Shown in pieces: positions 1 to 64,000 of a DNA stretch of 64,000 nucleotides. The notes below the pieces were generated by a model. It searched no databases and was not told the DNA's origin. It saw nothing but the letters and a program-made list of their open reading frames with translations. This DNA comes from Magnetospirillum sp. (lineage in GTDB: Bacteria; Pseudomonadota; Alphaproteobacteria; CACIAM-22H2), in assembly GCA_027532905.1 (NCBI GenBank), contig JAPZUA010000001.1, positions 1,423,950 through 1,487,949 of the forward strand, read 5' to 3'. Positions within the stretch are counted from its first letter, which is position 1; each line of letters begins with the position of its first letter. Position numbers and translations under genes: made by a program.

Positions 1-3000
1 CAAGTCCATCGATACCCGGCATCTGGACGTCCATCAGAATCGCGTCGTAGCGACGCCGGGCGGCGGCTGCGACCGCTTTGGCACCGTCGCCGACCGCGTC
101 GACCTTGGCGCCCATCTGCTCGAGGATGCGCACGATGCCGTAGCGGTTGACCTCGTTGTCTTCGGCAAGCAGCAGCCAAGCGCCGTCGAGCCGTTCGGGC
201 GGCGGCGGTACGGCAAGGCCGGACGCGGCCCCGACAAACGGCGGCAACGGCAGCACAAGGCGGAATGTGGCACCCCGCCCCGCGTCGCTTTCGACCGTGA
301 GCTCTCCCGCCATGGCGATCGCAAGGCGGCGGCTGATCGCCAAGCCCAGGCCAGACCCTTCGTGGCGCCGCGCGCTGGACGAATCGACCTGGGCGAAGTC
401 CTCGAACAGATGCGTCTGCGCGTCGCGTGCGATGCCGGGTCCGGTATCGGTCACGGCGAAGGTCACGAAGTCGCCCGCTGCCGACACCGCGACCGAGACG
501 CGGCCGGCCATCGTGAACTTGATCGCGTTGCCGACGAGGTTGGTGAGAATCTGGCGGATGCGTACCGCGTCGCCCACGCGCACGCCGCGCGCGGAATCCG
601 CGATCGAGACGTCGAGTTCCAGACCCTTTTTATGCGCCGTCGCGTCGAGCGGATGGATCGAATCGTTCGTCAGCAACGCCAGGTCGAACGGGTGGCGATT
701 GAGGGTGATATCGGAAATCTCGAGCTTCGAGAGATCGAGAATGTTGCCGACCACGCTGATGAGGTGCTTGGCCGATCCGCGTGCATAGGAGACCTGCCGG
801 CGCCCTTCTTCGTCGAGAGCGCCCTCGTCGAGCAAACCCAGCATCGACACGATGCCGGCAAGCGGCGTGCGCAACTCGTGGCTCATGTTGGCAAGGAAGC
901 GCGTTTTGGCTTCGCTGGCGGCTTCCGCGGCGCGCTTGGCTTCTTCGAGCTCGGCCTGATAGGCCTTCTGGTCGGTCACGTCGCGCACGATGTTGAGCGA
1001 GCCGCCGGCCGCGACCGGGATGCGCGAGACGTGAATGATGCGGCCTTCGATCGAAAGTTCGAAGGTCCGCCCGTTGCCCTCGGCGAACGAGCTGCGGCGC
1101 TCGGCGATCGCCTCGTCGATCTCTTCTTGCGTACGCGCGCCGTCGGCGCGCTCGAGGGCCGCGCGCGGAATGTGGGAATAGTCGAGCCCCGGCGCAAGGA
1201 TGCCTTCCAGCCACGGGCAGATTTCCAAAAGGCGCGCGTTCCACGAAACGAGGCGCTCGTTGGCGTCGTAGATGAGAATGCCCTCGCGCATCGCGTTGAT
1301 GGCGCTCGCAAGCGTTTCGCGGTCGCGCTCGGCCGCACGGCGCAGCGTTTCGAGATCGGTGTAGTCGAGTACGGTTCCGAGCGCCTGCACGCCGCCAGCA
1401 CCGCTTTTGCGCGTGATCAAGCGCTGCGAGCGGACGTAGCGCACGCTGCCGTCGGGGTGGACGGCGCGGTAGTTGCGCACATGGCGGCCGTCGGCAAGCT
1501 CCAGCGAATCTTCGATAGTGTCCCTGTCCTCGGGATGCAGACAGGCGCGCCAGGCAGCAACGCTCGGCTCGACATCCGGTGAAATGCCCCAGATCTCGCG
1601 TGCCCGCGCGCTCCAATAGTCGCGCCCGTCGACAGTGCGTTCCCACCAGCCGAGATTGGCCGTCTCGAGCGCAAGGGCCAGCCGCGCCTCGGACGCGTGC
1701 AGCACCTCGTTGGCGCGGCGCAGCTGCTCGGTCGCGCGCCGTTCTTCCGTCACGTCGCGATACACGTACATGATGCCGCCGTCGGGAAGCAGCGTGCGCC
1801 GAATGACGACCGTGCGGTCGCCGACCGCCAGCTCTTCTTCGTGCATGTGCGGCTGGCGATGGGCTGCAATACGCGCTGCCGCCTTGGCGGCGCGCGCGGC
1901 CGGCGAAAGTGCGGGCTCGCGGATCTCGAGCGCGCGCAGCGTGATCTCCTGGATGCTCATGCCCTCGCGCGCGAAGTCCTCCGGCAGACCGAGCTTGGCC
2001 ACGAACTGCGCATTCCATTTCAGCATGCGGTCCTGGGCGTCGAACAGCACCAGCCCCTCGCGCATCGCGTCCATGGCGTTGCGCAGATGGCCGTGCGCGA
2101 CGGTGGCGACCGCAAGATTGCGTTCGGCTGCGGACTTGGCGGCGGCGAGATTGGCGAGCTGCTCGCGTTCGCGCGTTACGTCCGTTTGGATCGCGATGAA
2201 ATGCGTGAGTTCGCCCAGTTCGTCGCGCACCGGCGACAGCCGCACGCGCTGCCAATAGGCCTCGCCGGCTTTGTTGTAGTTCAGGATCTCGACGTCGCAG
2301 CTGCGCTGTACGGCAATCGCGTGGCGCAGCGTTTCGATTGCCGCAGGATCGGTGCCGGGCCCCTGCAGCATCGCGCCCGGCCGCTGGCCAAGAATCTCGG
2401 ACGCTTTGTAGCCGCTCTGCCGCTCGAAAGCCGCATTGACCCACAGGGCGCGACCCGCGAGGTCGGAAATGACGATCGATTCGCCGGTGTTCTCGACGAC
2501 GGCCGCCTGCAGCGCAAGCCGGTCCATCAGGCGCCCGCGCAATTTGTCGGCGCGATGTGCAAGAGCCGCAAATGCAATGACCAACGCCGCAAAGGCCGTT
2601 GCAGCAATCGTGATTCGGTTGCGCTCGGCGCGCCACGCGGCGAGGCCCGCATCGAGATCGAGCGTCGCGACCAGCACCAAGGCGCGATTGCGCAGCGCAT
2701 GGACGGCGACGGCACTTTGCGCGCTGCTGCCGCGCCAGGCGCCGACCATGGGCTGGCTGTCGGGCTCGAGCAAGGTTGCGGGCAGCTTCGGGCGCTCTTG
2801 CCCCATGCCGAATTCATCGTGCGGTGCGGCGGCGATCAGATGGCCGTCGCGCAGCTCGATCGACATGCGCCGTTCGAGTCGAGCGCGGTCGACGATCAAC
2901 TCGGACAGCACGCGAATCTCGACTTCGCCAACCGCGAGTGCTTCGCCCACGCCCGTGATTTGGACCGTGCGGCCGACCAGCGTGACCCACTCGCCCGTAA

Positions 3001-3481
3001 TCCGGTTGCGCTGCGGCAAGGCGATGGCCGCCGCTTCGCCCGCCCCGCGCGTGAACGTGGCGAGCAGGTCGGCCAGCGTTTCCGGCGGGAGGCGTGCGGC
3101 GGCAGGCAAAGCCGACGCAAGCAGGCGGCCGTCGGTTGCGATGACGAATATGTCGCGCAGCAAATTCGACTGGTCCGCGAACAGCCGCAATTCGCGGCTC
3201 ACGAGGGTTTGCCGCGCAGCGCCGTCGAGCGACCCCAGAATCAAGGGCACGCGGGCCAGCAGCGTTTCGGTCTGCAGCAATTCGCGGTCGATGCGCGCAC
3301 CCGTGTTTGCCGCGATACTGGCGACCGAACTGCGAAGCGTGGCAATTGCTGCGGTCTGGCTGCGCACGAGAACGAGCGACGTCGTCGCCGCCAGCAGCGC
3401 GCACAAACCCAAGCCCACACCGAAAGCCAAAGTACGGCGGCGTTTTTTCGCCACGCGAGGCTCGTACGGGGGCTCGCTCAT
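1..3481 (-). CDS. Membrane-bound multi-PAS hybrid sensor histidine kinase (C-terminus cut by window edge)
   Basis: A sensor kinase that would autophosphorylate on His and pass the phosphate to its own receiver domain. Reading from 3481 there is a transmembrane helix at about residues 14-38, a roughly 245-residue segment predicted to be periplasmic, a second helix near 283-305, then four PAS-type domains (about 315-865). The HisKA box MSHELRTPL follows with the phospho-acceptor His868, then an HATPase domain with DTGPGIA and GSGLGLAI, and a receiver starting LLLAEDNEVNR with acceptor Asp1151. The reading frame is still open at position 1, so the receiver end and any further domain are missing. 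The first PAS has a LOV-like context but lacks the flavin-binding Cys. The ATG overlaps the stop of the upstream solute-binding-protein gene by 4 bases, so the two are probably translated together. The large periplasmic region could be the docking site for that protein; this is inference. Confidence 0.9.
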   Translation of the reverse strand, partial: MSEPPYEPRVAKKRRRTLAFGVGLGLCALLAATTSLVLVRSQTAAIATLRSSVASIAANTGARIDRELLQTETLLARVPLILGSLDGAARQTLVSRELRLFADQSNLLRDIFVIATDGRLLASALPAAARLPPETLADLLATFTRGAGEAAAIALPQRNRITGEWVTLVGRTVQITGVGEALAVGEVEIRVLSELIVDRARLERRMSIELRDGHLIAAAPHDEFGMGQERPKLPATLLEPDSQPMVGAWRGSSAQSAVAVHALRNRALVLVATLDLDAGLAAWRAERNRITIAATAFAALVIAFAALAHRADKLRGRLMDRLALQAAVVENTGESIVISDLAGRALWVNAAFERQSGYKASEILGQRPGAMLQGPGTDPAAIETLRHAIAVQRSCDVEILNYNKAGEAYWQRVRLSPVRDELGELTHFIAIQTDVTREREQLANLAAAKSAAERNLAVATVAHGHLRNAMDAMREGLVLFDAQDRMLKWNAQFVAKLGLPEDFAREGMSIQEITLRALEIREPALSPAARAAKAAARIAAHRQPHMHEEELAVGDRTVVIRRTLLPDGGIMYVYRDVTEERRATEQLRRANEVLHASEARLALALETANLGWWERTVDGRDYWSARAREIWGISPDVEPSVAAWRACLHPEDRDTIEDSLELADGRHVRNYRAVHPDGSVRYVRSQRLITRKSGAGGVQALGTVLDYTDLETLRRAAERDRETLASAINAMREGILIYDANERLVSWNARLLEICPWLEGILAPGLDYSHIPRAALERADGARTQEEIDEAIAERRSSFAEGNGRTFELSIEGRIIHVSRIPVAAGGSLNIVRDVTDQKAYQAELEEAKRAAEAASEAKTRFLANMSHELRTPLAGIVSMLGLLDEGALDEEGRRQVSYARGSAKHLISVVGNILDLSKLEISDITLNRHPFDLALLTNDSIHPLDATAHKKGLELDVSIADSARGVRVGDAVRIRQILTNLVGNAIKFTMAGRVSVAVSAAGDFVTFAVTDTGPGIARDAQTHLFEDFAQVDSSSARRHEGSGLGLAISRRLAIAMAGELTVESDAGRGATFRLVLPLPPFVGAASGLAVPPPPERLDGAWLLLAEDNEVNRYGIVRILEQMGAKVDAVGDGAKAVAAAARRRYDAILMDVQMPGIDGL

Positions 3482-4527
3482 GGGATCGCCATGCGCGAAT
3501 CGGCTCCGATCGTATCGTTCCAAGCACTGCGGCACGTTTCGCCGCAGCGCGCGATCCAGTCGGGCAGGACGACGGTCCGCAAAACATCCTGCAGACGCCG
3601 CTGGTCGGCCGCGGAGGCGGGCACAAGCTTCATCGCACCGCGTTCGCCTTGCCGGCAAGGATCGGCGCCGGTGTTGCAGGAAATGCCCTCGCGCGTCGCC
3701 GCCTCCGACATGTCCCAAACTTCGGCTTCGAGCGTCGCGAGTTCGGTGCGCACGATGTCCTGCAGGTCCTTGGGCAGGCGGCGCCACGCGGCACCGTTTG
3801 CAAGGAACCCGATCGGCCCGAACGTGAGGGAGATCGGGCTGATATGCGTCGTCACGCGATGCAAGCCCAGAATATTGCCCGACATCGCACCCGTGATGAC
3901 GCAGTCGACGACGTTCCTTTTCACAGATTCGATGATCTGGGCAAAAGGCATGATCACGGGTACGCCGCCCAGGGCTTCGATCATGCGCGACATGGCCGCA
4001 CCCGAAACCCGCAGCCGCCGGCCCGCGAGCTGCGACAGATCGGCGAACGGTGCCGCACAGAACACGACCTGCGCCGGGTAGGTGTAGACCGCCAGCAGTT
4101 CGACATCGTATTCGCTGCGCAGCCTTGCCTCTATCGTGGGGCGAAACGCCGCCGCATGCGCGCGCAAGGTGGCAAAATCCAGATTGAGACCCGGCAAATC
4201 GTAGCCCATAAGCAGCGGGTCGGACAGAAACGTCGACCCGAAATGAATCGCGCCGAACGGCACGACTCCGAGTTGGATCAAGTTCAGCATCTCTTCGGCG
4301 CGGATGCCGCCGCGGTCGAACGGCGTGATCTCGCCCCTTAGACGCCCGCCGGTCGCGGCCACGATACGCGACTGCCAGAAGGGCGCTTCCTTGGTCGTGT
4401 AGACCGGCTGACCCATGAGGCCGCCGACGATTCGCAGCGTGATCTTCGGCTCGGCGGCACGCGCTTGGTACGACCCTGCGAACCCAGCCCACAACAAGGC
4501 GATCGCGGCAGTCAGCAGCCAACGCAT
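3478..4527 (-). CDS. TRAP-type (DctP family) periplasmic solute-binding protein, orphan
   Basis: Predicted periplasmic ligand-binding protein of 349 aa. The start at 4527 gives a clean Sec signal peptide (MRWLLTAAIALLW..., cleavage likely after ARA) and has AAAGGG about 7 bases upstream. An in-frame upstream start would put 17 extra residues before the signal peptide. The mature part resembles DctP/TAXI-like TRAP receptors: an N-terminal FWQSRI element, and RLRVSG followed by EALGGVPV, the typical hinge and ligand region. The transporter subunits DctQ and DctM are absent nearby. Instead the gene runs with a 4-base overlap into a membrane hybrid histidine kinase. That makes a sensory role (ligand-loaded receptor presented to the kinase) more likely than transport, although TRAP permease genes could lie elsewhere in the genome. 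The ligand cannot be told from sequence. Confidence 0.85.
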   Translation of the reverse strand: MRWLLTAAIALLWAGFAGSYQARAAEPKITLRIVGGLMGQPVYTTKEAPFWQSRIVAATGGRLRGEITPFDRGGIRAEEMLNLIQLGVVPFGAIHFGSTFLSDPLLMGYDLPGLNLDFATLRAHAAAFRPTIEARLRSEYDVELLAVYTYPAQVVFCAAPFADLSQLAGRRLRVSGAAMSRMIEALGGVPVIMPFAQIIESVKRNVVDCVITGAMSGNILGLHRVTTHISPISLTFGPIGFLANGAAWRRLPKDLQDIVRTELATLEAEVWDMSEAATREGISCNTGADPCRQGERGAMKLVPASAADQRRLQDVLRTVVLPDWIARCGETCRSAWNDTIGADSRMAIP

Positions 4528-4600
4528 GGTTTTGACCCTTTCATGCCTGCAAGCCAAGAGTGGGGTCAATTTCAGCACCGGATCGACCTCGACGCCAGCC

Positions 4601-4801
4601 TCAAGCGGCGCGCATGTCCGCGGGGAAGCGCGCTACCGCGCGGCTGATCGTGCTGAATTGCCCAAACAGCGACTTGATGTCGCCGAGCTGCGGCAAAGCC
4701 GATCTCCCGAGCGCCAATTTGAGCGCCGGGTCCAGCGCAATCCCCGCAACGATCCGCGTGTCGATGCAAAAACGACCGCTCAATGCCTCAAGCGTTGCCA
4801 T
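4601..4801 (-). CDS. Small hypothetical protein upstream of the TRAP receptor
   Basis: A 66-aa frame starting MATLEALSGRFCIDTRI and ending in ADMRAA. No family is recognised. Third codon positions are GC-rich like the neighbouring genes, and a purine-rich GGGGAAGAAG lies about 8-17 bases before the ATG, so it may be a real leader gene of the receptor-kinase operon. It ends 73 bases before the receptor start. No signal peptide or membrane segment is evident. It could equally be a chance frame. Confidence 0.35.
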   Translation of the reverse strand: MATLEALSGRFCIDTRIVAGIALDPALKLALGRSALPQLGDIKSLFGQFSTISRAVARFPADMRAA

Positions 4802-4982
4802 ATTTCCGGCTTCTTCCCCACATTTGACTTACTTATAGTACAAGTGAGGCAAGTTTATCGATTAGTCAATGTGTTGGAACTGCGATCGACCGTCTCTTTA
4901 GTCGCCGTGTGAGCTTTTCTTTTGTATACTTTTGTCTATACCGAGTCCTGGAAAACCAGATCTCCATACGGACCCAGCGCGA

Positions 4983-5573
4983 ATGTCCAACCCCGCGGAC
5001 CTGGCCTCTTTCGCAGATAACACTCTGATTCTATTTGATGTTTCGAAGTCCGGAACTTTTTCGCGGTTGAAGACGCAGGGCGTTCCTGCGTGGTGGGGCC
5101 CGAGCCACGCCGACACTGCCTCCGTTTCAGCGTTGTTGGACCTGCCATCGGACTCGGCCCTGACAGCATCCATCGCAGGCATGCATGGCTCGGCGACGCA
5201 CGCCACCGGGGTTGAGGCGATCCGCCTGCATGGCATCGGCGCGCGCCTCGTGCGATATCGCGTGCAGCAAAACGATACCCAAACGGACTTCGCATACCGC
5301 GTCGAATTGACGGCGGACGCAAGCCTCGCAGCGCTCGAAGAGCTGCTCGCAAAACTGCACAAAGCCTCGCACGACCTGCACACCACGTCTGCGACGGTGC
5401 TGGCCTCCGCACAGCTGCTGGCGGATGCGGCACCGCCAAGTGCAGCGAGCGCGCGCAACCGCGGTCGCATCGAGCGCGCAATCCGGGCCGCCCTCGCGGC
5501 CGACGCGGAAAATCTCGACCAAGCGCGCCGCAAGTTGGCGGCTTTGGGCGAGGCGCTGACGCGCGCGACTTAA
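4983..5573 (+). CDS. PAS-like protein with kinase-type His dimerisation segment but no ATPase domain
   Basis: Encodes 196 aa. The first ~115 residues have PAS-like character (LILFDVSKSGTF near the start, ending in FAYRVELTAD). A helical segment follows containing SHDLHTT, with His130 placed exactly as in the HisKA motif S-H-[DE]-L-R-T-P, then a long Ala-rich helix to the C-terminus. There is no N-box, G1 or G2 ATP-binding motif, so it cannot autophosphorylate. It may instead be a phosphotransfer protein, a pseudokinase scaffold or a partner of the hybrid kinase across the divergent promoter. The chosen ATG at 4983 begins MSNPADLASF; an upstream TTG at 4932 would add 17 residues. A TATACT at 4925-4930 is a candidate -10, but no matching -35 is visible. 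Its stop overlaps the stop of the convergent response regulator gene. Confidence 0.75.
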   Translation: MSNPADLASFADNTLILFDVSKSGTFSRLKTQGVPAWWGPSHADTASVSALLDLPSDSALTASIAGMHGSATHATGVEAIRLHGIGARLVRYRVQQNDTQTDFAYRVELTADASLAALEELLAKLHKASHDLHTTSATVLASAQLLADAAPPSAASARNRGRIERAIRAALAADAENLDQARRKLAALGEALTRAT

Positions 5574-6187
5574 GTGCCGAGGTCGTTTTTGACGGCGTAA
5601 AGGGCAAGTTGCACGCGATTGCGCAAGCCCGTCTTGGCTAGAATGCGCGTGACATGCGCTTTGACCGTGACTTCTTCCACCTGCAACGCGGCGGCGATCT
5701 GCTTGTTCGGCTGGCCGCAGGCAATCGCCTTCAAGATCGCGCGCTCGCGTGCCGTGAACTTCGGCGCATCAGGATGCGACGACGCCGGGGGCTGGGCCGG
5801 GGGCTGGTCGGGAAAATAGGTTCCGCCCTCGGCGATCAGCAGAATAGCTGCACGTAGCAGCGGCGGGCGCAGCGTCTTGGGCACGAAGCCCGACGCACCG
5901 AGTGCCCGCACGCGTTCGGCAGCCGGATGCGGCGCTTCGCCCGAGACAACGGCAATGGGCGCGTCCGGGGCGGCCGTGCGCAAGAGTGCGATGCCCGCAC
6001 CGCCATCCATGCCCGGCATATTGAGATCGGCGACCACGAGCTGAACCGAACCCAAGCGCCCGAGTGCGGCTTGCCCTTCCGCGACCGAACCGGCCGCGAT
6101 TATTTCGATCTCCGGCCGCCCGGCACGCAGGAACACGCCGAGAGCCTCGGCAAACAACGGATGGTCGTCGAGCACCAGAATGCGCAT
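5570..6187 (-). CDS. NarL/LuxR-family response regulator
   Basis: 205-aa two-domain regulator. The N-terminal receiver begins MRILVLDDHPLFAEAL with the acidic pocket DD, the phospho-acceptor in VVADLNMPGMDG (about residue 54) and the conserved Lys in FVPKT. A Pro-rich linker (PPAQPPASS) leads to a C-terminal LuxR helix-turn-helix with LTARERAIL, NKQIAAALQVEEVTVKAHV and LAKTGLRNRVQLA. The start at 6187 puts the receiver's first strand at the N-terminus; longer in-frame extensions are Arg-rich and unlike the family. It would bind DNA when phosphorylated. No cognate complete kinase is adjacent; the nearest candidates are the ATPase-less PAS/His protein it converges with and the hybrid kinase further left. 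Its targets are unknown. Confidence 0.9.
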   Translation of the reverse strand: MRILVLDDHPLFAEALGVFLRAGRPEIEIIAAGSVAEGQAALGRLGSVQLVVADLNMPGMDGGAGIALLRTAAPDAPIAVVSGEAPHPAAERVRALGASGFVPKTLRPPLLRAAILLIAEGGTYFPDQPPAQPPASSHPDAPKFTARERAILKAIACGQPNKQIAAALQVEEVTVKAHVTRILAKTGLRNRVQLALYAVKNDLGT

Positions 6188-6327
6188 GGGGACATATTGC
6201 CAATTCCGAGCGCTGCGTCGAGCGGTGATTCGCGCGGCGGCGGCGCGATTGCAAGCGCTTCGATTGCAAGCGCTGCCGACTTCGTGCATTTTTGCCGACA
6301 GCAGAGATCGGAAGGATTGCAGCCCGC

Positions 6328-6816
6328 ATGCAGGAGCGAGCTTCGTCGATCTACCGGAAACTGGCGGCCGATGCCGCCAGCGTGACGGCGCTGCGCAATC
6401 GACGGCTGTTCGAATGGTGGCAGGTTCGCGCGGGCGCGCGGACGATGCCACAGCGCAGCGAGCTCGAGCCGACCGAGCTCGCCTGGGCACTCGGGCATTT
6501 TTCGCTGATCGAGATCGGTGCGGACGGGCAGTTCACCTACCGCGTCGACGGGACGCATATTGCCGCACTGACCGGCATCGACATGACCGGCAAACGCGCC
6601 GATCTCTATCCGCGCGCGCGCAGCCGCCAACTGATCCTCGATTCCTACCGCGAACTTGCCGCGACCGGCCGCCCGCTTTGCATCTATATGGACACCGAGC
6701 TCGACGGACGCTGGGTCAATCTCGAGATTCTGCTGCTGCCCTTGGCCGATGCAGCGGGCCGCGTGTCGCATCTGATGTCGGCCATGGCCGCCAAGGCCGA
6801 TCTGCCGCGCCGCTGA
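6328..6816 (+). CDS. PAS_5 family (alphaproteobacterial PAS) protein
   Basis: 162-aa soluble protein of the PAS_5 type common in Rhodospirillales. Diagnostic elements in order are LFEWWQVRAGARTMPQRSEL (the W...R...P.R pattern), the tract LAWALGHFSLIEIG, a beta region with FTYRVDGTHI, and GIDMTGKRADLYP. It has a sensor domain but no output domain, so it probably acts through a partner. The ATG at 6328 is preceded by GGAAGG 12 bases upstream; an in-frame TTG lies at 6292. It is transcribed away from the response-regulator gene, from a 140-base shared promoter region. A role in the neighbouring sensory island is inferred only from position. Confidence 0.8.
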   Translation: MQERASSIYRKLAADAASVTALRNRRLFEWWQVRAGARTMPQRSELEPTELAWALGHFSLIEIGADGQFTYRVDGTHIAALTGIDMTGKRADLYPRARSRQLILDSYRELAATGRPLCIYMDTELDGRWVNLEILLLPLADAAGRVSHLMSAMAAKADLPRR

Positions 6817-6820
6817 CCCT

Positions 6821-7432
6821 TCAGGGAAAGTGTGCTGCGGCGAGAGCGCGCATTTCGTGCTCGTCGCGGCCGGGCCCGCTTGCCACCGCCCACAGATCGT
6901 AGGCCGGATGCGGGCGGCGCACGGTGGCGAGCAGCGGAAAGCCGCCATGGGCGAGCGTGTGCATCAGCACCTTCTCGGTGAAGCCGCAGCGATGCGCCAT
7001 GAAGAGATTGCCGTTTTTCATCGACGGGCGATGGCCGTAGAGAATGTCGATGGCCGCGATCGGCCCCGCGGGGCTCATATAAGCGGGCTCGGTCAGCTTG
7101 CCTTCGGCCACCAGCGCGCAGACCGACTGGAGATCGGGGCAGGTCACGACCACGAACCCGTCGGGCTTGACGATACGCCGGAACTCGGCGAGGGCGAGCG
7201 GCACTTCGTGCGGATAGAGATGCTCGAGATTGTGGCTCGAGAAGATCGCATCCACTGTGCCCGTGGGCACCGCCGACATGTCGGTCATCGTGCCGACGAG
7301 ATCGGGCCTGGCGTTGGGGTCGATGTCGAAGCGCAATTCGCGCCAGGCATCGGAGGCGAAGGTACGCGTGGTCTGCTGCTTGGTGTTCTGGCCGCAGCCG
7401 ACATGCACGAAGGTTTTGGGCGCTTGCTGCAT
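6821..7432 (-). CDS. Class I SAM-dependent methyltransferase
   Basis: 203 aa. Motif I is FVHVGCGQNTK at the N-terminus, an acidic residue follows in LRFDIDPNARPD, motif II is VDAIFSSHNLEHLYPHEV and motif III is LAEFRRIVKPDGFVVVTCPD, all as in Methyltransf_11 proteins. The second half (YMSPAGPIAAIDILYGH, then MAHRCGFTEKVL) resembles methyltransferases found with cell-surface glycan genes, so the substrate may be a sugar, but that is a guess. It lies 6 bases after the C-C lyase gene on the same strand and is probably co-transcribed with it. Confidence 0.8.
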   Translation of the reverse strand: MQQAPKTFVHVGCGQNTKQQTTRTFASDAWRELRFDIDPNARPDLVGTMTDMSAVPTGTVDAIFSSHNLEHLYPHEVPLALAEFRRIVKPDGFVVVTCPDLQSVCALVAEGKLTEPAYMSPAGPIAAIDILYGHRPSMKNGNLFMAHRCGFTEKVLMHTLAHGGFPLLATVRRPHPAYDLWAVASGPGRDEHEMRALAAAHFP

Positions 7433-7438
7433 GGGCCT

Positions 7439-8317
7439 TCAAGCTGCCGTGCGCTTGGCGATCGCGTCGGCGAGCGCCACCGTGCGGCGCGCGCTCTCGA
7501 CATGCAGATGCTCGACGAGCTTGCCGTCGACGACGATCACGCCCTCGTGGTTGGCGGCCGCCGCTTCGAAAGCCGCAATCACCTTGCGCGACCATTCGAT
7601 GTCGGCCGCCGAGGGTCCGAAGGCGGCATTGCAGGCCGCGATCGTTTTGGGATGGATCAGCGTTTTGCCGTCGAAGCCCATGTCGGCCCCTTGGCGGCAG
7701 GCGGCGGCAAAGCCGGCATCGTCGTTGAGATCGAGATGCACGCCGTCGAGGATCGGCAGCCCGGCCGCGCGCGCGGCGAGCAGGCACAGTCCCAAGGACG
7801 GCATGATCGCGAGCCGATCTTCCGAATGGCGCGCGCGCAGATCCTTGACGAGATCGGAGGTCCCCATCACGAGGCACGCCAGATGCGGGCTTGACAGCGC
7901 GATTTCCTGCGCACGCAAAACGCCGAGCGGCGTTTCGATCATCGCCCACAAAACGACGTTTTCGGGGGCTCCTGCGGCCGCAAGCCGCAAGGCCGCATCG
8001 CGCACTTCCTTGGCACTCTCGACCTTGGGCAGCAGCACCGCATGGCAGCCCGAGCGAGCGGCGGCTTTGATGTCGGCCGCACCCAGTTTGTCGCTGAGCG
8101 GATTGATGCGCACGACCGTCTCGGCGCGGTAGCCGCCTTTGCGCAAGGCCGCGATAACCTGATCGCGCGCGAGATCCTTGCGGTCGGGATGCACGGCGTC
8201 TTCAAGATCGAAAATCAGCACGTCGGCGTCGACTTCGCGCGCCTTGTCGAGCGCCCTTTGATTGGCGCCGGGTACATAAAGTGCGGAACGGCGCGCGACG
8301 GTGCGAAAATCGGCCAT
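7439..8317 (-). CDS. HpcH/HpaI aldolase / citrate lyase beta-like CoA-ester lyase
   Basis: 292-aa TIM-barrel lyase related to CitE and malyl-CoA lyase. Visible family features are the N-terminal RSALYVPGANQRALDKA, the metal-binding FDLEDAVHPDRKDLAR, an Arg in VVRINPL, a metal-site Glu in IETPLGVL, and VMGTSDLVKDLRA. The likely reaction is Mg-dependent cleavage or formation of a C-C bond in a 3-hydroxyacyl-CoA such as malyl- or citramalyl-CoA, or thioester hydrolysis of such a product. Sequence alone does not choose between them. The ATG at 8317 (MADFRTV) is preferred because the upstream in-frame extension is not family-like. The methyltransferase gene follows after 6 bases. Confidence 0.85.
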   Translation of the reverse strand: MADFRTVARRSALYVPGANQRALDKAREVDADVLIFDLEDAVHPDRKDLARDQVIAALRKGGYRAETVVRINPLSDKLGAADIKAAARSGCHAVLLPKVESAKEVRDAALRLAAAGAPENVVLWAMIETPLGVLRAQEIALSSPHLACLVMGTSDLVKDLRARHSEDRLAIMPSLGLCLLAARAAGLPILDGVHLDLNDDAGFAAACRQGADMGFDGKTLIHPKTIAACNAAFGPSAADIEWSRKVIAAFEAAAANHEGVIVVDGKLVEHLHVESARRTVALADAIAKRTAA

Positions 8318-8446
8318 GTCTGTCGGAGTCCTCCCCAAAACGAAGCCTATCCTGTCAGCCCGCCCGATGCTTTGCAAAGGGCATTGCGAGGGGAGGGGGA
8401 CGTCGGCATGGCAGGGCCGAAGCGAAATCGGCTATGAAGGTCGGAC

Positions 8447-9280
8447 ATGCAGATTCTGTCCCTCCAATCTTCCGTCGCGACCGGTGCCGTCGGCAATTCG
8501 GCGGCGGTGTTTTGCCTGCAGCGCTTGGGCTACGACGTGGCGCGCATCGACACGGTGCGCTTCTCGAACCATCCCGGCCATGGCGGCTTCGCGGGTGGGC
8601 CGGCCGATGCCGCCGAGATGGCAGGACTCGTTGCCGGCATTGATGCGCGCGGGCTGTTCGCAGGCTGCCGCTGCGTGCTGTCGGGCTATCTTGGCAGCGG
8701 TGCGCAAGGGGCCGTAGTTGCCGACGCGGTCGCGCGCGCCAAACGCGCCAACCCGGCGGCGTTTTTTGCGCTCGATCCCGTGATGGGCGATCGCGGCCGC
8801 GTGTTCGTGAAGCCCGACACGGTCGATGCCGTGCGCGCGCTCGAACCGCTCGCCGACCTGCTGTTTCCCAACGCGTTCGAGCTCGCCCTTTTGACCGGCG
8901 ACACGGTCGCGACTGCCGCCGAAGCGCTGGCGGCCGCACAAAAATTGCGCACCGGCAGGCCAACACGCATCGTCGTGGCAACTTCGGTGCCGCTCGCCGA
9001 CGGGATCGGCACCTTGGCCGTCGGGCCTGCGGGCAGCTATCTTGCGCGATCGCCTGCCATCGACCATCCGGCCTTCGGGGCGGGCGATACTTTTGCGGCC
9101 CTTTTCCTCGCGCACTATCTGGCCGGCGACACGCTTGCCGATTGCCTTCAAAAAGCCGTTTCGGCCGTCCACACTGTTTTGACGGCAACGGCCAAGGCGG
9201 GCGTGCTCGATCTGCTTTTGGTGGCGTGCCAGCAGGATTTGGCGCATCCGCCTGCACTTTTCCCGGTCGCCGAACTTTAG
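8447..9280 (+). CDS. pdxY: Pyridoxal kinase
   Basis: 277-aa ribokinase-fold enzyme that phosphorylates pyridoxal with ATP in vitamin B6 salvage. Motifs are ILSLQSSVATGAVGNSA at the N-terminus, the substrate-loop elements FSNHPGHGG and SGYLGSGAQG, FALDPVMGDRGRVFV, PNAFELALLTG (the PxxxE element) and the catalytic anion hole with base in FGAGDTFAALFLA. Length matches PdxY. It is transcribed divergently from the lyase gene across a 129-base spacer. The LysE exporter gene follows 56 bases later on the same strand and may be co-transcribed. Confidence 0.92.
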   Translation: MQILSLQSSVATGAVGNSAAVFCLQRLGYDVARIDTVRFSNHPGHGGFAGGPADAAEMAGLVAGIDARGLFAGCRCVLSGYLGSGAQGAVVADAVARAKRANPAAFFALDPVMGDRGRVFVKPDTVDAVRALEPLADLLFPNAFELALLTGDTVATAAEALAAAQKLRTGRPTRIVVATSVPLADGIGTLAVGPAGSYLARSPAIDHPAFGAGDTFAALFLAHYLAGDTLADCLQKAVSAVHTVLTATAKAGVLDLLLVACQQDLAHPPALFPVAEL

Positions 9281-9336
9281 TATAGGGACAATCGGGACTT
9301 TCGCAGGCCCGAACTTTCTCTGGCACAGCAGGCCGA

Positions 9337-9972
9337 ATGCTCGAGTGGATCTTCGTCAAAGGGGTTTTGGTCGGCTTGTTGATCGCCGCACCGGTGGGCC
9401 CGGTGAATGTTCTCGTGATCCGGCGCACGCTGGTGCACGGGCGCTTGGCCGGACTGTTTTCGGGGCTCGGCTCGGCGCTTGCCGACGCGACCTTCGGCGC
9501 CATCGCCGCCTTCGGCATTTCGATGCTGCAGACCTTCCTCGAGCGCGAGCGCGATGTGGTCTCGCTCGTGGGTGCGGCCATTCTGTGCGTGATGGGCTTC
9601 AAGCTTCTCTATCGCCCACTCCCCTCGATCGCCGGCGACAAAGACCACGGCAATCTGATCGGCGACCTCACCTCGGCGTTTTTCCTCACCATCACCAATC
9701 CGATCACGGTGCTGTCGTTCCTGGCGATCTTCGCGGCCTTCGGCGTCAAATCCGACGGCACGGTGTTGGCCGACGATTGGCTGCTGATCGCAGGCGTGCT
9801 CGCGGGTGCGGCGTTCTGGTGGGCGATGATCGTGGAAGCGGTGTGCCTGTTCCGCGACCGCTTTACGACCACGGGGCTTGCCTGGGCCAACCGCATCGCC
9901 GCCTACATTATCTTGGCATTTGCCGTCGGCGTGGTCGGCGAAGTGGCGCTGCGCTTCTGGGGCTATCTCTAA
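9337..9972 (+). CDS. LysE/RhtB family exporter
   Basis: 211-aa inner-membrane protein with about six hydrophobic helices and the LysE-family signature at its N-terminus (VGLLIAAPVGPVNVLVIRRT, followed by a Gly-rich helix SGLGSALADATFG). A second conserved element is FFLTITNPITVLSFLAIFA, and the C-terminal helices are WWAMIVEAVCL and IAAYIILAFAVGVVGEV. The family exports amino acids or other small metabolites down the proton gradient. The substrate is unknown. No LysR regulator is adjacent. Confidence 0.88.
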   Translation: MLEWIFVKGVLVGLLIAAPVGPVNVLVIRRTLVHGRLAGLFSGLGSALADATFGAIAAFGISMLQTFLERERDVVSLVGAAILCVMGFKLLYRPLPSIAGDKDHGNLIGDLTSAFFLTITNPITVLSFLAIFAAFGVKSDGTVLADDWLLIAGVLAGAAFWWAMIVEAVCLFRDRFTTTGLAWANRIAAYIILAFAVGVVGEVALRFWGYL

Positions 9973-10228
9973 AAAGAATAGGTTACCAAGCGCGACAACC
10001 GGCAACCGTCGCCCATTTAGCGCGTTGATTTCCCACGCATGTAACCGCCGCGACGATTTCGGTTACGCCTTTCCGGCGCTGCATATCTTGCTGATTTCGT
10101 CGATATTCACTTTTCAAACAGCACACGCCGCACGCGCATGTGCAAGCGATCATACATCCTATCACAAAACTGATTTTCGTTCGATTCGGATGTGCATGGC
10201 GGCGGTACATCAGCCGCCGATCAACGCT
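9973..10228. other. Intergenic region with a repeated GGTTAC element
   Basis: A 256-base, relatively AT-richer spacer between the exporter gene and a convergently oriented hypothetical gene. No convincing gene is seen; a 75-codon minus-strand frame there is Cys/Arg-rich and looks like a shadow. It holds GGTTACC at 9981-9987, GTAACCG at 10041-10047 and CGGTTAC at 10060-10066; the last two form an exact 7-base inverted repeat. A GGCGGC/GCCGCC hairpin sits at 10198-10218, just past the stop of the minus-strand gene, without a T-run. Confidence 0.4.
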
Positions 10229-10975
10229 TTAACTTGCCGGCACAAGCTGGTCGAGCAGTGCCGGAAAACGGGCGCGCACCTGGGTTTGGCGCGCGTGCCA
10301 GCGTTCGGGCGACAGATATTGCGGCCGGTAGGTCGGACCCGGCTCGATATCGACCGTGCGCGTGAGCATGCCCGGGCGCAGCGGCTGTTCGCGCGCGACC
10401 GTACCCGGCGTTTCGAGCTGGCGGGCGATCTCGCGCGGGCCCGCCATGCAGATATCGTCGTCTTGCGGGCGGCGGGCGGCGAGGCTCTGTTCGAGTGCCA
10501 AGGCTTCGTTGCGCAACCGCACGCGGCGCTCTTGCGGCAGATTGCGCGCGTAGTGAAGCAGCGCCGCACGCGCGGCGAGGATTTGGCGCACGCGCATGTC
10601 GGCGGCTTCCGTATCGGCGCATTTGGCACCGTCTACCGCGACGGCCAAGATCGTCGAGATCAGCACGAGGGCCGCTTCGGCGCGCAGCGGATCGTTGCGC
10701 TGGCCCTCGCCGATCTGCCACAGCAGATCGCCGTAGGCCACACCGATCAGATGCGGGGCACCCGCCTGCAGCCGCGCTTGCGCCCAGCTCAGAACGGCAC
10801 GCGCTTGCGCTTCGGCGCGCGGTTCGAACATCGCTTGCGCCGTCGCCTTGTATTGGCGCGCGGCATAAAGCCGGTCGAGTTCGGCAAGATTGGGCGGTGC
10901 CGCCGCCGGCGCTTGGGCGAGCGCCTGCAGCGGATACAGGAGCAGCAGCAGAAATGCCGCTGCCAGCCGCTTCAT
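10229..10975 (-). CDS. Hypothetical exported protein downstream of asd
   Basis: 248 aa with a Sec signal peptide (MKRLAAAFLLLLLYPLQALA, cleavage near AQA). The mature part is helical and Arg/Ala-rich, with Cys pairs near AKCADTEA and DDDICMAGP that might form a disulfide in the periplasm. No family is recognised. The ATG at 10975 overlaps the asd stop by 4 bases, so expression is coupled to asd. A longer in-frame upstream extension through asd is a shadow and is not used. Confidence 0.75.
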   Translation of the reverse strand: MKRLAAAFLLLLLYPLQALAQAPAAAPPNLAELDRLYAARQYKATAQAMFEPRAEAQARAVLSWAQARLQAGAPHLIGVAYGDLLWQIGEGQRNDPLRAEAALVLISTILAVAVDGAKCADTEAADMRVRQILAARAALLHYARNLPQERRVRLRNEALALEQSLAARRPQDDDICMAGPREIARQLETPGTVAREQPLRPGMLTRTVDIEPGPTYRPQYLSPERWHARQTQVRARFPALLDQLVPAS

Positions 10976-11985
10976 TCGTGCTCGGCCAACGCGAGTGCGA
11001 CCGTCACGATCGGCAAAGACAACGCCGCACGCAGATTGTCGGCCGCAAGCCAGAAGGCAAGGCCGTTGGCGACCGAGGGATCGTCGCGCAGGCGGCTGAT
11101 GAAGATCTTGGTTTCGCCTTGCGTCTCGAGCGGCGTGACAAAACCTTCGGCAGCACGGTGGTCGACGAGGCCGATATCGTCGTCGCGGATGAGGAGACTG
11201 CGCGCTTGTGCCACACCCATCGGCTCGGTGAATTCGACCGCAACCGAAATGCCGTGCCCGACGAAGGCGGGAACGCGCACGCACGTCGCCACGATATTGA
11301 GATCGCCACCCAGGATCTTGCGCGGCTCGAGTGCGAGCGCTTTTTCCTCGGAAGTCCGGCCGTCGGTTTCGAAGGCGCCGCAATGCGGGATCGTGTTGAA
11401 CGCGATCTGCTTGGCGAAATGCTGGCGCTCGAGCGTCTGGTTCACATAGACCGAGCGCGTCTGGTTGAAGAGCTCGTCCATCGCAGGCCTGCCTGCTTCC
11501 GACACGGCCTGGTAGGTCGACAGCACCGCGCGCTTGGCCTTGGCTTTGTCGTGCATCGGATGGAGGGCCCGCGTGAACATGCTCACGCAAGCGCCCGGAA
11601 CCGCGACGATGCGGCGCTTGGCGCGCGCGAAGGTGGCGGGCGTGTCGTTCACACCGGCCACGACGAGCGGCACGTCGGCTTCCATGCGGAAATGCGCCGA
11701 GGTATCAACGACCCAGGCCCCGGCCTTGGCGGCTTTGGGCACGGCGGCGGCCGACACGGCGGCAGCGGTGCAGAAGATGGCGACCTTGGCCGTCGAAAAA
11801 TCGAACTGGGCGAGGTCTTGGGTGGTGAGGTCGGTTTCTTCGCCATAAGAAAGTGTGGCCCCGATCGACCGTTCGGAGGCGAGGGCCACGACATTGTGCG
11901 GATCGATCCCGCGCTGCGCCAATTCCTGCAGAACTTCGCGCCCGATCGTGCCCGTCGCACCGACAACCGCTATTTTATTTGCCAT
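10972..11985 (-). CDS. asd: Aspartate-semialdehyde dehydrogenase (atypical active-site surround)
   Basis: 337 aa. Catalyses NADPH reduction of aspartyl phosphate to aspartate semialdehyde for lysine, methionine and threonine synthesis. Features are the Rossmann start KIAVVGATGTIGREVL, SAHFRM, TYQAVSEAG (catalytic-base Gln kept), EPRKILGG and TCVRVPAFVGHG (substrate Arg and His kept). The nucleophile loop reads VPGACVSMF: the Cys is present, but the Asn that normally precedes it (NCS/T) is Ala, and the usual Gly after QxVS is Glu. It sits after leuB in the usual alphaproteobacterial order, though an opposite-strand methyltransferase gene intervenes. Function is very likely retained, but kinetics may differ. 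Confidence 0.9.
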   Translation of the reverse strand: MANKIAVVGATGTIGREVLQELAQRGIDPHNVVALASERSIGATLSYGEETDLTTQDLAQFDFSTAKVAIFCTAAAVSAAAVPKAAKAGAWVVDTSAHFRMEADVPLVVAGVNDTPATFARAKRRIVAVPGACVSMFTRALHPMHDKAKAKRAVLSTYQAVSEAGRPAMDELFNQTRSVYVNQTLERQHFAKQIAFNTIPHCGAFETDGRTSEEKALALEPRKILGGDLNIVATCVRVPAFVGHGISVAVEFTEPMGVAQARSLLIRDDDIGLVDHRAAEGFVTPLETQGETKIFISRLRDDPSVANGLAFWLAADNLRAALSLPIVTVALALAEHE

Positions 11986-12118
11986 TCCAACCCCTTACCC
12001 GAGCCTTGCCGGATTGCCTTAATAATTTCATATTGGCTTGAGAGAAGCCCTGCCGAAGCATCGTTGCGCCTGAGGATCGATAGACCTTCCTCGCGCCCTT
12101 GGAAAGCCCGTTGTCGCC

Positions 12119-12691
12119 ATGAAAAAAGATACGCTCGAAAGCCTGCTGTTTTTCAAACGCTGGCTTGCGAACCCGATGAAGGTGGGGGCGGTCATCCCGT
12201 CGTCGGCCAATTTGGCGCGCCTGATCGCCAAGCAAGTGAAGCTCGAGGCGGACCAATGCGTGGTCGAACTCGGGCCGGGTACGGGGCCTGTGACCAAGGC
12301 GCTGCTTGCCTCGGGCATTCCGGTCGAGCGGCTGTTCCTCGTCGAGATCGACGGCGATATGGCCGCCTATCTGCGCCGCGAGTTCCCGAACGTCAACGTG
12401 ATCCACGGCGACGCGACGAAACTCAAAGACCTCTTGCCCGCGCAATGGGTCGGCAAGGTTGCGACCGTGATCTCGGGCATCCCGATGCTGCCGCTGCCGA
12501 TCGAACTTCAGCGCGGCCTCATCGACGCCGCCTTCGAGGTGATGGCGCCCGGCGGCGAGATTCTGCAATACACCTATTCGCTTGCCTCGCCGATCAAGGA
12601 AAAGCCGCTTGGCCTCAAGGGTCGGCGCAAAGGCATCTCGATGCTCAACGTGCCGCCCGCCTGGGTGTGGAGCTACGCCCCCGCCGCTTAA
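12119..12691 (+). CDS. Phospholipid N-methyltransferase-like (PmtA-type) SAM methyltransferase
   Basis: 190-aa class I methyltransferase. The N-terminus FFKRWLANPMKVGAVIPSSA is characteristic of PmtA-type phosphatidylethanolamine N-methyltransferases and their relatives, where it contacts the membrane. The SAM site is VVELGPGTGPVTKAL, with acidic residues in LVEIDGDMAAYL and an IHGDAT element. The usual product would be mono-, di- or tri-methylated phosphatidylethanolamine (phosphatidylcholine route). The gene stands alone on the plus strand between leuB and asd. It converges with leuB and diverges from asd, whose start lies 133 bases away. Related families methylate rRNA adenines, so the lipid assignment is probable rather than certain. 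Confidence 0.7.
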   Translation: MKKDTLESLLFFKRWLANPMKVGAVIPSSANLARLIAKQVKLEADQCVVELGPGTGPVTKALLASGIPVERLFLVEIDGDMAAYLRREFPNVNVIHGDATKLKDLLPAQWVGKVATVISGIPMLPLPIELQRGLIDAAFEVMAPGGEILQYTYSLASPIKEKPLGLKGRRKGISMLNVPPAWVWSYAPAA

Positions 12692-12714
12692 AAATTTTGC
12701 GGCGTGAGGCGTGC

Positions 12715-12737
12715 GCTGGCCGCTTTACGCGGCCAGC
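12715..12737. terminator. Perfect hairpin between convergent pmtA-like gene and leuB
   Basis: A 9-base-pair perfect stem (12715-12723 with 12729-12737) around a 5-base loop, overlapping the leuB stop codon. There is no adjacent T-run on either strand, although AAAATTTT lies about 30 bases further in the leuB direction. It may serve as a bidirectional transcription end. Confidence 0.4.
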
Positions 12738-13837
12738 TTGTCGAGTTCGGCCAGCAACGCATCGCCCATTTGGGTGGTCGAGACCGGCGTTTCGCCGGGC
12801 ATCGCGATGTCGCGCGTGCGAATGCCCTTGGCGAGCACGTTCTTGGCCGCCTGTTCGACGAGATCGGCGTCGGCCGGCAGATCGAACGAATAGCGCAGCA
12901 TCATCGCGAACGACAGCAGCGTGGCCATCGGGTTCGCCATGTCCTTGCCGGCAATGTCGGGGGCCGAGCCGTGCACGGGCTCGTAGAGCGCCTTGCGCCG
13001 ACCGGTTGCGTCGGGCGCACCCAGCGAGGCCGAGGGCAGCATGCCGAGCGAGCCCGTGAGCATCGCCGCACAATCCGACAGCATGTCGCCGAACAGATTG
13101 TCGGTCACGATCACGTCGAACTGTTTGGGATTGCGCACGAGCTGCATGTTGCAATTGTCGGCCAGCATGTGCTCGAGCTTCACGTCGGCGAATTCGGCCT
13201 TGTGGGTCGCGGTCACAACTTCGCGCCACAACACGCCCGTGTGCATCACGTTCGATTTTTCGACCGAGTGCACCTTGTTGCCGCGCTTGCGCGCGAGTTC
13301 GAACGCCACGCGCGCGATGCGCTGGATTTCCGACGTCGTGTAGACTTGCGTGTCGACGGCTTTCTTCTGGCCGTCGGGCAGCGTCGTCACGCCGCGCGGT
13401 TCGCCGAAATAGACCCCACCCGTGAGCTCGCGCAGGATCAGAATATCGAGGCCCGACACAAGCTCGCGCTTGAGGCTGGAGGCGTCGGCGAGCGCGTCGA
13501 ACACCAGGGCCGGGCGCAGATTGGCGAACAGGTCCATGTCCTTGCGCAGGCGCAAAAGGCCGCGCTCGGGTTTCTTTTCGAACGGTAGTGCATCCCATTT
13601 CGGGCCGCCGACGGCACCGAACAAGGTCGCGTCCGAATTCATCGCGACGTCCATCGTGGCGTCGTCGATCGGCCAGCCATGCTTGTCGATCGCCGCCCCG
13701 CCCACGAGACCTTCCTTGACGTCGAACGACACGGTGCGGCGCTTGTCGAACCAGCCGACCACGCGATGCACTTGGCGCATCACTTCGACGCCGATCCCGT
13801 CGCCGGGCAGAACAAGCAGTTTGCGATTGGAAGCCAT
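12725..13837 (-). CDS. leuB: 3-isopropylmalate dehydrogenase
   Basis: 370 aa. Oxidatively decarboxylates 3-isopropylmalate with NAD in leucine synthesis. Seen in order: [30 protein letters not shown] (substrate Arg residues), [42 protein letters not shown] (catalytic Lys), the metal Asp residues in [30 protein letters not shown], and the NAD-specificity element [13 protein letters not shown]. The ATG at 13837 matches the family N-terminus. It lies 14 bases after leuD in the leuC-RDD-leuD-leuB operon. Confidence 0.96.
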
Positions 13838-13851
13838 GGATCCGTCTCCGT

Positions 13852-14469
13852 TCAGCGTGCGGCGAAGAGCCAGGGCTGGCTCTGGCGCTGTTTGTTTTCG
13901 TAAGAGTCGATGTGTTCGGCCTTCTGCATTGTGAGGCCGATATCGTCGAGCCCATTCAGCAGGCAGTGTTTGCGGAATTCGTCGATGTCGAATTTGACGC
14001 TGCCGCCGTCCGGGCCCTTGATCTCCTGCTTTTCGAGATCGACGGTGAGCGTGGCGTTCGAGCCGCGCTGCGCGTCGTCCATGAGCTTGGCGAGATCTTC
14101 CTTCGACACGCGGATCGGCAGGATGCCGTTCTTGAAGCAGTTGTTGTAGAAAATGTCGGCGAAGGACGTACTGATCACGCAGCGAATGCCGAAATCGAGC
14201 AACGCCCACGGGGCATGCTCGCGCGACGAGCCGCAGCCGAAATTGTCGCCCGCGACCAGGATTTGCGCCTTGCGGTAGGCGGACTTGTTCAGCACGAAAT
14301 CGGGCTTTTCCTTGCCGTCGGGCGTGAAGCGCATCTCTTCGAACAAGGCGCTACCGAGGCCGGTGCGCTTGATCGTCTTCAGATGCTGCTTGGGAATGAT
14401 CATGTCGGTATCGACATTGATCATCGGCAGCGGTGCGGCCACACCGGTCAGAACCGTGAATTTGTCCAT
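13852..14469 (-). CDS. leuD: 3-isopropylmalate dehydratase small subunit
   Basis: 205 aa. Partner of LeuC in isomerising 2- to 3-isopropylmalate. Contains [45 protein letters not shown] (the substrate-recognition loop) and [17 protein letters not shown], and is the usual length. It lies between the RDD-protein gene and leuB on the same strand, separated by about 20 and 14 bases. Confidence 0.96.
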
Positions 14470-14489
14470 GGCGTTTCTGTCGCTCCCCT

Positions 14490-15182
14490 TCAGATGTCGT
14501 CGCGCGCAACCACGCGCGTGCCGGCGAGAATGTCGTGCAAGGCCTGGCCCGAGCCGGTGAGGCCGCCGAGCAGATAGCCCATGCCCGTCGATGCGATGTC
14601 GCAGATTTTCAAGAGCTGGCGCGAGATCGCGCGCAGCGGCGAAAGACGGCGGCCAGCAAGGTCGACCACTTCAAGCCGCATCCAGCGCTTGCCCGGCGTT
14701 GCTTGGCGCGCACCCGCTTCGAAAAAGGCAAAATAAGCGAAGGGCAGCAGCACGATCGCGATCTGTGCGGCGACGAGTTGGAGTACGGCGCGCACATTGC
14801 GGCCGACAAGCGTTTCGCTGCGTACCGGCTCGACGCGGCCGTCGTCGGTGCGGATCACGCCCTCGACGATCGAATAGATCAGCACGGTACCGTCGGCATA
14901 GCGGCGCGTTTCGGCGACAAAATCGACCGTGCGCTGGCCGCTATTGTCGTACATGCGCTCGTCTTCGCGCTGAACCACTTGACGTTCGACCGATACGACG
15001 CGCGCTTCGTTCCACGGCATCGTCCACAGATCGCCCGTACCCAGCAGCGCTTTGGCGCCCGACGCCAGCGCCCAAAGCGCGAGCAACAGAATTGCCGCAT
15101 CGATCGCCAAAGCCGCCACGCGCCGGCCGAACGGCGCGGATCCGGCCGTCATATTGCCGATCGACATGGCGGCGACGCTCAA
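14490..15182 (-). CDS. RDD family membrane protein inserted in the leu operon
   Basis: 230 aa. The RDD-family signature begins at [22 protein letters not shown] (Arg and Asp in helix 1). There is an extended polar stretch of about 80 residues ([18 protein letters not shown] onward), a second helix near [20 protein letters not shown], then the conserved [23 protein letters not shown] and a last hydrophobic segment. Function is unknown; some RDD proteins have been linked to ion or sodium transport. It starts 10 bases after leuC and ends 20 bases before leuD, so it is co-transcribed with leucine genes without an obvious metabolic connection. Confidence 0.8.
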
Positions 15183-15192
15183 AACGCGCTCC

Positions 15193-16599
15193 TCATTTCA
15201 GCGCGCGCACGTCGGCCAAATGGCCCGCGACGGCAGCCGCTGCGGCCATGCCCGGCGAGACGAGATGCGTGCGCCCGCCGCGACCCTGGCGGCCTTCGAA
15301 ATTGCGGTTCGAGGTCGAAGCGCAACGCTCGCCCGGCTCGAGCTTGTCGGCGTTCATCGCGAGGCACATCGAGCAGCCCGGTTCGCGCCATTCGAAGCCC
15401 GCTTCGAGCAGGATCTTGTCGAGGCCTTCGCTCTCGGCCTGTTCCTTGACGAGGCCCGAGCCCGGGACGACGAGAGCCTGCACGTGCGCCGCGACTTTGC
15501 GGCCCTTGGCGATGGCCGCAACCGCGCGCAGATCTTCGATGCGCCCGTTCGTGCAGCTGCCGATGAAGACTTTGTCGATGCGAACTTCGGACAGTTTCTG
15601 GCCGGGCGTGAGCGCCATATATTCGAGCGAGCGGAGCGTGGCGTTGCGCTTGCCTTCGTCGGCGATCTTGGTGGGATCCGGGACCACGGCGTCGATCGGC
15701 AGCACGTCTTCGGGCGATGTGCCCCACGTGACCATCGGCGGGATGTCGGCGGCGTTGAGCACCACTTCCTTGTCGTAGAAAGCGCCCTCGTCCGAGGGCA
15801 GCGTCTTCCAGTAATTCACGGCCGCTTCCCACTGCGCACCCTTGGGCGCGTAGGGGCGGCCTTTGAGATAGGCGAAGGTTTTTTCGTCGGGTGCGATGAG
15901 GCCCGCGCGCGCACCGCCTTCGATCGTCATGTTGCAGACGGTCATGCGGCCTTCCATCGACAGGTCGCGGATGACCGAACCTGCGAACTCGACGACGTAT
16001 CCCGTACCGCCCGCCGTGCCGATCTTGCCGATGATCGCGAGGATCACGTCTTTGGCGGTCACGCCGGGCGCCAAGCGCCCGTCGACCGTCACGCGCATGT
16101 TCTTGGCCGGGCGCTGCAGCAGCGTTTGCGTCGCCAGCACATGCTCGACCTCGGACGTGCCGATGCCGAAGGCCAGCGCGCCGAACGCGCCGTGTGTAGC
16201 CGTGTGGCTGTCGCCGCACACGATCGTCGTACCCGGCTGGGTCAGACCCTGCTCGGGCCCGATGATGTGCACGATGCCCTGGCGCACATCGTCCATGCCG
16301 AAATGCGTGATGCCGAATTGCTTGGCGTTGGCTTCCAGCGTTTCGACCTGGATGCGGCTTTCGGGATCGGCAATGCCCTTGGAGCGGTCGGTCGTGGGCA
16401 CGTTGTGGTCGGCAACCGCGATGGTCGCATCCGGGCGGCGCACAGTGCGGCCCGTGAGGCGCAGGCCTTCGAAAGCCTGCGGGCTCGTGACCTCGTGCAC
16501 GAGGTGGCGGTCGATATAGAGCACGCAAGTGCCGTCGTCCTGGCGGTGAACGACATGGCTGTCCCAGATCTTGTCGAACAAGGTGCGCGGCTTCGTCAT
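15193..16599 (-). CDS. leuC: 3-isopropylmalate dehydratase large subunit
   Basis: 468-aa aconitase-family subunit carrying the [4Fe-4S] cluster. Motifs are [61 protein letters not shown] (first cluster Cys), [18 protein letters not shown] (other cluster Cys residues) and [21 protein letters not shown]. The ATG at 16599 has a strong GGAGGAG Shine-Dalgarno a few bases upstream. First gene of the leucine operon, following rplS after an 86-base spacer. Confidence 0.97.
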
Positions 16600-16633
16600 C
16601 GATGCTCCTCCCACAATCGTACGGACGCCGGTT

Positions 16634-16664
16634 CCCGCCCCCTCGTTTGCCGAAGGGTGGCGGG
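16634..16664 (-). terminator. Hairpin between rplS and leuC
   Basis: An inverted repeat pairs CCCGCC (16634-16639) with GGCGGG (16659-16664) and continues inward by about 4 pairs past one bulged base, closing a 10-base loop. No T-run follows in the minus direction, so it may act as an attenuator or processing site rather than a full terminator. A second small CCGG...CCGG stem lies at 16667-16680. Confidence 0.35.
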
Positions 16665-16685
16665 AGCCGGCCTTGTCCGGTCTTT

Positions 16686-17117
16686 TTACTTCGTCTCGTT
16701 GGCTGCCGCTTCGAGATCGGCAGCCGACAGGTCGGCGGCGGTCGCCGGAGCGTTGGTGCCCGACTTCTCGAGAATGCGGGCAGCCTTGCCCGTGCGGCCG
16801 CGCAGGTAATACAGCTTGGCGCGACGCACGTCGCCGCGACGCACGACCTCGATGCCGCCGATGCGCGGCGAGTAGAGCGGGAACACGCGCTCGACGCCTT
16901 CGCCGAACGACATCTTGCGCACGGTGAAGTTCGAGGCGATGCCCGAATTCTTGCGCGCGATGCACACGCCTTCGAAGGTCTGCAGACGCTCGCGCGTCCC
17001 TTCCAGCACCTTCACCTGGACGCGCAGCGTGTCGCCGGGGGCGAAGTCCGGCACTTTGCGCGCCGCGACGAGCTTGGCGATCTGCTCTTTTTCGAGCTGC
17101 TCGATAATGAACGACAT
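16686..17117 (-). CDS. rplS: 50S ribosomal protein L19
   Basis: 143 aa. Structural protein at the 30S-50S interface. The sequence matches L19 throughout: [54 protein letters not shown], then [15 protein letters not shown]. It carries an Ala-rich C-terminal extension of about 25 residues ([17 protein letters not shown]), as is common in alphaproteobacteria. It follows trmD with a 22-base gap and has AGGAG near its start. Confidence 0.97.
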
Positions 17118-17139
17118 GGTCTTTCTCCTTTTCGATCTC

Positions 17140-17901
17140 TCAGTGTTGCGTGCGCGCCGGGTGCTTGGCCCACAGATCGGGGCGTCGCTCGGCGGTCAGG
17201 CGCAAAGCCTGTTGCCGCCGCCAGGCGCGAATTTTGGCGTGGTTGCCGGAGGTCAGAACCGCCGGCACTTCGCGGTCCTGCCACAGGGCGGGCCGCGTGT
17301 AGTGGGGATATTCGAGAAGTCCGTCTTCGAAGCTTTCTTCGCCGAGCGATTCGGCCGCACCCAAAACGCCGGGCAGCAGCCGCACGCACGCGTCGATCAC
17401 GCACATCGCCGCAGGCTCGCCGCCCGACAGCACGAAGTCGCCGATCGAAATTTCGCGAAGTGCGCGCGCTTCGATCACGCGCGCATCGATCCCTTCGAAG
17501 CGCCCGCACAGCAGCACCACACCCGGTGCCGCCGCAAACTCGCGCGCGAGGCTCTGGTCGAAGGGCTGGCCCGACGGCGACAGGCAGATCGCGATCGCAC
17601 CTTCGGGGGCGCGCGAGATCGCCACGGCCAAAGCCGCATCGACCACGTCGGGCTTCATCACGAGACCCGGACCCCCGCCAAAAGGCAGATCGTCCACCGT
17701 GCGGTGCTTGTCGGACGCGAAGTCGCGGATGTCGATCGTGTCGAGCGCGAAAGCACCGTCTTGCGCGGCACGGCCGACGATGCCGGCACCGAGCGGCCCC
17801 GGGAACATGCCCGGATAGAGCGTGAGCACGAGCGCATGCCACGGCGCTTGCGCACCGCTGCCGCTCGTTGCTTGGCTCTTCTGTTCGCCGCCGACACTCA
17901 T
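17140..17901 (-). CDS. trmD: tRNA (guanine-N1-)-methyltransferase
   Basis: 253 aa. Methylates G37 of tRNAs that read CNN codons and so prevents frameshifting. It has the SPOUT trefoil-knot elements [75 protein letters not shown] and [11 protein letters not shown]. The ATG at 17901 overlaps the rimM stop by 4 bases. The N-terminus carries about 20 extra polar residues ([13 protein letters not shown]) before the first strand. Confidence 0.97.
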
Positions 17902-18458
17902 TCGTCGCTTCCGTCTTCTTCCTTTGCTTCGACTTCGACGGGCGGATCGATCACGACCCGTCCGTTTGCGATATCCACTTCGGGCACCGTGCGCTTGGTG
18001 AAAGCGTACAGCTGCGTCTCGCCCGCCATCGTCGTCACCTCGAGAATGTCGCCGGCCCCGTAGTTGGCGACATTCTTGACCGTGCCGAGTGCTGCGCCGT
18101 TGGTGTCGACCGCCGCCAACCCGACCAGGTCGGCGACGAACCAACGCTCGCTGCCCTTGGGTGCGCGCTTTGGCTTCTTGCCGAGGGCGGCACGCGGCAC
18201 GTAGAGCCGCAGACCCTTCAGCGCCTCGGCCGCGTTGCGATCGCCGACCCCATCGAGGGAAGCGATCACGAGCCCCTTGGCTTCGCCCCGGATCTTGATC
18301 GCAAAGCGGCGGGTGCCGCTTTCGTCTTCGACCGGGCCGTAGGCAGCAACGTCGCGCACCTGCTCGGTGAAACTCTTGATCTTGACCTCGCCGCGCACGC
18401 CATGTGCGCCCGCGACCGCCCCGACCAGAATCCGCCGCTCCGATGCGTCAGCCGCCAC
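17898..18458 (-). CDS. rimM: Ribosome maturation factor RimM
   Basis: 186 aa. Assists 30S head assembly, binding S19. The N-terminal domain includes [25 protein letters not shown], and the C-terminal PRC-barrel includes [20 protein letters not shown] and [20 protein letters not shown], with an acidic tail rich in Glu and Asp. It lies 9 bases after rpsP and overlaps trmD by 4 bases. Confidence 0.96.
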
Positions 18459-18467
18459 GCTTCAGCC

Positions 18468-18836
18468 TCAGGCAGCCGGCGCTGCTTCGGCCGCCTTGGC
18501 AGCGGCTTCGGCGGCAGCCGCCAGACGCTCTTGCGCCTTCTTCTTCGGCGCCGACTTCTTGGGCTGCGGACGGATCACCGGCTTCGGCACCAGCGACAGA
18601 GCATGCAGGAACAACGCGACGCGGTCGGACGGCTGCGCGCCCTGGCCGAGCCAATGCTTGGCGCGCTCGACGTCGATGACGACGCGCAGCGGGTCTTCCT
18701 TGGTACGCATCGGATCGTAGTAGCCGATCTTTTCGATGAAGCGGCCGTCGCGCGCCATGCGGCTGTCGGCAATCACGATCTTGTAGTGCGGGCGGTTCTT
18801 GGCACCGCCGCGGCTCATGCGGATTTTGACGGACAT
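18468..18836 (-). CDS. rpsP: 30S ribosomal protein S16
   Basis: 122 aa. The N-terminal 80 residues match S16: [40 protein letters not shown], then [18 protein letters not shown]. An alphaproteobacterial Ala/Lys-rich C-terminal extension follows ([14 protein letters not shown]). It lies 38 bases after ffh and 9 before rimM. Confidence 0.97.
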
Positions 18837-18874
18837 TGTCGGATCGATCCTTTCGTTTGGTTTTTCAGGTGTTG

Positions 18875-20224
18875 CTAGCGGCGGAACAGGTTTCCGATCC
18901 CGGTCCGCATCATTCCTTTTTGGCCGAGCTTGCCCATCTGCTTCATGACGCGGCTCATTTCCATGAACTGCTTCACAAGGCGATTGACCTCCTCGACCGA
19001 CGTACCCGAGCCCGTCGCGATGCGGCGCTTGCGGCTGCCGTTCAGCAGCTTCGAATCGCGGCGTTCTTTTTTGGTCATGGCGCGGATGATGGCGGTCTGC
19101 CGACCGACGACCTTCTCGTCGATATTGGCGTTGGCCATCTGCGCCTTCATCTTCTGCACGCCCGGCAGCATGTTCATCACGCCGCCGAGGCCGCCCATCT
19201 TCTTGAGCTGCTCGAGCTGCGAGAGCATGTCGTTGAAATCGAAATCGCCGGATTTGAGCTTGCGCGCGAGCTTCTCGGCGTCTTCGGCGGCGACGTTTTC
19301 CTGCGCCTTCTCGACGAGGCCGACAATGTCGCCCATGCCGAGAATGCGGCCGGCGATACGGTCGGGATAGAAGACGTCGAGCGCGTCCATCTTTTCGCCC
19401 AAGCCCACAAATTTGATGGGCTTGCCGGTGACGGCGCGCATCGAGAGTGCCGCACCGCCGCGCTGGTCGCCGTCGACGCGCGTCATCACGATGCCGGTCA
19501 CACCCAGGCGCGTATTGAACTGGGTCGCCGTATTGACGGCGTCTTGGCCCGTGAGCGCATCGACCACGAGCAGCGATTCGGTGGGGCCGACCGCGTCGCG
19601 CACGGCGGCTGCTTCGGCCATCAGCTCGTCGTCGATCGACAGGCGCCCGGCCGTGTCGAGAATGACGATGTCGTAGCCTTCGTTGCGGCCGACATCCATC
19701 GCGCGCTTGGCGATCGCGACGGGATCTTGGCCCGCGACGATCGGCAGCGTTTCGACTTCGACCTGGCGACCAAGCACAGCCAACTGCTCTTGCGCTGCCG
19801 GGCGGCGCACGTCGAGCGAGGCCAGCAGAACTTTCTTGCGGTCTTTTTGCGCCAGGCGCTTGGCGAGCTTCGCCGACGTCGTGGTTTTGCCGGAGCCCTG
19901 CAGGCCCAGCATCAGGATCGCCACGGGGGGCGTTGCGCGCAGATTTAGTTCGACTGCAGTCGAACCCAATGTTTCGACGAGCTTGTCGTTGACGATCTTG
20001 ACGACCATCTGGCCCGGTGTGACCGAGCGCACGACCTGCTGGCCGATCGCTTCGAGCTTCACGCCGGCGACGAAGTCTTTGACGACCTGCAGGGCGACGT
20101 CGGCTTCAAGCAGGGCCACGCGCACTTCGCGCAGTGCGGCATCGACATCGGCCTCGACGAGCGCACCGCGCCCACGCAGCTTGTCGAAGACCGACCCCAA
20201 CTTGGTTGAAAGCGACTCGAACAT
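18875..20224 (-). CDS. ffh: Signal recognition particle protein Ffh
   Basis: 449 aa. SRP GTPase that binds signal sequences and 4.5S RNA for co-translational membrane targeting. The N domain starts [16 protein letters not shown]; the G domain has [15 protein letters not shown], the insertion-box element [17 protein letters not shown] and [12 protein letters not shown]; the M domain is Met-rich ([21 protein letters not shown]), with [20 protein letters not shown]. The start at 20224 fits the family; upstream in-frame extension is non-coding. First gene of the block through rplS and the leu genes. Confidence 0.97.
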
Positions 20225-20491
20225 CGAACCCTTCGGCACAAAGCCAATCGCACAAAACGAAACGACCGCCGTGCGCGACACTCGCGGACGGCGGGAGACC
20301 CGTAGGCCCAGAGGCGCTAAATTTCCCCTGAACGGGCGCGGTTCTACGTCTTTGCAGCCCAAGCGTCAAGCGGCCGACGGGCCGACGGTCCTGCACATAT
20401 ATACTGTCGCCGATCCTTGAACATTGGTTCGTGTTTCGTTCGAAAACTGGGGTAATAGACAAGGGGCCAACTCCGGCCCTATATCCCGGCC
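20225..20491. promoter_or_regulatory. Divergent promoter region of ffh and dapF
   Basis: A 267-base spacer between two operons transcribed outward. On the minus strand TATATATG around 20396-20403 is a possible -10 for ffh. On the plus strand TAATAG near 20453-20458 could be a -10 for dapF. Neither has a convincing -35. No gene or strong hairpin is seen. Confidence 0.35.
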
Positions 20492-21331
20492 ATGGAAGCG
20501 CTGCCGTTTTTGAAGATGCATGGGTTGGGCAACGATTTTGTCGTGGTCGATGCGCGCGAGAAGCCGCTCGATCTCGACACGGCGCGCGTGCGCGCCATCG
20601 CCGACCGCCACAAAGGCGTGGGCTTCGACCAGATGATCGTGCTGGAGAAGGCGCCCGATCCGGCGGCCGACGTGTTTTTCCGGTTTCTGAATTCCGACGG
20701 CAGCGAGGCAGGTGCGTGCGGCAACGGCACGCGCTGCGTGGCCGATCTCGTGATGCGCGAAAAGCAACGCGCTGATCTGCGCATCCAGACGATCGCCGGT
20801 GCCCTTGCCGCGACGCGCGACAAAAACGGGCGTGTCGCCGTCGATATGGGCCCGGCCCGACTCGCGTGGCAGGAAATTCCGCTCGCCCATGCGGTCGACA
20901 CGCTGCATGTGCCGCTTGCATCCGGCCTGCTTGCCGATCCGGTTGCGACGAGCATGGGCAATCCGCATGCGACGTTTTTTGTCGCCGACATCACGGCGAT
21001 CGATTTGGCCGCCCTCGGCCCCGGTCTCGAGCATCATGCGATTTTTCCGCAGCGCGCCAATATCGGCGTGGCGCAGATCCTCGACGATGCGACGATGCGG
21101 CTGCGCGTGTGGGAGCGTGGTGCGGGCATCACCCTTGCCTGCGGCTCGGGTGCTTGTGCGGCGACGGTTGCGGCTGTGCGGCGCGGGCTGCTCGCCGGCC
21201 GCAAGGCGCGCATCATCGTCGACGGCAGCGAGAGTGCCGACGATGCGCTCGATATCGAATGGTTGGCCAATGGCCATGTGCTGATGGCGGGACCGGTCGC
21301 CCTCTCGTTTACGGGTGCGTGGGCGCGATGA
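20492..21331 (+). CDS. dapF: Diaminopimelate epimerase
   Basis: 279 aa. Converts LL- to meso-diaminopimelate for lysine and peptidoglycan. Both catalytic Cys motifs are present: GACGNGTRC and LACGSGACAATVAA. The N-terminal KMHGLGNDFVVVD, HKGVGFDQMIVLE and MGNPHATFFV also match. It overlaps mtaB by 4 bases (ATGA) and heads the dapF-mtaB-ftsY operon. Confidence 0.97.
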   Translation: MEALPFLKMHGLGNDFVVVDAREKPLDLDTARVRAIADRHKGVGFDQMIVLEKAPDPAADVFFRFLNSDGSEAGACGNGTRCVADLVMREKQRADLRIQTIAGALAATRDKNGRVAVDMGPARLAWQEIPLAHAVDTLHVPLASGLLADPVATSMGNPHATFFVADITAIDLAALGPGLEHHAIFPQRANIGVAQILDDATMRLRVWERGAGITLACGSGACAATVAAVRRGLLAGRKARIIVDGSESADDALDIEWLANGHVLMAGPVALSFTGAWAR

Positions 21332-22578
21332 GCGCCCCGCGTCCGGCCCCACGCGTCGTCAATTTCGGCTGTCGGCTCAATGCGGCCGAGGCGGCCGGCA
21401 TCGAAGCGATGCTGGCCCAGGCAGGCGACGACGACACGATCGTGATCAACAGCTGTGCAGTGACGCAAGAAGCCGAGCGCGATGCGTTTGCCGCGATCCG
21501 CCGCTTGAAGCGTGCACACCCCACGCACCGTATCGTCGTGACGGGCTGTGCCGCCCAAATCGATCCCGCGCGCTTTTCGGCGATGGCAGAAGTCGCGGCC
21601 GTCGTCGGCAATCGCGACAAGCTCGCACCCGAAACCTGGGCCACGCGTGCGGCCGGCGTGTCCGACATCATGGTGCGGCAGGATTTCGTCGAAAGCGATG
21701 CAGCCCTCGCACCGGGCCGCACGCGCGCCTTCGTCGAGATCCAGCAAGGCTGCGACCATCGCTGCACCTTTTGCGTGATCCCCTATGGGCGCGGGCCCTC
21801 GCGTTCGTTGCCGCAAGCTCGCGCGATCGCACGCGTCGCCGCTGCCGTCGCGAGCGGACGGCGCGAAGTGGTGCTGACCGGCGTGGATCTGACCGCGTGG
21901 GGCAACGATCTGCCGGGCACGCCGCGGCTTGGCGAACTATGTGCGGCCATTCTTGCGGCTGTACCCGACCTCGCACGTTTGCGCCTGTCGTCGGTCGATC
22001 CGGCGGAGCTTGATGCGCGCATCTTCGATCTGCTGGCAAACGAGCCGCGCTTTGCGCCGTTCCTGCATCTGTCCGCGCAAGCGGGCGACGATCTCATCTT
22101 GAAGCGCATGAAGCGCCGCCACAGCCGCCAGCAGATTCTCGACGTCGTCGAACGCGCGCGCGCCGCGCGCCCCGATATCGCCATCAGTGCCGATCTGATC
22201 GCGGGCTTTCCCACCGAAAGCGACTCGGCATTTGCGCAGAGCGTGTCGCTCGTGGAAGCTACGGGCATGGCAAACGCGCATGTCTTCGCCTATTCGCCGC
22301 GCCCGGGCACGCCTGCGGCCCGCATGCGCGCGATCCCGCCTGCCATCGTTGTGCAGCGCGCCAAGCGGTTGCGCGAGGCGGTCGCAGCCGCGCGCGCGCG
22401 CTATCTGGATTCGCGTATCGACAGCTTTGCCGAAGTGCTCGTCGAAAAATCCGGACGCGACGGCCTCGATGCCCAAGGTGTTCGCGTGAAATTGGCGCAG
22501 ACTGCCGCGCAAGGTACGCTGCTGCGCGCCCGCATCGTCAGCCATGACGGCGTTTCGGCCGAAGGTGTGGCCGCATGA
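21328..22578 (+). CDS. mtaB: tRNA (N6-threonylcarbamoyladenosine37-C2)-methylthiotransferase
   Basis: 416-aa radical-SAM enzyme converting t6A37 to ms2t6A in tRNA. The UPF0004 domain has VNFGCRLNAAEA, INSCAVTQEAERDA and VVTGCAAQID (three Cys for the auxiliary cluster). The radical-SAM motif is CDHRCTFCVIPYGRGPSRS, and there is a C-terminal TRAM-like stretch. The reading VVNFGCRLN marks it as MtaB rather than MiaB, which is a separate gene in this window. The ATG overlaps the dapF stop. Confidence 0.93.
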   Translation: MSAPRPAPRVVNFGCRLNAAEAAGIEAMLAQAGDDDTIVINSCAVTQEAERDAFAAIRRLKRAHPTHRIVVTGCAAQIDPARFSAMAEVAAVVGNRDKLAPETWATRAAGVSDIMVRQDFVESDAALAPGRTRAFVEIQQGCDHRCTFCVIPYGRGPSRSLPQARAIARVAAAVASGRREVVLTGVDLTAWGNDLPGTPRLGELCAAILAAVPDLARLRLSSVDPAELDARIFDLLANEPRFAPFLHLSAQAGDDLILKRMKRRHSRQQILDVVERARAARPDIAISADLIAGFPTESDSAFAQSVSLVEATGMANAHVFAYSPRPGTPAARMRAIPPAIVVQRAKRLREAVAAARARYLDSRIDSFAEVLVEKSGRDGLDAQGVRVKLAQTAAQGTLLRARIVSHDGVSAEGVAA

Positions 22579-23504
22579 GTTGGCTCAAGAAACTCAAAGA
22601 CGGTCTTCGCAAATCTTCGGACAAGCTCGTCGAGGGCATTGGCCGCGCGCTCAATCTTGGCCGACTCGACGCCGAATCGCTTGAAGCGCTTGAAGAAGCG
22701 CTGATCGCCGCCGATCTCGGGCCCGCGGTCGCGGCAAAACTCGTCGAAGGCATTCGCGCGCGCAAATTTCCGGCAGGCACGCCGGCCATCGACGTGCGGC
22801 GCGCCCTTGCGGCCGACATTGCCGCGATCTTGGCGCCCGTTGCGCAAACATGGGCGCCTAACGCAGCGAATCGGCCGCATGTGGTGCTCGTGGTCGGCGT
22901 CAACGGCAGCGGCAAGACCACGACGATCGGCAAAATCGCGGCGACGCTGAAGGCGCAAGGCAAATCCGTGATGCTGGCGGCGGGCGATACGTTCCGTGCG
23001 GCGGCCGTGCATCAGCTCGAGATTTGGGGCACGCGCAGCGGTGTGGCCGTCGTCTCGGGCAAAGAAGGGGCGGATCCCGCGGCGCTTGCGTATGAAGCGC
23101 TCGAAAAAGCGCGCGCAAACAACATCGACGTGCTGCTGATCGACACGGCCGGCCGCTTGCACAACAAAGCCGACCTCATGGACGAGTTGAAGAAGATCGT
23201 GCGCGTGATCAAGAAGCTCGAACCTTCCGCACCGCACGACACGATGCTCGTCCTCGATGCGACGATCGGACAAAACGCGCTGCAGCAGGTCGAGACCTTC
23301 AAGAGCATCGTTGCAGTCGACAAGTTGGTCGTCACAAAGCTCGACGGCAGTGCCAAAGGCGGAGTGTTGGTCGCGATCGCGAATCGATTCGCGACTCCGA
23401 CGGTGCTTATCGGTGTCGGAGAGGGAATCGACGACCTAAAATCCTTCGATGCACAAAATTTTTCTGCGAGTCTTTTGGACCTCGTCGACGACGAAAAACA
23501 GTGA
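22575..23504 (+). CDS. ftsY: Signal recognition particle receptor FtsY
   Basis: 309 aa. SRP-receptor GTPase at the inner membrane. It starts MSWLKKLKDGLRKSSDKLVEGI, directly with the N domain, and lacks the long acidic A domain of enteric FtsY. G-domain motifs are VVGVNGSGKTTTIGKIA, AAGDTFRAAAVHQLEIW, DTAGRLHNKADLMDEL, VTKLDGSAKGG and IGVGEGIDDLKSFD. It overlaps mtaB by 4 bases. Confidence 0.96.
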   Translation: MSWLKKLKDGLRKSSDKLVEGIGRALNLGRLDAESLEALEEALIAADLGPAVAAKLVEGIRARKFPAGTPAIDVRRALAADIAAILAPVAQTWAPNAANRPHVVLVVGVNGSGKTTTIGKIAATLKAQGKSVMLAAGDTFRAAAVHQLEIWGTRSGVAVVSGKEGADPAALAYEALEKARANNIDVLLIDTAGRLHNKADLMDELKKIVRVIKKLEPSAPHDTMLVLDATIGQNALQQVETFKSIVAVDKLVVTKLDGSAKGGVLVAIANRFATPTVLIGVGEGIDDLKSFDAQNFSASLLDLVDDEKQ

Positions 23505-23680
23505 CGAATTTCATCCGCATCATGCGGACCATAGACCTTCACTTTGTTTCGATTTTATGCGGGTTTCTTGCATGCGCTTTACTAAATCTAGCGTCGTGTT
23601 TTTTCCTTTCCGCTAGACTCGGCAGATGCCGCTACGCGTAGTGGGAAGCGCGATGTCAACCCCCCTCATATTGTTTTTCC
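23505..23680. other. AT-richer spacer after ftsY
   Basis: No gene seen. A 7-base inverted repeat (TCTAGCG at 23587-23593 with CGCTAGA at 23611-23617) encloses a T-rich loop and could be a weak ftsY transcription end. The base composition is visibly lower in GC than the flanking genes. Confidence 0.3.
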
Positions 23681-23709
23681 TTGACATGCCCTTGTTCAAA
23701 ATGATGTTC
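23681..23709 (+). promoter_or_regulatory. Candidate promoter of the Lys/Ala micro-gene
   Basis: TTGACA, an exact -35 consensus, at 23681-23686 with ATGTTC at 23704-23709 as the -10 at 17-base spacing. The -10 is weak, as is common in alphaproteobacteria. It would give a leader of about 130 bases before the small gene's ATG. Confidence 0.35.
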
Positions 23710-23748
23710 TGTCCATGGTCGGATCGTGTTCAGGGAGGGCTCCAACTC

Positions 23749-23832
23749 CGTTAGTGGTCGAAAGTGCAGGGATAAACACCCAGCTCCGCTCCGCCCGCTA
23801 ACGTGCCTTTCCGGGTCCGACTCCATCGGAAA
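23749..23832 (+). ncRNA. Structured leader upstream of the micro-gene (candidate RNA element)
   Basis: CGTTAGTGG (23749-23757) can pair fully, with one G-U, with CCGCTAACG (23795-23803) around a 37-base interior that contains a GGG...CCC mini-hairpin. A second stem, TTTCCG (23808-23813) with CGGAAA (23827-23832), ends two bases before the AAGGAG Shine-Dalgarno of the micro-gene. Pairing is inferred from one sequence only; no known Rfam class is recognised. Confidence 0.4.
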
Positions 23833-23846
23833 CAAGGAGTCACATC

Positions 23847-23897
23847 ATGGCTGCGAAGAAAAAGGCGAAGAAGAAGGCCGCTAAGAAGAAGAAGTAA
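23847..23897 (+). CDS. 16-residue Lys/Ala micro-protein
   Basis: Complete reading frame of 16 codons giving MAAKKKAKKKAAKKKK, followed by TAA. It has the best Shine-Dalgarno in its neighbourhood (AAGGAGT at 23834-23840, six bases before the ATG). It is preceded by a structured leader and a TTGACA element and followed 22 bases later by a strong intrinsic terminator, so it forms its own small transcription unit between ftsY and a hydroxylase gene. Ten of 16 residues are Lys. The sequence resembles the AKKKA repeats of histone-H1-like tails and of some ribosomal-protein extensions, suggesting nucleic-acid binding. It could also be a translated cap on a regulatory RNA. No experimental homologue is known to me. 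Confidence 0.6.
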   Translation: MAAKKKAKKKAAKKKK

Positions 23898-23919
23898 GCG
23901 GCTTCTGCTCGGTGCATTT

Positions 23920-23960
23920 GGGGGCGTGGGGGGTTCTTCTCTCCGCGCCCCTTCCGTTTT
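23920..23960 (+). terminator. Rho-independent terminator of the micro-gene
   Basis: GC-rich stem 23921-23931 with 23941-23951 (11 pairs including two G-U), a 9-base loop, followed by TTCCGTTTT. It ends the unit 63 bases before the next gene's start, so the hydroxylase gene probably has its own promoter or depends on readthrough. Confidence 0.75.
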
Positions 23961-24022
23961 GGGGCATACGAATTCGATATCGGCCTTGTATGGCCGCAAT
24001 TGAGCGCTAGTTTGGGATCCGC

Positions 24023-24814
24023 ATGGAACACGAAGCTTCATTGCGGCTCGCAATTTTTTTCGGACTGCTGATCGGCATGGCGTTGTGGGAAGTGGCCGCC
24101 CCGCGCCGCCCCGCCACGCTGGGGCGCAAAGGCCGCTGGCCCGCCAATCTCGGCATCGCGATTCTCGATTCGCTCGTCGTGCGCATTTTGCTGCCGGGCG
24201 GTGCGGTTGCGTTTGCGGCCGCCTATGCATCGACCGGGTACGGCTTGCTGCCGCTGCTGGGCGTGCCCGACTGGCTCGCCTTCGTGCTCGCGATCGCCGC
24301 TCTCGATCTGGCGATCTATTTCCAGCACCGCCTATTCCATGCCGTGCCCGTGCTGTGGCGGCTGCATCGCATGCACCACAGCGACGTCGATCTCGACGTG
24401 ACCAGCGGTGCGCGTTTCCATCCAGCCGAAATCCTGCTGTCGATCGCCATCAAGCTCGGCGCCATTGCCGTGTTGGGTGCGCCGGCGGCGGCCGTTCTGG
24501 CGTTCGAAGTGATCCTCAACGCCTGTTCGATGTTCAACCACGCCAATGTCGCGATGCCCGCCTGGCTCGAGCGGGCGTTGCGCTTCGTTTTGGTCACGCC
24601 CGATCTGCACCGCATCCACCATTCGCGCGAGCGGATCGAGACCGACAGCAATTTCGGGTTCTCGGTGCCATGGTGGGACCGGCTGTTCGGCACCTATCGT
24701 CCTGAGCCCGAACGCGGCCAGCTCGGCATGACAATCGGGCTCGATGTTTTCAACACGCGCCAAGACCAGAAGCTCGCCGCCCTTCTGGTGCAGCCGCTGC
24801 GCAAAGCGCCTTAA
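24023..24814 (+). CDS. Sterol desaturase / fatty acid hydroxylase family membrane protein
   Basis: 263-aa membrane di-iron protein. Histidine clusters are HRLFH (about residue 107), HRMHH (about 119), and HRIHHSR (about 197), with a supporting His in FNHANVAMP, matching the fatty acid hydroxylase superfamily. About four hydrophobic helices flank them. The family oxidises lipid or sterol-like substrates at the membrane with O2. The exact substrate is unknown. Its stop overlaps the stop of the convergent NUDIX gene. Confidence 0.88.
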
Positions 24815-25335
24815 TCGGCGGGATTTGTTTCGGGCGCGAAGACCGGTGCATCACCGATGCGCCGCCAGGCGGCGAGCGCCCACGCGACGGTCGGGAACGC
24901 AAGCTGGTCCCACGGGATCGCCTCCCAATCGAACAACGCGACCTCGAGGCTCTCTTGGCTCGGCCCGAAATTGGGCGTTGCGAGGGCTGCGCGATAGATG
25001 AGCTGCACTTGGCTGATGCGTGGCAGCGAATAGACCGCCAGCAGCGCATCGATTGCGATTTCGGCGCACGCCTCTTCAAGGGCTTCGCGCGCCGCACCCT
25101 CGACCGGCGATTCGCCAAGCTCGAGATAGCCGGCAGGCAGCGTCCAATAGCCGATGCGCGGTTCGATGGCGCGCTTGCACAACAGCACGCGGCCCTGCCA
25201 TTGCACAACCGCGCCCACCACGATCTTTGGATTGTCGTACTGCACGAAGCCGCAATCGGCGCACACAAGGCGCTCGCGATTGTCGCCTTCGGGCACTGTG
25301 CGAAGCGTGGGGCCGACTGGTTTATCCGCTGCCAT
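24811..25335 (-). CDS. NUDIX hydrolase
   Basis: 174 aa. The NUDIX box is complete: [21 protein letters not shown] fits G-x5-E-x7-R-E-x2-E-E-x-G/A. Before it is [12 protein letters not shown], a partial zinc-ribbon start as found in NudC-like and related NUDIX proteins, then [19 protein letters not shown]. It would hydrolyse a nucleoside diphosphate linked to another moiety, substrate unknown. The ATG at 25335 is chosen; longer in-frame starts lie in an Arg-rich stretch that is probably non-coding. Confidence 0.88.
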
Positions 25336-25378
25336 CTCGACACAAAGTGTCGGCCGCGCGCGGGCGCCCGCGCAAGCG

Positions 25379-25636
25379 TTAGATAACGAGATCGACGAGC
25401 GAGCCGCGCGGCAAGGTACGCGCCGGTTTCGTTTCGTCCGAAAAATTCGCAGCGATCGCGAGCCGAACTTCGGCCAAGGCCGAGCCGCGCGCCGGGATCG
25501 GCAGGTTCTGCACGAACTCCGCCGAAACCGCTGCAGCCGTACGCGGCGGCGTGCCGGTGCGCCCATTGCCGACCCGCGCCGAATCCGGACGGATGCCGTT
25601 GTTGCCGATGGCAGTTGTTGCTGTTTGGATATTCAT
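25379..25636 (-). CDS. Small hypothetical protein divergent from a DUF2336 gene
   Basis: 85 aa beginning [17 protein letters not shown] and ending [10 protein letters not shown]. It has a disordered, Gly/Arg/Pro-rich first half, then an amphipathic stretch ([29 protein letters not shown]). No family is recognised, but short proteins with a conserved C-terminal RGSLVD-like end look plausible as a real family. No clear Shine-Dalgarno is seen, so it may be leaderless. A TTG at 25654 would add six residues. Confidence 0.5.
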
Positions 25637-25894
25637 AGATTCGATTATTGGCAAAATTGGATAAATTTTTCGTTAACTCGCGGAAATTCAGTAAATTTTG
25701 CTTCTTTATGACCCTTTGAAACGTTCAGCCATTGCAAAATGCAAAGCCGGGTGCACTGCGGCAACGACATCCGCAAAAGCGTGCCGAACTCCGCAGGCGG
25801 CGCTAGCTTAGGCGACGAGTCGAGCGTTAGACTAACTAATGAACGCGCTGGTAATCTTGGACCAGAAAATACGCGTCATAGGACCGATACACGC
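25637..25894. promoter_or_regulatory. AT-rich divergent promoter region before the DUF2336 gene
   Basis: 258 bases with several A/T tracts (ATTGGATAAATTTTTCG, AAATTCAGTAAATTTTG) on the side nearest the small minus-strand gene. TTGAAA at 25716-25721 is a possible -35 for the plus strand. An in-frame ATG at 25739 could extend the DUF2336 protein by 52 residues, but it lacks a ribosome site and family similarity. Confidence 0.35.
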
Positions 25895-27121
25895 ATGACG
25901 ACGCCGTTCGACAGTACACAACTGCAAGGCTTGCTGCTTCTTGCCCAAGACAAGCGCCCGGATGCCCGCGCCCATTTGGCGACGCGCATGGGCGACATGA
26001 TTCTGGGCACCGATTTGGGTGCCATGTCGGCGCGCGAGCGCGAGCTTGCCGAAGAAATTCTGCAGCGCCTGCTGCATCAGCTCGAAATGCCGATCCGGCG
26101 CAGCCTCGCCGAGCGCTTGGCGCAGGAAGACGTGGCCCCGCGTAATCTGATCGTGCAGCTGGCCAACGACCGCATCGAAGTGGCGTGGCCGGTGCTGCTG
26201 CATTCGGGCTTGCTCGACGACAACGAATTGCTGAGCGTGATCCGCTCGCGCACCATGCAGCACCGCCTGGCGATCGCGCGGCGCGAGAAGATTTCCGAGC
26301 CGGTCAGCGACGCGCTTGTGCGCCCCGGCGAACAAGACGTGGTGCGCGCCGTGCTCGAAAATCGCGGTGCAGCGATCGCGGTCGGCACGTTCGAAACACT
26401 CGTCGAAAATTCGCAGGCCGACAGCGACCTGCAGGAAATCCTGCTGAAGCGCGACGATCTCGATCCGCGCCTTGCAGGGCGCATGTATGGCTGGGTTTCG
26501 GCCGCGTTGCGCCACTACATCGTCGAGAATTTCGAGATCGACCATTTCGTGCTCGACAAGGCGATCAGCGAAGCCTTGGCCGACGTCGTTGCCGACCAAC
26601 GGCGCGCGGCGGCCATCAACGGCACGCTGCAGCGCATCCGCTTTGCGGTCGACCGCAACGAGGTGCAGGATCTGAAGATGCTGTTCCCGCTGATCCGGGC
26701 TGGCGAGCGGTCGCTGTTCGAAGCTTTGTTCGCCAAGCTCACCGGCATTTCGGTCGCGACCGCGCGGCGCTGCCTCTACGAAACCGGCGGGCGGGCACTC
26801 GCGGTCGCCTGCCGCGGCTGCCAGATCGACAAGGCGTTGTTCACCGAATTCTTCATCGCCTTGCGCCAGCTCGGCGAAGAGTCCGGCACCAAGGTCGATC
26901 CGGGCGAGCTGTTCGAAGCGCTGTCTTTCTACGACCGCATCGACCAAGCGACCGCCGAAGCGCGCGTGGCCGCTTGGCGGCGCGGCGAAACGCGCGGGGC
27001 ACTCGTCGAAGAAATCCCGGCTGCCGAAACAAGCCCGCGCCCGAGTGCGGCCGAAGGCCCGACGCGCAAAATGTACGCGGTCCCTGAACGGCGCAAAACG
27101 CCGTTCAGCCGGATGCACTGA
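25895..27121 (+). CDS. DUF2336 domain protein
   Basis: 408-aa, largely alpha-helical protein. The body matches DUF2336 (PF10098-type) proteins found in alphaproteobacteria: repeated ~35-residue helical units such as AEEILQRLLHQLEMPIRRSLAERLAQ, APRNLIVQLANDRIEVAWPVLLHSGLL, and a following segment with ISEPVSDALVRPGEQDVVRAVLENRGAAI. The repeat architecture resembles HEAT-like scaffolds. Function is not established. The ATG at 25895 has AGGA about 11 bases upstream. It converges with pgk. Confidence 0.85.
   Translation: MTTPFDSTQLQGLLLLAQDKRPDARAHLATRMGDMILGTDLGAMSARERELAEEILQRLLHQLEMPIRRSLAERLAQEDVAPRNLIVQLANDRIEVAWPVLLHSGLLDDNELLSVIRSRTMQHRLAIARREKISEPVSDALVRPGEQDVVRAVLENRGAAIAVGTFETLVENSQADSDLQEILLKRDDLDPRLAGRMYGWVSAALRHYIVENFEIDHFVLDKAISEALADVVADQRRAAAINGTLQRIRFAVDRNEVQDLKMLFPLIRAGERSLFEALFAKLTGISVATARRCLYETGGRALAVACRGCQIDKALFTEFFIALRQLGEESGTKVDPGELFEALSFYDRIDQATAEARVAAWRRGETRGALVEEIPAAETSPRPSAAEGPTRKMYAVPERRKTPFSRMH
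27084..27108. terminator. Perfect 10-bp hairpin at the DUF2336 3' end
   Basis: CTGAACGGCG (27084-27093) pairs exactly with CGCCGTTCAG (27099-27108) around a CAAAA loop, inside the last codons of the DUF2336 gene and 39 bases beyond the pgk stop in the opposite direction. No T-run follows. It may end both convergent transcripts. Confidence 0.4.
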
Positions 27122-27146
27122 GCGTTATCTCGCGCTTAAGGCAGCG

Positions 27147-28346
27147 TCAGGCGCTGCGCACGTAAAGCGCTGCCACACCCGGCAGTTCTTTGCCTTCGAG
27201 CCATTCGAGAAACGCCCCGCCCGCCGCCGACACATAGTCGAACTTGTCGACAACGCCGGCATGGGCAAGGGCTGCGACCGTGTCGCCGCCGCCGGCGACG
27301 GCCATGAGCTTTCCGGCCGTGCACAGATCGGCCGCCCCGCGCGCAAGTGCCGTCGTGCCGTTGTCGAACGGCTTGAATTCGAAAGCGCCGACGGGGCCGT
27401 TCCACACCAATGTTTTGGCGCCCGAAAGGATCCGCAGCGTTTCGGCGACCGACAGCGGGCCAATATCGAGGATCATCTTGTCGTCGGGGACCGCACCGAT
27501 CGCGACGGTCTGCGCGTCGGCACCGTCGGTGAGGGCACCCGCCACGACCGCATCGACCGGCAGCACGATCTGTTTGCCGCCCGACTGCGCGTCGGCAAGG
27601 ATGCGCCGCGCGGTCTCGGCCATGTTGGCCTCGCACAGCGAGCGGCCGATACCGATGCCTTTGGCGTGCAGAAACGTGTTCGCCATGCCGCCGCCGATCA
27701 CCAGAATATCGACGCGCGCGAGCAGATGGCCGAGCAGATCGAGTTTGGTCGAAACTTTCGAGCCGCCGACGATGGCCGCCACCGGCCGCTTGGGCCGGTC
27801 GAGAGCCGCCGACAGCGCATCAAGCTCGGCCTGCATGGCGCGGCCGGCCGCACAGGGCAGCAGATGCGCAATGCCCTCGGTCGAGGCGTGGGCGCGATGC
27901 GCGCACGAGAACGCGTCGTTGACGTAGATGTCGCCCTGTTCGGCGAGCGCTTTGGCAAAGCTCGGCGCGTTTTTCTCTTCGCCCTTGTGGAAGCGCAGAT
28001 TCTCGAGCAGCAGCACGTCGCCGTCTTTCATCGCCGCCACCGCCGTTGCGGCCGGTTCGCCGATGCAGTCGGTCGCAAACGCCACTTGCTTGCCGATCGC
28101 CGCCGCCAGCGCCGGCGCGATCGGGGCCAGCGACTGCGTCATGTCGCGCCCTTGCGGCCGGCCGAAATGCGACATCACGATCGTGCGCGCCCCCTTGGCG
28201 GCGAGCTCGCGCACGGTGGGCGCAAAACGTTCGATGCGCGTGGCGTCGCTGACTTTGCCGTCCTGCATCGGCACGTTAAGGTCGGCGCGCACGAGCACGC
28301 GCTTGCCGGCGAAGGCGAAATCGTCGAGGGACTTGTAGCGGTTCAT
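27147..28346 (-). CDS. pgk: Phosphoglycerate kinase
   Basis: 399 aa. Transfers phosphate between 1,3-bisphosphoglycerate and ADP in glycolysis. Motifs are [100 protein letters not shown] and [11 protein letters not shown]. The ATG at 28346 ([10 protein letters not shown]) fits the family. It stands alone, divergent from pyrF; gap and fba are not adjacent. Confidence 0.97.
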
Positions 28347-28430
28347 GGCACTGGCAATCCTGAAGAAAACGAGCGTATACCCAAGCGGCGGCAAGGGCCG
28401 CTTCTATCGCCCAACGGGGAGTGATTTTCA

Positions 28431-29120
28431 ATGGCCGATGCGTTGCCGTCCGTGTTCGTCGCGATCGACCGGGCCGACCCGGCTGCGGCTGCTGGCGATC
28501 TGACGGCCTTGGGCCACAAGGGCTTTGCGCTGAAGCTGGGTCTCGAGTTTTTCGTCGCCAACGGGCCTGCGGGCGTGCGCGCCGTAGCCGGCGACCGGCC
28601 GCTGTTCCTCGATCTGAAGCTCCACGACATCCCGAACACGGTCGCGGGCGGCGTGCGCGCGGCAAATGCCTGTGCGCCCGCCTTCCTCACCATCCACGCA
28701 AGCGGGGGCCCGGCGATGATCGCCGCGGCACGGGCCGCCGCCGATGCCAGTACGCAGATTCTCGCCATTACAGTGCTGACCAGCCTCGACGATAGCGATC
28801 TCGACGCGGTCGGCCAGATGGGGCCCTCGGGCGACCAGGCGCTGCGCCTTGCACTTGTGGCAAAAGCCGCCGGTGCCAATGGCGTGGTGTGCTCGGCCCA
28901 CGAAATTGCGCGGCTGCGCGCTGCCTGCGGGCCCGATTTCAAACTCGTCGTGCCCGGCATTCGTCCCGCCTGGGCCGCAACGGGCGACCAGAAACGCGTT
29001 ATGACGCCGCGCGAAGCCATGGATCTGGGTGCCGACCATCTCGTAATCGGCCGGCCGATCACGCAGGCGGCCAACCCGAAAGCCGCCCTCGACCGCATTT
29101 TGGCCGAGATCGCCGCGTGA
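28431..29120 (+). CDS. pyrF: Orotidine 5'-phosphate decarboxylase
   Basis: 229 aa. Last step of UMP synthesis. Catalytic tetrad region: FVAIDRADPAAA, ALKLGLEFFVANGP (Lys), LFLDLKLHDIPNTVAGG (Asp-x-Lys-x2-Asp), LTSLDDSDLD, VPGIRPAW and ADHLVIGRPITQAANP. It opens the pyrF-trpF-trpB-trpA-accD-folC series and overlaps trpF by a GTGA. Confidence 0.96.
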   Translation: MADALPSVFVAIDRADPAAAAGDLTALGHKGFALKLGLEFFVANGPAGVRAVAGDRPLFLDLKLHDIPNTVAGGVRAANACAPAFLTIHASGGPAMIAAARAAADASTQILAITVLTSLDDSDLDAVGQMGPSGDQALRLALVAKAAGANGVVCSAHEIARLRAACGPDFKLVVPGIRPAWAATGDQKRVMTPREAMDLGADHLVIGRPITQAANPKAALDRILAEIAA

Positions 29121-29755
29121 GCGTGGCCGTCAAAATCTGCGGCCTCAATGCGCCGGCCGCGATCGAAGCGGCAGCCGGTGCGGCCTATGCCGGCTTCGTG
29201 TTTTTTGCGCGCAGCCCACGCCATGTGAGCCCCGCGACCGCCGCACATTTGGCGCGCGGCCTGCCACCTTTGGCGATCCGCGTGGCGCTTGCGGTCGATC
29301 CCAGCGACGCCGATCTCGATGCGATCCTCGCCGACTTCCGGCCCGATCTGTGGCAATTGCACGGCGCCGAAACGCCCGCGCGTGTGGCCGAAATCAAAGC
29401 GCGCACGGGTCTGCCGGCCATGAAAGCGATCGGCATTTCGCAGGCCGAAGATCTGGCACAAGCCGAGCCCTATCTTGAAGTCGCCGACCGGCTGCTGTTC
29501 GACGCCAAGCCGCCCAAGCGGCCGGACGCGCTGCCTGGCGGCAATGCCGTGCGCTTCGATTGGACGATTCTGGCCGGTACCGAATGGCCCTTGCCGTGGA
29601 TGCTGTCGGGCGGACTTACGGCCGCCAACGTCGCCGAAGCGGCGCGCGTTTCGGGGACCTTGTGCGTGGACGTGTCGTCGGGCGTGGAAGACCGGCCCGG
29701 GCACAAATCGCCGCGCTTGATCCGACGCTTTTTGAGCGCTGCCGCCGAGGCTTGA
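29117..29755 (+). CDS. trpF: Phosphoribosylanthranilate isomerase
   Basis: 212 aa. Third step of tryptophan synthesis. Starts at GTG 29117 in the GTGA overlap with pyrF (a second GTG at 29123 is possible). Shows VAVKICGLN (catalytic Cys), AGFVFFARSPRHVSP, LWQLHGAETPARV, LLFDAKPP (catalytic Asp), FDWTIL, MLSGGLTAANVAEA and VDVSSGVEDRPGHKSPRLI. TrpF, B and A are adjacent here, while the other trp genes must be elsewhere. Confidence 0.96.
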   Translation: MSVAVKICGLNAPAAIEAAAGAAYAGFVFFARSPRHVSPATAAHLARGLPPLAIRVALAVDPSDADLDAILADFRPDLWQLHGAETPARVAEIKARTGLPAMKAIGISQAEDLAQAEPYLEVADRLLFDAKPPKRPDALPGGNAVRFDWTILAGTEWPLPWMLSGGLTAANVAEAARVSGTLCVDVSSGVEDRPGHKSPRLIRRFLSAAAEA

Positions 29756-29800
29756 GGCGGGCTTGGCCCTTCGCGTTTGCTCGGCTATAACCCTGCGGCC

Positions 29801-31012
29801 ATGAACCAGATCAATTCCTTCCGCGCCGGCCCCGACGAGAACGGCCATTTCGGCCTGTTCGGCGGCCGCTATGTGTCCGAAACCCTGATGCCGCTGATCC
29901 TCGAGGTCGAGCGCGCCTATATGGCCGCCCGCAAGGACCCGGCCTTCCAAAAAGAGCTCGACTATTACCTCGCCCATTATGTCGGCCGGCCGTCGCCTTT
30001 GTGGTTCGCCGAGCGCCTGACCAAAACATTGGGTGGCGCCAAAATCTATCTCAAGCGCGACGAGCTCAACCATACGGGTGCGCACAAGATCAACAGCTGC
30101 ATGGGCCAGATCCTGCTGGCCCAGCGCATGGGCAAGCGCCGCATCATCGCGGAGACGGGTGCGGGCCAGCATGGCGTTGCGACCGCCACCGTGTGCGCCC
30201 TCTTCGGCCTGCCCTGCACGGTCTACATGGGGGCGACCGACATTGCCCGCCAAGCGCCCAACGTGTTCCGCATGAAACTGCTGGGTGCCGAAGTGAAACC
30301 CGTCACGTCGGGGACCGCCACGCTCAAAGACGCGATGAACGAAGCGCTGCGCGACTGGGTCGCCAATGTCGAAGACACCTACTACATCATCGGCACGGTC
30401 GCGGGCCCGCATCCCTATCCGATGATGGTGCGCGATTTCCAGAGCGTGATCGGCAAAGAAGCGCGCGAGCAGTTCCTGGCCGCCGAAGGCAAATTGCCCG
30501 ACAAGCTCGTGGCCTGCATCGGCGGCGGCTCGAACGCGATGGGGCTGTTCCATCCGTTCCTCGACGACCGCGACGTGTCGATGGACGCGGTCGAAGCCGC
30601 CGGCCTCGGGCTCGATTCGGGCAAACACGCGGCCTCGCTGCAAGGCGGGCGGCCCGGCGTGCTGCACGGCAACCGCACCTTCCTGCTGATGGACGAAGAC
30701 GGCCAGATCGACGAAGCCCATTCGATTTCGGCTGGTCTCGACTATCCCGGCATTGGCCCCGAGCATTCGTGGCTGCACGACATCAAGCGCGTGAAATACG
30801 TCGCCGCTACCGACGACGAGGCGATCGAAGGCTTTAAACTTCTGTCGCGCACAGAAGGCATTCTGCCGGCTCTCGAGCCCGCCCATGCCGTCGCCCACGT
30901 CGCGCGCATCGCGCCCGCCTTGCCCAAGGACTACACGATCATCATGAATCTGTGCGGCCGCGGCGACAAAGACATCTTCACGATCGGCGAACGCCTCGGG
31001 GTGAAATTGTGA
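29801..31012 (+). CDS. trpB: Tryptophan synthase beta chain
   Basis: 403-aa PLP enzyme that condenses indole with serine. Seen: [29 protein letters not shown], the PLP Lys in [28 protein letters not shown], the phosphate loop [21 protein letters not shown] and [14 protein letters not shown]. The ATG at 29801 follows a 45-base gap after trpF. It overlaps trpA by GTGA. Confidence 0.97.
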
Positions 31013-31809
31013 GCCGTATTGCAGCACGCTTCAAAGCCCTCGCCGCCGAGGGCCGTGCGGGCCTCGTCACCTACGTGATGGCGGGCGATCCGGATGCCGC
31101 AACGTCGCAGACGATCCTCGACGGGCTGCCCACCGCCGGGGCCGACATCATCGAACTCGGTCTGCCGTTCTCCGATCCGATGGCCGACGGCCCGGCCGTG
31201 CAGGCAGCCGCTTTGCGTTCGCTCAAAGCCGGCGGCTCGACGCGCAAGGCGCTCGCCCAGCTTGCCGCTTTCCGCAAGACCGACCAGACCACGCCGGTCG
31301 TGCTGATGGGCTACTACAACCCGATCTATATCTACGGCCCCGAGCGTTTCTGCCGCGATGCCGCCGCAGCCGGTGCCGACGGGCTCATCGTCGTCGATCT
31401 GCCGCCCGAAGAAGATGCCGAGTTGCGCCCGTTCGCGCAGGCTGCCGGCCTCGATCTCGTGCGGCTTGCAACGCCGACAACCGACGACAAGCGCCTGCCG
31501 ACCGTGCTCAACGGCGCATCGGGCTTTCTCTACTACGTCGCCGTGCTCGGCGTGACCGGCACGCGCTCGGCAGCATCCGACGAGGTCGCCACAGCCGTTG
31601 CCCGCATCCGCCGTTCGACCAAGCTGCCGATCGCCGTCGGCTTCGGCATCAAGGATGCGGCCGGAGCCGCTGCGATCGCGCGCCATGCCGATGCCTGCGT
31701 CGTCGGTTCGGCGTTGGTCGCACTGTCAAACAAGCCTGCATCGCTGCACGGCCTCGTGCGCGACCTCGCCGCCGCCGTGCGCGGTGCCCGCACCAAACAA
31801 ATCGCCTGA
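31009..31809 (+). CDS. trpA: Tryptophan synthase alpha chain
   Basis: 266 aa. Cleaves indole-3-glycerol phosphate. The GTG at 31009 gives [29 protein letters not shown]. Catalytic Glu and Asp are in [20 protein letters not shown] and [11 protein letters not shown], with [22 protein letters not shown] and [16 protein letters not shown]. Its start overlaps the trpB stop. Confidence 0.97.
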
Positions 31810-31819
31810 TAGGGACCCC

Positions 31820-32731
31820 ATGAGCTGGCTGACCAACTTCGTCCGCCCCAAGATCCGCGCCCTCGTCCGCAAGACCGAGGTGCCGGACAATCTGTGGGAC
31901 ACTTGCCCCGCCTGCAGCAAGATGATCTTCCATCGCGATCTGGAAGCGGCCCAGCGCGTGTGCCCGCATTGCGGCCACCATATGCGCCTGCCGGCCAAGC
32001 GGCGGCTCGAGACGTTGTTCGACGAGGGTGTTTATGCCCGCATCGAACTGCCGAAGGTCATTGCCGATCCGCTCAAGTTCCGCGACCAGAAGAAATACGT
32101 CGATCGCCTGAAGGCCGCGCGCGAAAAAACCGGCGAACAGGACGCGATCCTGGTGGCGCATGGCCGCATCGGCGGCATGTCGGCGGTCGTCGCGGCCTTC
32201 GATTTCGACTTCCAAGGCGGCTCGATGGGCATTGCCGTGGGCGAAGGGCTCGTGGCGGCGGCGAAGCTTGCCGTGTTGCAGCAGGCGACCCTTATCGTCG
32301 TCCCGGCTTCGGGCGGGGCGCGCATGCAGGAAGGCATTTTGTCGCTGATGCAGATGCCGCGCTCGGTCATCGCGGCCGAAGAGGTCAAGGAAGCGGGCCT
32401 GCCCTATATCGTACTGCTGACCGATCCCACGACGGGTGGGGTGTCGGCTTCGTTTGCGATGCTGGGCGACATCGCCATCGCCGAACCGGGTGCGACGATC
32501 GGCTTTGCCGGCGCGCGTGTGATCGAAGAGACGATCCGCGAGAAACTGCCGGCCGGATTCCAGAAGGCCGAATATCTGCTCGAGCACGGCATGGTCGACA
32601 TGGTCGTGCATCGCCACGAGCTGCGCGCCACGCTCATTCGGCTGATCGGCCTGCTGACCGAGCCCAAGCCGCGCGCCGAGATCGTAGCCATGCCGATGCC
32701 GCAGCTCGAGATCCCCGACGCCAAGGCGTGA
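31820..32731 (+). CDS. accD: Acetyl-CoA carboxylase carboxyltransferase subunit beta
   Basis: 303 aa. Forms malonyl-CoA with AccA. The N-terminal four-Cys zinc ribbon is CPACSKMIFHRDLEAAQRVCPHCGHH. The crotonase-like body has FDFDFQGGSMGIAVGEGL, VPASGGARMQEGILSLMQMPR, LPYIVLLTDPTTGGVSASFAMLGDI and FAGARVIEETIREKLP. It lies 10 bases after trpA and overlaps folC by GTGA, the usual alphaproteobacterial arrangement. Confidence 0.97.
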   Translation: MSWLTNFVRPKIRALVRKTEVPDNLWDTCPACSKMIFHRDLEAAQRVCPHCGHHMRLPAKRRLETLFDEGVYARIELPKVIADPLKFRDQKKYVDRLKAAREKTGEQDAILVAHGRIGGMSAVVAAFDFDFQGGSMGIAVGEGLVAAAKLAVLQQATLIVVPASGGARMQEGILSLMQMPRSVIAAEEVKEAGLPYIVLLTDPTTGGVSASFAMLGDIAIAEPGATIGFAGARVIEETIREKLPAGFQKAEYLLEHGMVDMVVHRHELRATLIRLIGLLTEPKPRAEIVAMPMPQLEIPDAKA

Positions 32732-33993
32732 GTGCCGATCCGATCCTGGAGCGGCTGAAGACGCTCCATCCCAAAGCTATCGACATGTCGCTCGACCGTC
32801 TCGTGCGGCTGATGGCAGCCCTTGGCAATCCGCAAGACCGGCTCGCACCGGTCGTGCATGTGGCCGGCACCAACGGCAAGGGCTCGACGCTTGCTGCCTT
32901 GCGCGCCATGCTCGAGGCAGCCGGCAAAATCGTGCATGTCTACACCTCGCCGCATCTCGTGCGCTTCAACGAGCGCATCCGCGTCTCCGGCACGCTGATC
33001 GACGATGCGACGCTTGCGGCCCTGCTCGAAGAGATCGAGACGGTGAATGCGGGCGCACCCATCACCTTCTTCGAGGTCACGACGGCCGCCGCCTTCCTCG
33101 CCTTTACGCGGACAAAGGCCGACTATGTGCTTCTCGAAACCGGCATGGGCGGCAGGCTCGATGCGACGAACCTCGTCGCCAAGCCTGTCGCGATCGGGCT
33201 CACGCCGATTTCGTTCGACCATATGCAGTATCTGGGGAACACGCTCGCGGCCATCGCGGGCGAGAAGGCCGGCATCATCAAGCCCGGCGTGCCCGTCTAT
33301 GTGGGTGTGCAGCCGCCGGAGGCCGCTGCCGTGTTCGACGCCAAAGCGCAGGCGCTGAGTGCGCCCTTGTTCCGCTTCGGTCGCGAATGGAATTTCGCGC
33401 CGACCTCGGAAGGCTTCGTATGGCGACGCGACGGCCGACACTACGATCTGCCGCATCCGGCCCTGCCCGGTCGCCACCAGATCGAAAATGCGGCCCTCGC
33501 CGTCGCCATTGCCGACGGGCTTGGCCTGTCGGCGCACGCGATCGCCGCCGGCGTTGCCGCCACCCAATGGCCCGCGCGGCTCCAGCGCCTTGCAAAGGGG
33601 CCGCTGGCGGATTTGCTGAAGCCCGAAGTCTCGCTTTATCTCGATGGCGGCCACAACGAGGCGGCGGGCGAGGTGTTGGCGGCCTGGGCCAAAGGCCGAA
33701 AAATCGATCTTGTGTTCGGCATGCTCTCGACCAAAGAGCCCGCCGATTTTCTGCGCCACGTGGCCCCGTTCGTGCGGCGCTTGCGCGCCCTCGCGATCGA
33801 GGACGAGCCGTTGTCGAGGCCCGCGTCCGAGATCGTTGCGGCGGCCCGCACGGTCGGCATTGAAGATGTTGCGGCCGCAGCGAGCCCGCAGGCCGCAATC
33901 GCCGATCTCGCGGCCCAAGCGGATGCGCAAACGCCGGTGCTGATCTGCGGCTCGCTCTATCTGTGCGGCCGCATCCTCAACGACAATTCCTGA
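32728..33993 (+). CDS. folC: Bifunctional folylpolyglutamate / dihydrofolate synthase
   Basis: 421 aa. Adds glutamate to dihydropteroate and folates. The GTG at 32728 overlaps the accD stop. P-loop VVHVAGTNGKGSTLAALRAML, then YTSPHLVRFNERIRVSG, ITFFEVTTAAAFLAF, LLETGMGGRLDATN, ISFDHMQYLGNTLAAIAGEKAGI and the C-terminal LDGGHNEAAG all match the Mur-ligase fold of FolC. Confidence 0.96.
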   Translation: MSADPILERLKTLHPKAIDMSLDRLVRLMAALGNPQDRLAPVVHVAGTNGKGSTLAALRAMLEAAGKIVHVYTSPHLVRFNERIRVSGTLIDDATLAALLEEIETVNAGAPITFFEVTTAAAFLAFTRTKADYVLLETGMGGRLDATNLVAKPVAIGLTPISFDHMQYLGNTLAAIAGEKAGIIKPGVPVYVGVQPPEAAAVFDAKAQALSAPLFRFGREWNFAPTSEGFVWRRDGRHYDLPHPALPGRHQIENAALAVAIADGLGLSAHAIAAGVAATQWPARLQRLAKGPLADLLKPEVSLYLDGGHNEAAGEVLAAWAKGRKIDLVFGMLSTKEPADFLRHVAPFVRRLRALAIEDEPLSRPASEIVAAARTVGIEDVAAAASPQAAIADLAAQADAQTPVLICGSLYLCGRILNDNS

Positions 33994-34026
33994 CATTAGC
34001 GGCGAACCGCTGTTAGAGTTGCAGCC

Positions 34027-35976
34027 ATGGCGTGGGGCAAATTCTTCGGCAAACAAGAGAACGAGCAGGCAAGCGGAGCGGCAGCTTTCCTTGCCGCAGC
34101 GCCGATCGGCTTCTTTGCACTCGACGCGGCGGGCCGCTTCGTATTCGCCAATCCGGCCTTTGCCGAATTGCTGGGCCGCCCGGTCGAGGAAATCTGCGCC
34201 GGGTTGCGGCTGCACGACGTGCTGGCAGATCCGGTTCCACCCGAGGCGGCCCCGTTCCAGGCTTTTGCCGACCCGCAGGCGAGCAAAGGCGAAGTGCGCT
34301 TGCGCCGCGTGGGCTCGGCGCCGGTCTTGGTCACGATCGAGCAAACGATCGATCCCGACCGGCGCGACGGCATTGCGCTGCGCGGCCTTGCGCGCGATGC
34401 GGCACCTTCGCAAGCGATGGCCACGGCCCTCGCGCGCAGCGAGACGGGCTTTCGCCGCTTTTTCGAGAATGCGCCCGTCGGTATTGCGCTGATCGACCCC
34501 GACGGCCGCCTGACCGAAACCAACCGCGCCTTCCAGCGCCTGTGCGGGGCGACGCGCGAAGCGGCCGTGGGGCGCAATGTGGCGATGTTCGCGGCCCCCG
34601 AAGAACGCGCCGAACTCGTCGCCAAACTGCGGCGCCTTGCCGCCGGGGCTGCCGCCAGCGACGCTGCCGGCGGCGTGCCGGATCGGCTCAATCTGCGGCT
34701 CGTGGCCGAAGACGGGAAAGAACACATCGTCGCCGTTTTCGCACGCGCCCTCGACGAGGAAGCGGGCAGTGCGGGAGCCGTCATTCTGCATTTTCTCGAC
34801 ATCAGCGAACAGCGCAGGCTCGAGCAGCAATTCGCGCAGTCGCAGAAAATGCAGGCGGTGGGCCAGCTCGCGGGCGGCGTCGCGCACGACTTCAACAATC
34901 TGCTGACCGCGATGATCGGCTTTTGCGATCTCTTGCTGCTGCGCCACCAGCCCGGCGACGCGTCCTTCGCCGACATCATGCAGATCCGCCAGAACGCCAA
35001 CCGGGCCGCCAATCTCGTGCGCCAGCTTTTGGCCTTTTCGCGCCAACAGACGCTGCAGCCCAAAGTGATCGACGCGACCGATGCGCTGACCGAGCTTTCG
35101 CATCTGCTGCGCCGCCTCATCGGCGCGGGCATCGAGCTCAAGGTCGTGCATGCGCGCGATCTGTGGCTCGTGCGCGTGGACCAAGGCCAGCTCGAACAGG
35201 TGATCATCAATCTCGCCGTCAATGCGCGGGACGCGATGCAAGGGGGCGGCACGCTCACGATCCGCACCGGCAATGCGGTGAAGACAGCACCTGAGCGCCA
35301 CGGCGACGAAGAAATCCCGGCGGGCGACTATGTGCGCATCTCCGTCGAAGATACCGGTACCGGCATTTCGCCCGAAATTCTTGGCCGCATCTTCGAGCCG
35401 TTTTTCTCCACCAAAGCGGTGGGCTCAGGTACGGGCCTCGGGCTTTCGACCGTCTACGGCATTGTGCGCCAGACCGGCGGCTTCGTGCAGGTCGACAGCC
35501 GACCCGGCCAAGGTTCCACCTTCACGCTGCTGCTGCCGCGCTGGATGGGAGCGGCCCAAGCCGAAGGGGCGGCCGAGCCCGCGGCACGGCGCCGCGACTT
35601 GACCGGTGCCGGGACCGTGCTGCTCGTCGAGGACGAAGACGCCGTACGCCTGTTTGGCGCCCGCGCCTTGCGCAACAAGGGCTACAAAGTGGTCGAAGCC
35701 AAAACCGGCGACGCCGCACTTGAGATCGTGCGCGAGATGGGATCGAGCATCGACCTCATGATCACCGACGTGGTCATGCCACAGATGGACGGCACGACCT
35801 TGATCCGCGAATCGCGCAAGCTCTTTCCCAATCTCAAGATCATCTGCATTTCGGGCTACGCCGAAGAACAATTCCGGCAGACGCTGGAAGGCTTCGACAA
35901 CGTGCATTTCCTGCCCAAACCCTTCAGCCTCGATCAGCTCGCCGCGAAGGCCAAAGAAGCGATGCGCCCGGCCTGA
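34027..35976 (+). CDS. cckA: Cell-cycle hybrid histidine kinase CckA (soluble form)
   Basis: 649 aa. In alphaproteobacteria CckA phosphorylates CtrA and CpdR through ChpT. Two PAS domains (about 20-110 and 145-265) precede a HisKA with VAHDFNNLLTAMIGFCDLL (His287). Next comes RQNANRAANLVRQLLAFSRQQ, which is nearly diagnostic of CckA, then an HATPase (NLAVNARDAM, DTGTGI, GTGLGLSTVYGIV) and a receiver (LLVEDEDAVR, Asp581 in MITDVVMPQMDG, Lys in LPKPF). The N-terminus (MAWGKFFGKQENEQ) goes directly into PAS1: the two transmembrane helices of Caulobacter CckA are absent. Confidence 0.9.
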   Translation: MAWGKFFGKQENEQASGAAAFLAAAPIGFFALDAAGRFVFANPAFAELLGRPVEEICAGLRLHDVLADPVPPEAAPFQAFADPQASKGEVRLRRVGSAPVLVTIEQTIDPDRRDGIALRGLARDAAPSQAMATALARSETGFRRFFENAPVGIALIDPDGRLTETNRAFQRLCGATREAAVGRNVAMFAAPEERAELVAKLRRLAAGAAASDAAGGVPDRLNLRLVAEDGKEHIVAVFARALDEEAGSAGAVILHFLDISEQRRLEQQFAQSQKMQAVGQLAGGVAHDFNNLLTAMIGFCDLLLLRHQPGDASFADIMQIRQNANRAANLVRQLLAFSRQQTLQPKVIDATDALTELSHLLRRLIGAGIELKVVHARDLWLVRVDQGQLEQVIINLAVNARDAMQGGGTLTIRTGNAVKTAPERHGDEEIPAGDYVRISVEDTGTGISPEILGRIFEPFFSTKAVGSGTGLGLSTVYGIVRQTGGFVQVDSRPGQGSTFTLLLPRWMGAAQAEGAAEPAARRRDLTGAGTVLLVEDEDAVRLFGARALRNKGYKVVEAKTGDAALEIVREMGSSIDLMITDVVMPQMDGTTLIRESRKLFPNLKIICISGYAEEQFRQTLEGFDNVHFLPKPFSLDQLAAKAKEAMRPA

Positions 35977-35991
35977 GGCCGCACGCCAGCA

Positions 35992-36633
35992 CTAGCACGC
36001 ATGAAAACCGCCGCCCGGAATGGGTGCGGGCATCCAGATGCCGAGAATGCGCCCGTGCGGTGCGACAGGCTCGAGCACGATCGCCGCCCCTTCCGGAAAA
36101 GCGCGCCCGCCGACGGGCTCGCCCAACACCATGATCGCGGGCGTGCGATGGCCGACGAGCAAGCGGTTCGCACCCGCCGGCACAGGCGTGCTGAACAGCC
36201 GCGCGTGTGCGGCCAGGACTTCGCCCAGGCGCGTACCGGCATAGTCGTCGGCTAGAAGATCGTCGGTCACGCGCACTTGCGCTTGCCCGAAGGCGAACTC
36301 GGCCGTATCGCGCGCGCGATAAACCGGACCCGCAAGCACAGGCATCTCAACCGGAATGCGGTGCGCCGCGAACGCCTGGCCGATCGCGCGCGACTGCGCT
36401 TGCCCGGCTGCCGAAATGTTGCGCTGGCCCTCGCGGTCGCCGATGCGAAACGAACGGTCGCACGGCATGCCGAGTGTGTCGGCATGGCGGAAATAGAGCA
36501 CAAGCCCGCCCGCTTGCATCCGCGCGATCAAAGCTTGGCCTGCCGCTGAATCGCTCGGCGCCGGTGCAAGCGTCTGCGCTGCGGCCGCATTCGCAAAGAA
36601 AAGCGCGAAGGCAAAGATCAGGCGCTTGAACAT
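35992..36633 (-). CDS. Exported histidine phosphatase family protein
   Basis: 213 aa with a signal peptide (MFKRLIFAFALFFANAAAA, cleavage near AQT). The catalytic element is LVLYFRHADTLG, a variant of RHG with Ala for Gly, and a second His follows in LLVGHRTPAIMVLG. The Arg in VYRARDTAEFAFG fits the phosphate pocket. It is a branch-2-like periplasmic phosphatase, or an inactive relative given the RHA change. Another histidine-phosphatase gene lies 7 bases upstream on the same strand. Confidence 0.8.
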   Translation of the reverse strand: MFKRLIFAFALFFANAAAAQTLAPAPSDSAAGQALIARMQAGGLVLYFRHADTLGMPCDRSFRIGDREGQRNISAAGQAQSRAIGQAFAAHRIPVEMPVLAGPVYRARDTAEFAFGQAQVRVTDDLLADDYAGTRLGEVLAAHARLFSTPVPAGANRLLVGHRTPAIMVLGEPVGGRAFPEGAAIVLEPVAPHGRILGIWMPAPIPGGGFHAC

Positions 36634-36640
36634 CTGCGCG

Positions 36641-37216
36641 CTAGTTCGACAGCCCCGCCACCCGCCATGGCTCGGGCAGGAGTTGCACCGGAACGGCGTT
36701 AGCGAGGGTGGCGGCGTGCGGCAGACCCAGCGTTTCGCGCAAGGCCGCGAAGCTGCCGCCGTGCGCCACGATCAGCAAAGGGGCCGGATAGGCCAATGCG
36801 CGTGCGACGGCGTTCGCGATGCGCACGCAGAATTCGGCGAAGGGTTCGGCTCCCACGGGCGTTTCGCCCGCATACCATTTGGGCAGCAGCCCGTCTTCGG
36901 CTGTCCCTTCGCGCGCACCCCAATGGGTTTCGGCCAAGCCCAGTTCGTAAACGATTTCGAGACCGCGCGATGCCGCGACGATTTCAGCCGTGCGGCGTGC
37001 GCGCAGCAACGGGCTTGCGACGATCGTTGCGATTTCGACATTACGCAACGCGCTGGCGGCCGATTGGGCTTGCGCGAGGCCCGTGTCGTTGAGCGGGATA
37101 TCGCGGCTGCCTTGCAGCAGACCTTGGCGATTCCAGTCGGTCTCGCCGTGGCGCAGAAAGAAAAAAGGAACAAGCGAGATATTGCCCGGCTTGTTCCTTT
37201 GATCGGTACCGTACAC
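36641..37216 (-). CDS. Phosphoglycerate-mutase-like histidine phosphatase
   Basis: Cytoplasmic member of the cofactor-dependent phosphoglycerate mutase superfamily. Catalytic [45 protein letters not shown] (proton donor) and [17 protein letters not shown] are all present. The family core would start only a few residues before FFFLRHGE, yet no ATG, GTG or TTG lies there in frame. The nearest canonical in-frame start is the GTG at 37216, giving 191 aa and about 17 extra N-terminal residues, with AGGG 9 bases upstream. The intrinsic terminator of infB lies inside the first codons. Confidence 0.7.
37159..37200 (-). terminator. Rho-independent terminator after infB, inside the start of the phosphatase gene
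   Basis: A perfect 12-base-pair stem (37164-37175 with 37189-37200) with a 13-base loop. In the minus direction it is followed by a run of six T then CTTTC. It lies 28 bases past the infB stop and spans codons of the downstream phosphatase reading frame, so expression of that gene depends on readthrough or an internal start. Confidence 0.85.
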
Positions 37217-37227
37217 GCGAGCAGACC

Positions 37228-39930
37228 CTAGATCGTGCGCGCGACTTCTTCGATTTCGAAGCACTCGATGAGGTCGCCCTCGCGAATGTCTTCGTAGTTT
37301 TCGAAGGCCATGCCGCACTCGTAGCCGTCCTGCACCTCGCGCACTTCGTCCTTGAAGCGGCGCAGTGTCTTGAGCGTGCCCTCGTGGATGACGGTCTGGT
37401 CGCGCAGCAGGCGCACTTTGGCGCCGCGCTTGACCATGCCTTCGACCACGCGGCAGCCCGCGACCTTGCCGACCTTGGTGATGTTGAAGATCTGGCGGAT
37501 CTCGGCGTTGCCGAGGAACTTTTCGCGCAAGGTCGGCGAGAGCATGCCCGAGAGGGCCGCTTTGATCTCGTCGATGACCTGGTAGATGATCGAGTAGTAG
37601 CGGATCTCGATGCCGTCGCGCTTGGCCATTTCGCGCGCCTGGGGATTGGCGCGCACGTTGAAGCCGACCACGAAGCCCTGGCTTGCCTTGGCAAGTGCTA
37701 TGTCGCCTTCGGTGATGCCGCCGACCGCCCCGTGCAGCACGCGCACAGCCACTTCGTCGGTGCGCAGCTTCGTGAGCGAGGCCACGATGGCTTCGAGCGA
37801 GCCTTGAACGTCGGTCTTGACGACGACCGCGAGTTCTTTGGCTTCGCCTTCCTGGATCTTCGTGAACATCTGCTCGAGCGTGCCGCGCGCGCGCAAGGCG
37901 GACGACGCGTCGCGCGCCCGGCGTTGGCGGAACTCGGTCACTTCGCGCGCACGCGCATCGGTTTCCACGACCTGGAAATCGTCGCCCGCAAGCGGCGTGC
38001 CGTTGAGGCCGATGACTTCGACCGGCGTGGAGGGCCCGGCCGCATCGATCTGCTTGCCGCGCTCGTCGACGAGGGCGCGCACGCGGCCCCATTCTTCGCC
38101 GGCCACAAAAATGTCGCCGACGCGCAGCGTGCCCTTCTGCACGAGCACGGTCGCGACCGGACCGCGGCCGCGTTCGAGCTTGGCCTCGACGATGGCACCT
38201 TGCGCCGAACGGTTTGGGTTGGCGCGCAGCTCGAGGATTTCGGCCTGCAGCAGGATGGCTTCTTCGAGCTTGTCGAGGCCGGTGCGGGCCTTGGCCGACA
38301 CGTCGATGCCGAGCACGTCGCCGCCGAAACCTTCGATGGCGATCCCGTGCTGCAGAAGATCGGCGCGCACGCGGTTGGAATCGGCACCCGCCTTGTCGAC
38401 CTTGTTGATCGCGACGATGACCGGCACGTTGGCGGCCTTGGCGTGCGCGATGGCTTCGATCGTCTGCGGCTGGATGCCGTCGTCGGCGGCTACGACCAGC
38501 ACGACGATGTCGGTCACTTTGGCGCCGCGCGCGCGCATCGCCGTGAAGGCTTCGTGGCCCGGCGTGTCGAGGAACGCGATCGCCTGGCCGTTCTTGAGCT
38601 GCACCTTGTAGGCGCCGATATGCTGCGTGATGCCGCCCGCCTCGTGCTTGGCAACGTCGGTCTCGCGGAGTGCGTCGAGCAGCGATGTTTTGCCGTGGTC
38701 CACGTGGCCCATGATGGTGACGACGGGGGCGCGCGGCTCGAGCGCTTCGTCCTGGTCGCCGGCACCTTCGAGGCCGATTTCGACGTCGGCTTCGGCCACG
38801 CGTTTCACCTTGTGGCCGAATTCGGCGACGATGAGTTCGGCCGTGTCGGCGTCGATCGTCTGGTTGACGGTCGCCATCACGCCCATCTTCATCAGGCTCT
38901 TGATCACGTCCACGCCGCGTTCGGCCATGCGGTTGGCGAGCTCCTGCACGGTGATCGCCTCGGGCACCACCACATCGCGCACGACCTTGGCCGAAGGGCC
39001 CTGCTGGAACATGCGCGAGCGTTCTTTCTCGCGCGCGCGCTTCATGGCGGCGAGCGAGCGCACGCGGATCGTTTCTTCCGATTCGAGCGCTTGGGTCACC
39101 GACATCTTGTTCTGGCGGCGCTCCTTCAAGTCGCGCCCGCCTTCGGGGGCGGCCTTGCCGGGGCCCGGACGCATGCCGACCCCGCCTCTGCCCGGCGCTT
39201 GGCCGGGGCGGAAGGCGCCGGGACGGCGCGGGCGTTCTTCGTCTTCGGCCGTGGCGGCAACGCCGGCGCGCGCCAGCATCGCAGCCGGTACTGCAGCCGT
39301 CGTCGCAGGGGCTGCAGGGGTGGCCGGGCTTGCGGCCGCACGCGCGACTTCGGCCGCCTGGCGGCGCTTGCCTTCTTCTTCGTTGAGGCGGAGCGTTTCT
39401 TCTTCGGCCTTCTTCTTCTGCGCTTCGTCGATGCGCTGGGCTTCGACCGTGTCGGTCTTTTTCTGGACCGCGTCTTCCTGCTTGCGCTTGGCGTCTTCGA
39501 CGGCCTTGCGCTTCATCTCTTCTTCGAAAACCTTGGCTTCTTCTTCCGAGCGGCGCTTGGCTTCGATGTCGGCGCGGATCGCGCTCTGGATCGCGCGCTG
39601 GCGCGCGGTGCGCTCTTCTTCGGTCAGCGCACGCAGCACCTGGGGCTTGGCGGCGGGCTTGGCGACCTGGGCGGTCTGCGCGCTCGACGGCGCTTCGGCG
39701 GCGGGGGCGGCCGCAGCACCGGCTGCAGGAGCCGCACCCGGTGCGCGCTTCTTGCGCACTTCGACCTGCACCGTCTTGGAGCGGCCGTGCGGGAAGCTTT
39801 GGCGAACCTGGCCTGCGTCGCCGCCGGCACCGGAACCGGCGCGCAGCTCCAGCCGCCCGCCGGTTTTGCCGGCAAGGGCGAGCTTCTTTTTGGCGTCTTG
39901 GGCCAGATCGATGTCTTTGCTGTCCGTCAT
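37228..39930 (-). CDS. infB: Translation initiation factor IF-2
   Basis: 900 aa. GTPase that brings initiator tRNA to the 30S subunit. A long charged N-terminal region (Lys/Arg/Glu coiled tracts, about 70-210, then a Pro/Ala/Gly-rich linker) leads to the G domain at about residue 405 with [23 protein letters not shown] and NKVDKAG, followed by the beta-barrel and C-terminal domains ([15 protein letters not shown] onwards; final [21 protein letters not shown]). The ATG at 39930 (MTDSKDIDL) is preferred over an in-frame start 36 bases upstream. It follows ylxR with a 19-base gap. Confidence 0.97.
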
Positions 39931-39949
39931 TTGTTGCCTGTCGTCGCTT

Positions 39950-40576
39950 TCATTCGTTGCGCGCACTCTGGCGATAGCTCGCCAGACGCGCCAGATCTTC
40001 CTGCACGCGCAGCGCGAGCGCGCCGGATGCGATGGCCGCGTGCACGGCGTGCTCGCGGCCGAAGGCTTCGCCCATTTCAGTTGCCGTCAATCCCGTCGCC
40101 ACCGGGATGTCGTGGCCGCCCAGCCGTGCACGCTCGGCAAGCGAGCCGTCGGCCGCAGCAACCAGCACCGCACAGCGGCCTTTTTCGATCTTTTCTTTGA
40201 CCTTCGCAAAGCCCGACGCCGCCTGGCCCGCCCGCCGGCACAGCGCCAAACTTTCGACCGCGCGGCGCATCAGCAGAAAGCCGACGCGCTCGGCCAAATC
40301 GGCGCCCACCGTCACGCGCGCGCGCGCGGCTTTGGCGAACAGTCCCTTGGCGACGGCCGTATCGACCGCCGTGCGTGTGGCCGTAACCCAGATGCCGCGC
40401 CCCGGCAGCTTGCTGGCAATGTCCGGCACGATCGTGTTGTCCGGGCCTACGACAAAACGCACGAAATCGGCGCGCGGACCCGACTTGCCGCTGACGATGC
40501 AGCGGCGCAGCGGCCCGCTGGCATCGGCGTCGATGTCGGCAGGCGTTTCGGGTGCGAGGGCGAGCGCTTCGATCAC
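39950..40576 (-). CDS. ylxR: YlxR-family RNA-binding protein (DUF448 plus L7Ae-like domain)
   Basis: 208 aa. The N-terminal DUF448/YlxR domain has [24 protein letters not shown] and [19 protein letters not shown]. The C-terminal half is an L7Ae-like domain ([34 protein letters not shown], then [10 protein letters not shown]). Such fusions are usual between nusA and infB in alphaproteobacteria. The likely role is RNA binding in ribosome or RNase P related processes. Gaps are about 18 and 19 bases to its neighbours. Confidence 0.92.
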
Positions 40577-40594
40577 GGGTTCTTGCCGGTTTCC

Positions 40595-42109
40595 TTACTT
40601 CTTCTCGGCCGCGAACCAATGTTCGCGGGCCTTCATGATGATGGCATTGGCGGTTTCTTCGTCGAGCGTGTCTTTGCCGACGATCTCGATGAGTTCGTCG
40701 CCGGCAAGGTCGCCCAGATCGTCGAGCGTTTTCACACCCTTCTCGCCGAGCTTCACGAGCAGGCCGGGGCCGAAGCCCGTCGTATCGACCACGTCGTCGG
40801 ACACGCCCAAGCGCACGCGCTCGGCTTCGAAGCGTTCGTATTCCTTGGCGACGAAGGCTTCGGCGCGCGTCTTGAGTTCGCCCGCCACGCCCTCGTCGAA
40901 GCCTTCGATGTTGGCGAGGTCGTCGAGTTCGACCGACGCCACTTCGTCGACCGTGGTGAAGCCTTCGGTCACAAGAAGCCCTGCGATCACGTCGTCGACG
41001 TCGAGCGCGTCCACGAACACCTGCGAGCGTTCCTTGAATTCCTGCTGGCGGCGTTCGGATTCTTCGGCTTCCGTGAGGATGTCGATGGCCCAGCCGGTCA
41101 GCATCGAGGCCAGGCGCACGTTCTGGCCGCGCCGGCCGATGGCAAGCGACAACTGCTCGTCGGGCACCACCACTTCGATGCGGCGCGCTTCCTCGTCGAG
41201 CACCACTTTGGTGACTTCCGCCGGGGCAAGCGCGTTCACCACAAACGTGGCGGGATCGTTCGACCACGGAATGATGTCGATTTTTTCGCCCTGCTGCTCG
41301 GCAACGACCGCCTGCACGCGGCTGCCGCGCATGCCGACGCACGCACCCACGGGGTCGATCGAATGGTCGTGGCTGATGACCGCGATCTTGCCGCGGCTGC
41401 CCGGATCGCGCGCCACGGCCTTGATCTCGATGATGCCGTCGTAGATTTCCGGCACTTCCTGCGCGAAAAGCTTGGCCGTGAACTGCGGATGCGTGCGCGA
41501 CAGGAAGATCTGGGGGCCGCGCGCTTCGGCGCGAACGTCGTAGATGTAGGCGCGAACGCGGTCCTGCACGCGGAAGCTTTCGCGCGGGATCGTCTCGTCG
41601 CGGCGCAGGATGGCTTCCGCCCGGCCGAGATCGACCGTGATGTTGCCGAACTCGACGCGCTTGACGAGGCCGTTGACGATTTCGCCGATGCGGTCCTTGT
41701 ACTCGTCGAACTGGCGGGTGCGCTCGGCTTCGCGCACGCGCTGGACGATGACTTGCTTGGCCGTCTGCGCCGCGATGCGGCCGAAATCGATCGGCGGCAG
41801 CGGATCGGTCAGATAGTCGCCGACCTTGGCGTCGGGGTTCTTGCGCAGCGCGTCTTCGACCGACATTTCGGTCGCGTCGTTGGTGACGGGATCCGCCACC
41901 ATGCGGTAGCGCAGCAGCTGCATTTCGCCGTTGTCGCGGTCGATATGCGCGCGGATGTCGTGCTCGAGGCCGTATTTGGCGCGGCCGGCCTTCTGGATGG
42001 CCTGCTCCATGGCTTCGAGAACCTGCTCGCGCTCGATGCCTTTTTCGCGTGCGACCGCGTCGGCAACCTGGAGCATTTCGATGCGATTGTAGGCGGTCGT
42101 GCGTTCCAT
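40595..42109 (-). CDS. nusA: Transcription termination/antitermination factor NusA
   Basis: 504 aa. Binds RNA polymerase and nascent RNA. The N-terminal domain ([35 protein letters not shown]), S1 domain ([27 protein letters not shown]), KH domains ([20 protein letters not shown] and [23 protein letters not shown]) and two C-terminal HhH-type acidic repeats ([34 protein letters not shown]) are all in place. It lies 56 bases after rimP. Confidence 0.97.
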
Positions 42110-42165
42110 GGTCTTCTTGTCTCTTGTTCGGGGATTTCGGTCGTGGCGTATGAAAGGCGTTGGTA

Positions 42166-42690
42166 TCAGGCGCTTGCGGCGGCCGCTTCGGCGGCACGCG
42201 TCGCGGCGATGAGTTCGTCGGTCAGCAGCAGTTTGGCGCGGGCGATTTCGGCAAGCGGCACGTCCGCCGGTCCTTCTTTGGTTTCGATGCGCACGCGGTC
42301 TTCGGCCACGCCCAGAAGCGTGCCCGAAAAGCGCTTGCGCCCATCGAGCGGGTTTTTGGTCTCGATCTTGGCGGCGTGGCCCGCAAAGCGCGCATAGTCG
42401 GAAGCGCGCACCAGCGGCCGGTCGATGCCAGGCGAGCTCACTTCGAGCACATAGGCCGATACGATCGGGTCTTCAACGTCGAGCTTGGCCGAAAGCGCGC
42501 GCGACAAGGCTTCGCAGTCTTCGATGCGCATAGCCTTGCGGTCTTTGCGTTCTGCCATGATCTGCAAGGTCGGCCGGTCGCGGCCTGTGACGACCGCGCG
42601 CACAAGCTCGTAGCCCAGACCGTCAATGGTCGGGCTTACCAACTGTTCGAGATTGCGACTGCGCTGTTCCATCGGTACGCGTTGTTCCAT
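42166..42690 (-). CDS. rimP: Ribosome maturation factor RimP
   Basis: 174 aa. Needed for 30S assembly. Includes [65 protein letters not shown] and a C-terminal SH3-like domain. The ATG at 42690 has TAGGA five bases upstream; an internal ATG at 42672 and a TTG at 42714 are alternatives. First gene of the rimP-nusA-ylxR-infB operon. Confidence 0.94.
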
Positions 42691-42748
42691 CGTTCCTAGC
42701 GCGGCTGGTTCCAACCGGCAAAAGCCGCTCGCAAAACCAGGGGGCCAA

Positions 42749-42778
42749 ACAAAAAAGTGCGCCGGTTTGGGCGCACTT
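42749..42778 (-). terminator. Intrinsic terminator in the rimP-nusA leader (attenuator candidate)
   Basis: A perfect 9-bp stem (42755-42763 with 42770-42778) and 6-base loop followed, in the minus direction, by TTTTTTG. It lies between the operon's promoter and the rimP start, so most transcripts would end after about 65 bases unless the hairpin is prevented. A competing pairing exists: GTTTGG and GGGCG earlier in the leader are complementary to CCAAAC and CGCCC of the terminator's 5' side. Confidence 0.7.
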
Positions 42779-42822
42779 GGTACCTATCGCCCGAGCCAAA
42801 CGTCGGACGTTATGACGCGCGC

Positions 42823-42850
42823 AATATACGCTTTTTGGCGTTCGAATCAA
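42823..42850 (-). promoter_or_regulatory. Promoter of rimP-nusA-ylxR-infB
   Basis: On the minus strand, TTGATT (42850-42845), a 16-base spacer and TATATT (42828-42823) form a good housekeeping-sigma promoter. Transcription would begin near 42816, giving a leader of about 125 bases with the terminator-like hairpin in its middle. Confidence 0.6.
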
Positions 42851-43033
42851 GTTTTCCCAAGAGGGGTCCAAACGCCTCGAAAACCGAGGTAAATTTACCC
42901 CTTCACGCGGCCTGTCGCGAGCCCCCATTGCCGGCTCCTATTGCCAGTCCCCATTGGAAGCCCCGGCAAGCCGCGCTAAGGTGCCGATCCGGGTTGCGAT
43001 TCGCAAATGCCCGCAAAGTTGGGTGCGACCAGA

Positions 43034-44779
43034 ATGGCGAGCATGATGCGTGCGGGACCCTTTGCAGCCGTCGGGCTCGCGGCAAGCGTTGTTGTGGGCT
43101 GCGCGCAGATGGCGCAAGACCGTGCCCAGTTGCCGACTGCACCCGACAATATCGTCTATACGGCATCGGGCAGTTTCCTTGCCGCCCAGCACGCCCAGCG
43201 CACGCGCGACGTTGCGGCCGCCGCCGACTACAGCCTGCGCGGGCTCGAAGCCGAGCCCAACAACATCGATTTTCTCGGCCGCGCCCATCCGGCCCTCGTC
43301 GAAGCGGGCCGCATCGACGAAGCGGCGGTCGTGGCCGCCAAGCTCGTCGCGTACGATCCGAGCTACACGCCCGCCCATCTGACGCTCGCGGTGGTCGAAA
43401 TGCGCGCCGACCAGCTCGAGGCAGCGCGCGCGCGTTTGACCCGGCTGCCGATCCAAGGCGTGAACCGCCTTGTGCATCCGCTGATGATCGCATGGATCGA
43501 CATGGCGCTGGGACGGCCTGCGGCAGCTCTCAATTCGCTGCGTCCGGTGCAGGAGGTGCAGGGCTTCCGCTCGATGCACGACTACCATGCCGGACTCATG
43601 AACGAGCTTGCCGGGCGCTTCGACGATGCGGAAGCCGCCTATCGCCGCGCGATCGAGGGCGATGCAGTTGCCCCACCGCGCCTCATCGAGGCGTTCGGCG
43701 GGTTCCTCGAGCGGCGCGGCCGGCCGGCCGAAGCGCGGGCATTGTATCTGCGCGTGCGCGGCACGCAGGGCGATTCCCCGATCGTGCGCGCCGGCCTCGC
43801 GCGCACGGCCGGCGGCGGCGCACCCGGTCCCGCCCCCGCTTTGTCGACGGCCAACGGCCTTGCGGGTGCGGGCGAAGCGCTTGCCAATCTCGCTGCCGCC
43901 TTCCGCCAGGAAAACACCGTTTCGCTTGCACTCGCCTATGCGCGCTTGGGGCTCTATCTCAACCCCAACGATGCGGCTGCCCTTGCGAATGCCGGCGACA
44001 TTCTCGACCAGCTCGACCAGCGCGACAAAGCCGATGCGCTCTATATGCGCGTCGATCCGGCCTCGCCCTACGGCTTTGCCGCACGCCTGCGGGTCGCCGA
44101 AAATCTGCACGAGACCGGCAACACCGATGCGGCCGTGCGCATGCTCGACCAGATTGCCGCCGAGCGGCCCGACCGCATCGAGCCGCTGGTCACGATGGGA
44201 AATGCGCTGCGCGAGAAAGAGCGCTTCGTCGAAGCCGCAGCCGCCTACGGGCGCGCCATCGCGCGGCTCGGCGTGCCCGAGGCGCGCCATTGGTCGCTGT
44301 TCTATGTGCGCGGCATCGCCTTCGAGCGCGCCAAGAATTGGCCGGCCGCCGAGCAGCATTTCAAGCGCGCGCTCGAGCTGCAGCCCGACCAGCCGGACGT
44401 GCTGAACTATCTCGCCTATACCTGGGTCGACAAGGGCCTCAACATCATCGAGGCCGAGCGCATGCTCAAGCGCGCGGTCGAGCTGCGGCCCAATTCGGGC
44501 CATATCGTCGACTCGCTTGCGTGGGCCTATTTCCGGCTCGGGCGCTTCGAGGAGGCGGTTCCGCTGCTCGAGCGCGCGGTCGAATTGCTGCCGCAGGACG
44601 CCGTGGTGCTCGACCATCTGGGCGACGGGCTGTGGCGCGTCGGCCGCCAGCTCGAGGCAACGTTCCAGTGGAAACGCGCGCTCGACAACAATCCCGAGCC
44701 CGAGCTCAAAATCGAAATCGAAAAGAAGCTGCGCGGCGGCCTGCCGCCGCTCGCCCCGGCTCCCGCCGCTACGCGCTGA
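43034..44779 (+). CDS. TPR-repeat lipoprotein
   Basis: 581 aa. The N-terminus MASMMRAGPFAAVGLAASVVVGC has a lipobox (VVVGC), so the mature protein should be lipid-anchored. At least eight TPR-type units follow, for example AAAADYSLRGLEAEPNNIDF, FDDAEAAYRRAIEGD, NVEAERMLKRAVELRPNSGH-like stretches and EEAVPLLERAVELLPQDAVVLDHLG, then a C-terminal FQWKRALDNNPEPELK. Probably a scaffold in the envelope. ATG 43034 is chosen because it gives a compact signal; ATG 43007 is possible. It converges on the DMT gene with an 11-base overlap. Confidence 0.85.
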   Translation: MASMMRAGPFAAVGLAASVVVGCAQMAQDRAQLPTAPDNIVYTASGSFLAAQHAQRTRDVAAAADYSLRGLEAEPNNIDFLGRAHPALVEAGRIDEAAVVAAKLVAYDPSYTPAHLTLAVVEMRADQLEAARARLTRLPIQGVNRLVHPLMIAWIDMALGRPAAALNSLRPVQEVQGFRSMHDYHAGLMNELAGRFDDAEAAYRRAIEGDAVAPPRLIEAFGGFLERRGRPAEARALYLRVRGTQGDSPIVRAGLARTAGGGAPGPAPALSTANGLAGAGEALANLAAAFRQENTVSLALAYARLGLYLNPNDAAALANAGDILDQLDQRDKADALYMRVDPASPYGFAARLRVAENLHETGNTDAAVRMLDQIAAERPDRIEPLVTMGNALREKERFVEAAAAYGRAIARLGVPEARHWSLFYVRGIAFERAKNWPAAEQHFKRALELQPDQPDVLNYLAYTWVDKGLNIIEAERMLKRAVELRPNSGHIVDSLAWAYFRLGRFEEAVPLLERAVELLPQDAVVLDHLGDGLWRVGRQLEATFQWKRALDNNPEPELKIEIEKKLRGGLPPLAPAPAATR

Positions 44780-45674
44780 GCGCCAGCAGCAAGCCCACGC
44801 CGGCCAGCACCAGCGCCAAGCCGAGCGCTTCGCGCAACGCAAGGCGCTGGGCAAACATGCGACGGCCAACGAAAAACGCGTACAGCATTTCGACGAGGCC
44901 GAGCGTGCGCACCAGGGCGGCCGAGGCCAGCGAAAAGGCCGTGAACCAGCCCGCCGACGCAAGCGCCCCCATCAATCCCGCAAACAGCGACGGCCGCCAA
45001 GCGGCGACCACGCGGGCCAGCACGTCGCGGTCGCGCAGCGCGAGATAGGCCGAGCCTGCGACCGCTTGCAGACCCAGGGCGAGCGCGAGGGCTGTCAAGG
45101 CGGCGATCCAGAATTGCGGTTCGTCGAGTGCGAGAATGCCGCCGCGATAGCACACGGCCGACAGCGCGAAGAACGCACCGGCCGCCACGCCGAACGCAGC
45201 CGCGCGCCAATCCCCACCTTTGGTCGCCCACGGATTGCCCGACAGCACCATCACGCCCAACGTGGCAAGGGCGATCGCGGCAAAGCCCGCGAGCCCGACC
45301 GGCTCTTGGAGAACAGCGGCCGCAAAAATCGCGACCTGCACGGGCTCCGTCTTTGTAAAGGCGATCGACACAGCAAAAGCCTGCGTGCGCATGGCGGCCA
45401 GCATCGCGGCCGTTGCCAAGATCTGCGCCAGAGCGCCCGCGGAAATCCACCCGAGCGCCGAAGCGTCGGGCATTGGCGGCAAGCGCCCGGCAAAGCCGCA
45501 AGCGACCGCCAGCATCGCCAACGCGAACGGGAAGCCGTAGAGAAAGCGCACATGTGTGGCGCCCACCGTGCCGAGGCTCGCGGTCAAATGCCGCTGCATG
45601 GCATTGCGCGCCGTCTGTGCGGCGGCGGCGGCCAAAGTCGCGGGAATCCAAAGCCAGCTTGGATCGAAACTCAT
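44769..45674 (-). CDS. DMT-superfamily (EamA) transporter
   Basis: 301 aa, ten hydrophobic helices in two EamA repeats: IPATLAAAAAQTARNAMQ, LATAAMLAAMRTQAFAVSIAFTKTEPVQVAIF with the characteristic TKTEP, and a C-terminal repeat ending LGLVEMLYAFFVGRRMFAQRL. It probably exports a small metabolite. The start overlaps the metW stop by 4 bases, so it is translationally coupled to metX-metW. Confidence 0.88.
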   Translation of the reverse strand: MSFDPSWLWIPATLAAAAAQTARNAMQRHLTASLGTVGATHVRFLYGFPFALAMLAVACGFAGRLPPMPDASALGWISAGALAQILATAAMLAAMRTQAFAVSIAFTKTEPVQVAIFAAAVLQEPVGLAGFAAIALATLGVMVLSGNPWATKGGDWRAAAFGVAAGAFFALSAVCYRGGILALDEPQFWIAALTALALALGLQAVAGSAYLALRDRDVLARVVAAWRPSLFAGLMGALASAGWFTAFSLASAALVRTLGLVEMLYAFFVGRRMFAQRLALREALGLALVLAGVGLLLALSA

Positions 45675-46321
45675 CCGCCGCGCGTCAGCACGAACAGACC
45701 TTGCTCGCCGAGCAGGTTGGCCAGGCGCCCGGGCGCTTGCAGGCCTTTGGGGCGGCCGACCGAATCGAGCACCATCGCCTGCTCGATCGTGACGTCCAAT
45801 GCGCGGCACAGATCGACGAAATCGTCGAGCGTGCACAGATGGATGTTCGGCGTTTCGTACCATGCCGAGGTGAGCGTGCCCGTGACCGGCATCTTGCCGC
45901 CGAACAGCAGGCGCAGACGCACATGCCAGACGCCGAAATTGGGGAACGACACGATGGCGCGGCGCGAGATGCGCACGAGATGCTCGAGCACGGCCTTGGG
46001 ATCCCACGTCGCCTGCAAAGTCTGCGACAGGATCGCGTAGTCGAAGCCGCGCGTCGGATAGTCCTTGAGGTCGGTGTCGGCGTCGCCCTGCACGACCGAC
46101 AGGCCTTGCGCCACGCACGCATTCACGCCCGCCTGGCTGATCTCGATGCCGCGTGCATCGACGTTCTTTTCGTGCGCGAGATAATCAAGCAAGGCGCCGT
46201 CGCCGCAGCCGATATCGAGCACGCGCGTCCCCGGCTCGATCATCTCGGCAATCGCCTGCAGATCGACGCGGATCGAGGCGCGCGGGCGCCCTTGTGCTGC
46301 CAACGGTAACGGACCGGTCAT
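45671..46321 (-). CDS. metW: Methionine biosynthesis protein MetW
   Basis: 216-aa methyltransferase-fold protein. Contains [73 protein letters not shown] and [13 protein letters not shown]. MetW is the usual partner of MetX; its role is to support homoserine acyltransferase. The ATG overlaps the metX stop by 4 bases. Confidence 0.95.
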
Positions 46322-47493
46322 TTGAATCTGAGACCCCGATGTTCGGCCGCCCCGTTGAGGAAGCCGCCGAGTACGGCATGAAACTCCGGCTCGTCGAGCA
46401 GGAACGCATCGTGGCCCTTGTCCGACACGATCTCGACGAACGAGACGTTGGCGGCAGCGGCATTGAGCGCATGCACAAGCGCGCGGCTCTCGGACGTCGG
46501 GAACAGCCAGTCGGACGTGAAGCTCACGACGCAAAAACGCGTCTTGGTGCCTTCGAATGCCGCAGCAAGGCTGCCGCCATGCTCGGCCTGCAGATCGAAA
46601 TAATCCATCGCGCGCGTGATGTAGAGATAGGAATTGGCGTCGAACCGGTCGACGAAGGTGGAGCCTTGATGGCGCAGATAGCTTTCGACCTGGAAATCGG
46701 CGTCGAAACCGTACGAAAGCTGGGCACGGTCCTGCAGCTTGCGCCCGAACTTGCGATGCAGCGCCGTTTCGGACAGATACGTGATGTGGGCGGCCATGCG
46801 GGCCACGGCCAAACCCCGCTGCGGCTGCGTGCCCGCAGCTTGGTAAGCACCGCCGTTCCATTGCGGATCGGCCATGATCGCCTGGCGGCCAACCTCGTGG
46901 AACGCGATGTTCTGCGCCGAATGGCGATAGGATGTGGCGACGGGCACGGCCGCAAACACACGCTCGGGATATGCGGAGCACCATTCCAGCACCTGCATGC
47001 CGCCCATCGAGCCGCCGATCACGCAAAACAGCTTGTCGATGCCGAGATGGTCGATCAGGCGCGCTTGCGCCTTCACCATGTCGCCGATCGTGATGACCGG
47101 AAAGGCAAGGCCATAAGGCTGATCGGTGGCTGGGTCGATGTCCTTGGGGCCTGTGGTGCCCATGCAGCCGCCGAGCACGTTCGCGCACACGATGAAATAG
47201 CGGTCCGTGTCGAGCAATTTGCCGGGGCCGACGATCGCCTCCCACCAGCCGGGCTTGCCGGTGACGGGATGGCGGTCGGCCACAAAATGGTCGCCGGTCA
47301 ACGCGTGGCAAACCAGAATGCCGTTCGACTTGTCGGCATTCAGCGTGCCGTAGGTCTGGTAGGCGACCGTGACGGGCCCGAGTTCGACGCCGGAATCGAG
47401 GCGCAAGGGATCGCTTGCCGGGATCACAAAGCGTTTGCCGGGGAACGATGCTGCAGCACTGTCGAGAGGCGTGAGGCTGGGATGTGCGGTCAA
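46318..47493 (-). CDS. metX: Homoserine O-acyltransferase (MetX)
   Basis: 391-aa alpha/beta hydrolase. Transfers an acyl group to homoserine in methionine synthesis. The nucleophile is in [13 protein letters not shown], the Asp in FTSDWLFP and the His in [31 protein letters not shown] and [14 protein letters not shown] are also conserved. Whether acetyl-CoA or succinyl-CoA is used cannot be decided from overall similarity. The start used is a TTG at 47493, which gives the family N-terminus but has no clear ribosome site. Confidence 0.94.
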
Positions 47494-47678
47494 GGGTCGG
47501 ATGCCAAAAGGCCAAGCAGGCCGGACGGGAGGAACAAAGTGGGCGAAACATGGGCCAAGCGGCAGGCGGATTCAAGCGCTTGCTGAAAATCCGCGCCGCG
47601 ACTTGCCGCAGGCCAATTGTATTGCGCGGTGCGACGGCGCTGGGCTATGGCTTGTGCGCCCAGCATGACCCAGCTCCA

Positions 47679-48560
47679 ATGACCCAAGCGCCTGCTTCGC
47701 TCGCCGATCTGCGCCGCCGCCTCGATGCAATCGACGACCGGCTGCTCGACCAGCTTATGGAGCGCGCGCGCGCGATGGAAGACGTGCGCGCCGCCAAAGC
47801 CGCCGAAGGCACCGATGGGAGCCCGCGCCTCGCCCGCCCGGGGCGCGAATTGGCGATCCTGCGCCGGCTTGTGGCGCGTATCCAAGGGCCGCTGCCGCCG
47901 GGCCTCGTCGTGCGGCTGTGGCGCGACATCATGACGAGCTTCACGCGCCTGCAGGGGGCGTTCTCGGTGGTCGTGCTCGATGTGCCCTCGAACGAGCGCG
48001 CCAAACCGCCCGCCCAGCTGATGGGTTTTGCGCGCCGCCACTACGGCCAAGCCACACCGCTTCTGACCGCAAGCTCGCCTGCCCAGCTTATTGCGCGCCT
48101 CGACGACGGGCGCGCGCAATTGGGCCTACTGCCCACGCCCGAAGACGCACCCGATCTCAATTGGTGGCGCAATCTCGCACCCGGCGGCTTGCAGGTCCTG
48201 GCCCGTCTGCCGATCGACGGGCGCGAAACCCAGCCAGGCGCCTTCGTCGTCGGGCGGCAGAGTTTCGAAGAATCCGGCGCCGATCGCGGCCTGCTCGCGG
48301 TCGCCCCGGACATCGAGGCAAGCCGCGCCAAGCTCGTGCGCCTGCTGACCGATGCGGGCCTCGCCCCCGTCGGCATCATCGCCGAATCGTCGGCAGGCGG
48401 CAGGCCGATCTTTTTGATCGTCAACGAAAGCTACGTCGCCCCCAGCGACGCAAGGCTTGCGCATTTGGCCGAGGCGGGCTTGCGCACCAGCGTCGCCGGC
48501 GGCTACGGCGTGCCGCTCGACCTTGCGCTCGACCAGCCTTTGAAGGGAGTCCCTGCATGA
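47679..48560 (+). CDS. Chorismate mutase with degenerate dehydratase-like C-terminal domain
   Basis: 293 aa. The N-terminal 90 residues are AroQ-type chorismate mutase (LADLRRRLDAIDDRLLDQLMERARAMEDV, RAAKAAEG, RPGRELAILRRL). The C-terminal ~190 residues have a periplasmic-binding-like layout reminiscent of prephenate dehydratase (FARRHYGQATPLLTASS, AQLGLLPTPEDAP) but lack the usual TRF dehydratase motif, so it is not expected to act as a dehydratase. It makes prephenate for HisC/TyrA downstream. It overlaps hisC by ATGA. A 5-codon frame (MTQLQ, 47665-47682) ends at its start codon. Confidence 0.85.
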   Translation: MTQAPASLADLRRRLDAIDDRLLDQLMERARAMEDVRAAKAAEGTDGSPRLARPGRELAILRRLVARIQGPLPPGLVVRLWRDIMTSFTRLQGAFSVVVLDVPSNERAKPPAQLMGFARRHYGQATPLLTASSPAQLIARLDDGRAQLGLLPTPEDAPDLNWWRNLAPGGLQVLARLPIDGRETQPGAFVVGRQSFEESGADRGLLAVAPDIEASRAKLVRLLTDAGLAPVGIIAESSAGGRPIFLIVNESYVAPSDARLAHLAEAGLRTSVAGGYGVPLDLALDQPLKGVPA

Positions 48561-49645
48561 GCTCGCCTGTGCCGCGCCCCGGCATTCTCGAAATCAAACC
48601 CTATGTCGGCGGCAAATCGAGTGCGGCGGGATCGCAGAAGCCGATCAAGCTCTCCTCGAACGAAGGCGCACTCGGGCCCTCGCCCAAGGCGATTGCCGCC
48701 GCCGCCGCAGCGGCAGCGGAAATGCACCGCTATCCCGACAGCCAATCGGCTGCCCTGCGGGCCGCCATCGGCAAGCGCTTTGCGCTCGATCCGGCGCGCA
48801 TCGTATGCGGCTCAGGCTCGGACGAACTTATCGCCCTGCTCGTCAAAGCCTATGCCGGGCCCGGCGACGAAGTGCTCTACAGCCAATACGGCTTTACGAT
48901 GTATCCGATTTCGGCCCTCACGGTCGGTGCCACGCCCGTGTGGGCGCCAGAACAGGGCTATCGTACCGACATCGACGCACTGATCGCCAAGGCGGGACCG
49001 AAGACGAAAATCTGCTTCCTCGCCAATCCCAACAATCCGACCGGCTCCTACGTGACGGGGGCGGACATCAAGCGCCTGCGCGACCGGCTGCCGCCGCACA
49101 CGCTGCTGGTGATCGATGCGGCTTATGCCGAATATGTGAGCCGCAACGACTATTCGGCCGGCGTCGAGATCGTGGACGGCAGCGACAACACGGTGATGCT
49201 GCGCACCTTCTCGAAGATGTTTGCGCTCGGCGGCATGCGCCTGGGCTGGGCCTATTGCCCGCCCGCGATCGTGGACGTGCTCGACCGCGTGCGCGGCCCT
49301 TTCAATGTGGGTGCAGCCGCCCAGGCCGCCGGCGTGGCAGCCCTCGAAGATCTCGCCTTCCAAGACCAAGTGCGCGCGCACAACGACCGCATGCTGCCGT
49401 GGTTCGTGGCCGAGTGCGAAAAGCTCGGCCTTTCGACACTGCCGTCGGTCGGCAATTTTGTGATGGTGCGCTTCCCGGACGCGCCTGCGAAAAACGCGGC
49501 GGCGGCCAACGAATTTTTGATGGCGCGCGCGATCATTCCGCGCGCGGTCGCGAATTACGGCCTGCCGGAATTCCTGCGCTTCACGATCGGCACCGACGAA
49601 GAAATGAAGGCCGTGGTCGCGGCCCTTGGCGATTTCCTCAAATGA
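48557..49645 (+). CDS. hisC: Histidinol-phosphate / aromatic amino acid aminotransferase
   Basis: 362-aa class I/II PLP aminotransferase. It has the HisC-type KLSSNEGALGPSPKA, CGSGSDELIALLVKAYAGPGDEV, ANPNNPTGSYVT, VIDAAYAEYV and the PLP Lys in RTFSKMFALGGMRLGW. Lying between chorismate mutase and prephenate dehydrogenase, it may work mainly on aromatic keto acids or prephenate, as is common for such clustered HisC paralogues. Confidence 0.92.
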   Translation: MSSPVPRPGILEIKPYVGGKSSAAGSQKPIKLSSNEGALGPSPKAIAAAAAAAAEMHRYPDSQSAALRAAIGKRFALDPARIVCGSGSDELIALLVKAYAGPGDEVLYSQYGFTMYPISALTVGATPVWAPEQGYRTDIDALIAKAGPKTKICFLANPNNPTGSYVTGADIKRLRDRLPPHTLLVIDAAYAEYVSRNDYSAGVEIVDGSDNTVMLRTFSKMFALGGMRLGWAYCPPAIVDVLDRVRGPFNVGAAAQAAGVAALEDLAFQDQVRAHNDRMLPWFVAECEKLGLSTLPSVGNFVMVRFPDAPAKNAAAANEFLMARAIIPRAVANYGLPEFLRFTIGTDEEMKAVVAALGDFLK

Positions 49646-50523
49646 AGCCCGTCGTCGGCACGCTCGCAATTATCGGCTGCGGGCTCATCGGCTCGTCGAT
49701 CGCGCGCGCGGCCCGGCGCGGCAATGCGGCGGCGCGCATCGTCGTGTGCGATGCCGATCCCGGTGCGCGCCGCGCGATCGCCAGGCTCGGTTTTGCCGAC
49801 GCGATTCTGGCGTCACCCGCCAAGGCCGTGGCCAAGGCCGACATGGTCGTGATTTGCACGCCGATGTCGACCTATGCCGCGATCGGGCGCGCGATCGGGC
49901 CGAAACTCAAAGCGGGTGCGATCCTCAGCGATGCAGGCTCGGTCAAGCGCGCCGCCCTCGATCGCCTCGCGCCGTTTGTACCGCGCGGCGTGCATCTTGT
50001 TCCAGCACACCCCGTGGCGGGCACGGAAAACTCGGGGCCCGAAGCGGGCTTCGCCGAATTGTTCGACGGGCGCTGGTGCATCGTCACACCCGTTGCCGGC
50101 ACGCCCAAACAAGCGACCAAAAAGGTCGAAGCCTTGTGGACGCGCCTGGGCAGCAAAGTCGCCGTGATGACGCCCGAGCACCACGACCGCGTGCTCGCGA
50201 TCACAAGCCACGTGCCGCATCTGATCGCCTACACGATTGTGAACACGGCAAGCGATCTTGAAGGCACGTTGCGCGCCGAAGTGATCCGCTATTCGGCCTC
50301 GGGCTTCCGCGATTTCACGCGCGTGGCCGCCTCGAGCCCTGTCATGTGGCGCGACATTTTCCTCGCCAACAAAGACGCCGTGCTCGAAATGCTCGGCCGT
50401 CTCTATGAAGACATTGCATTGCTGCAGAAAGCGATCCGCCACGACGAGGGCGACACGCTCGAGCGGCTGTTCGCCAAGGCACGCCACATAAGGCGCAGCG
50501 TCGTCGCCGCCAAACAGGACTAG
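49642..50523 (+). CDS. tyrA: Prephenate / arogenate dehydrogenase
   Basis: 293 aa. NAD(P)-binding LAIIGCGLIGSSIARAA, ICTPMSTYAAI, LSDAGSVK, the substrate motif PAHPVAGTENSGPEAGFAELF, MTPEHHDRVLAITSHVPHLIAYT and FRDFTRVAASSPVMWRDIFLANKD all fit the family. It lacks an ACT domain. Final enzyme of tyrosine synthesis here. Overlaps hisC by ATGA and abuts trmB, its convergent neighbour, with no gap. Confidence 0.93.
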   Translation: MKPVVGTLAIIGCGLIGSSIARAARRGNAAARIVVCDADPGARRAIARLGFADAILASPAKAVAKADMVVICTPMSTYAAIGRAIGPKLKAGAILSDAGSVKRAALDRLAPFVPRGVHLVPAHPVAGTENSGPEAGFAELFDGRWCIVTPVAGTPKQATKKVEALWTRLGSKVAVMTPEHHDRVLAITSHVPHLIAYTIVNTASDLEGTLRAEVIRYSASGFRDFTRVAASSPVMWRDIFLANKDAVLEMLGRLYEDIALLQKAIRHDEGDTLERLFAKARHIRRSVVAAKQD

Positions 50524-51251
50524 CTAGCGGCGCACATAGCGCAGAATAGTCGCCTTGCGCCCTTGCAGGCGCGCTTTGGCGGCGTAGCGCGTTTCGATGG
50601 CGTCGGGCGGATAAAGGCGCCAATCGTCGGCAGTGCGCGCGGTCCACGCAAACGCCGGATGCGACTTCATCTCGACGAGCATCCACAAAAGATACGGCTC
50701 GTCGTCGGTCGCAAGACGCAGTTCGGAACCCGGTTTCAGCAGCCGTGCCGCTTCGTCGAGAAACGGTGCCGCGATCAAGCGGCGCTTGTGATGGCGCTGC
50801 TTGGGCCACGGATCGGGATGCAGCACGAAGAGTTTTTCGAGCGATGCGTCGGGCAGATGGCCCAACAATTCGCGCGCGTCGCCCGCATAGAGGCGCACGT
50901 TTTTGAGATTGCGCTGTTCGAGATGACGCACGGCCGAGACCACGCCGTTCACAAACGGCTCGGCGCCGATCAGCGCCACATCGGGATTGTTGGCGGCTTG
51001 ATGGGCCAAATGCTCGCCGCCGCCGAAACCCACTTCGAACCACAAAGCGCGCGGCACGAATCCGAACAGGGCGGGGATGTCGAGCAGCGTTCCTGCCGCC
51101 GGTTTGGCAAGCGCATAGGCCGGGAGTTTTTCGTCGACCAGAACGGTCTGGGTGGGCTTCAGCTTGCGCCCGCGCCGCCGGCCGTAGGAATGCACAAGGC
51201 GCCGGGGTTCGCCCGGCGCCTTGTCGTTTCCGTCGCGATCCGCGTCGTCGT

Positions 51252-51255
<4 letters not shown>
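50524..51255 (-). CDS. trmB: tRNA (guanine-N7-)-methyltransferase
   Basis: 243 aa. Makes m7G46 in tRNA. Family elements are [12 protein letters not shown] near the N-terminus, [22 protein letters not shown] (SAM site), [23 protein letters not shown] and [12 protein letters not shown]. The only start that couples it to metK is a TTG at 51255 within TTGA; a GTG at 51195 immediately before HSYGRR is an alternative. A perfect hairpin lies between the two candidates. Confidence 0.9.
51194..51224 (-). terminator. Perfect 13-bp hairpin between metK and trmB
   Basis: 13 paired bases (51194-51206 with 51212-51224) around GTTCG, beginning about 30 bases past the metK stop and inside the predicted 5' part of trmB. 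The minus-strand tail is only TTGT, so termination may be partial. It could reduce trmB expression relative to metK. Confidence 0.55.
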
Positions 51256-52466
<1,211 letters not shown>

Positions 52467-52651
52467 GGGCTTTCCTCCGAAATGGGATCAGGGATCGTAA
52501 CGTTCGAACAACACACAACGCGCGCGACTCGGGGGACTATTCCCCGTGTCGTGCGCGAAAACTGCGGTCTTTTGGCAAGGATCGTCCGGCGCGTCAACAG
52601 ACAAGCGACCCGCCGACCGCGTCCGCCCGCAAGATCGCCGCAAAACAGCGG
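52467..52651 (-). promoter_or_regulatory. metK leader with a long imperfect hairpin
   Basis: 185-base spacer. An imperfect stem of about 14 pairs (52521-52534 with 52542-52557) lies about 55 bases before the metK start. TTGACG on the minus strand at 52597-52592 could be a -35, but no good -10 is seen. The conserved sequences of SAM-II or SAM/SAH riboswitches are not recognisable. Confidence 0.35.
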
Positions 52652-53191
52652 CTATTTCGCGTTTTTCTTGGCTTTGTTGGTCGAGCCGACCGGCCGGCCA
52701 CGGCGCGGACGGGCGAGCGCCGTCGGGCTGTTGCTGCCGATGGCGCGGATGGCACTGACCATGTTCTGGCGCAGCTTGCGGTCCTCGATGTCGTAGTAGG
52801 CGCGCACCAATTCGATCGTTTCGCGCCGCACGAGCGGATCGATCTGGTACGTCGGAACCGGACCTTCGGCGAGACCCTGGATGTGCTTGCGGCCGTAGGC
52901 GGCGACATCGTTCGGCATGTCGTCGAAGAAATACTGCACCGTCGTGTCGAGGGCGCGCGCCGCTTCGTAGAGGCGCGAGGCCGACATGCGGTTCGCACCG
53001 CGCTCGTTCTTCTGGATCTGCTGGAACGTCACGCCGAGAAGGCGGCCGACTTCCTGCTGCGAGAGACCCAGGATCGTGCGCCGCTCGCGCAGCCGATGCC
53101 CGACATGCACGTCGATCGGGTTCGGGCCTGGCGAAGCGCGCCCGCGGCGACCGCGTGCGGCGGCTGCAGTCGGTTTTTTCTTCTCGGCCAT
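52652..53191 (-). CDS. XRE-family helix-turn-helix regulator
   Basis: 179 aa. After a basic N-terminus (EKKKPTAAAARGRRGRA), the Cro/C1-type HTH spans VGHRLRERRTILGLSQQEVGRLLGVTFQQIQKNERGANRMSASRLYEAARAL. It continues into VQYFFDDMP, as in the alphaproteobacterial family found between lnt and metK. A basic C-terminal tail (ARPRRGRPVGSTNKAKKNAK) may also touch DNA. Targets unknown; regulation of metK or itself is plausible. Confidence 0.9.
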   Translation of the reverse strand: MAEKKKPTAAAARGRRGRASPGPNPIDVHVGHRLRERRTILGLSQQEVGRLLGVTFQQIQKNERGANRMSASRLYEAARALDTTVQYFFDDMPNDVAAYGRKHIQGLAEGPVPTYQIDPLVRRETIELVRAYYDIEDRKLRQNMVSAIRAIGSNSPTALARPRRGRPVGSTNKAKKNAK

Positions 53192-53250
53192 TGATCGACT
53201 CTCCCGTCTCGGTACCAAATTCTGCGTGGTGTACATTTGTAGGCGCGGGG

Positions 53251-53279
53251 AACATAGCGCGCAATCAAGTGCGAGGCAA
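53251..53279 (-). promoter_or_regulatory. Promoter candidate for the xre gene
   Basis: Minus strand TTGCCT (53279-53274), 17-base spacer, TATGTT (53256-53251), in the 97-base gap between lnt and the regulator gene. Confidence 0.45.
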
Positions 53280-53288
53280 AATGGAAAT

Positions 53289-54845
53289 TCACCACGTCGC
53301 CACGTTGCGGCGGCGCAGCACGCCTGCCAAAGCGCCGAAGAACACTGCCAAGACAAAAACTGGCGCGTTGCGCGCCTGCACGTAAGGCGTTGCCGACAGC
53401 GAAGGCGGCAGACCAGAATCGAGCACGCCGCGCACGCCGAGCCCGAGCTTGGCCACGGGGCGGCCATAGCCGTCAATGACCGCCGAGATGCCGCCGCCCG
53501 CCGCCCGGATCGCGGGCAAGCCCTCTTCGACGGCGCGCAGTCTTGTCGCCGCAAAATGCTGGTGCGGGCCGCTCGACTGCCCGAACCACGAATCGTTGGT
53601 GATATTCAGCAGCAGGTTCGGGCGCGGGCCCTCGGGCACGACGTTGCCGGGAAAGATGATCTCGTAGCAGATCAGCGGACTCGCGACCGGTAGGCCGCGG
53701 ACCGCCAGCAGCTGCGGCCCCGGACCGGCGCTGAAATCGATGCCGCCGGGCACGATGCGCTCGAACGGCAGCCACTCGCGCAGCGGCACGTATTCGCCGA
53801 ACGGCACCAAATGGAATTTGTCGAAAGTGGCCGTCAGCGTGCCGTCCGGGGCCATCGCATGAAGCGAATTCCATGCAAAAATAGTCCCGTCTGCGTCGCG
53901 TGCGAATCGCGGCGCACCCGTCACCAGCATGCCGCCCGGCGGCACCGCTTCGGCCACCTGCGCGCGCCGTGCGGCAAGCGCGGGCGTGTCGCCCCAAATC
54001 GGAAAGGCGGTTGCGGTCTCCGACCAGATCACGTGCGTCGCGGTGGCGAAGCCGTCGCTGCGCGTAAGCGCGATAAGCTCTTCGAGATTGCGCTCGCGCG
54101 CTTCGGGATCCCATTTGAGCGCCTGCGGCACGTTGGGCTGCACGATGCGCAAGCGAATGTCCGGCAACGGCACTTCGTCGCTCTGCGCCAAGCGATACGC
54201 ACCCGCACCCCACGCGACGGCGAGGATCGCCGCACTTGCCGCCGCCGGGCGCCATTTGCCGCGCGCCAAAGCGGCGGGCAATGCAAACACGAGCACGCCG
54301 ATGGCGGACAAGCCGTAGGCGCCGAACAGGGCGGCACTTTGCGCCAACGCATCGCTCGCAAGCCATGCGGTCGCGACGAGGTTCCACGGGAAACCCGTCA
54401 GCACATGGCCGCGTGCGATTTCGGCCAGCATCCAAAAGAGCGCAAGCCCGAACGGGGCGGCAGCGCCCGACAATTTGGCCGCGCGCACGCTCGCCGTTGC
54501 AGCGCCCGTGAACACGCCGAGCACGGCACCCAAGCCAAGCACGGCGAACGGGATCATCCAGCCCACGCGCCACCATTCGATCATCAGCGCGTTGGCGATC
54601 CAATAAAGGCCGGCCGCAAAATGCCCAAGGCCGAACAGCCAGCCGATCCAGAAGGCGCTGCGCACGCTTCTGCCTTCGATCATCCACACGAGGCCGGCAA
54701 ACGCAGCAAAACCGAGCGGGAACAGATAAAGCGGCGGCAGAATGCCGGCCCCAACAACGCCGAGCCCGATCGCCGCGGCGGCACGCCGCCGCCCGGACAG
54801 TGCGCCGAGAGCGGCCGCAGCCGAACCCAAATTCAGAACGCGCAT
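53289..54845 (-). CDS. lnt: Apolipoprotein N-acyltransferase
   Basis: 518 aa. Inner-membrane enzyme adding the third acyl chain to lipoproteins. The N-terminal half is membrane helices, including GYLYWI-like FAAGLYWIANAL and GFPWNLVATAW. The C-terminal nitrilase domain carries the catalytic Glu in WSETATAFPIW, Lys in FDKFHLVPFGEYVP and Cys in LICYEIIFP. It ends with a short hydrophobic helix. Follows corC with a 4-base gap. Confidence 0.95.
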   Translation of the reverse strand: MRVLNLGSAAAALGALSGRRRAAAAIGLGVVGAGILPPLYLFPLGFAAFAGLVWMIEGRSVRSAFWIGWLFGLGHFAAGLYWIANALMIEWWRVGWMIPFAVLGLGAVLGVFTGAATASVRAAKLSGAAAPFGLALFWMLAEIARGHVLTGFPWNLVATAWLASDALAQSAALFGAYGLSAIGVLVFALPAALARGKWRPAAASAAILAVAWGAGAYRLAQSDEVPLPDIRLRIVQPNVPQALKWDPEARERNLEELIALTRSDGFATATHVIWSETATAFPIWGDTPALAARRAQVAEAVPPGGMLVTGAPRFARDADGTIFAWNSLHAMAPDGTLTATFDKFHLVPFGEYVPLREWLPFERIVPGGIDFSAGPGPQLLAVRGLPVASPLICYEIIFPGNVVPEGPRPNLLLNITNDSWFGQSSGPHQHFAATRLRAVEEGLPAIRAAGGGISAVIDGYGRPVAKLGLGVRGVLDSGLPPSLSATPYVQARNAPVFVLAVFFGALAGVLRRRNVATW

Positions 54846-54849
54846 CGGA

Positions 54850-55740
54850 TCAGCCGGCCGGCTCGTCGGATGCGCCGCGCGGCTCGATCCGCCGCGCTTT
54901 GAGCTTTCGGATGCGCCTGGGATCGGCATCGATGATCTCGAATTCGCAGCCCGCCGGATGGCGGATGATCTCGCCGCGGCCCGGCACGCGGCCTGCGACC
55001 GACACGACCGCCCCGCCGACCGTATCGACGTCGGCCGCGCGCTCGGCGTCGTCGAGCGCAATGCCGGTCTGCGTCTGGAACTCGTCGATCGGCAGACGCG
55101 CATCGACCAACCACAAACCGTCGACGGTTTTGGCGAGCAATGGGCCGTCTTCGACGTCGTGCTCGTCTTCGATGTCGCCGACGATCGCTTCGACGACGTC
55201 TTCAATGGTCACGAGCCCGTCGATGCCGCCATATTCGTCGACGACGAGAGCAAGATGCGTGCGGCTCTTGCGCATCTCGAGCAGCAGATCGAGCACGCGC
55301 ATCGACGGCGCCACGAACAGCACCTTGCGCAGTACGTCGGCGAGGTTGAACGCCTCGCCCGACTGCTTGACGCGCAAAACGTCTTTGACGTGCACAAAAC
55401 CCTGTACCTCGTCGAGCGAGCCGCGGAACACGGGCACACGGCTGTGCGCCTCGCGCACCAGGAAGGCGACGAGCTCTTCGAGTGCGATGCCGTAATCGAC
55501 CGCGACGATGTCGGCGCGCGGCACCATCACATCTTCGGCCGTCACTTCGCGCAAGCGCAGCACGTTGGCGAGAATGGCGCGCTCAGCAGCACCCATCGGC
55601 TCGGCGGGCGCTTCGCCCTCTTCGATGATTTCTTCGATCGTGTCGCGCAGCTGCTCTTCGGCCGCACGGCCGCGCGGACGCAGCATATCGCGCAAGCGTT
55701 CGCGCAGGCGGTCGGCAAAACTATGGGCGTCGTCGTTCAT
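54850..55740 (-). CDS. corC: CBS-domain CorC/HlyC-type protein
   Basis: 296 aa. Starts without transmembrane helices. Two CBS repeats lie at about 70-190 (VMVPRADIVAVDYGIALEELVAFLVREAHSRVPVFRGSLDEVQGFVHVKDVLR and PSMRVLDLLLEMRKSRTHLALVVDEYGGIDGLVTIEDVVEAIVGDI). A C-terminal CorC_HlyC domain (LWLVDARLPIDEFQTQTG) follows. The family is tied to Mg/Co homeostasis. Overlaps ybeY by 4 bases. Confidence 0.92.
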   Translation of the reverse strand: MNDDAHSFADRLRERLRDMLRPRGRAAEEQLRDTIEEIIEEGEAPAEPMGAAERAILANVLRLREVTAEDVMVPRADIVAVDYGIALEELVAFLVREAHSRVPVFRGSLDEVQGFVHVKDVLRVKQSGEAFNLADVLRKVLFVAPSMRVLDLLLEMRKSRTHLALVVDEYGGIDGLVTIEDVVEAIVGDIEDEHDVEDGPLLAKTVDGLWLVDARLPIDEFQTQTGIALDDAERAADVDTVGGAVVSVAGRVPGRGEIIRHPAGCEFEIIDADPRRIRKLKARRIEPRGASDEPAG

Positions 55741-56186
55741 GCTGCGGATCTGCTCGCGTAAGGGTCGGACAAGCCCAAGCGGCGCAGCACGCGCCGCTCG
55801 CGCGCTTCCATCGCAAGGGCATCTTCCGCCGTTTCGTGGTCGAAGCCGCGCAGATGCAACGTACCGTGCACGACCAGATGACGCACATGGCGGGCGAAGG
55901 ATTTGCGCTGCTGGCGCGCCTCGCGCCGGCAGGTTTCGAAGGCGAGCGCCACATCGCCCGCACCGGGGCTTGCGGCAAAAGACAGCACGTTGGTCGGCTT
56001 GTCCTTGCCGCGATAATCGCGGTTGAGTTCGCGCAGCATTGCGTCGTCGCCGAGTGCGATCGCGATGGTGCCGCCCGCAAAACTTTCGAGTGCCGCCACC
56101 GCCGCTTGGCGCACGACCGCCTCGGTGCGGGCAAGCGAACGCCGCCAGCGCGGATCCAGCACGGCAATGCGAATATCGGCGTTCAT
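55737..56186 (-). CDS. ybeY: Endoribonuclease YbeY
   Basis: 149 aa. Zn-dependent enzyme in 16S rRNA 3'-end maturation and ribosome quality control. The metal motif is HLVVHGTLHLRGFDH, with LNRDYRGKDKPTNVLSFA before it. Coupled by 4-base overlaps to phoH upstream and corC downstream, the standard alphaproteobacterial order. Confidence 0.95.
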   Translation of the reverse strand: MNADIRIAVLDPRWRRSLARTEAVVRQAAVAALESFAGGTIAIALGDDAMLRELNRDYRGKDKPTNVLSFAASPGAGDVALAFETCRREARQQRKSFARHVRHLVVHGTLHLRGFDHETAEDALAMEARERRVLRRLGLSDPYASRSAA

Positions 56187-57148
56187 TTTTTGGCGCCGTC
56201 GCGCGCGTCGTACGCATCGACGATGCGCCCGACCAGCGGATGGCGCACGACGTCTTGATTGAGGAAACGCACGGTGCCGATGCCTTGCACGCCTTCGAGC
56301 GCTTCGAGCGCGTCGGCGAGGCCCGAACGCGTTCCCGGCGGCAAATCGACCTGGCTCAAATCGCCGGTCACGACCATGCGGCTGCCTTCGCCAAGACGCG
56401 TCAAAAACATCTTCATCTGCATGGCGGTTGTGTTCTGCGCCTCGTCGAGAATCGCAAACGCGTTGGCAAGCGTACGGCCGCGCATGAAGGCGAGCGGTGC
56501 GATTTCGATCTCGCCGGTGGCCAGGCGCTTGGTCACCTGTTCGCCGGGCAGCATGTCGTAAAGCGCGTCGTAGAGCGGGCGCAAGTATGGATCGACCTTC
56601 TCGCGCATGTCGCCCGGCAGGAAGCCCAAGCGCTCGCCCGCCTCGACCGCCGGGCGCGACAGGATGATGCGATCGACCTTGCCCGACGTGAGCGCGTCGA
56701 CCGCCATCGCGACGGCGAGATAGGTTTTGCCCGTGCCCGCCGGCCCCACGCCGAACACAAGCTCGTTGAGCTTGAGGGCTTTCAAGTAAGCGCCTTGGTT
56801 GGCCGTGCGCGGTGCGACACGGCGCTTGCGCGTGGTGATCGCAAGTCCCTCGGCGCCGAAAAGATCGAGCCCGCCCTCGGTGCTGCGCGGCTGCGAAAGA
56901 CGCACGGCCGCTTCCACTTCGCCCAGATCCACGTTCATCCCCTTGCGCAGTTTGGCGTAGACGGCGTTGAGTGCGTCGCGCGCGGCTTCCATTGCCGAAT
57001 GCGGACCTTGGATGCGAACCTGGTTGCCGCGCGACACGATGGCGACACCCAGCATCTGTTCGATGCGGGCGAGATGCCGGTCGTGTTCGCCGAACAGAGG
57101 CGAGAGCAGCGACGTATCGTCGAATGCCAGAACGATGGGAGCGCTCAC
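56183..57148 (-). CDS. phoH: PhoH-like ATPase
   Basis: 321 aa. N-terminal KH-like region, then a RecA-like ATPase with [20 protein letters not shown] (Walker A), [40 protein letters not shown] (Walker B) and [14 protein letters not shown]. PhoL/PhoH proteins act with YbeY in RNA metabolism. Starts at GTG 57148 in a GTGA overlap with miaB. Confidence 0.93.
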
Positions 57149-58536
57149 GCCGACCGCCTTTCCGCCGAATCGAACTGCGTATCGCAGATTTCGCCGGCCA
57201 ACGAATTCGGCGCCAGCGCCAATATGCGCGTTTCCAGAACTTGGCCCGCCGCTGCGGCAGACGCGTGCGCATGCACAGGCTGCAGCCACGGCGTTTTGCC
57301 GACGAGCTGGCCCGCATGGCGGCCCTCGCGCGCATAGAGGACCGGCACGGTTTTGCCCACGAGTGCGCGATTGAAGGCATCCTGCTGGTCGCGCAGCAAT
57401 GCCTGCAGGCGCTGCAGCCGCGCATCCTGCACAGGCTCGGGCACTTGGGCGGCGATGAGGGCGGCGGGCGTGCCCGGACGCGGCGAATACTTGAACGAGT
57501 AGGCAGCGGCAAAGCCGATCTCGGCAACAAGCGCCAGGGTGGCTTCGAAATCCGCTTCGGTTTCGCCGGGGAAACCGACGATGAAATCGCTCGAGAGTGC
57601 GATATCGGGGCGTGCTGCGCGCAGGCGGCGCACGAGCGCGCGATACTGGTCGGCCGTGTGGCCGCGATTCATCGCATCGAGAATGCGGTTCGAGCCCGAC
57701 TGCACGGGCAGATGCACGTAAGGCATCACGGCCGCCGTATCCGCGTGGGCGGCGATCAGATCTTCATCCATGTCGCGCGGATGCGAAGTGGTGTAGCGCA
57801 GCCGCTTGAGCCCGTCGATGCGCGAAAGCCTGCGCATCAAAGCACCAAGCCCGATCTCGGCGCCGGTTTCGTCGCGCCCGTGATAGGCATTCACATTCTG
57901 GCCGAGCAGCGTGAGTTCGGCGGCCCCGTTCGCCACAAGCGCACGCGCCTCGGCTTCGATCGAAGCGGGCGTGCGCGAATATTCGGCCCCGCGCGTATAG
58001 GGCACCACGCAGAAGGTGCAGAATTTGTCGCATCCTTCCTGCACGGTGAGAAACGCCGACACGCCTTGAGCGGTCGCCGGGGCCGGCAGATGGTCGAACT
58101 TCACGTCGACCGGAAAATCGGTATCGAGTGCGGTACCGGCCCCACGCGCCGCACGCGCCACAAGCTCGGGCAGACGGTGATAGGCTTGCGGACCCAGAAC
58201 GACGTCTACGTAGGGTGCCCGCGCAAGAATGGCTTCGCCTTCGGCCTGGGCCACGCAGCCTGCGACCGCCAGCAAGGTGCCGTCGCGGTCTTTAAGCGGC
58301 TTAAGACGGCCCAATTCGGAAAAGACCTTCTCGGACGCTTTTTCGCGGATATGGCAGGTGTTGAGAATGACGAGGTCGGCCCCTTCGGCCTGATCGACAG
58401 GCCGATAGCCGAGTGGCGCCAGGACATCCGCCATGCGGGCGGAGTCGTAGACGTTCATCTGGCAGCCATATGTTTTGATGTGGAGCTTTTTCACGCGCGC
58501 CGCAAACTCATTCTGCAGCCTATCATTGGCGGACAA
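57145..58536 (-). CDS. miaB: tRNA-2-methylthio-N6-dimethylallyladenosine synthase
   Basis: 463 aa from the TTG at 58536; a GTG at 58494 immediately before [10 protein letters not shown] would give a family-standard N-terminus and is equally possible. Radical-SAM motif [21 protein letters not shown]-terminal Cys in [11 protein letters not shown] and [28 protein letters not shown], and a C-terminal TRAM domain. Modifies i6A37 of tRNA to ms2i6A. 6 bases after olsA. Confidence 0.93.
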
Positions 58537-58542
58537 GGTGCT

Positions 58543-59328
58543 TCAAGCGGCCACCGGACGGCCGGCATTGATCGCCGCCAGCGTGTGCGAAATCGTCGAT
58601 TCGCAGTGCTGGGACAAGGCCTTGCGCGACCCGGCAGCGGCGAGGCTGGTGGCCGGATGGAAGACGATTTCCACGCCGAGCTGCCCCAGCCCGATGAGCC
58701 GCCACAGATGCGGCAGCAATTCCATGTCGCCGTACCAGGCCACCGCAGGGCGCAAGGCGCGGCACAGCGGCATGCCGTCGAGCCGCGTATAGGCGATCGT
58801 GACCGGTTGCACGACCACGCCTGCCCGGTCGGCGGCGGCGAACAAAGCGCTCTTGAAGGGCCGCGTGCGGTTGCCGTCGCCGGTGGTTCCCTCGGCGAAC
58901 AGCACAAGTGCGCCGCCCTGCGTCAGGCGCGTTTCGAGTGCGGATTTTTCGTCGGCGACACGGTTGCGCTGGCGACCGACAAAAACCGTGCGCTGGAGTT
59001 TGGCAAGCCAGCCGAAAAACGGCCAGCCGGCGATTTCGGTCTTGGCGACGAAACTCACTTCGGCCACCGCCGACAAGGCGACGATGTCGATATACGACAC
59101 GTGGTTCGCCACAAACAGTACCGGCCGATCCGCAACCGGCATGCCGGTGGTTTTGATGACGATGCCGAACAGGCTTGCACAGCGCGCATGGTACCAGCGC
59201 GGCAACGCGCTTGCGGCTCGCCAATCCAGCGCCACGAACAAAGCCTGCAACGGCATCAACGGCAGCGTCAAAGCGACATAGGCGGCCGCCCGAAGACCGG
59301 CCAGCATGCGCGAGGCGATTTGGTCCAA
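58543..59328 (-). CDS. olsA: Lyso-ornithine-lipid / lysophosphatidate acyltransferase
   Basis: 261 aa PlsC-fold acyltransferase. N-terminal hydrophobic segment, catalytic HX4D in FVANHVSYIDIVALS, then FFGWLAKLQRTVFVGR and the substrate element FAEGTTGDGNRTRPFKSAL. It lies 5 bases after an OlsB-like gene, so the second acylation step of ornithine lipid is its probable role. A general glycerophospholipid acyltransferase activity is the alternative. Confidence 0.75.
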   Translation of the reverse strand: MDQIASRMLAGLRAAAYVALTLPLMPLQALFVALDWRAASALPRWYHARCASLFGIVIKTTGMPVADRPVLFVANHVSYIDIVALSAVAEVSFVAKTEIAGWPFFGWLAKLQRTVFVGRQRNRVADEKSALETRLTQGGALVLFAEGTTGDGNRTRPFKSALFAAADRAGVVVQPVTIAYTRLDGMPLCRALRPAVAWYGDMELLPHLWRLIGLGQLGVEIVFHPATSLAAAGSRKALSQHCESTISHTLAAINAGRPVAA

Positions 59329-59333
59329 GCCGG

Positions 59334-60251
59334 TCAGTCCGCGCTCGAAGCGCCGACTTCGCGGCTGTAGTGCTTGAGATATTTGGATGTGACCGCATCG
59401 GTCACGACCTGGATGCAGACGTCGATCGTGTTGAATTCGTGGTCGATCACTGCCCCGTCGCCGACGAAACCGCCCACACGCAGATAGCCTTTGATGAGCG
59501 GCGGCAATGCCGCAATCACGGCGCGCGCATCGAAGGCGCGCGCGGCATCTTCATGCACCGCCTGGTCGGCGGCAATCAGATCCATCGACACGTAGCGCTC
59601 CGGCAAAGCGCGCGCGCGGATGCGTTCGGGGGCAAGATGGTTGTGGTGCAGATAGCCAAGCGCGCCTGCGTGCGCCGAAACATCCGTACCCGGCAGGCTC
59701 GCGCAGCCGAACAGAATCTTGACGTCGTACGCGAAGACGTAAGCGGCAATGCCCTTCCACAGCAGCTGCATGGTCGGGCGATTGCGATGGGCGACATCGA
59801 CGCACGAGCGGCCGAGTTCGAGCAACTCGCCCTCGGCTGCCAGCATGCGCGAAATGTCGAACTCGCCGGCCGAATAAAATCCATGATGGCGGTCGGCGAC
59901 CGAGCGACGCAGCAGCCGGTAGGTGCCCACGATCGCAGCCGGGCCCGTGGCCTTGGCGTGGTCGAGCACGAGCAGATGGTCGCAATATTCGTCGTAGCGG
60001 TCGGCGTCGCGTTTGCGATCGGCGGCAGGCCCGGTTGGCCGCGCGCCCATTTCCTCGACGAAGACTTTGTAGCGCAGGGCCTGTGCCGCATCGATCTCGG
60101 CTTCCGTCTCGGCCAAGCGCACTTCGAGCGAGCCCAAACGAAGCCCTGCGTCTGCAAGGCCGGGGGCGGGAAGGCCGGCGGCGGGAAATCCTAGGCCGGG
60201 CATCGCCCCGCCCGACAAAAGCGCATCGAACATCGCGGCATGAGCGGTCAT
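59334..60251 (-). CDS. olsB: Ornithine N-acyltransferase (OlsB-like, GNAT fold)
   Basis: 305 aa. Body typical of OlsB: RLAETEAEIDAAQALRYKVFVEEMGA, DEYCDHLLVLDH, IVGTYRLLRR, FDISRMLAAEGELLELGRSCVDVAHRNRPTMQLLWKGIAAYVFAYDVKILFGCASLPG and KGYLRVGGFVGDGAVIDHEFNTIDVCI. It would transfer a 3-hydroxyacyl group from ACP to ornithine. It carries a low-complexity Gly/Leu/Pro stretch near residues 15-40. Its ATG overlaps the fur stop by 4 bases. Confidence 0.85.
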   Translation of the reverse strand: MTAHAAMFDALLSGGAMPGLGFPAAGLPAPGLADAGLRLGSLEVRLAETEAEIDAAQALRYKVFVEEMGARPTGPAADRKRDADRYDEYCDHLLVLDHAKATGPAAIVGTYRLLRRSVADRHHGFYSAGEFDISRMLAAEGELLELGRSCVDVAHRNRPTMQLLWKGIAAYVFAYDVKILFGCASLPGTDVSAHAGALGYLHHNHLAPERIRARALPERYVSMDLIAADQAVHEDAARAFDARAVIAALPPLIKGYLRVGGFVGDGAVIDHEFNTIDVCIQVVTDAVTSKYLKHYSREVGASSAD

Positions 60252-60697
60252 TGCGGGATTTCCTTTTTCTTCGCAAGCGCTGGATCGTGTGCCGCCAACG
60301 GCACGCCGTAGAGTTCGAGACGATGGCCGACCAGCTCGTAGCCATGCTGGCGCGCCACTTCCCGCTGCAGACGTTCGATTTCTTCGTTGTGGAATTCGAT
60401 CACCGTGCCGCCTTTGATGTCGATCAGGTGGTCGTGATGCTCTTCGGGTGCTTCTTCGTAGCGCGAGCGGCCGTCGCCGAAATCGAGGCGCGCCAGGATA
60501 TTGGCCTCTTCGAATAGCTTGACGGTGCGGTAGACGGTGGCGATGGAAATGCGCGGATCGATGGCCGAGGCGCGGCGATAGACCTGTTCGACGTCCGGGT
60601 GGTCCGTCGATTCGGCCAGAACCCGCGCGATCACGCGTCGCTGGCCGGTCATCTTCAGACCTTTTTCGACGCAAAGCTGCTCGATTCGCTGTGGCAT
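60248..60697 (-). CDS. fur: Fur/Mur-family metal-responsive regulator
   Basis: 149 aa. Winged-helix EQLCVEKGLKMTGQRRVIARVLAESTDHPDVEQVYRRA and SIATVYRTVKLFEEANILARLDFGDGRSRYE, metal sites EEHHDHLIDI and GHRLELYGV. The CXXC pairs of enteric Fur are missing, which is typical of alphaproteobacterial Mur-type members. The ATG at 60697 has GGGAG about 10 bases upstream; an upstream ATG at 60727 would add ten residues. First gene of a coupled fur-olsB-olsA run. Confidence 0.92.
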   Translation of the reverse strand: MPQRIEQLCVEKGLKMTGQRRVIARVLAESTDHPDVEQVYRRASAIDPRISIATVYRTVKLFEEANILARLDFGDGRSRYEEAPEEHHDHLIDIKGGTVIEFHNEEIERLQREVARQHGYELVGHRLELYGVPLAAHDPALAKKKEIPQ

Positions 60698-60830
60698 CGC
60701 AACGTAACTCCCGTAGCCGTCAGGCATCGTTAAAGCGCCGCTCCTTTCCTTCTCGCCCTTCTGCCGCCAAGTGCCTGGATCTGCGCTTGCGACTCGAGGT
60801 GTCGTGAACCGGAGACGACGATGTACCCGA

Positions 60831-60836
60831 ATTATA
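60831..60836 (-). promoter_or_regulatory. -10 element upstream of fur
   Basis: A perfect TATAAT on the minus strand (60836-60831), giving a leader of about 125 bases. No good -35 is visible at 16-18 bases, which suggests an activator or an extended promoter. No known iron or manganese box is recognised. Confidence 0.45.
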
Positions 60837-60856
60837 TTGCGTCGCGATGACGGCGG

Positions 60857-61297
60857 TTAGTCCCCATTGCCGCCGCGCCGCCGTTTCGCCTTGGTACCCA
60901 AGCCGAGATCGCGCGCCAACTGGCTGCGCTTCTTGGCATAATTGGGGGCGACCATCGGATATTCAGGCGGCAGGCCCCAGCGCTCGCGATATTGTTCGGG
61001 CGACATGTTGTAGGCCGATTTCAGATGTCTTTTCAACATCTTGAGCTTCTTTCCATCTTCCAGGCAGACGATGAAATCGTTGGTCACCGACTTTTTGATC
61101 GCCACCGCCGGCTGCGGCCGCTCGACCGGGGTTGAGCCCGTTTCAATGCCCGCAAGCGTTTGATAAGTCTGGCGAATAAGGGCCTGGAGGGCATCGCCGT
61201 CAAGCGCGTTTTTGGCCGCGTGGGCGGCCACGATATTGGCCGTCAACGTCAGCAAGTCGGCGTTGCGCGGCGCTTCCGGTTTCATCTCGATTGCCAC
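60857..61297 (-). CDS. mucR: MucR/Ros family transcriptional regulator
   Basis: 146 aa. N-terminal oligomerisation part (ADLLTLTANIVAAHAAKNALDGDALQALIRQTYQTLAG) and a zinc-finger-like DNA-binding domain (TNDFIVCLEDGKKLKMLKRHLKSAYNMSPEQYRERWGLPPEYPMVAPNYAKKRSQLARDLGLG). Of the usual ligands, Cys, Asp and one His are present; the last His position is Ala (KSAY). MucR proteins silence AT-rich or virulence/exopolysaccharide genes. GTG 61297 is used; ATG 61285 is an alternative. Confidence 0.92.
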   Translation of the reverse strand: MAIEMKPEAPRNADLLTLTANIVAAHAAKNALDGDALQALIRQTYQTLAGIETGSTPVERPQPAVAIKKSVTNDFIVCLEDGKKLKMLKRHLKSAYNMSPEQYRERWGLPPEYPMVAPNYAKKRSQLARDLGLGTKAKRRRGGNGD

Positions 61298-61331
61298 AAG
61301 AATCCCGTTGTTTTAACGCATTTACTTGGTT

Positions 61332-61360
61332 CATGTAGGTATCTGCACACCAATTCGCAA
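61332..61360 (-). promoter_or_regulatory. Promoter candidate for mucR
   Basis: Minus strand TTGCGA (61360-61355), 17-base spacer, TACATG (61337-61332), followed by an A/T-rich leader of about 30 bases. Confidence 0.4.
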
Positions 61361-61370
61361 GTATTGCCAG

Positions 61371-61823
61371 TTAGCCAAGCGTCGTGGGTGCCGCCGACAT
61401 CGTCAAAGCGGCAACAAAACGCCCGCCGCCGCGCGCATAATAGTTTGCCCGACGGCCAACTTCGGCAAAGCCGAGCCCGCTATAGAGGCGCTGGGCGCCA
61501 CGATTGTCTTCGGCGACCTCGAGGAAGACGGCCGTCACGCGCGGCACGCAGGCCGCAACCGCGCGTACCAAGGCCCGGCCCACCCCTTGGCGGCGATAGG
61601 GCGCCAGCACGCCGAGGCTGAGAAGCTCGGCCGCATCGCCCGCAAGACGGCCCAGGGCAAAACCAACCGGCGCTTCGCCGTCGAACGCCATCAGCGCGTA
61701 GACGCCCGGCGAGCGCATCACGTCGGCCATCGCACTCGGACCCCAACCTTCGTCGAGACATTCGCAATGCAAGGCCGACAGAACGGCGCTATAGGCTCGG
61801 TCGACCGGATGGATTTCGATCAT
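61371..61823 (-). CDS. rimI: Ribosomal-protein-alanine N-acetyltransferase (RimI-like)
   Basis: 150-aa GNAT. Acetyl-CoA motif LLSLGVLAPYRRQGVGRALVRAV (R/QxxGxA), and VTAVFLEVAEDNRGAQRLYSGLGFAEVGRRANYY. RimI acetylates the N-terminus of S18 or related substrates. It overlaps tsaB by 4 bases, its common partner. Confidence 0.9.
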   Translation of the reverse strand: MIEIHPVDRAYSAVLSALHCECLDEGWGPSAMADVMRSPGVYALMAFDGEAPVGFALGRLAGDAAELLSLGVLAPYRRQGVGRALVRAVAACVPRVTAVFLEVAEDNRGAQRLYSGLGFAEVGRRANYYARGGGRFVAALTMSAAPTTLG

Positions 61824-62458
61824 TGGGCCTTCGGAACAGTGGTAGCAGGCGGATGGATATAGAGCGGCAGCAGCGGGCCGGTATCCGCCGACGTCGCTTC
61901 CGCAAGCAAAGCAATCGTGCGCGCATCGGGCAAGCTGGTGCCGGGATCCATACGCGCGGCTTTGCCCAGCGTCCGCAGGCGTTCGACAAAGACCGACGCC
62001 ACATCGCCGCCGACCAGAAACGCGTCACCGAGCGGCGCAAAATCGGCGGGTTTGACGGCTCCTGGCGCTTGCCCATCGAGTTGGAAAAACACCTCGGCGC
62101 GTTTGGAATCGAACACGATCAAACGCTGCTCGCCGTCGCCAAGTGCGCCCATTTGGGCGGCGACCACGGCAAACGCATCGAAGCCGACGAGGCACGCGCC
62201 GCTGGCTTGCGCAAAACCCTGTGCGGCCGCGATCCCGGCGCGCAGGCCCGTGAAATGGCCGGGCCCGCGCACGGTCGCAACGCAATCGATTTCGGATGCG
62301 GCAACGGCTGCCTCGGCCAGCACCTCGGCCACCATCGGCAGCAGGATTTCGGCATGGCCGCGCGAGGTGACGACATGGCGCCACGCGCGCGACTGACCAT
62401 CGACCCGCACGCAGGCCGAAACGGCCGCAAAGCTCGTATCGAAGGCCAGAATTTTCAT
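61820..62458 (-). CDS. tsaB: tRNA threonylcarbamoyladenosine synthase subunit TsaB
   Basis: 212 aa. Required with TsaD and TsaE for t6A37 in tRNA. ASKHA-fold features are MKILAFDTSFAAVSACVRV, RGHAEILLPMVAEVL and RGPGHFTGLRAGIAAAQGFA. The start ATG lies only 14 bases from the start of the divergent dipeptidase gene. Confidence 0.94.
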   Translation of the reverse strand: MKILAFDTSFAAVSACVRVDGQSRAWRHVVTSRGHAEILLPMVAEVLAEAAVAASEIDCVATVRGPGHFTGLRAGIAAAQGFAQASGACLVGFDAFAVVAAQMGALGDGEQRLIVFDSKRAEVFFQLDGQAPGAVKPADFAPLGDAFLVGGDVASVFVERLRTLGKAARMDPGTSLPDARTIALLAEATSADTGPLLPLYIHPPATTVPKAQ

Positions 62459-62472
62459 GCTAAAACCGCGTC

Positions 62473-63048
62473 ATGACTTTGGTGCCGATCGCCGCTCCGA
62501 AATTCGACGTCGATGTCGATCTGCGCTACGCGACGTCCGACAATTTTACGGGCAAACCGGTCTATGCCAACGCCCAAGCTTGGCTGCACGCAGATGCCGC
62601 CGACGCCCTTGCCCGCGCGATCGAATTGGCGGCAGCGCTCGGCTTGCGCTTCAAGATCTTCGATGCGTTTCGCCCGTCCGAAGCGCAATGGGCCTTGTGG
62701 AATTTCCGCCCCGATCCCGATTTCATCGCCGATCCGCGCCGCGGCTCGCCGCATTCGCGCGGTGTGGCGGTCGACCTCACGCTGATCGACGAGGCTTCCG
62801 CAGCCGAGCTCGACATGGGAACGGAATTCGATGCGTTCACGACGCAATCCTACCATGGCGACACGACGGTGAGCCGCGAGGCCCAGCGCAATCGCCATAT
62901 CTTGCTGGGCGTCATGTCGGCGGCCGGCTGGGATTTCTACAGGCGCGAATGGTGGCACTATCAGCTCTTCGATTCGAGACGCTATCCGGTTCTGTCCGAC
63001 AGCGTGCTGGCGGCAGGGCAGGCAGGCGGCCTGATGGCGAAGCCTTAG
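62473..63048 (+). CDS. D-alanyl-D-alanine dipeptidase (VanX/DdpX family)
   Basis: 191 aa zinc dipeptidase. It has the DLRYATSDNFTGKPVYANA motif, FDAFRPSEAQWALW, the metal motif SPHSRGVAVDLTLI (His, Asp) and EWWHYQLF (catalytic Glu and third His). It hydrolyses D-Ala-D-Ala, either for peptidoglycan recycling or degradation. No signal peptide is seen, so it is cytoplasmic. Vancomycin resistance is not implied, since vanHAS-type genes are absent. Confidence 0.9.
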   Translation: MTLVPIAAPKFDVDVDLRYATSDNFTGKPVYANAQAWLHADAADALARAIELAAALGLRFKIFDAFRPSEAQWALWNFRPDPDFIADPRRGSPHSRGVAVDLTLIDEASAAELDMGTEFDAFTTQSYHGDTTVSREAQRNRHILLGVMSAAGWDFYRREWWHYQLFDSRRYPVLSDSVLAAGQAGGLMAKP

Positions 63049-63073
63049 CCTGCGAATCGGAGACAAGGCGAGC

Positions 63074-64000
63074 GTGAAACGGCTTACCGTCATCGTCAAA
63101 GGCTGGCCGCGCCTGTCGGAAACCTTCGTGGCGCAGGAATTGGTCGGGCTCGAGGCGTTGGGCCTCGAACTCGACATATGGTCGCTGCGCCACCCGACCG
63201 ACACGCGCCGCCACGCGCTGCATCTGCAGCTCAAAGCCCGCGTGCGCTATCTGCCGGAATATCTGTGGCAGGAGCCGGGCCGCGTGTTGCGCGGGATCGC
63301 TGCCGCCTTGCGCCTGCCGGGCTGGGGTGCTGCTTTGCGCACCTTCCTCAAAGATTGGCGGCGCGATCCAACGTCCAATCGCGGGCGTCGCTTCGGCCAG
63401 GCATGCGTGCTGGCGGCCGAGATGGAGCCGGCCACGGCCCATCTTTATGCGCATTTCATTCACACGCCGGGCTCGGTCGCGCGTTATGCGGCGATTCTGC
63501 GCGGACTCAGCTGGTCGGCCTCGGCACACGCCAAAGACATCTGGACCACGCCGGCCTGGGAAAAAGCCGAAAAACTCGCCGACATGGCATGGTGCACGAC
63601 GTGCACCGCCGCGGGGGCCGCGCATCTGAATGCGCTCGTGCCGGGCAAGACCCATCTCGTCTATCACGGGCTCGATCTCGCCCGCTGGCCCGCCCCCACC
63701 CAGGCGCGGGCGTCGCGCAACGGGACGGATCCAAGCGATCCCGTGCAGATCGTTTCGGTCGGTCGATTGGTCGCCAAAAAAGGCTACGACGACCTGATTG
63801 CGGCCTTGGGCCAGCTCGACAAAAACATCGCTTGGCGCCTTATCCATATCGGCGGCGGCCCGCTCAAAGAGAGCCTGCAGGCGCAAGCTTCGGCGGCCGG
63901 CATTGCCGCGCGCATCGACTGGCGCGGTGCGCAAGACCAGACGGACGTGCGCGCGGCGCTGGCGGCAGGCGATCTGTTCGTGCTGGCAAGCCGCATTGCC
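63074..64000 (+). CDS. Group 1 (GT4-type) glycosyltransferase, truncated by window end
   Basis: Open from GTG 63074 to the last base (309 codons). It begins VIVKGWPRLSETFVAQELVGLEALG and continues with the GT4-like YAHFIHTPGSVARYAA, WSASAHAKDIW, VYHGLDLARWP and VSVGRLVAKKGYDDLIAAL. Such enzymes build cell-surface polysaccharides or lipid glycans. The C-terminal part of the GT-B fold is outside the window. Confidence 0.88.
   Translation, partial: MKRLTVIVKGWPRLSETFVAQELVGLEALGLELDIWSLRHPTDTRRHALHLQLKARVRYLPEYLWQEPGRVLRGIAAALRLPGWGAALRTFLKDWRRDPTSNRGRRFGQACVLAAEMEPATAHLYAHFIHTPGSVARYAAILRGLSWSASAHAKDIWTTPAWEKAEKLADMAWCTTCTAAGAAHLNALVPGKTHLVYHGLDLARWPAPTQARASRNGTDPSDPVQIVSVGRLVAKKGYDDLIAALGQLDKNIAWRLIHIGGGPLKESLQAQASAAGIAARIDWRGAQDQTDVRAALAAGDLFVLASRIA

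What the first reader, a model, noticed from the sequence alone, without database searches (positions are those of the whole stretch)
23681..23960. A self-contained micro-gene unit encoding a 16-residue Lys/Ala peptide
Between ftsY and a hydroxylase gene lie a TTGACA element, a leader with two plausible stems, a strong AAGGAG ribosome site, the 16-codon frame MAAKKKAKKKAAKKKK and a very GC-rich terminator ending in TTTT. Each element alone is modest, but together they look like a purposeful small transcription unit that gene finders with a length cut-off would miss. The peptide is 10/16 Lys, like a free histone-H1 or ribosomal-protein tail. It may bind nucleic acid, or the RNA may be the functional product with the peptide as a by-product.
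Basis: partly seen in the sequence, partly recalled or inferred. Interest (0 to 1): 0.75.

Follow-up and report, generated by a model that had tools for sequence, protein, structure and literature searches.

The report
Conserved 16-residue polylysine micro-gene
Next to ftsY, a group of little-studied bacteria keeps a tiny gene with its own switch, structured RNA leader and stop signal that makes a 16-amino-acid chain of almost only lysine and alanine, like a loose tail of histone H1, and equally tiny genes of the same make-up recur in unrelated bacteria.

Summary
The frame MAAKKKAKKKAAKKKK (23847-23897, +) lies behind ftsY with a -35 box, a leader, AAGGAG and a terminator. In the window's order (23 genomes, one family) 22 genomes carry it, the window's included; wherever ftsY could be placed it lies just upstream. 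Over the first ten codons of 18 copies all 8 variable columns are third positions and no residue changes; length changes are whole codons. The leader folds alike across genera, with compensatory changes. One genus (g5) has a 29-residue H1-tail version at the same place. Equally small Lys/Ala frames, with ribosome site and stop, occur at fixed places in a gammaproteobacterial order (beside murU), in Betaproteobacteria (behind lysA) and in two deltaproteobacterial contigs. A relaxed pattern hits 1 of 397 phylum genomes, so this is not background. Best reading: a monocistronic gene for a free, disordered polycation, a minimal linker-histone-like tail that binds nucleic acid or other polyanions by charge. 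Existence as a peptide gene is near certain; the binding role is inferred. A lysine attenuator is not supported. New variant of a known kind.

The parts
23681..23686 (+). -35 element TTGACA, within an invariant CTTGACA; upstream block ATTGnnnTTnCTTGACA is kept in relatives
   Evidence: the motif ATTGAWNTTNCTTGACA occurs once per genome in 16 of 23 order genomes, each time at this locus; the window itself reads ATTGTTTTTCCTTGACA
23703..23708 (+). -10 element GATGTT, 16-nt spacer (inferred); start of transcription about 23715
   Evidence: GATGTT/GATCTT kept in nearly all order members; not TATAAT-like
23719..23726 (+). leader helix P1, 5' arm (pairs with 23813-23820)
23733..23740 (+). leader helix P2, 5' arm GGGAGGGC (pairs with 23805-23812), separated from P1 by a 6-nt bulge on the 5' side only
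23749..23759 (+). leader helix P3, 5' arm (pairs with 23793-23803); sequence varies most, pairing kept
   Evidence: 5 of 10 pairs with changes on both sides in the sequence-only alignment
23793..23820 (+). 3' arms of P3, P2 and P1
23834..23839 (+). ribosome-binding site AAGGAG
   Evidence: AGGAG invariant in the aligned order members
23847..23897 (+). micro-gene, MAAKKKAKKKAAKKKK, stop TAA
23920..23960 (+). intrinsic terminator (14-pair hairpin and T-rich tail)
   Evidence: other genera have a different, near-perfect hairpin such as GCGTTGGACGG..CCGTCCAACGCTTTTTT 50-58 nt behind the stop
22575..23504 (+). ftsY, the conserved upstream neighbour; separate transcription unit by inference (340-nt gap, own promoter)

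Best explanation
A monocistronic micro-gene. A sigma70-type promoter starts an RNA of about 245 nt; its 5' part folds into one long interrupted hairpin (P1, bulge, P2, bulge, P3) that ends just before an open, strong ribosome site; a 16-codon frame is translated; an intrinsic terminator ends the RNA. The product is a free, disordered peptide of charge about +10. It works like the tail of linker histone H1, or like bacterial H1-like tails (HC2, AlgP), but without any folded domain: it binds DNA, RNA or another polyanion by charge, screening and compacting it. Shown by sequence: the unit, its conservation, coding constraint, leader pairing. Inferred: strong expression, DNA/RNA as target, the leader acting as stabiliser or control element.
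For: Unit present in 22 of 23 order genomes counting the window's own, behind ftsY wherever both were placed. Codons 1-10: 18 of 18 identical peptides, 8 of 8 variable columns at third positions; 155 synonymous against 13 non-synonymous pairwise codon differences. Lengths 15, 16, 17 and 29 residues, all in frame, so charge and composition are kept rather than exact sequence. The g5 version has the H1-tail words AKKPAKK and AKKTAKKK and is found by the HC2 profile at E 4.6e-5 to 3.8e-4 in the genome search, below the cut-off. Leader: 12 cells changed on both sides against 4.9 in shuffles, 0 of 500. Exact or near-exact 14-20 aa frames at fixed places in a gammaproteobacterial order, 14 genomes, beside murU, and behind lysA in five Betaproteobacteria. 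[quoted passage not shown]
Against: No expression, ribosome-profiling or binding data. A 16-residue polycation has little specificity and might be degraded. The 16-residue peptide itself is too short for the profile searches; the HC2 matches of g5 are below the curated cut-off and are driven by composition. DNA, RNA, ribosome and polyphosphate cannot be told apart from sequence.
Confidence: 0.6

Rival explanations
1. Dual-function RNA: the structured leader RNA is the main actor (trans-acting or protein-binding), and the peptide is a second product.
For: The leader has the same three-helix form with two one-sided bulges in most genera, with compensatory changes; GGGAGG in the 5' arm is kept nearly at letter level; the leader is more than twice as long as the frame.
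Against: The frame, not the leader, is the best kept part (96% against 43%) and is kept at the residue level. The gamma, beta and delta units have no match to the leader model, yet have the same peptide. Single copy, no Rfam family.
Confidence: 0.17
2. The peptide is a ribosome-associated micro-protein, like the tiny basic ribosomal proteins bTHX/bS22/bL37, neutralising rRNA.
For: Very small, highly basic, single copy, strong ribosome site; such proteins of 24-35 residues are known (own knowledge). Position next to ftsY, a ribosome-targeting gene.
Against: Known ones have fixed sequences, many Arg-rich, and are packed in the ribosome (own knowledge); here length and sequence vary between genera. 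Rare across the phylum.
Confidence: 0.12
3. The peptide binds polyphosphate or storage granules, as the AlgP tail does.
For: AlgP, with an H1-like Lys/Ala/Pro tail, sits on polyP granules and needs its C-terminal domain to space them (PMC9239181).
Against: No polyphosphate or storage-granule gene recognised next to it in the loci read; the AlgP function involves a long tail plus a folded domain.
Confidence: 0.07
4. Lys-codon leader peptide of an attenuator: ten Lys codons in front of a terminator sense charged tRNA-Lys and control a downstream lysine gene.
For: Run of Lys codons directly before a terminator; lysine genes lie near in two clades (dapF upstream here, lysA upstream in Betaproteobacteria).
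Against: Lysine genes lie upstream, not downstream. The downstream gene changes between genera (hydroxylase, a transporter-like gene, a kinase-like gene, or a gene on the other strand); in the gamma order it is convergent.
Confidence: 0.03

Closest known systems
HC2 / bacterial histone H1-like proteins (Pfam PF07382; NCBIfam NF038053 hist_H1_lk_Burk)
   Same: Lys/Ala(/Pro/Thr) tail composition; the g5 orthologue matches HC2 weakly at this very locus; 117- and 145-residue proteins of the same style with ribosome site exist in relatives of the beta and gamma carriers.
   Different: Known members are above 100 residues; this is the tail motif alone, 14-29 residues, below gene-calling limits. The long ones in L113 and L133 are not at the same locus.
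AlgP / PhaF tails
   Same: Disordered Lys/Ala-rich tails that bind DNA in vitro (PMC9239181).
   Different: Long repeat tails joined to a folded domain; here free, short, almost without proline.
Tiny basic ribosomal proteins (bTHX, bS22, bL37)
   Same: Very short, very basic, own frame (own knowledge).
   Different: Fixed sequences, many Arg-rich; no sequence relation shown here.
Dual-function RNAs such as SgrS/SgrT or SR1/SR1P
   Same: Short transcript with a structured part and a tiny frame (own knowledge).
   Different: Here the structure lies in a 5' leader ending at the ribosome site and the frame is the best kept part.

Membership tests
Protein-coding micro-gene | Selection on codons: synonymous bias, in-frame indels, kept start and stop | tested here: met
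Protein-coding micro-gene | Own promoter, ribosome site and terminator kept in relatives | tested here: met
   transcription itself not measured
Protein-coding micro-gene | Peptide detected in cells | not testable with these tools
   no expression data held
Bacterial H1-like proteins (HC2) | Score above the curated cut-off of PF07382 (40 bits) | tested here: not met
   g5 orthologue 15 bits as protein, 21-24 bits in the genome search; 16-residue form too short to scan
Bacterial H1-like proteins (HC2) | Lys/Ala-dominated disordered tail | tested here: met
   composition seen directly
Bacterial H1-like proteins (HC2) | DNA binding | not testable with these tools
   needs gel shift
Lys attenuator leader peptide | Lysine-related gene downstream, same strand, in relatives | tested here: not met
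Known Rfam RNA | Match above the gathering score of a family | tested here: not met
   best sub-threshold 15.9 bits against a gathering score of 59.8, E 0.63
Conserved structured leader | Compensatory base changes beyond shuffles in an alignment made without structure | tested here: met
   (7 rows, 6 distinct, all from one genus); larger set is structure-fitted

The most novel reading that the evidence does not exclude
Stand-alone H1-tail micro-genes of 14-29 residues are a general, overlooked bacterial gene class: free polycations of nearly the same sequence, kept at clade-specific loci in at least four proteobacterial groups and arising more than once, in the window's order expressed from a structured leader, acting as minimal chromatin or ribonucleoprotein factors that gene finders skip.
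Probability: 0.45. Interest if true: 0.8.

Novelty: new variant of a known kind. Interest (0 to 1): 0.62.

Why it matters
It would be among the smallest conserved autonomous protein genes in bacteria and a pure H1-tail product, which makes testable whether a charge-only peptide without any fold is enough for a chromatin or RNA role. It shows that Lys-rich frames below 20 codons are under selection and recur across classes, so genome annotations are likely to miss them; and it supplies a conserved leader RNA not matched in Rfam.

Tried and rejected
Chance or low-complexity artefact: rejected by conservation and by rarity. Lysine attenuator: downstream genes do not fit. Ribosome-site sequestering switch GACTCC/GGAGTC (seen in the fold of the window): other members read GACACC, so it is not conserved. 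Known RNA family: none. Second copy of the leader in the genome: none convincing, next best E 0.085. Same locus as the long H1-like genes of L113 and L133: not syntenic. Solved structures for the 29-residue form: none. Literature: no paper holds MAAKKKAKKK or KKKAKKKAAKKK, and other searches found only AlgP as relevant. An unconstrained RNAalifold run on the whole-family alignment finds only P1 and part of P2, because P3 does not align by sequence between genera.

Full report
WHAT IS THERE. Between ftsY (22575-23504) and a fatty-acid-hydroxylase-like gene (24023-24814) lies, on the + strand, TTGACA (23681-23686), GATGTT 16 nt further, a leader of about 130 nt, AAGGAG (23834-23839), ATG..TAA coding MAAKKKAKKKAAKKKK (23847-23897) and a hairpin with a T-rich tail (23920-23960). 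In the single sequence neither the fold (z -1.5) nor the promoter score (none found) is striking.

CONSERVATION IN THE ORDER. A search with the intergenic DNA found it in all ten other genomes of the genus and in most of the family. One genus-mate contig (G009:C26, 58262 bases) has the length of PVXE01000026.1 of Tagaea sp. CACIAM 22H2, so the window is very probably from Tagaea or a near relative (taxonomy). In this data set the order holds one family with 23 genomes. The aligned copies have the frame with its ribosome site and stop. The three genomes of genus g5, which looked empty, have at the same place behind ftsY, with the same promoter block, a 29-residue H1-tail version. Only G022 (8% contamination) shows neither ftsY nor the unit. 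ftsY lies just upstream in every genus, while the downstream gene changes.

CODING. Ungapped identity is 96% in the frame, 47% behind it and 43% in the 51 nt before the ribosome-site stretch. In codons 1-10 of 18 copies all 8 variable columns are third positions, and all 18 peptides are identical there. Later codons vary by Ala/Thr/Gly and by whole-codon length changes (15, 16, 17 residues). This is what a peptide-coding gene gives and a by-product would not.

PROMOTER AND TERMINATOR. CTTGACA is invariant; the distance from it to ATG is 157-168 nt in the 18 copies. ATTGAWNTTNCTTGACA occurs in 16 genomes, once each, each time at this locus (the window's own copy reads ATTGTTTTTC before CTTGACA). 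Terminators differ in sequence but are present in most copies: strong stems with T runs in the other genera, a G+C-rich stem in g1; my simple script found no hairpin with a T run in three g1 members whose T tail is short.

LEADER. Single-sequence folds of ten members give, in most, the same form: P1, 5-7 nt bulge on the 5' side, P2, about 8 nt bulge on the 5' side, P3, then an open ribosome site. On a sequence-only alignment of seven genus members (six distinct) 94.9% of cells pair, with 12 doubly changed cells against 4.9 shuffled (0/500), and sliding the partners destroys it. A model built from them finds g2, g3, g4 and g6 leaders at E 1e-6 to 1e-17, but g7 only weakly or not at all. The structure-fitted count leans towards the structure and includes a few weak false matches inside coding sequence, so it is supporting only. 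The g5 leader folds with z -4.2. The leader is not in Rfam at any useful score and has one convincing copy in the genome.

ELSEWHERE. A scan of 84,980 species genomes with ribosome site + MAAKKKAKKK[A/T..]..KKKK returned 24 stretches; 23 of them stop exactly after 16-17 codons, although the pattern did not ask for a stop. They include Betaproteobacteria, Gammaproteobacteria (Muproteobacteria/Acidithiobacillales labels), two Deltaproteobacteria and one Verrucomicrobia MAG. In the order of the gamma carrier L049, 57 genomes, 14 have frames of 14-19 residues, all with the same upstream gene, and with a convergent murU downstream in 13; their ribosome site (mostly AGGAGCTCATC) and frame are kept, with in-frame indels. 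Five betaproteobacterial carriers lie 307-347 nt behind lysA. In a broad phylum sample only the window's genome matched (1 of 397). Flanks share nothing evident between clades, so common descent of the clades' genes is not shown; convergence and transfer are both open.

FUNCTION. The kept property is charge and Lys/Ala composition, not exact sequence. This is the mark of H1-type tails. The HC2 profile rings on the g5 copies at this locus in a whole-genome search (E 4.6e-5 to 3.8e-4, below cut-off). AlgP's comparable tail binds DNA, and the protein organises polyphosphate granules (PMC9239181). The most likely role is a free minimal polycation for nucleic acid. Ribosome, polyphosphate and an RNA-first role stay open; an attenuator does not fit.

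LIMITS. No expression or binding data. Genomes are largely metagenome-assembled. The literature library lacks most subscription journals. Novelty is judged only against the libraries searched.

Noticed in passing
L135 812-880, L138, L140, L141, L147 (viral contigs); also L137, L142, L144, L148: Viral contigs carry SD-preceded micro-frames such as MAKKKKKKKKNKKKNKKVKRKR (20-22 residues); in five of them it lies just before a gene starting MPxVGKKKFxYTxKGK. Virus-borne polylysine peptides may be a parallel case.
   Followed up: partly
L038, L043/L117, L056, L112, L116: In five Betaproteobacteria the Lys-rich micro-frame follows lysA (diaminopimelate decarboxylase) by about 310-350 nt, in several with a hairpin behind it; dapF also lies 2.5 kb upstream of the unit in the window. 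Coincidence or link to lysine supply is open.
   Followed up: partly
window 24023-24814; L006, L009, L012, L015: A transporter-like gene (MHASWNAVVKSDPDRLASFG...) follows the unit in several relatives; in the window's subclade the hydroxylase gene sits there instead.
   Followed up: no
L035, L036, L037 (genomes G312, G389, G109): Another alphaproteobacterial family (f88) has 21-23 residue versions MAAKKKAKKK[T/V]..KA(K)RK with ribosome site, not near ftsY; G026 has MPMAAKKKAKKKAPAKKKAKKAKKKK.
   Followed up: partly
L118, L119: H1-like Lys/Ala/Pro tail fused ahead of what looks like a SWIB domain, in relatives of the beta carriers.
   Followed up: no
G005:C9 end and G005:C6 start (L010, L031): Two contigs of one assembly end and begin inside this unit, with a shared stretch of about 135 bases: probably a local assembly break.
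   Followed up: no
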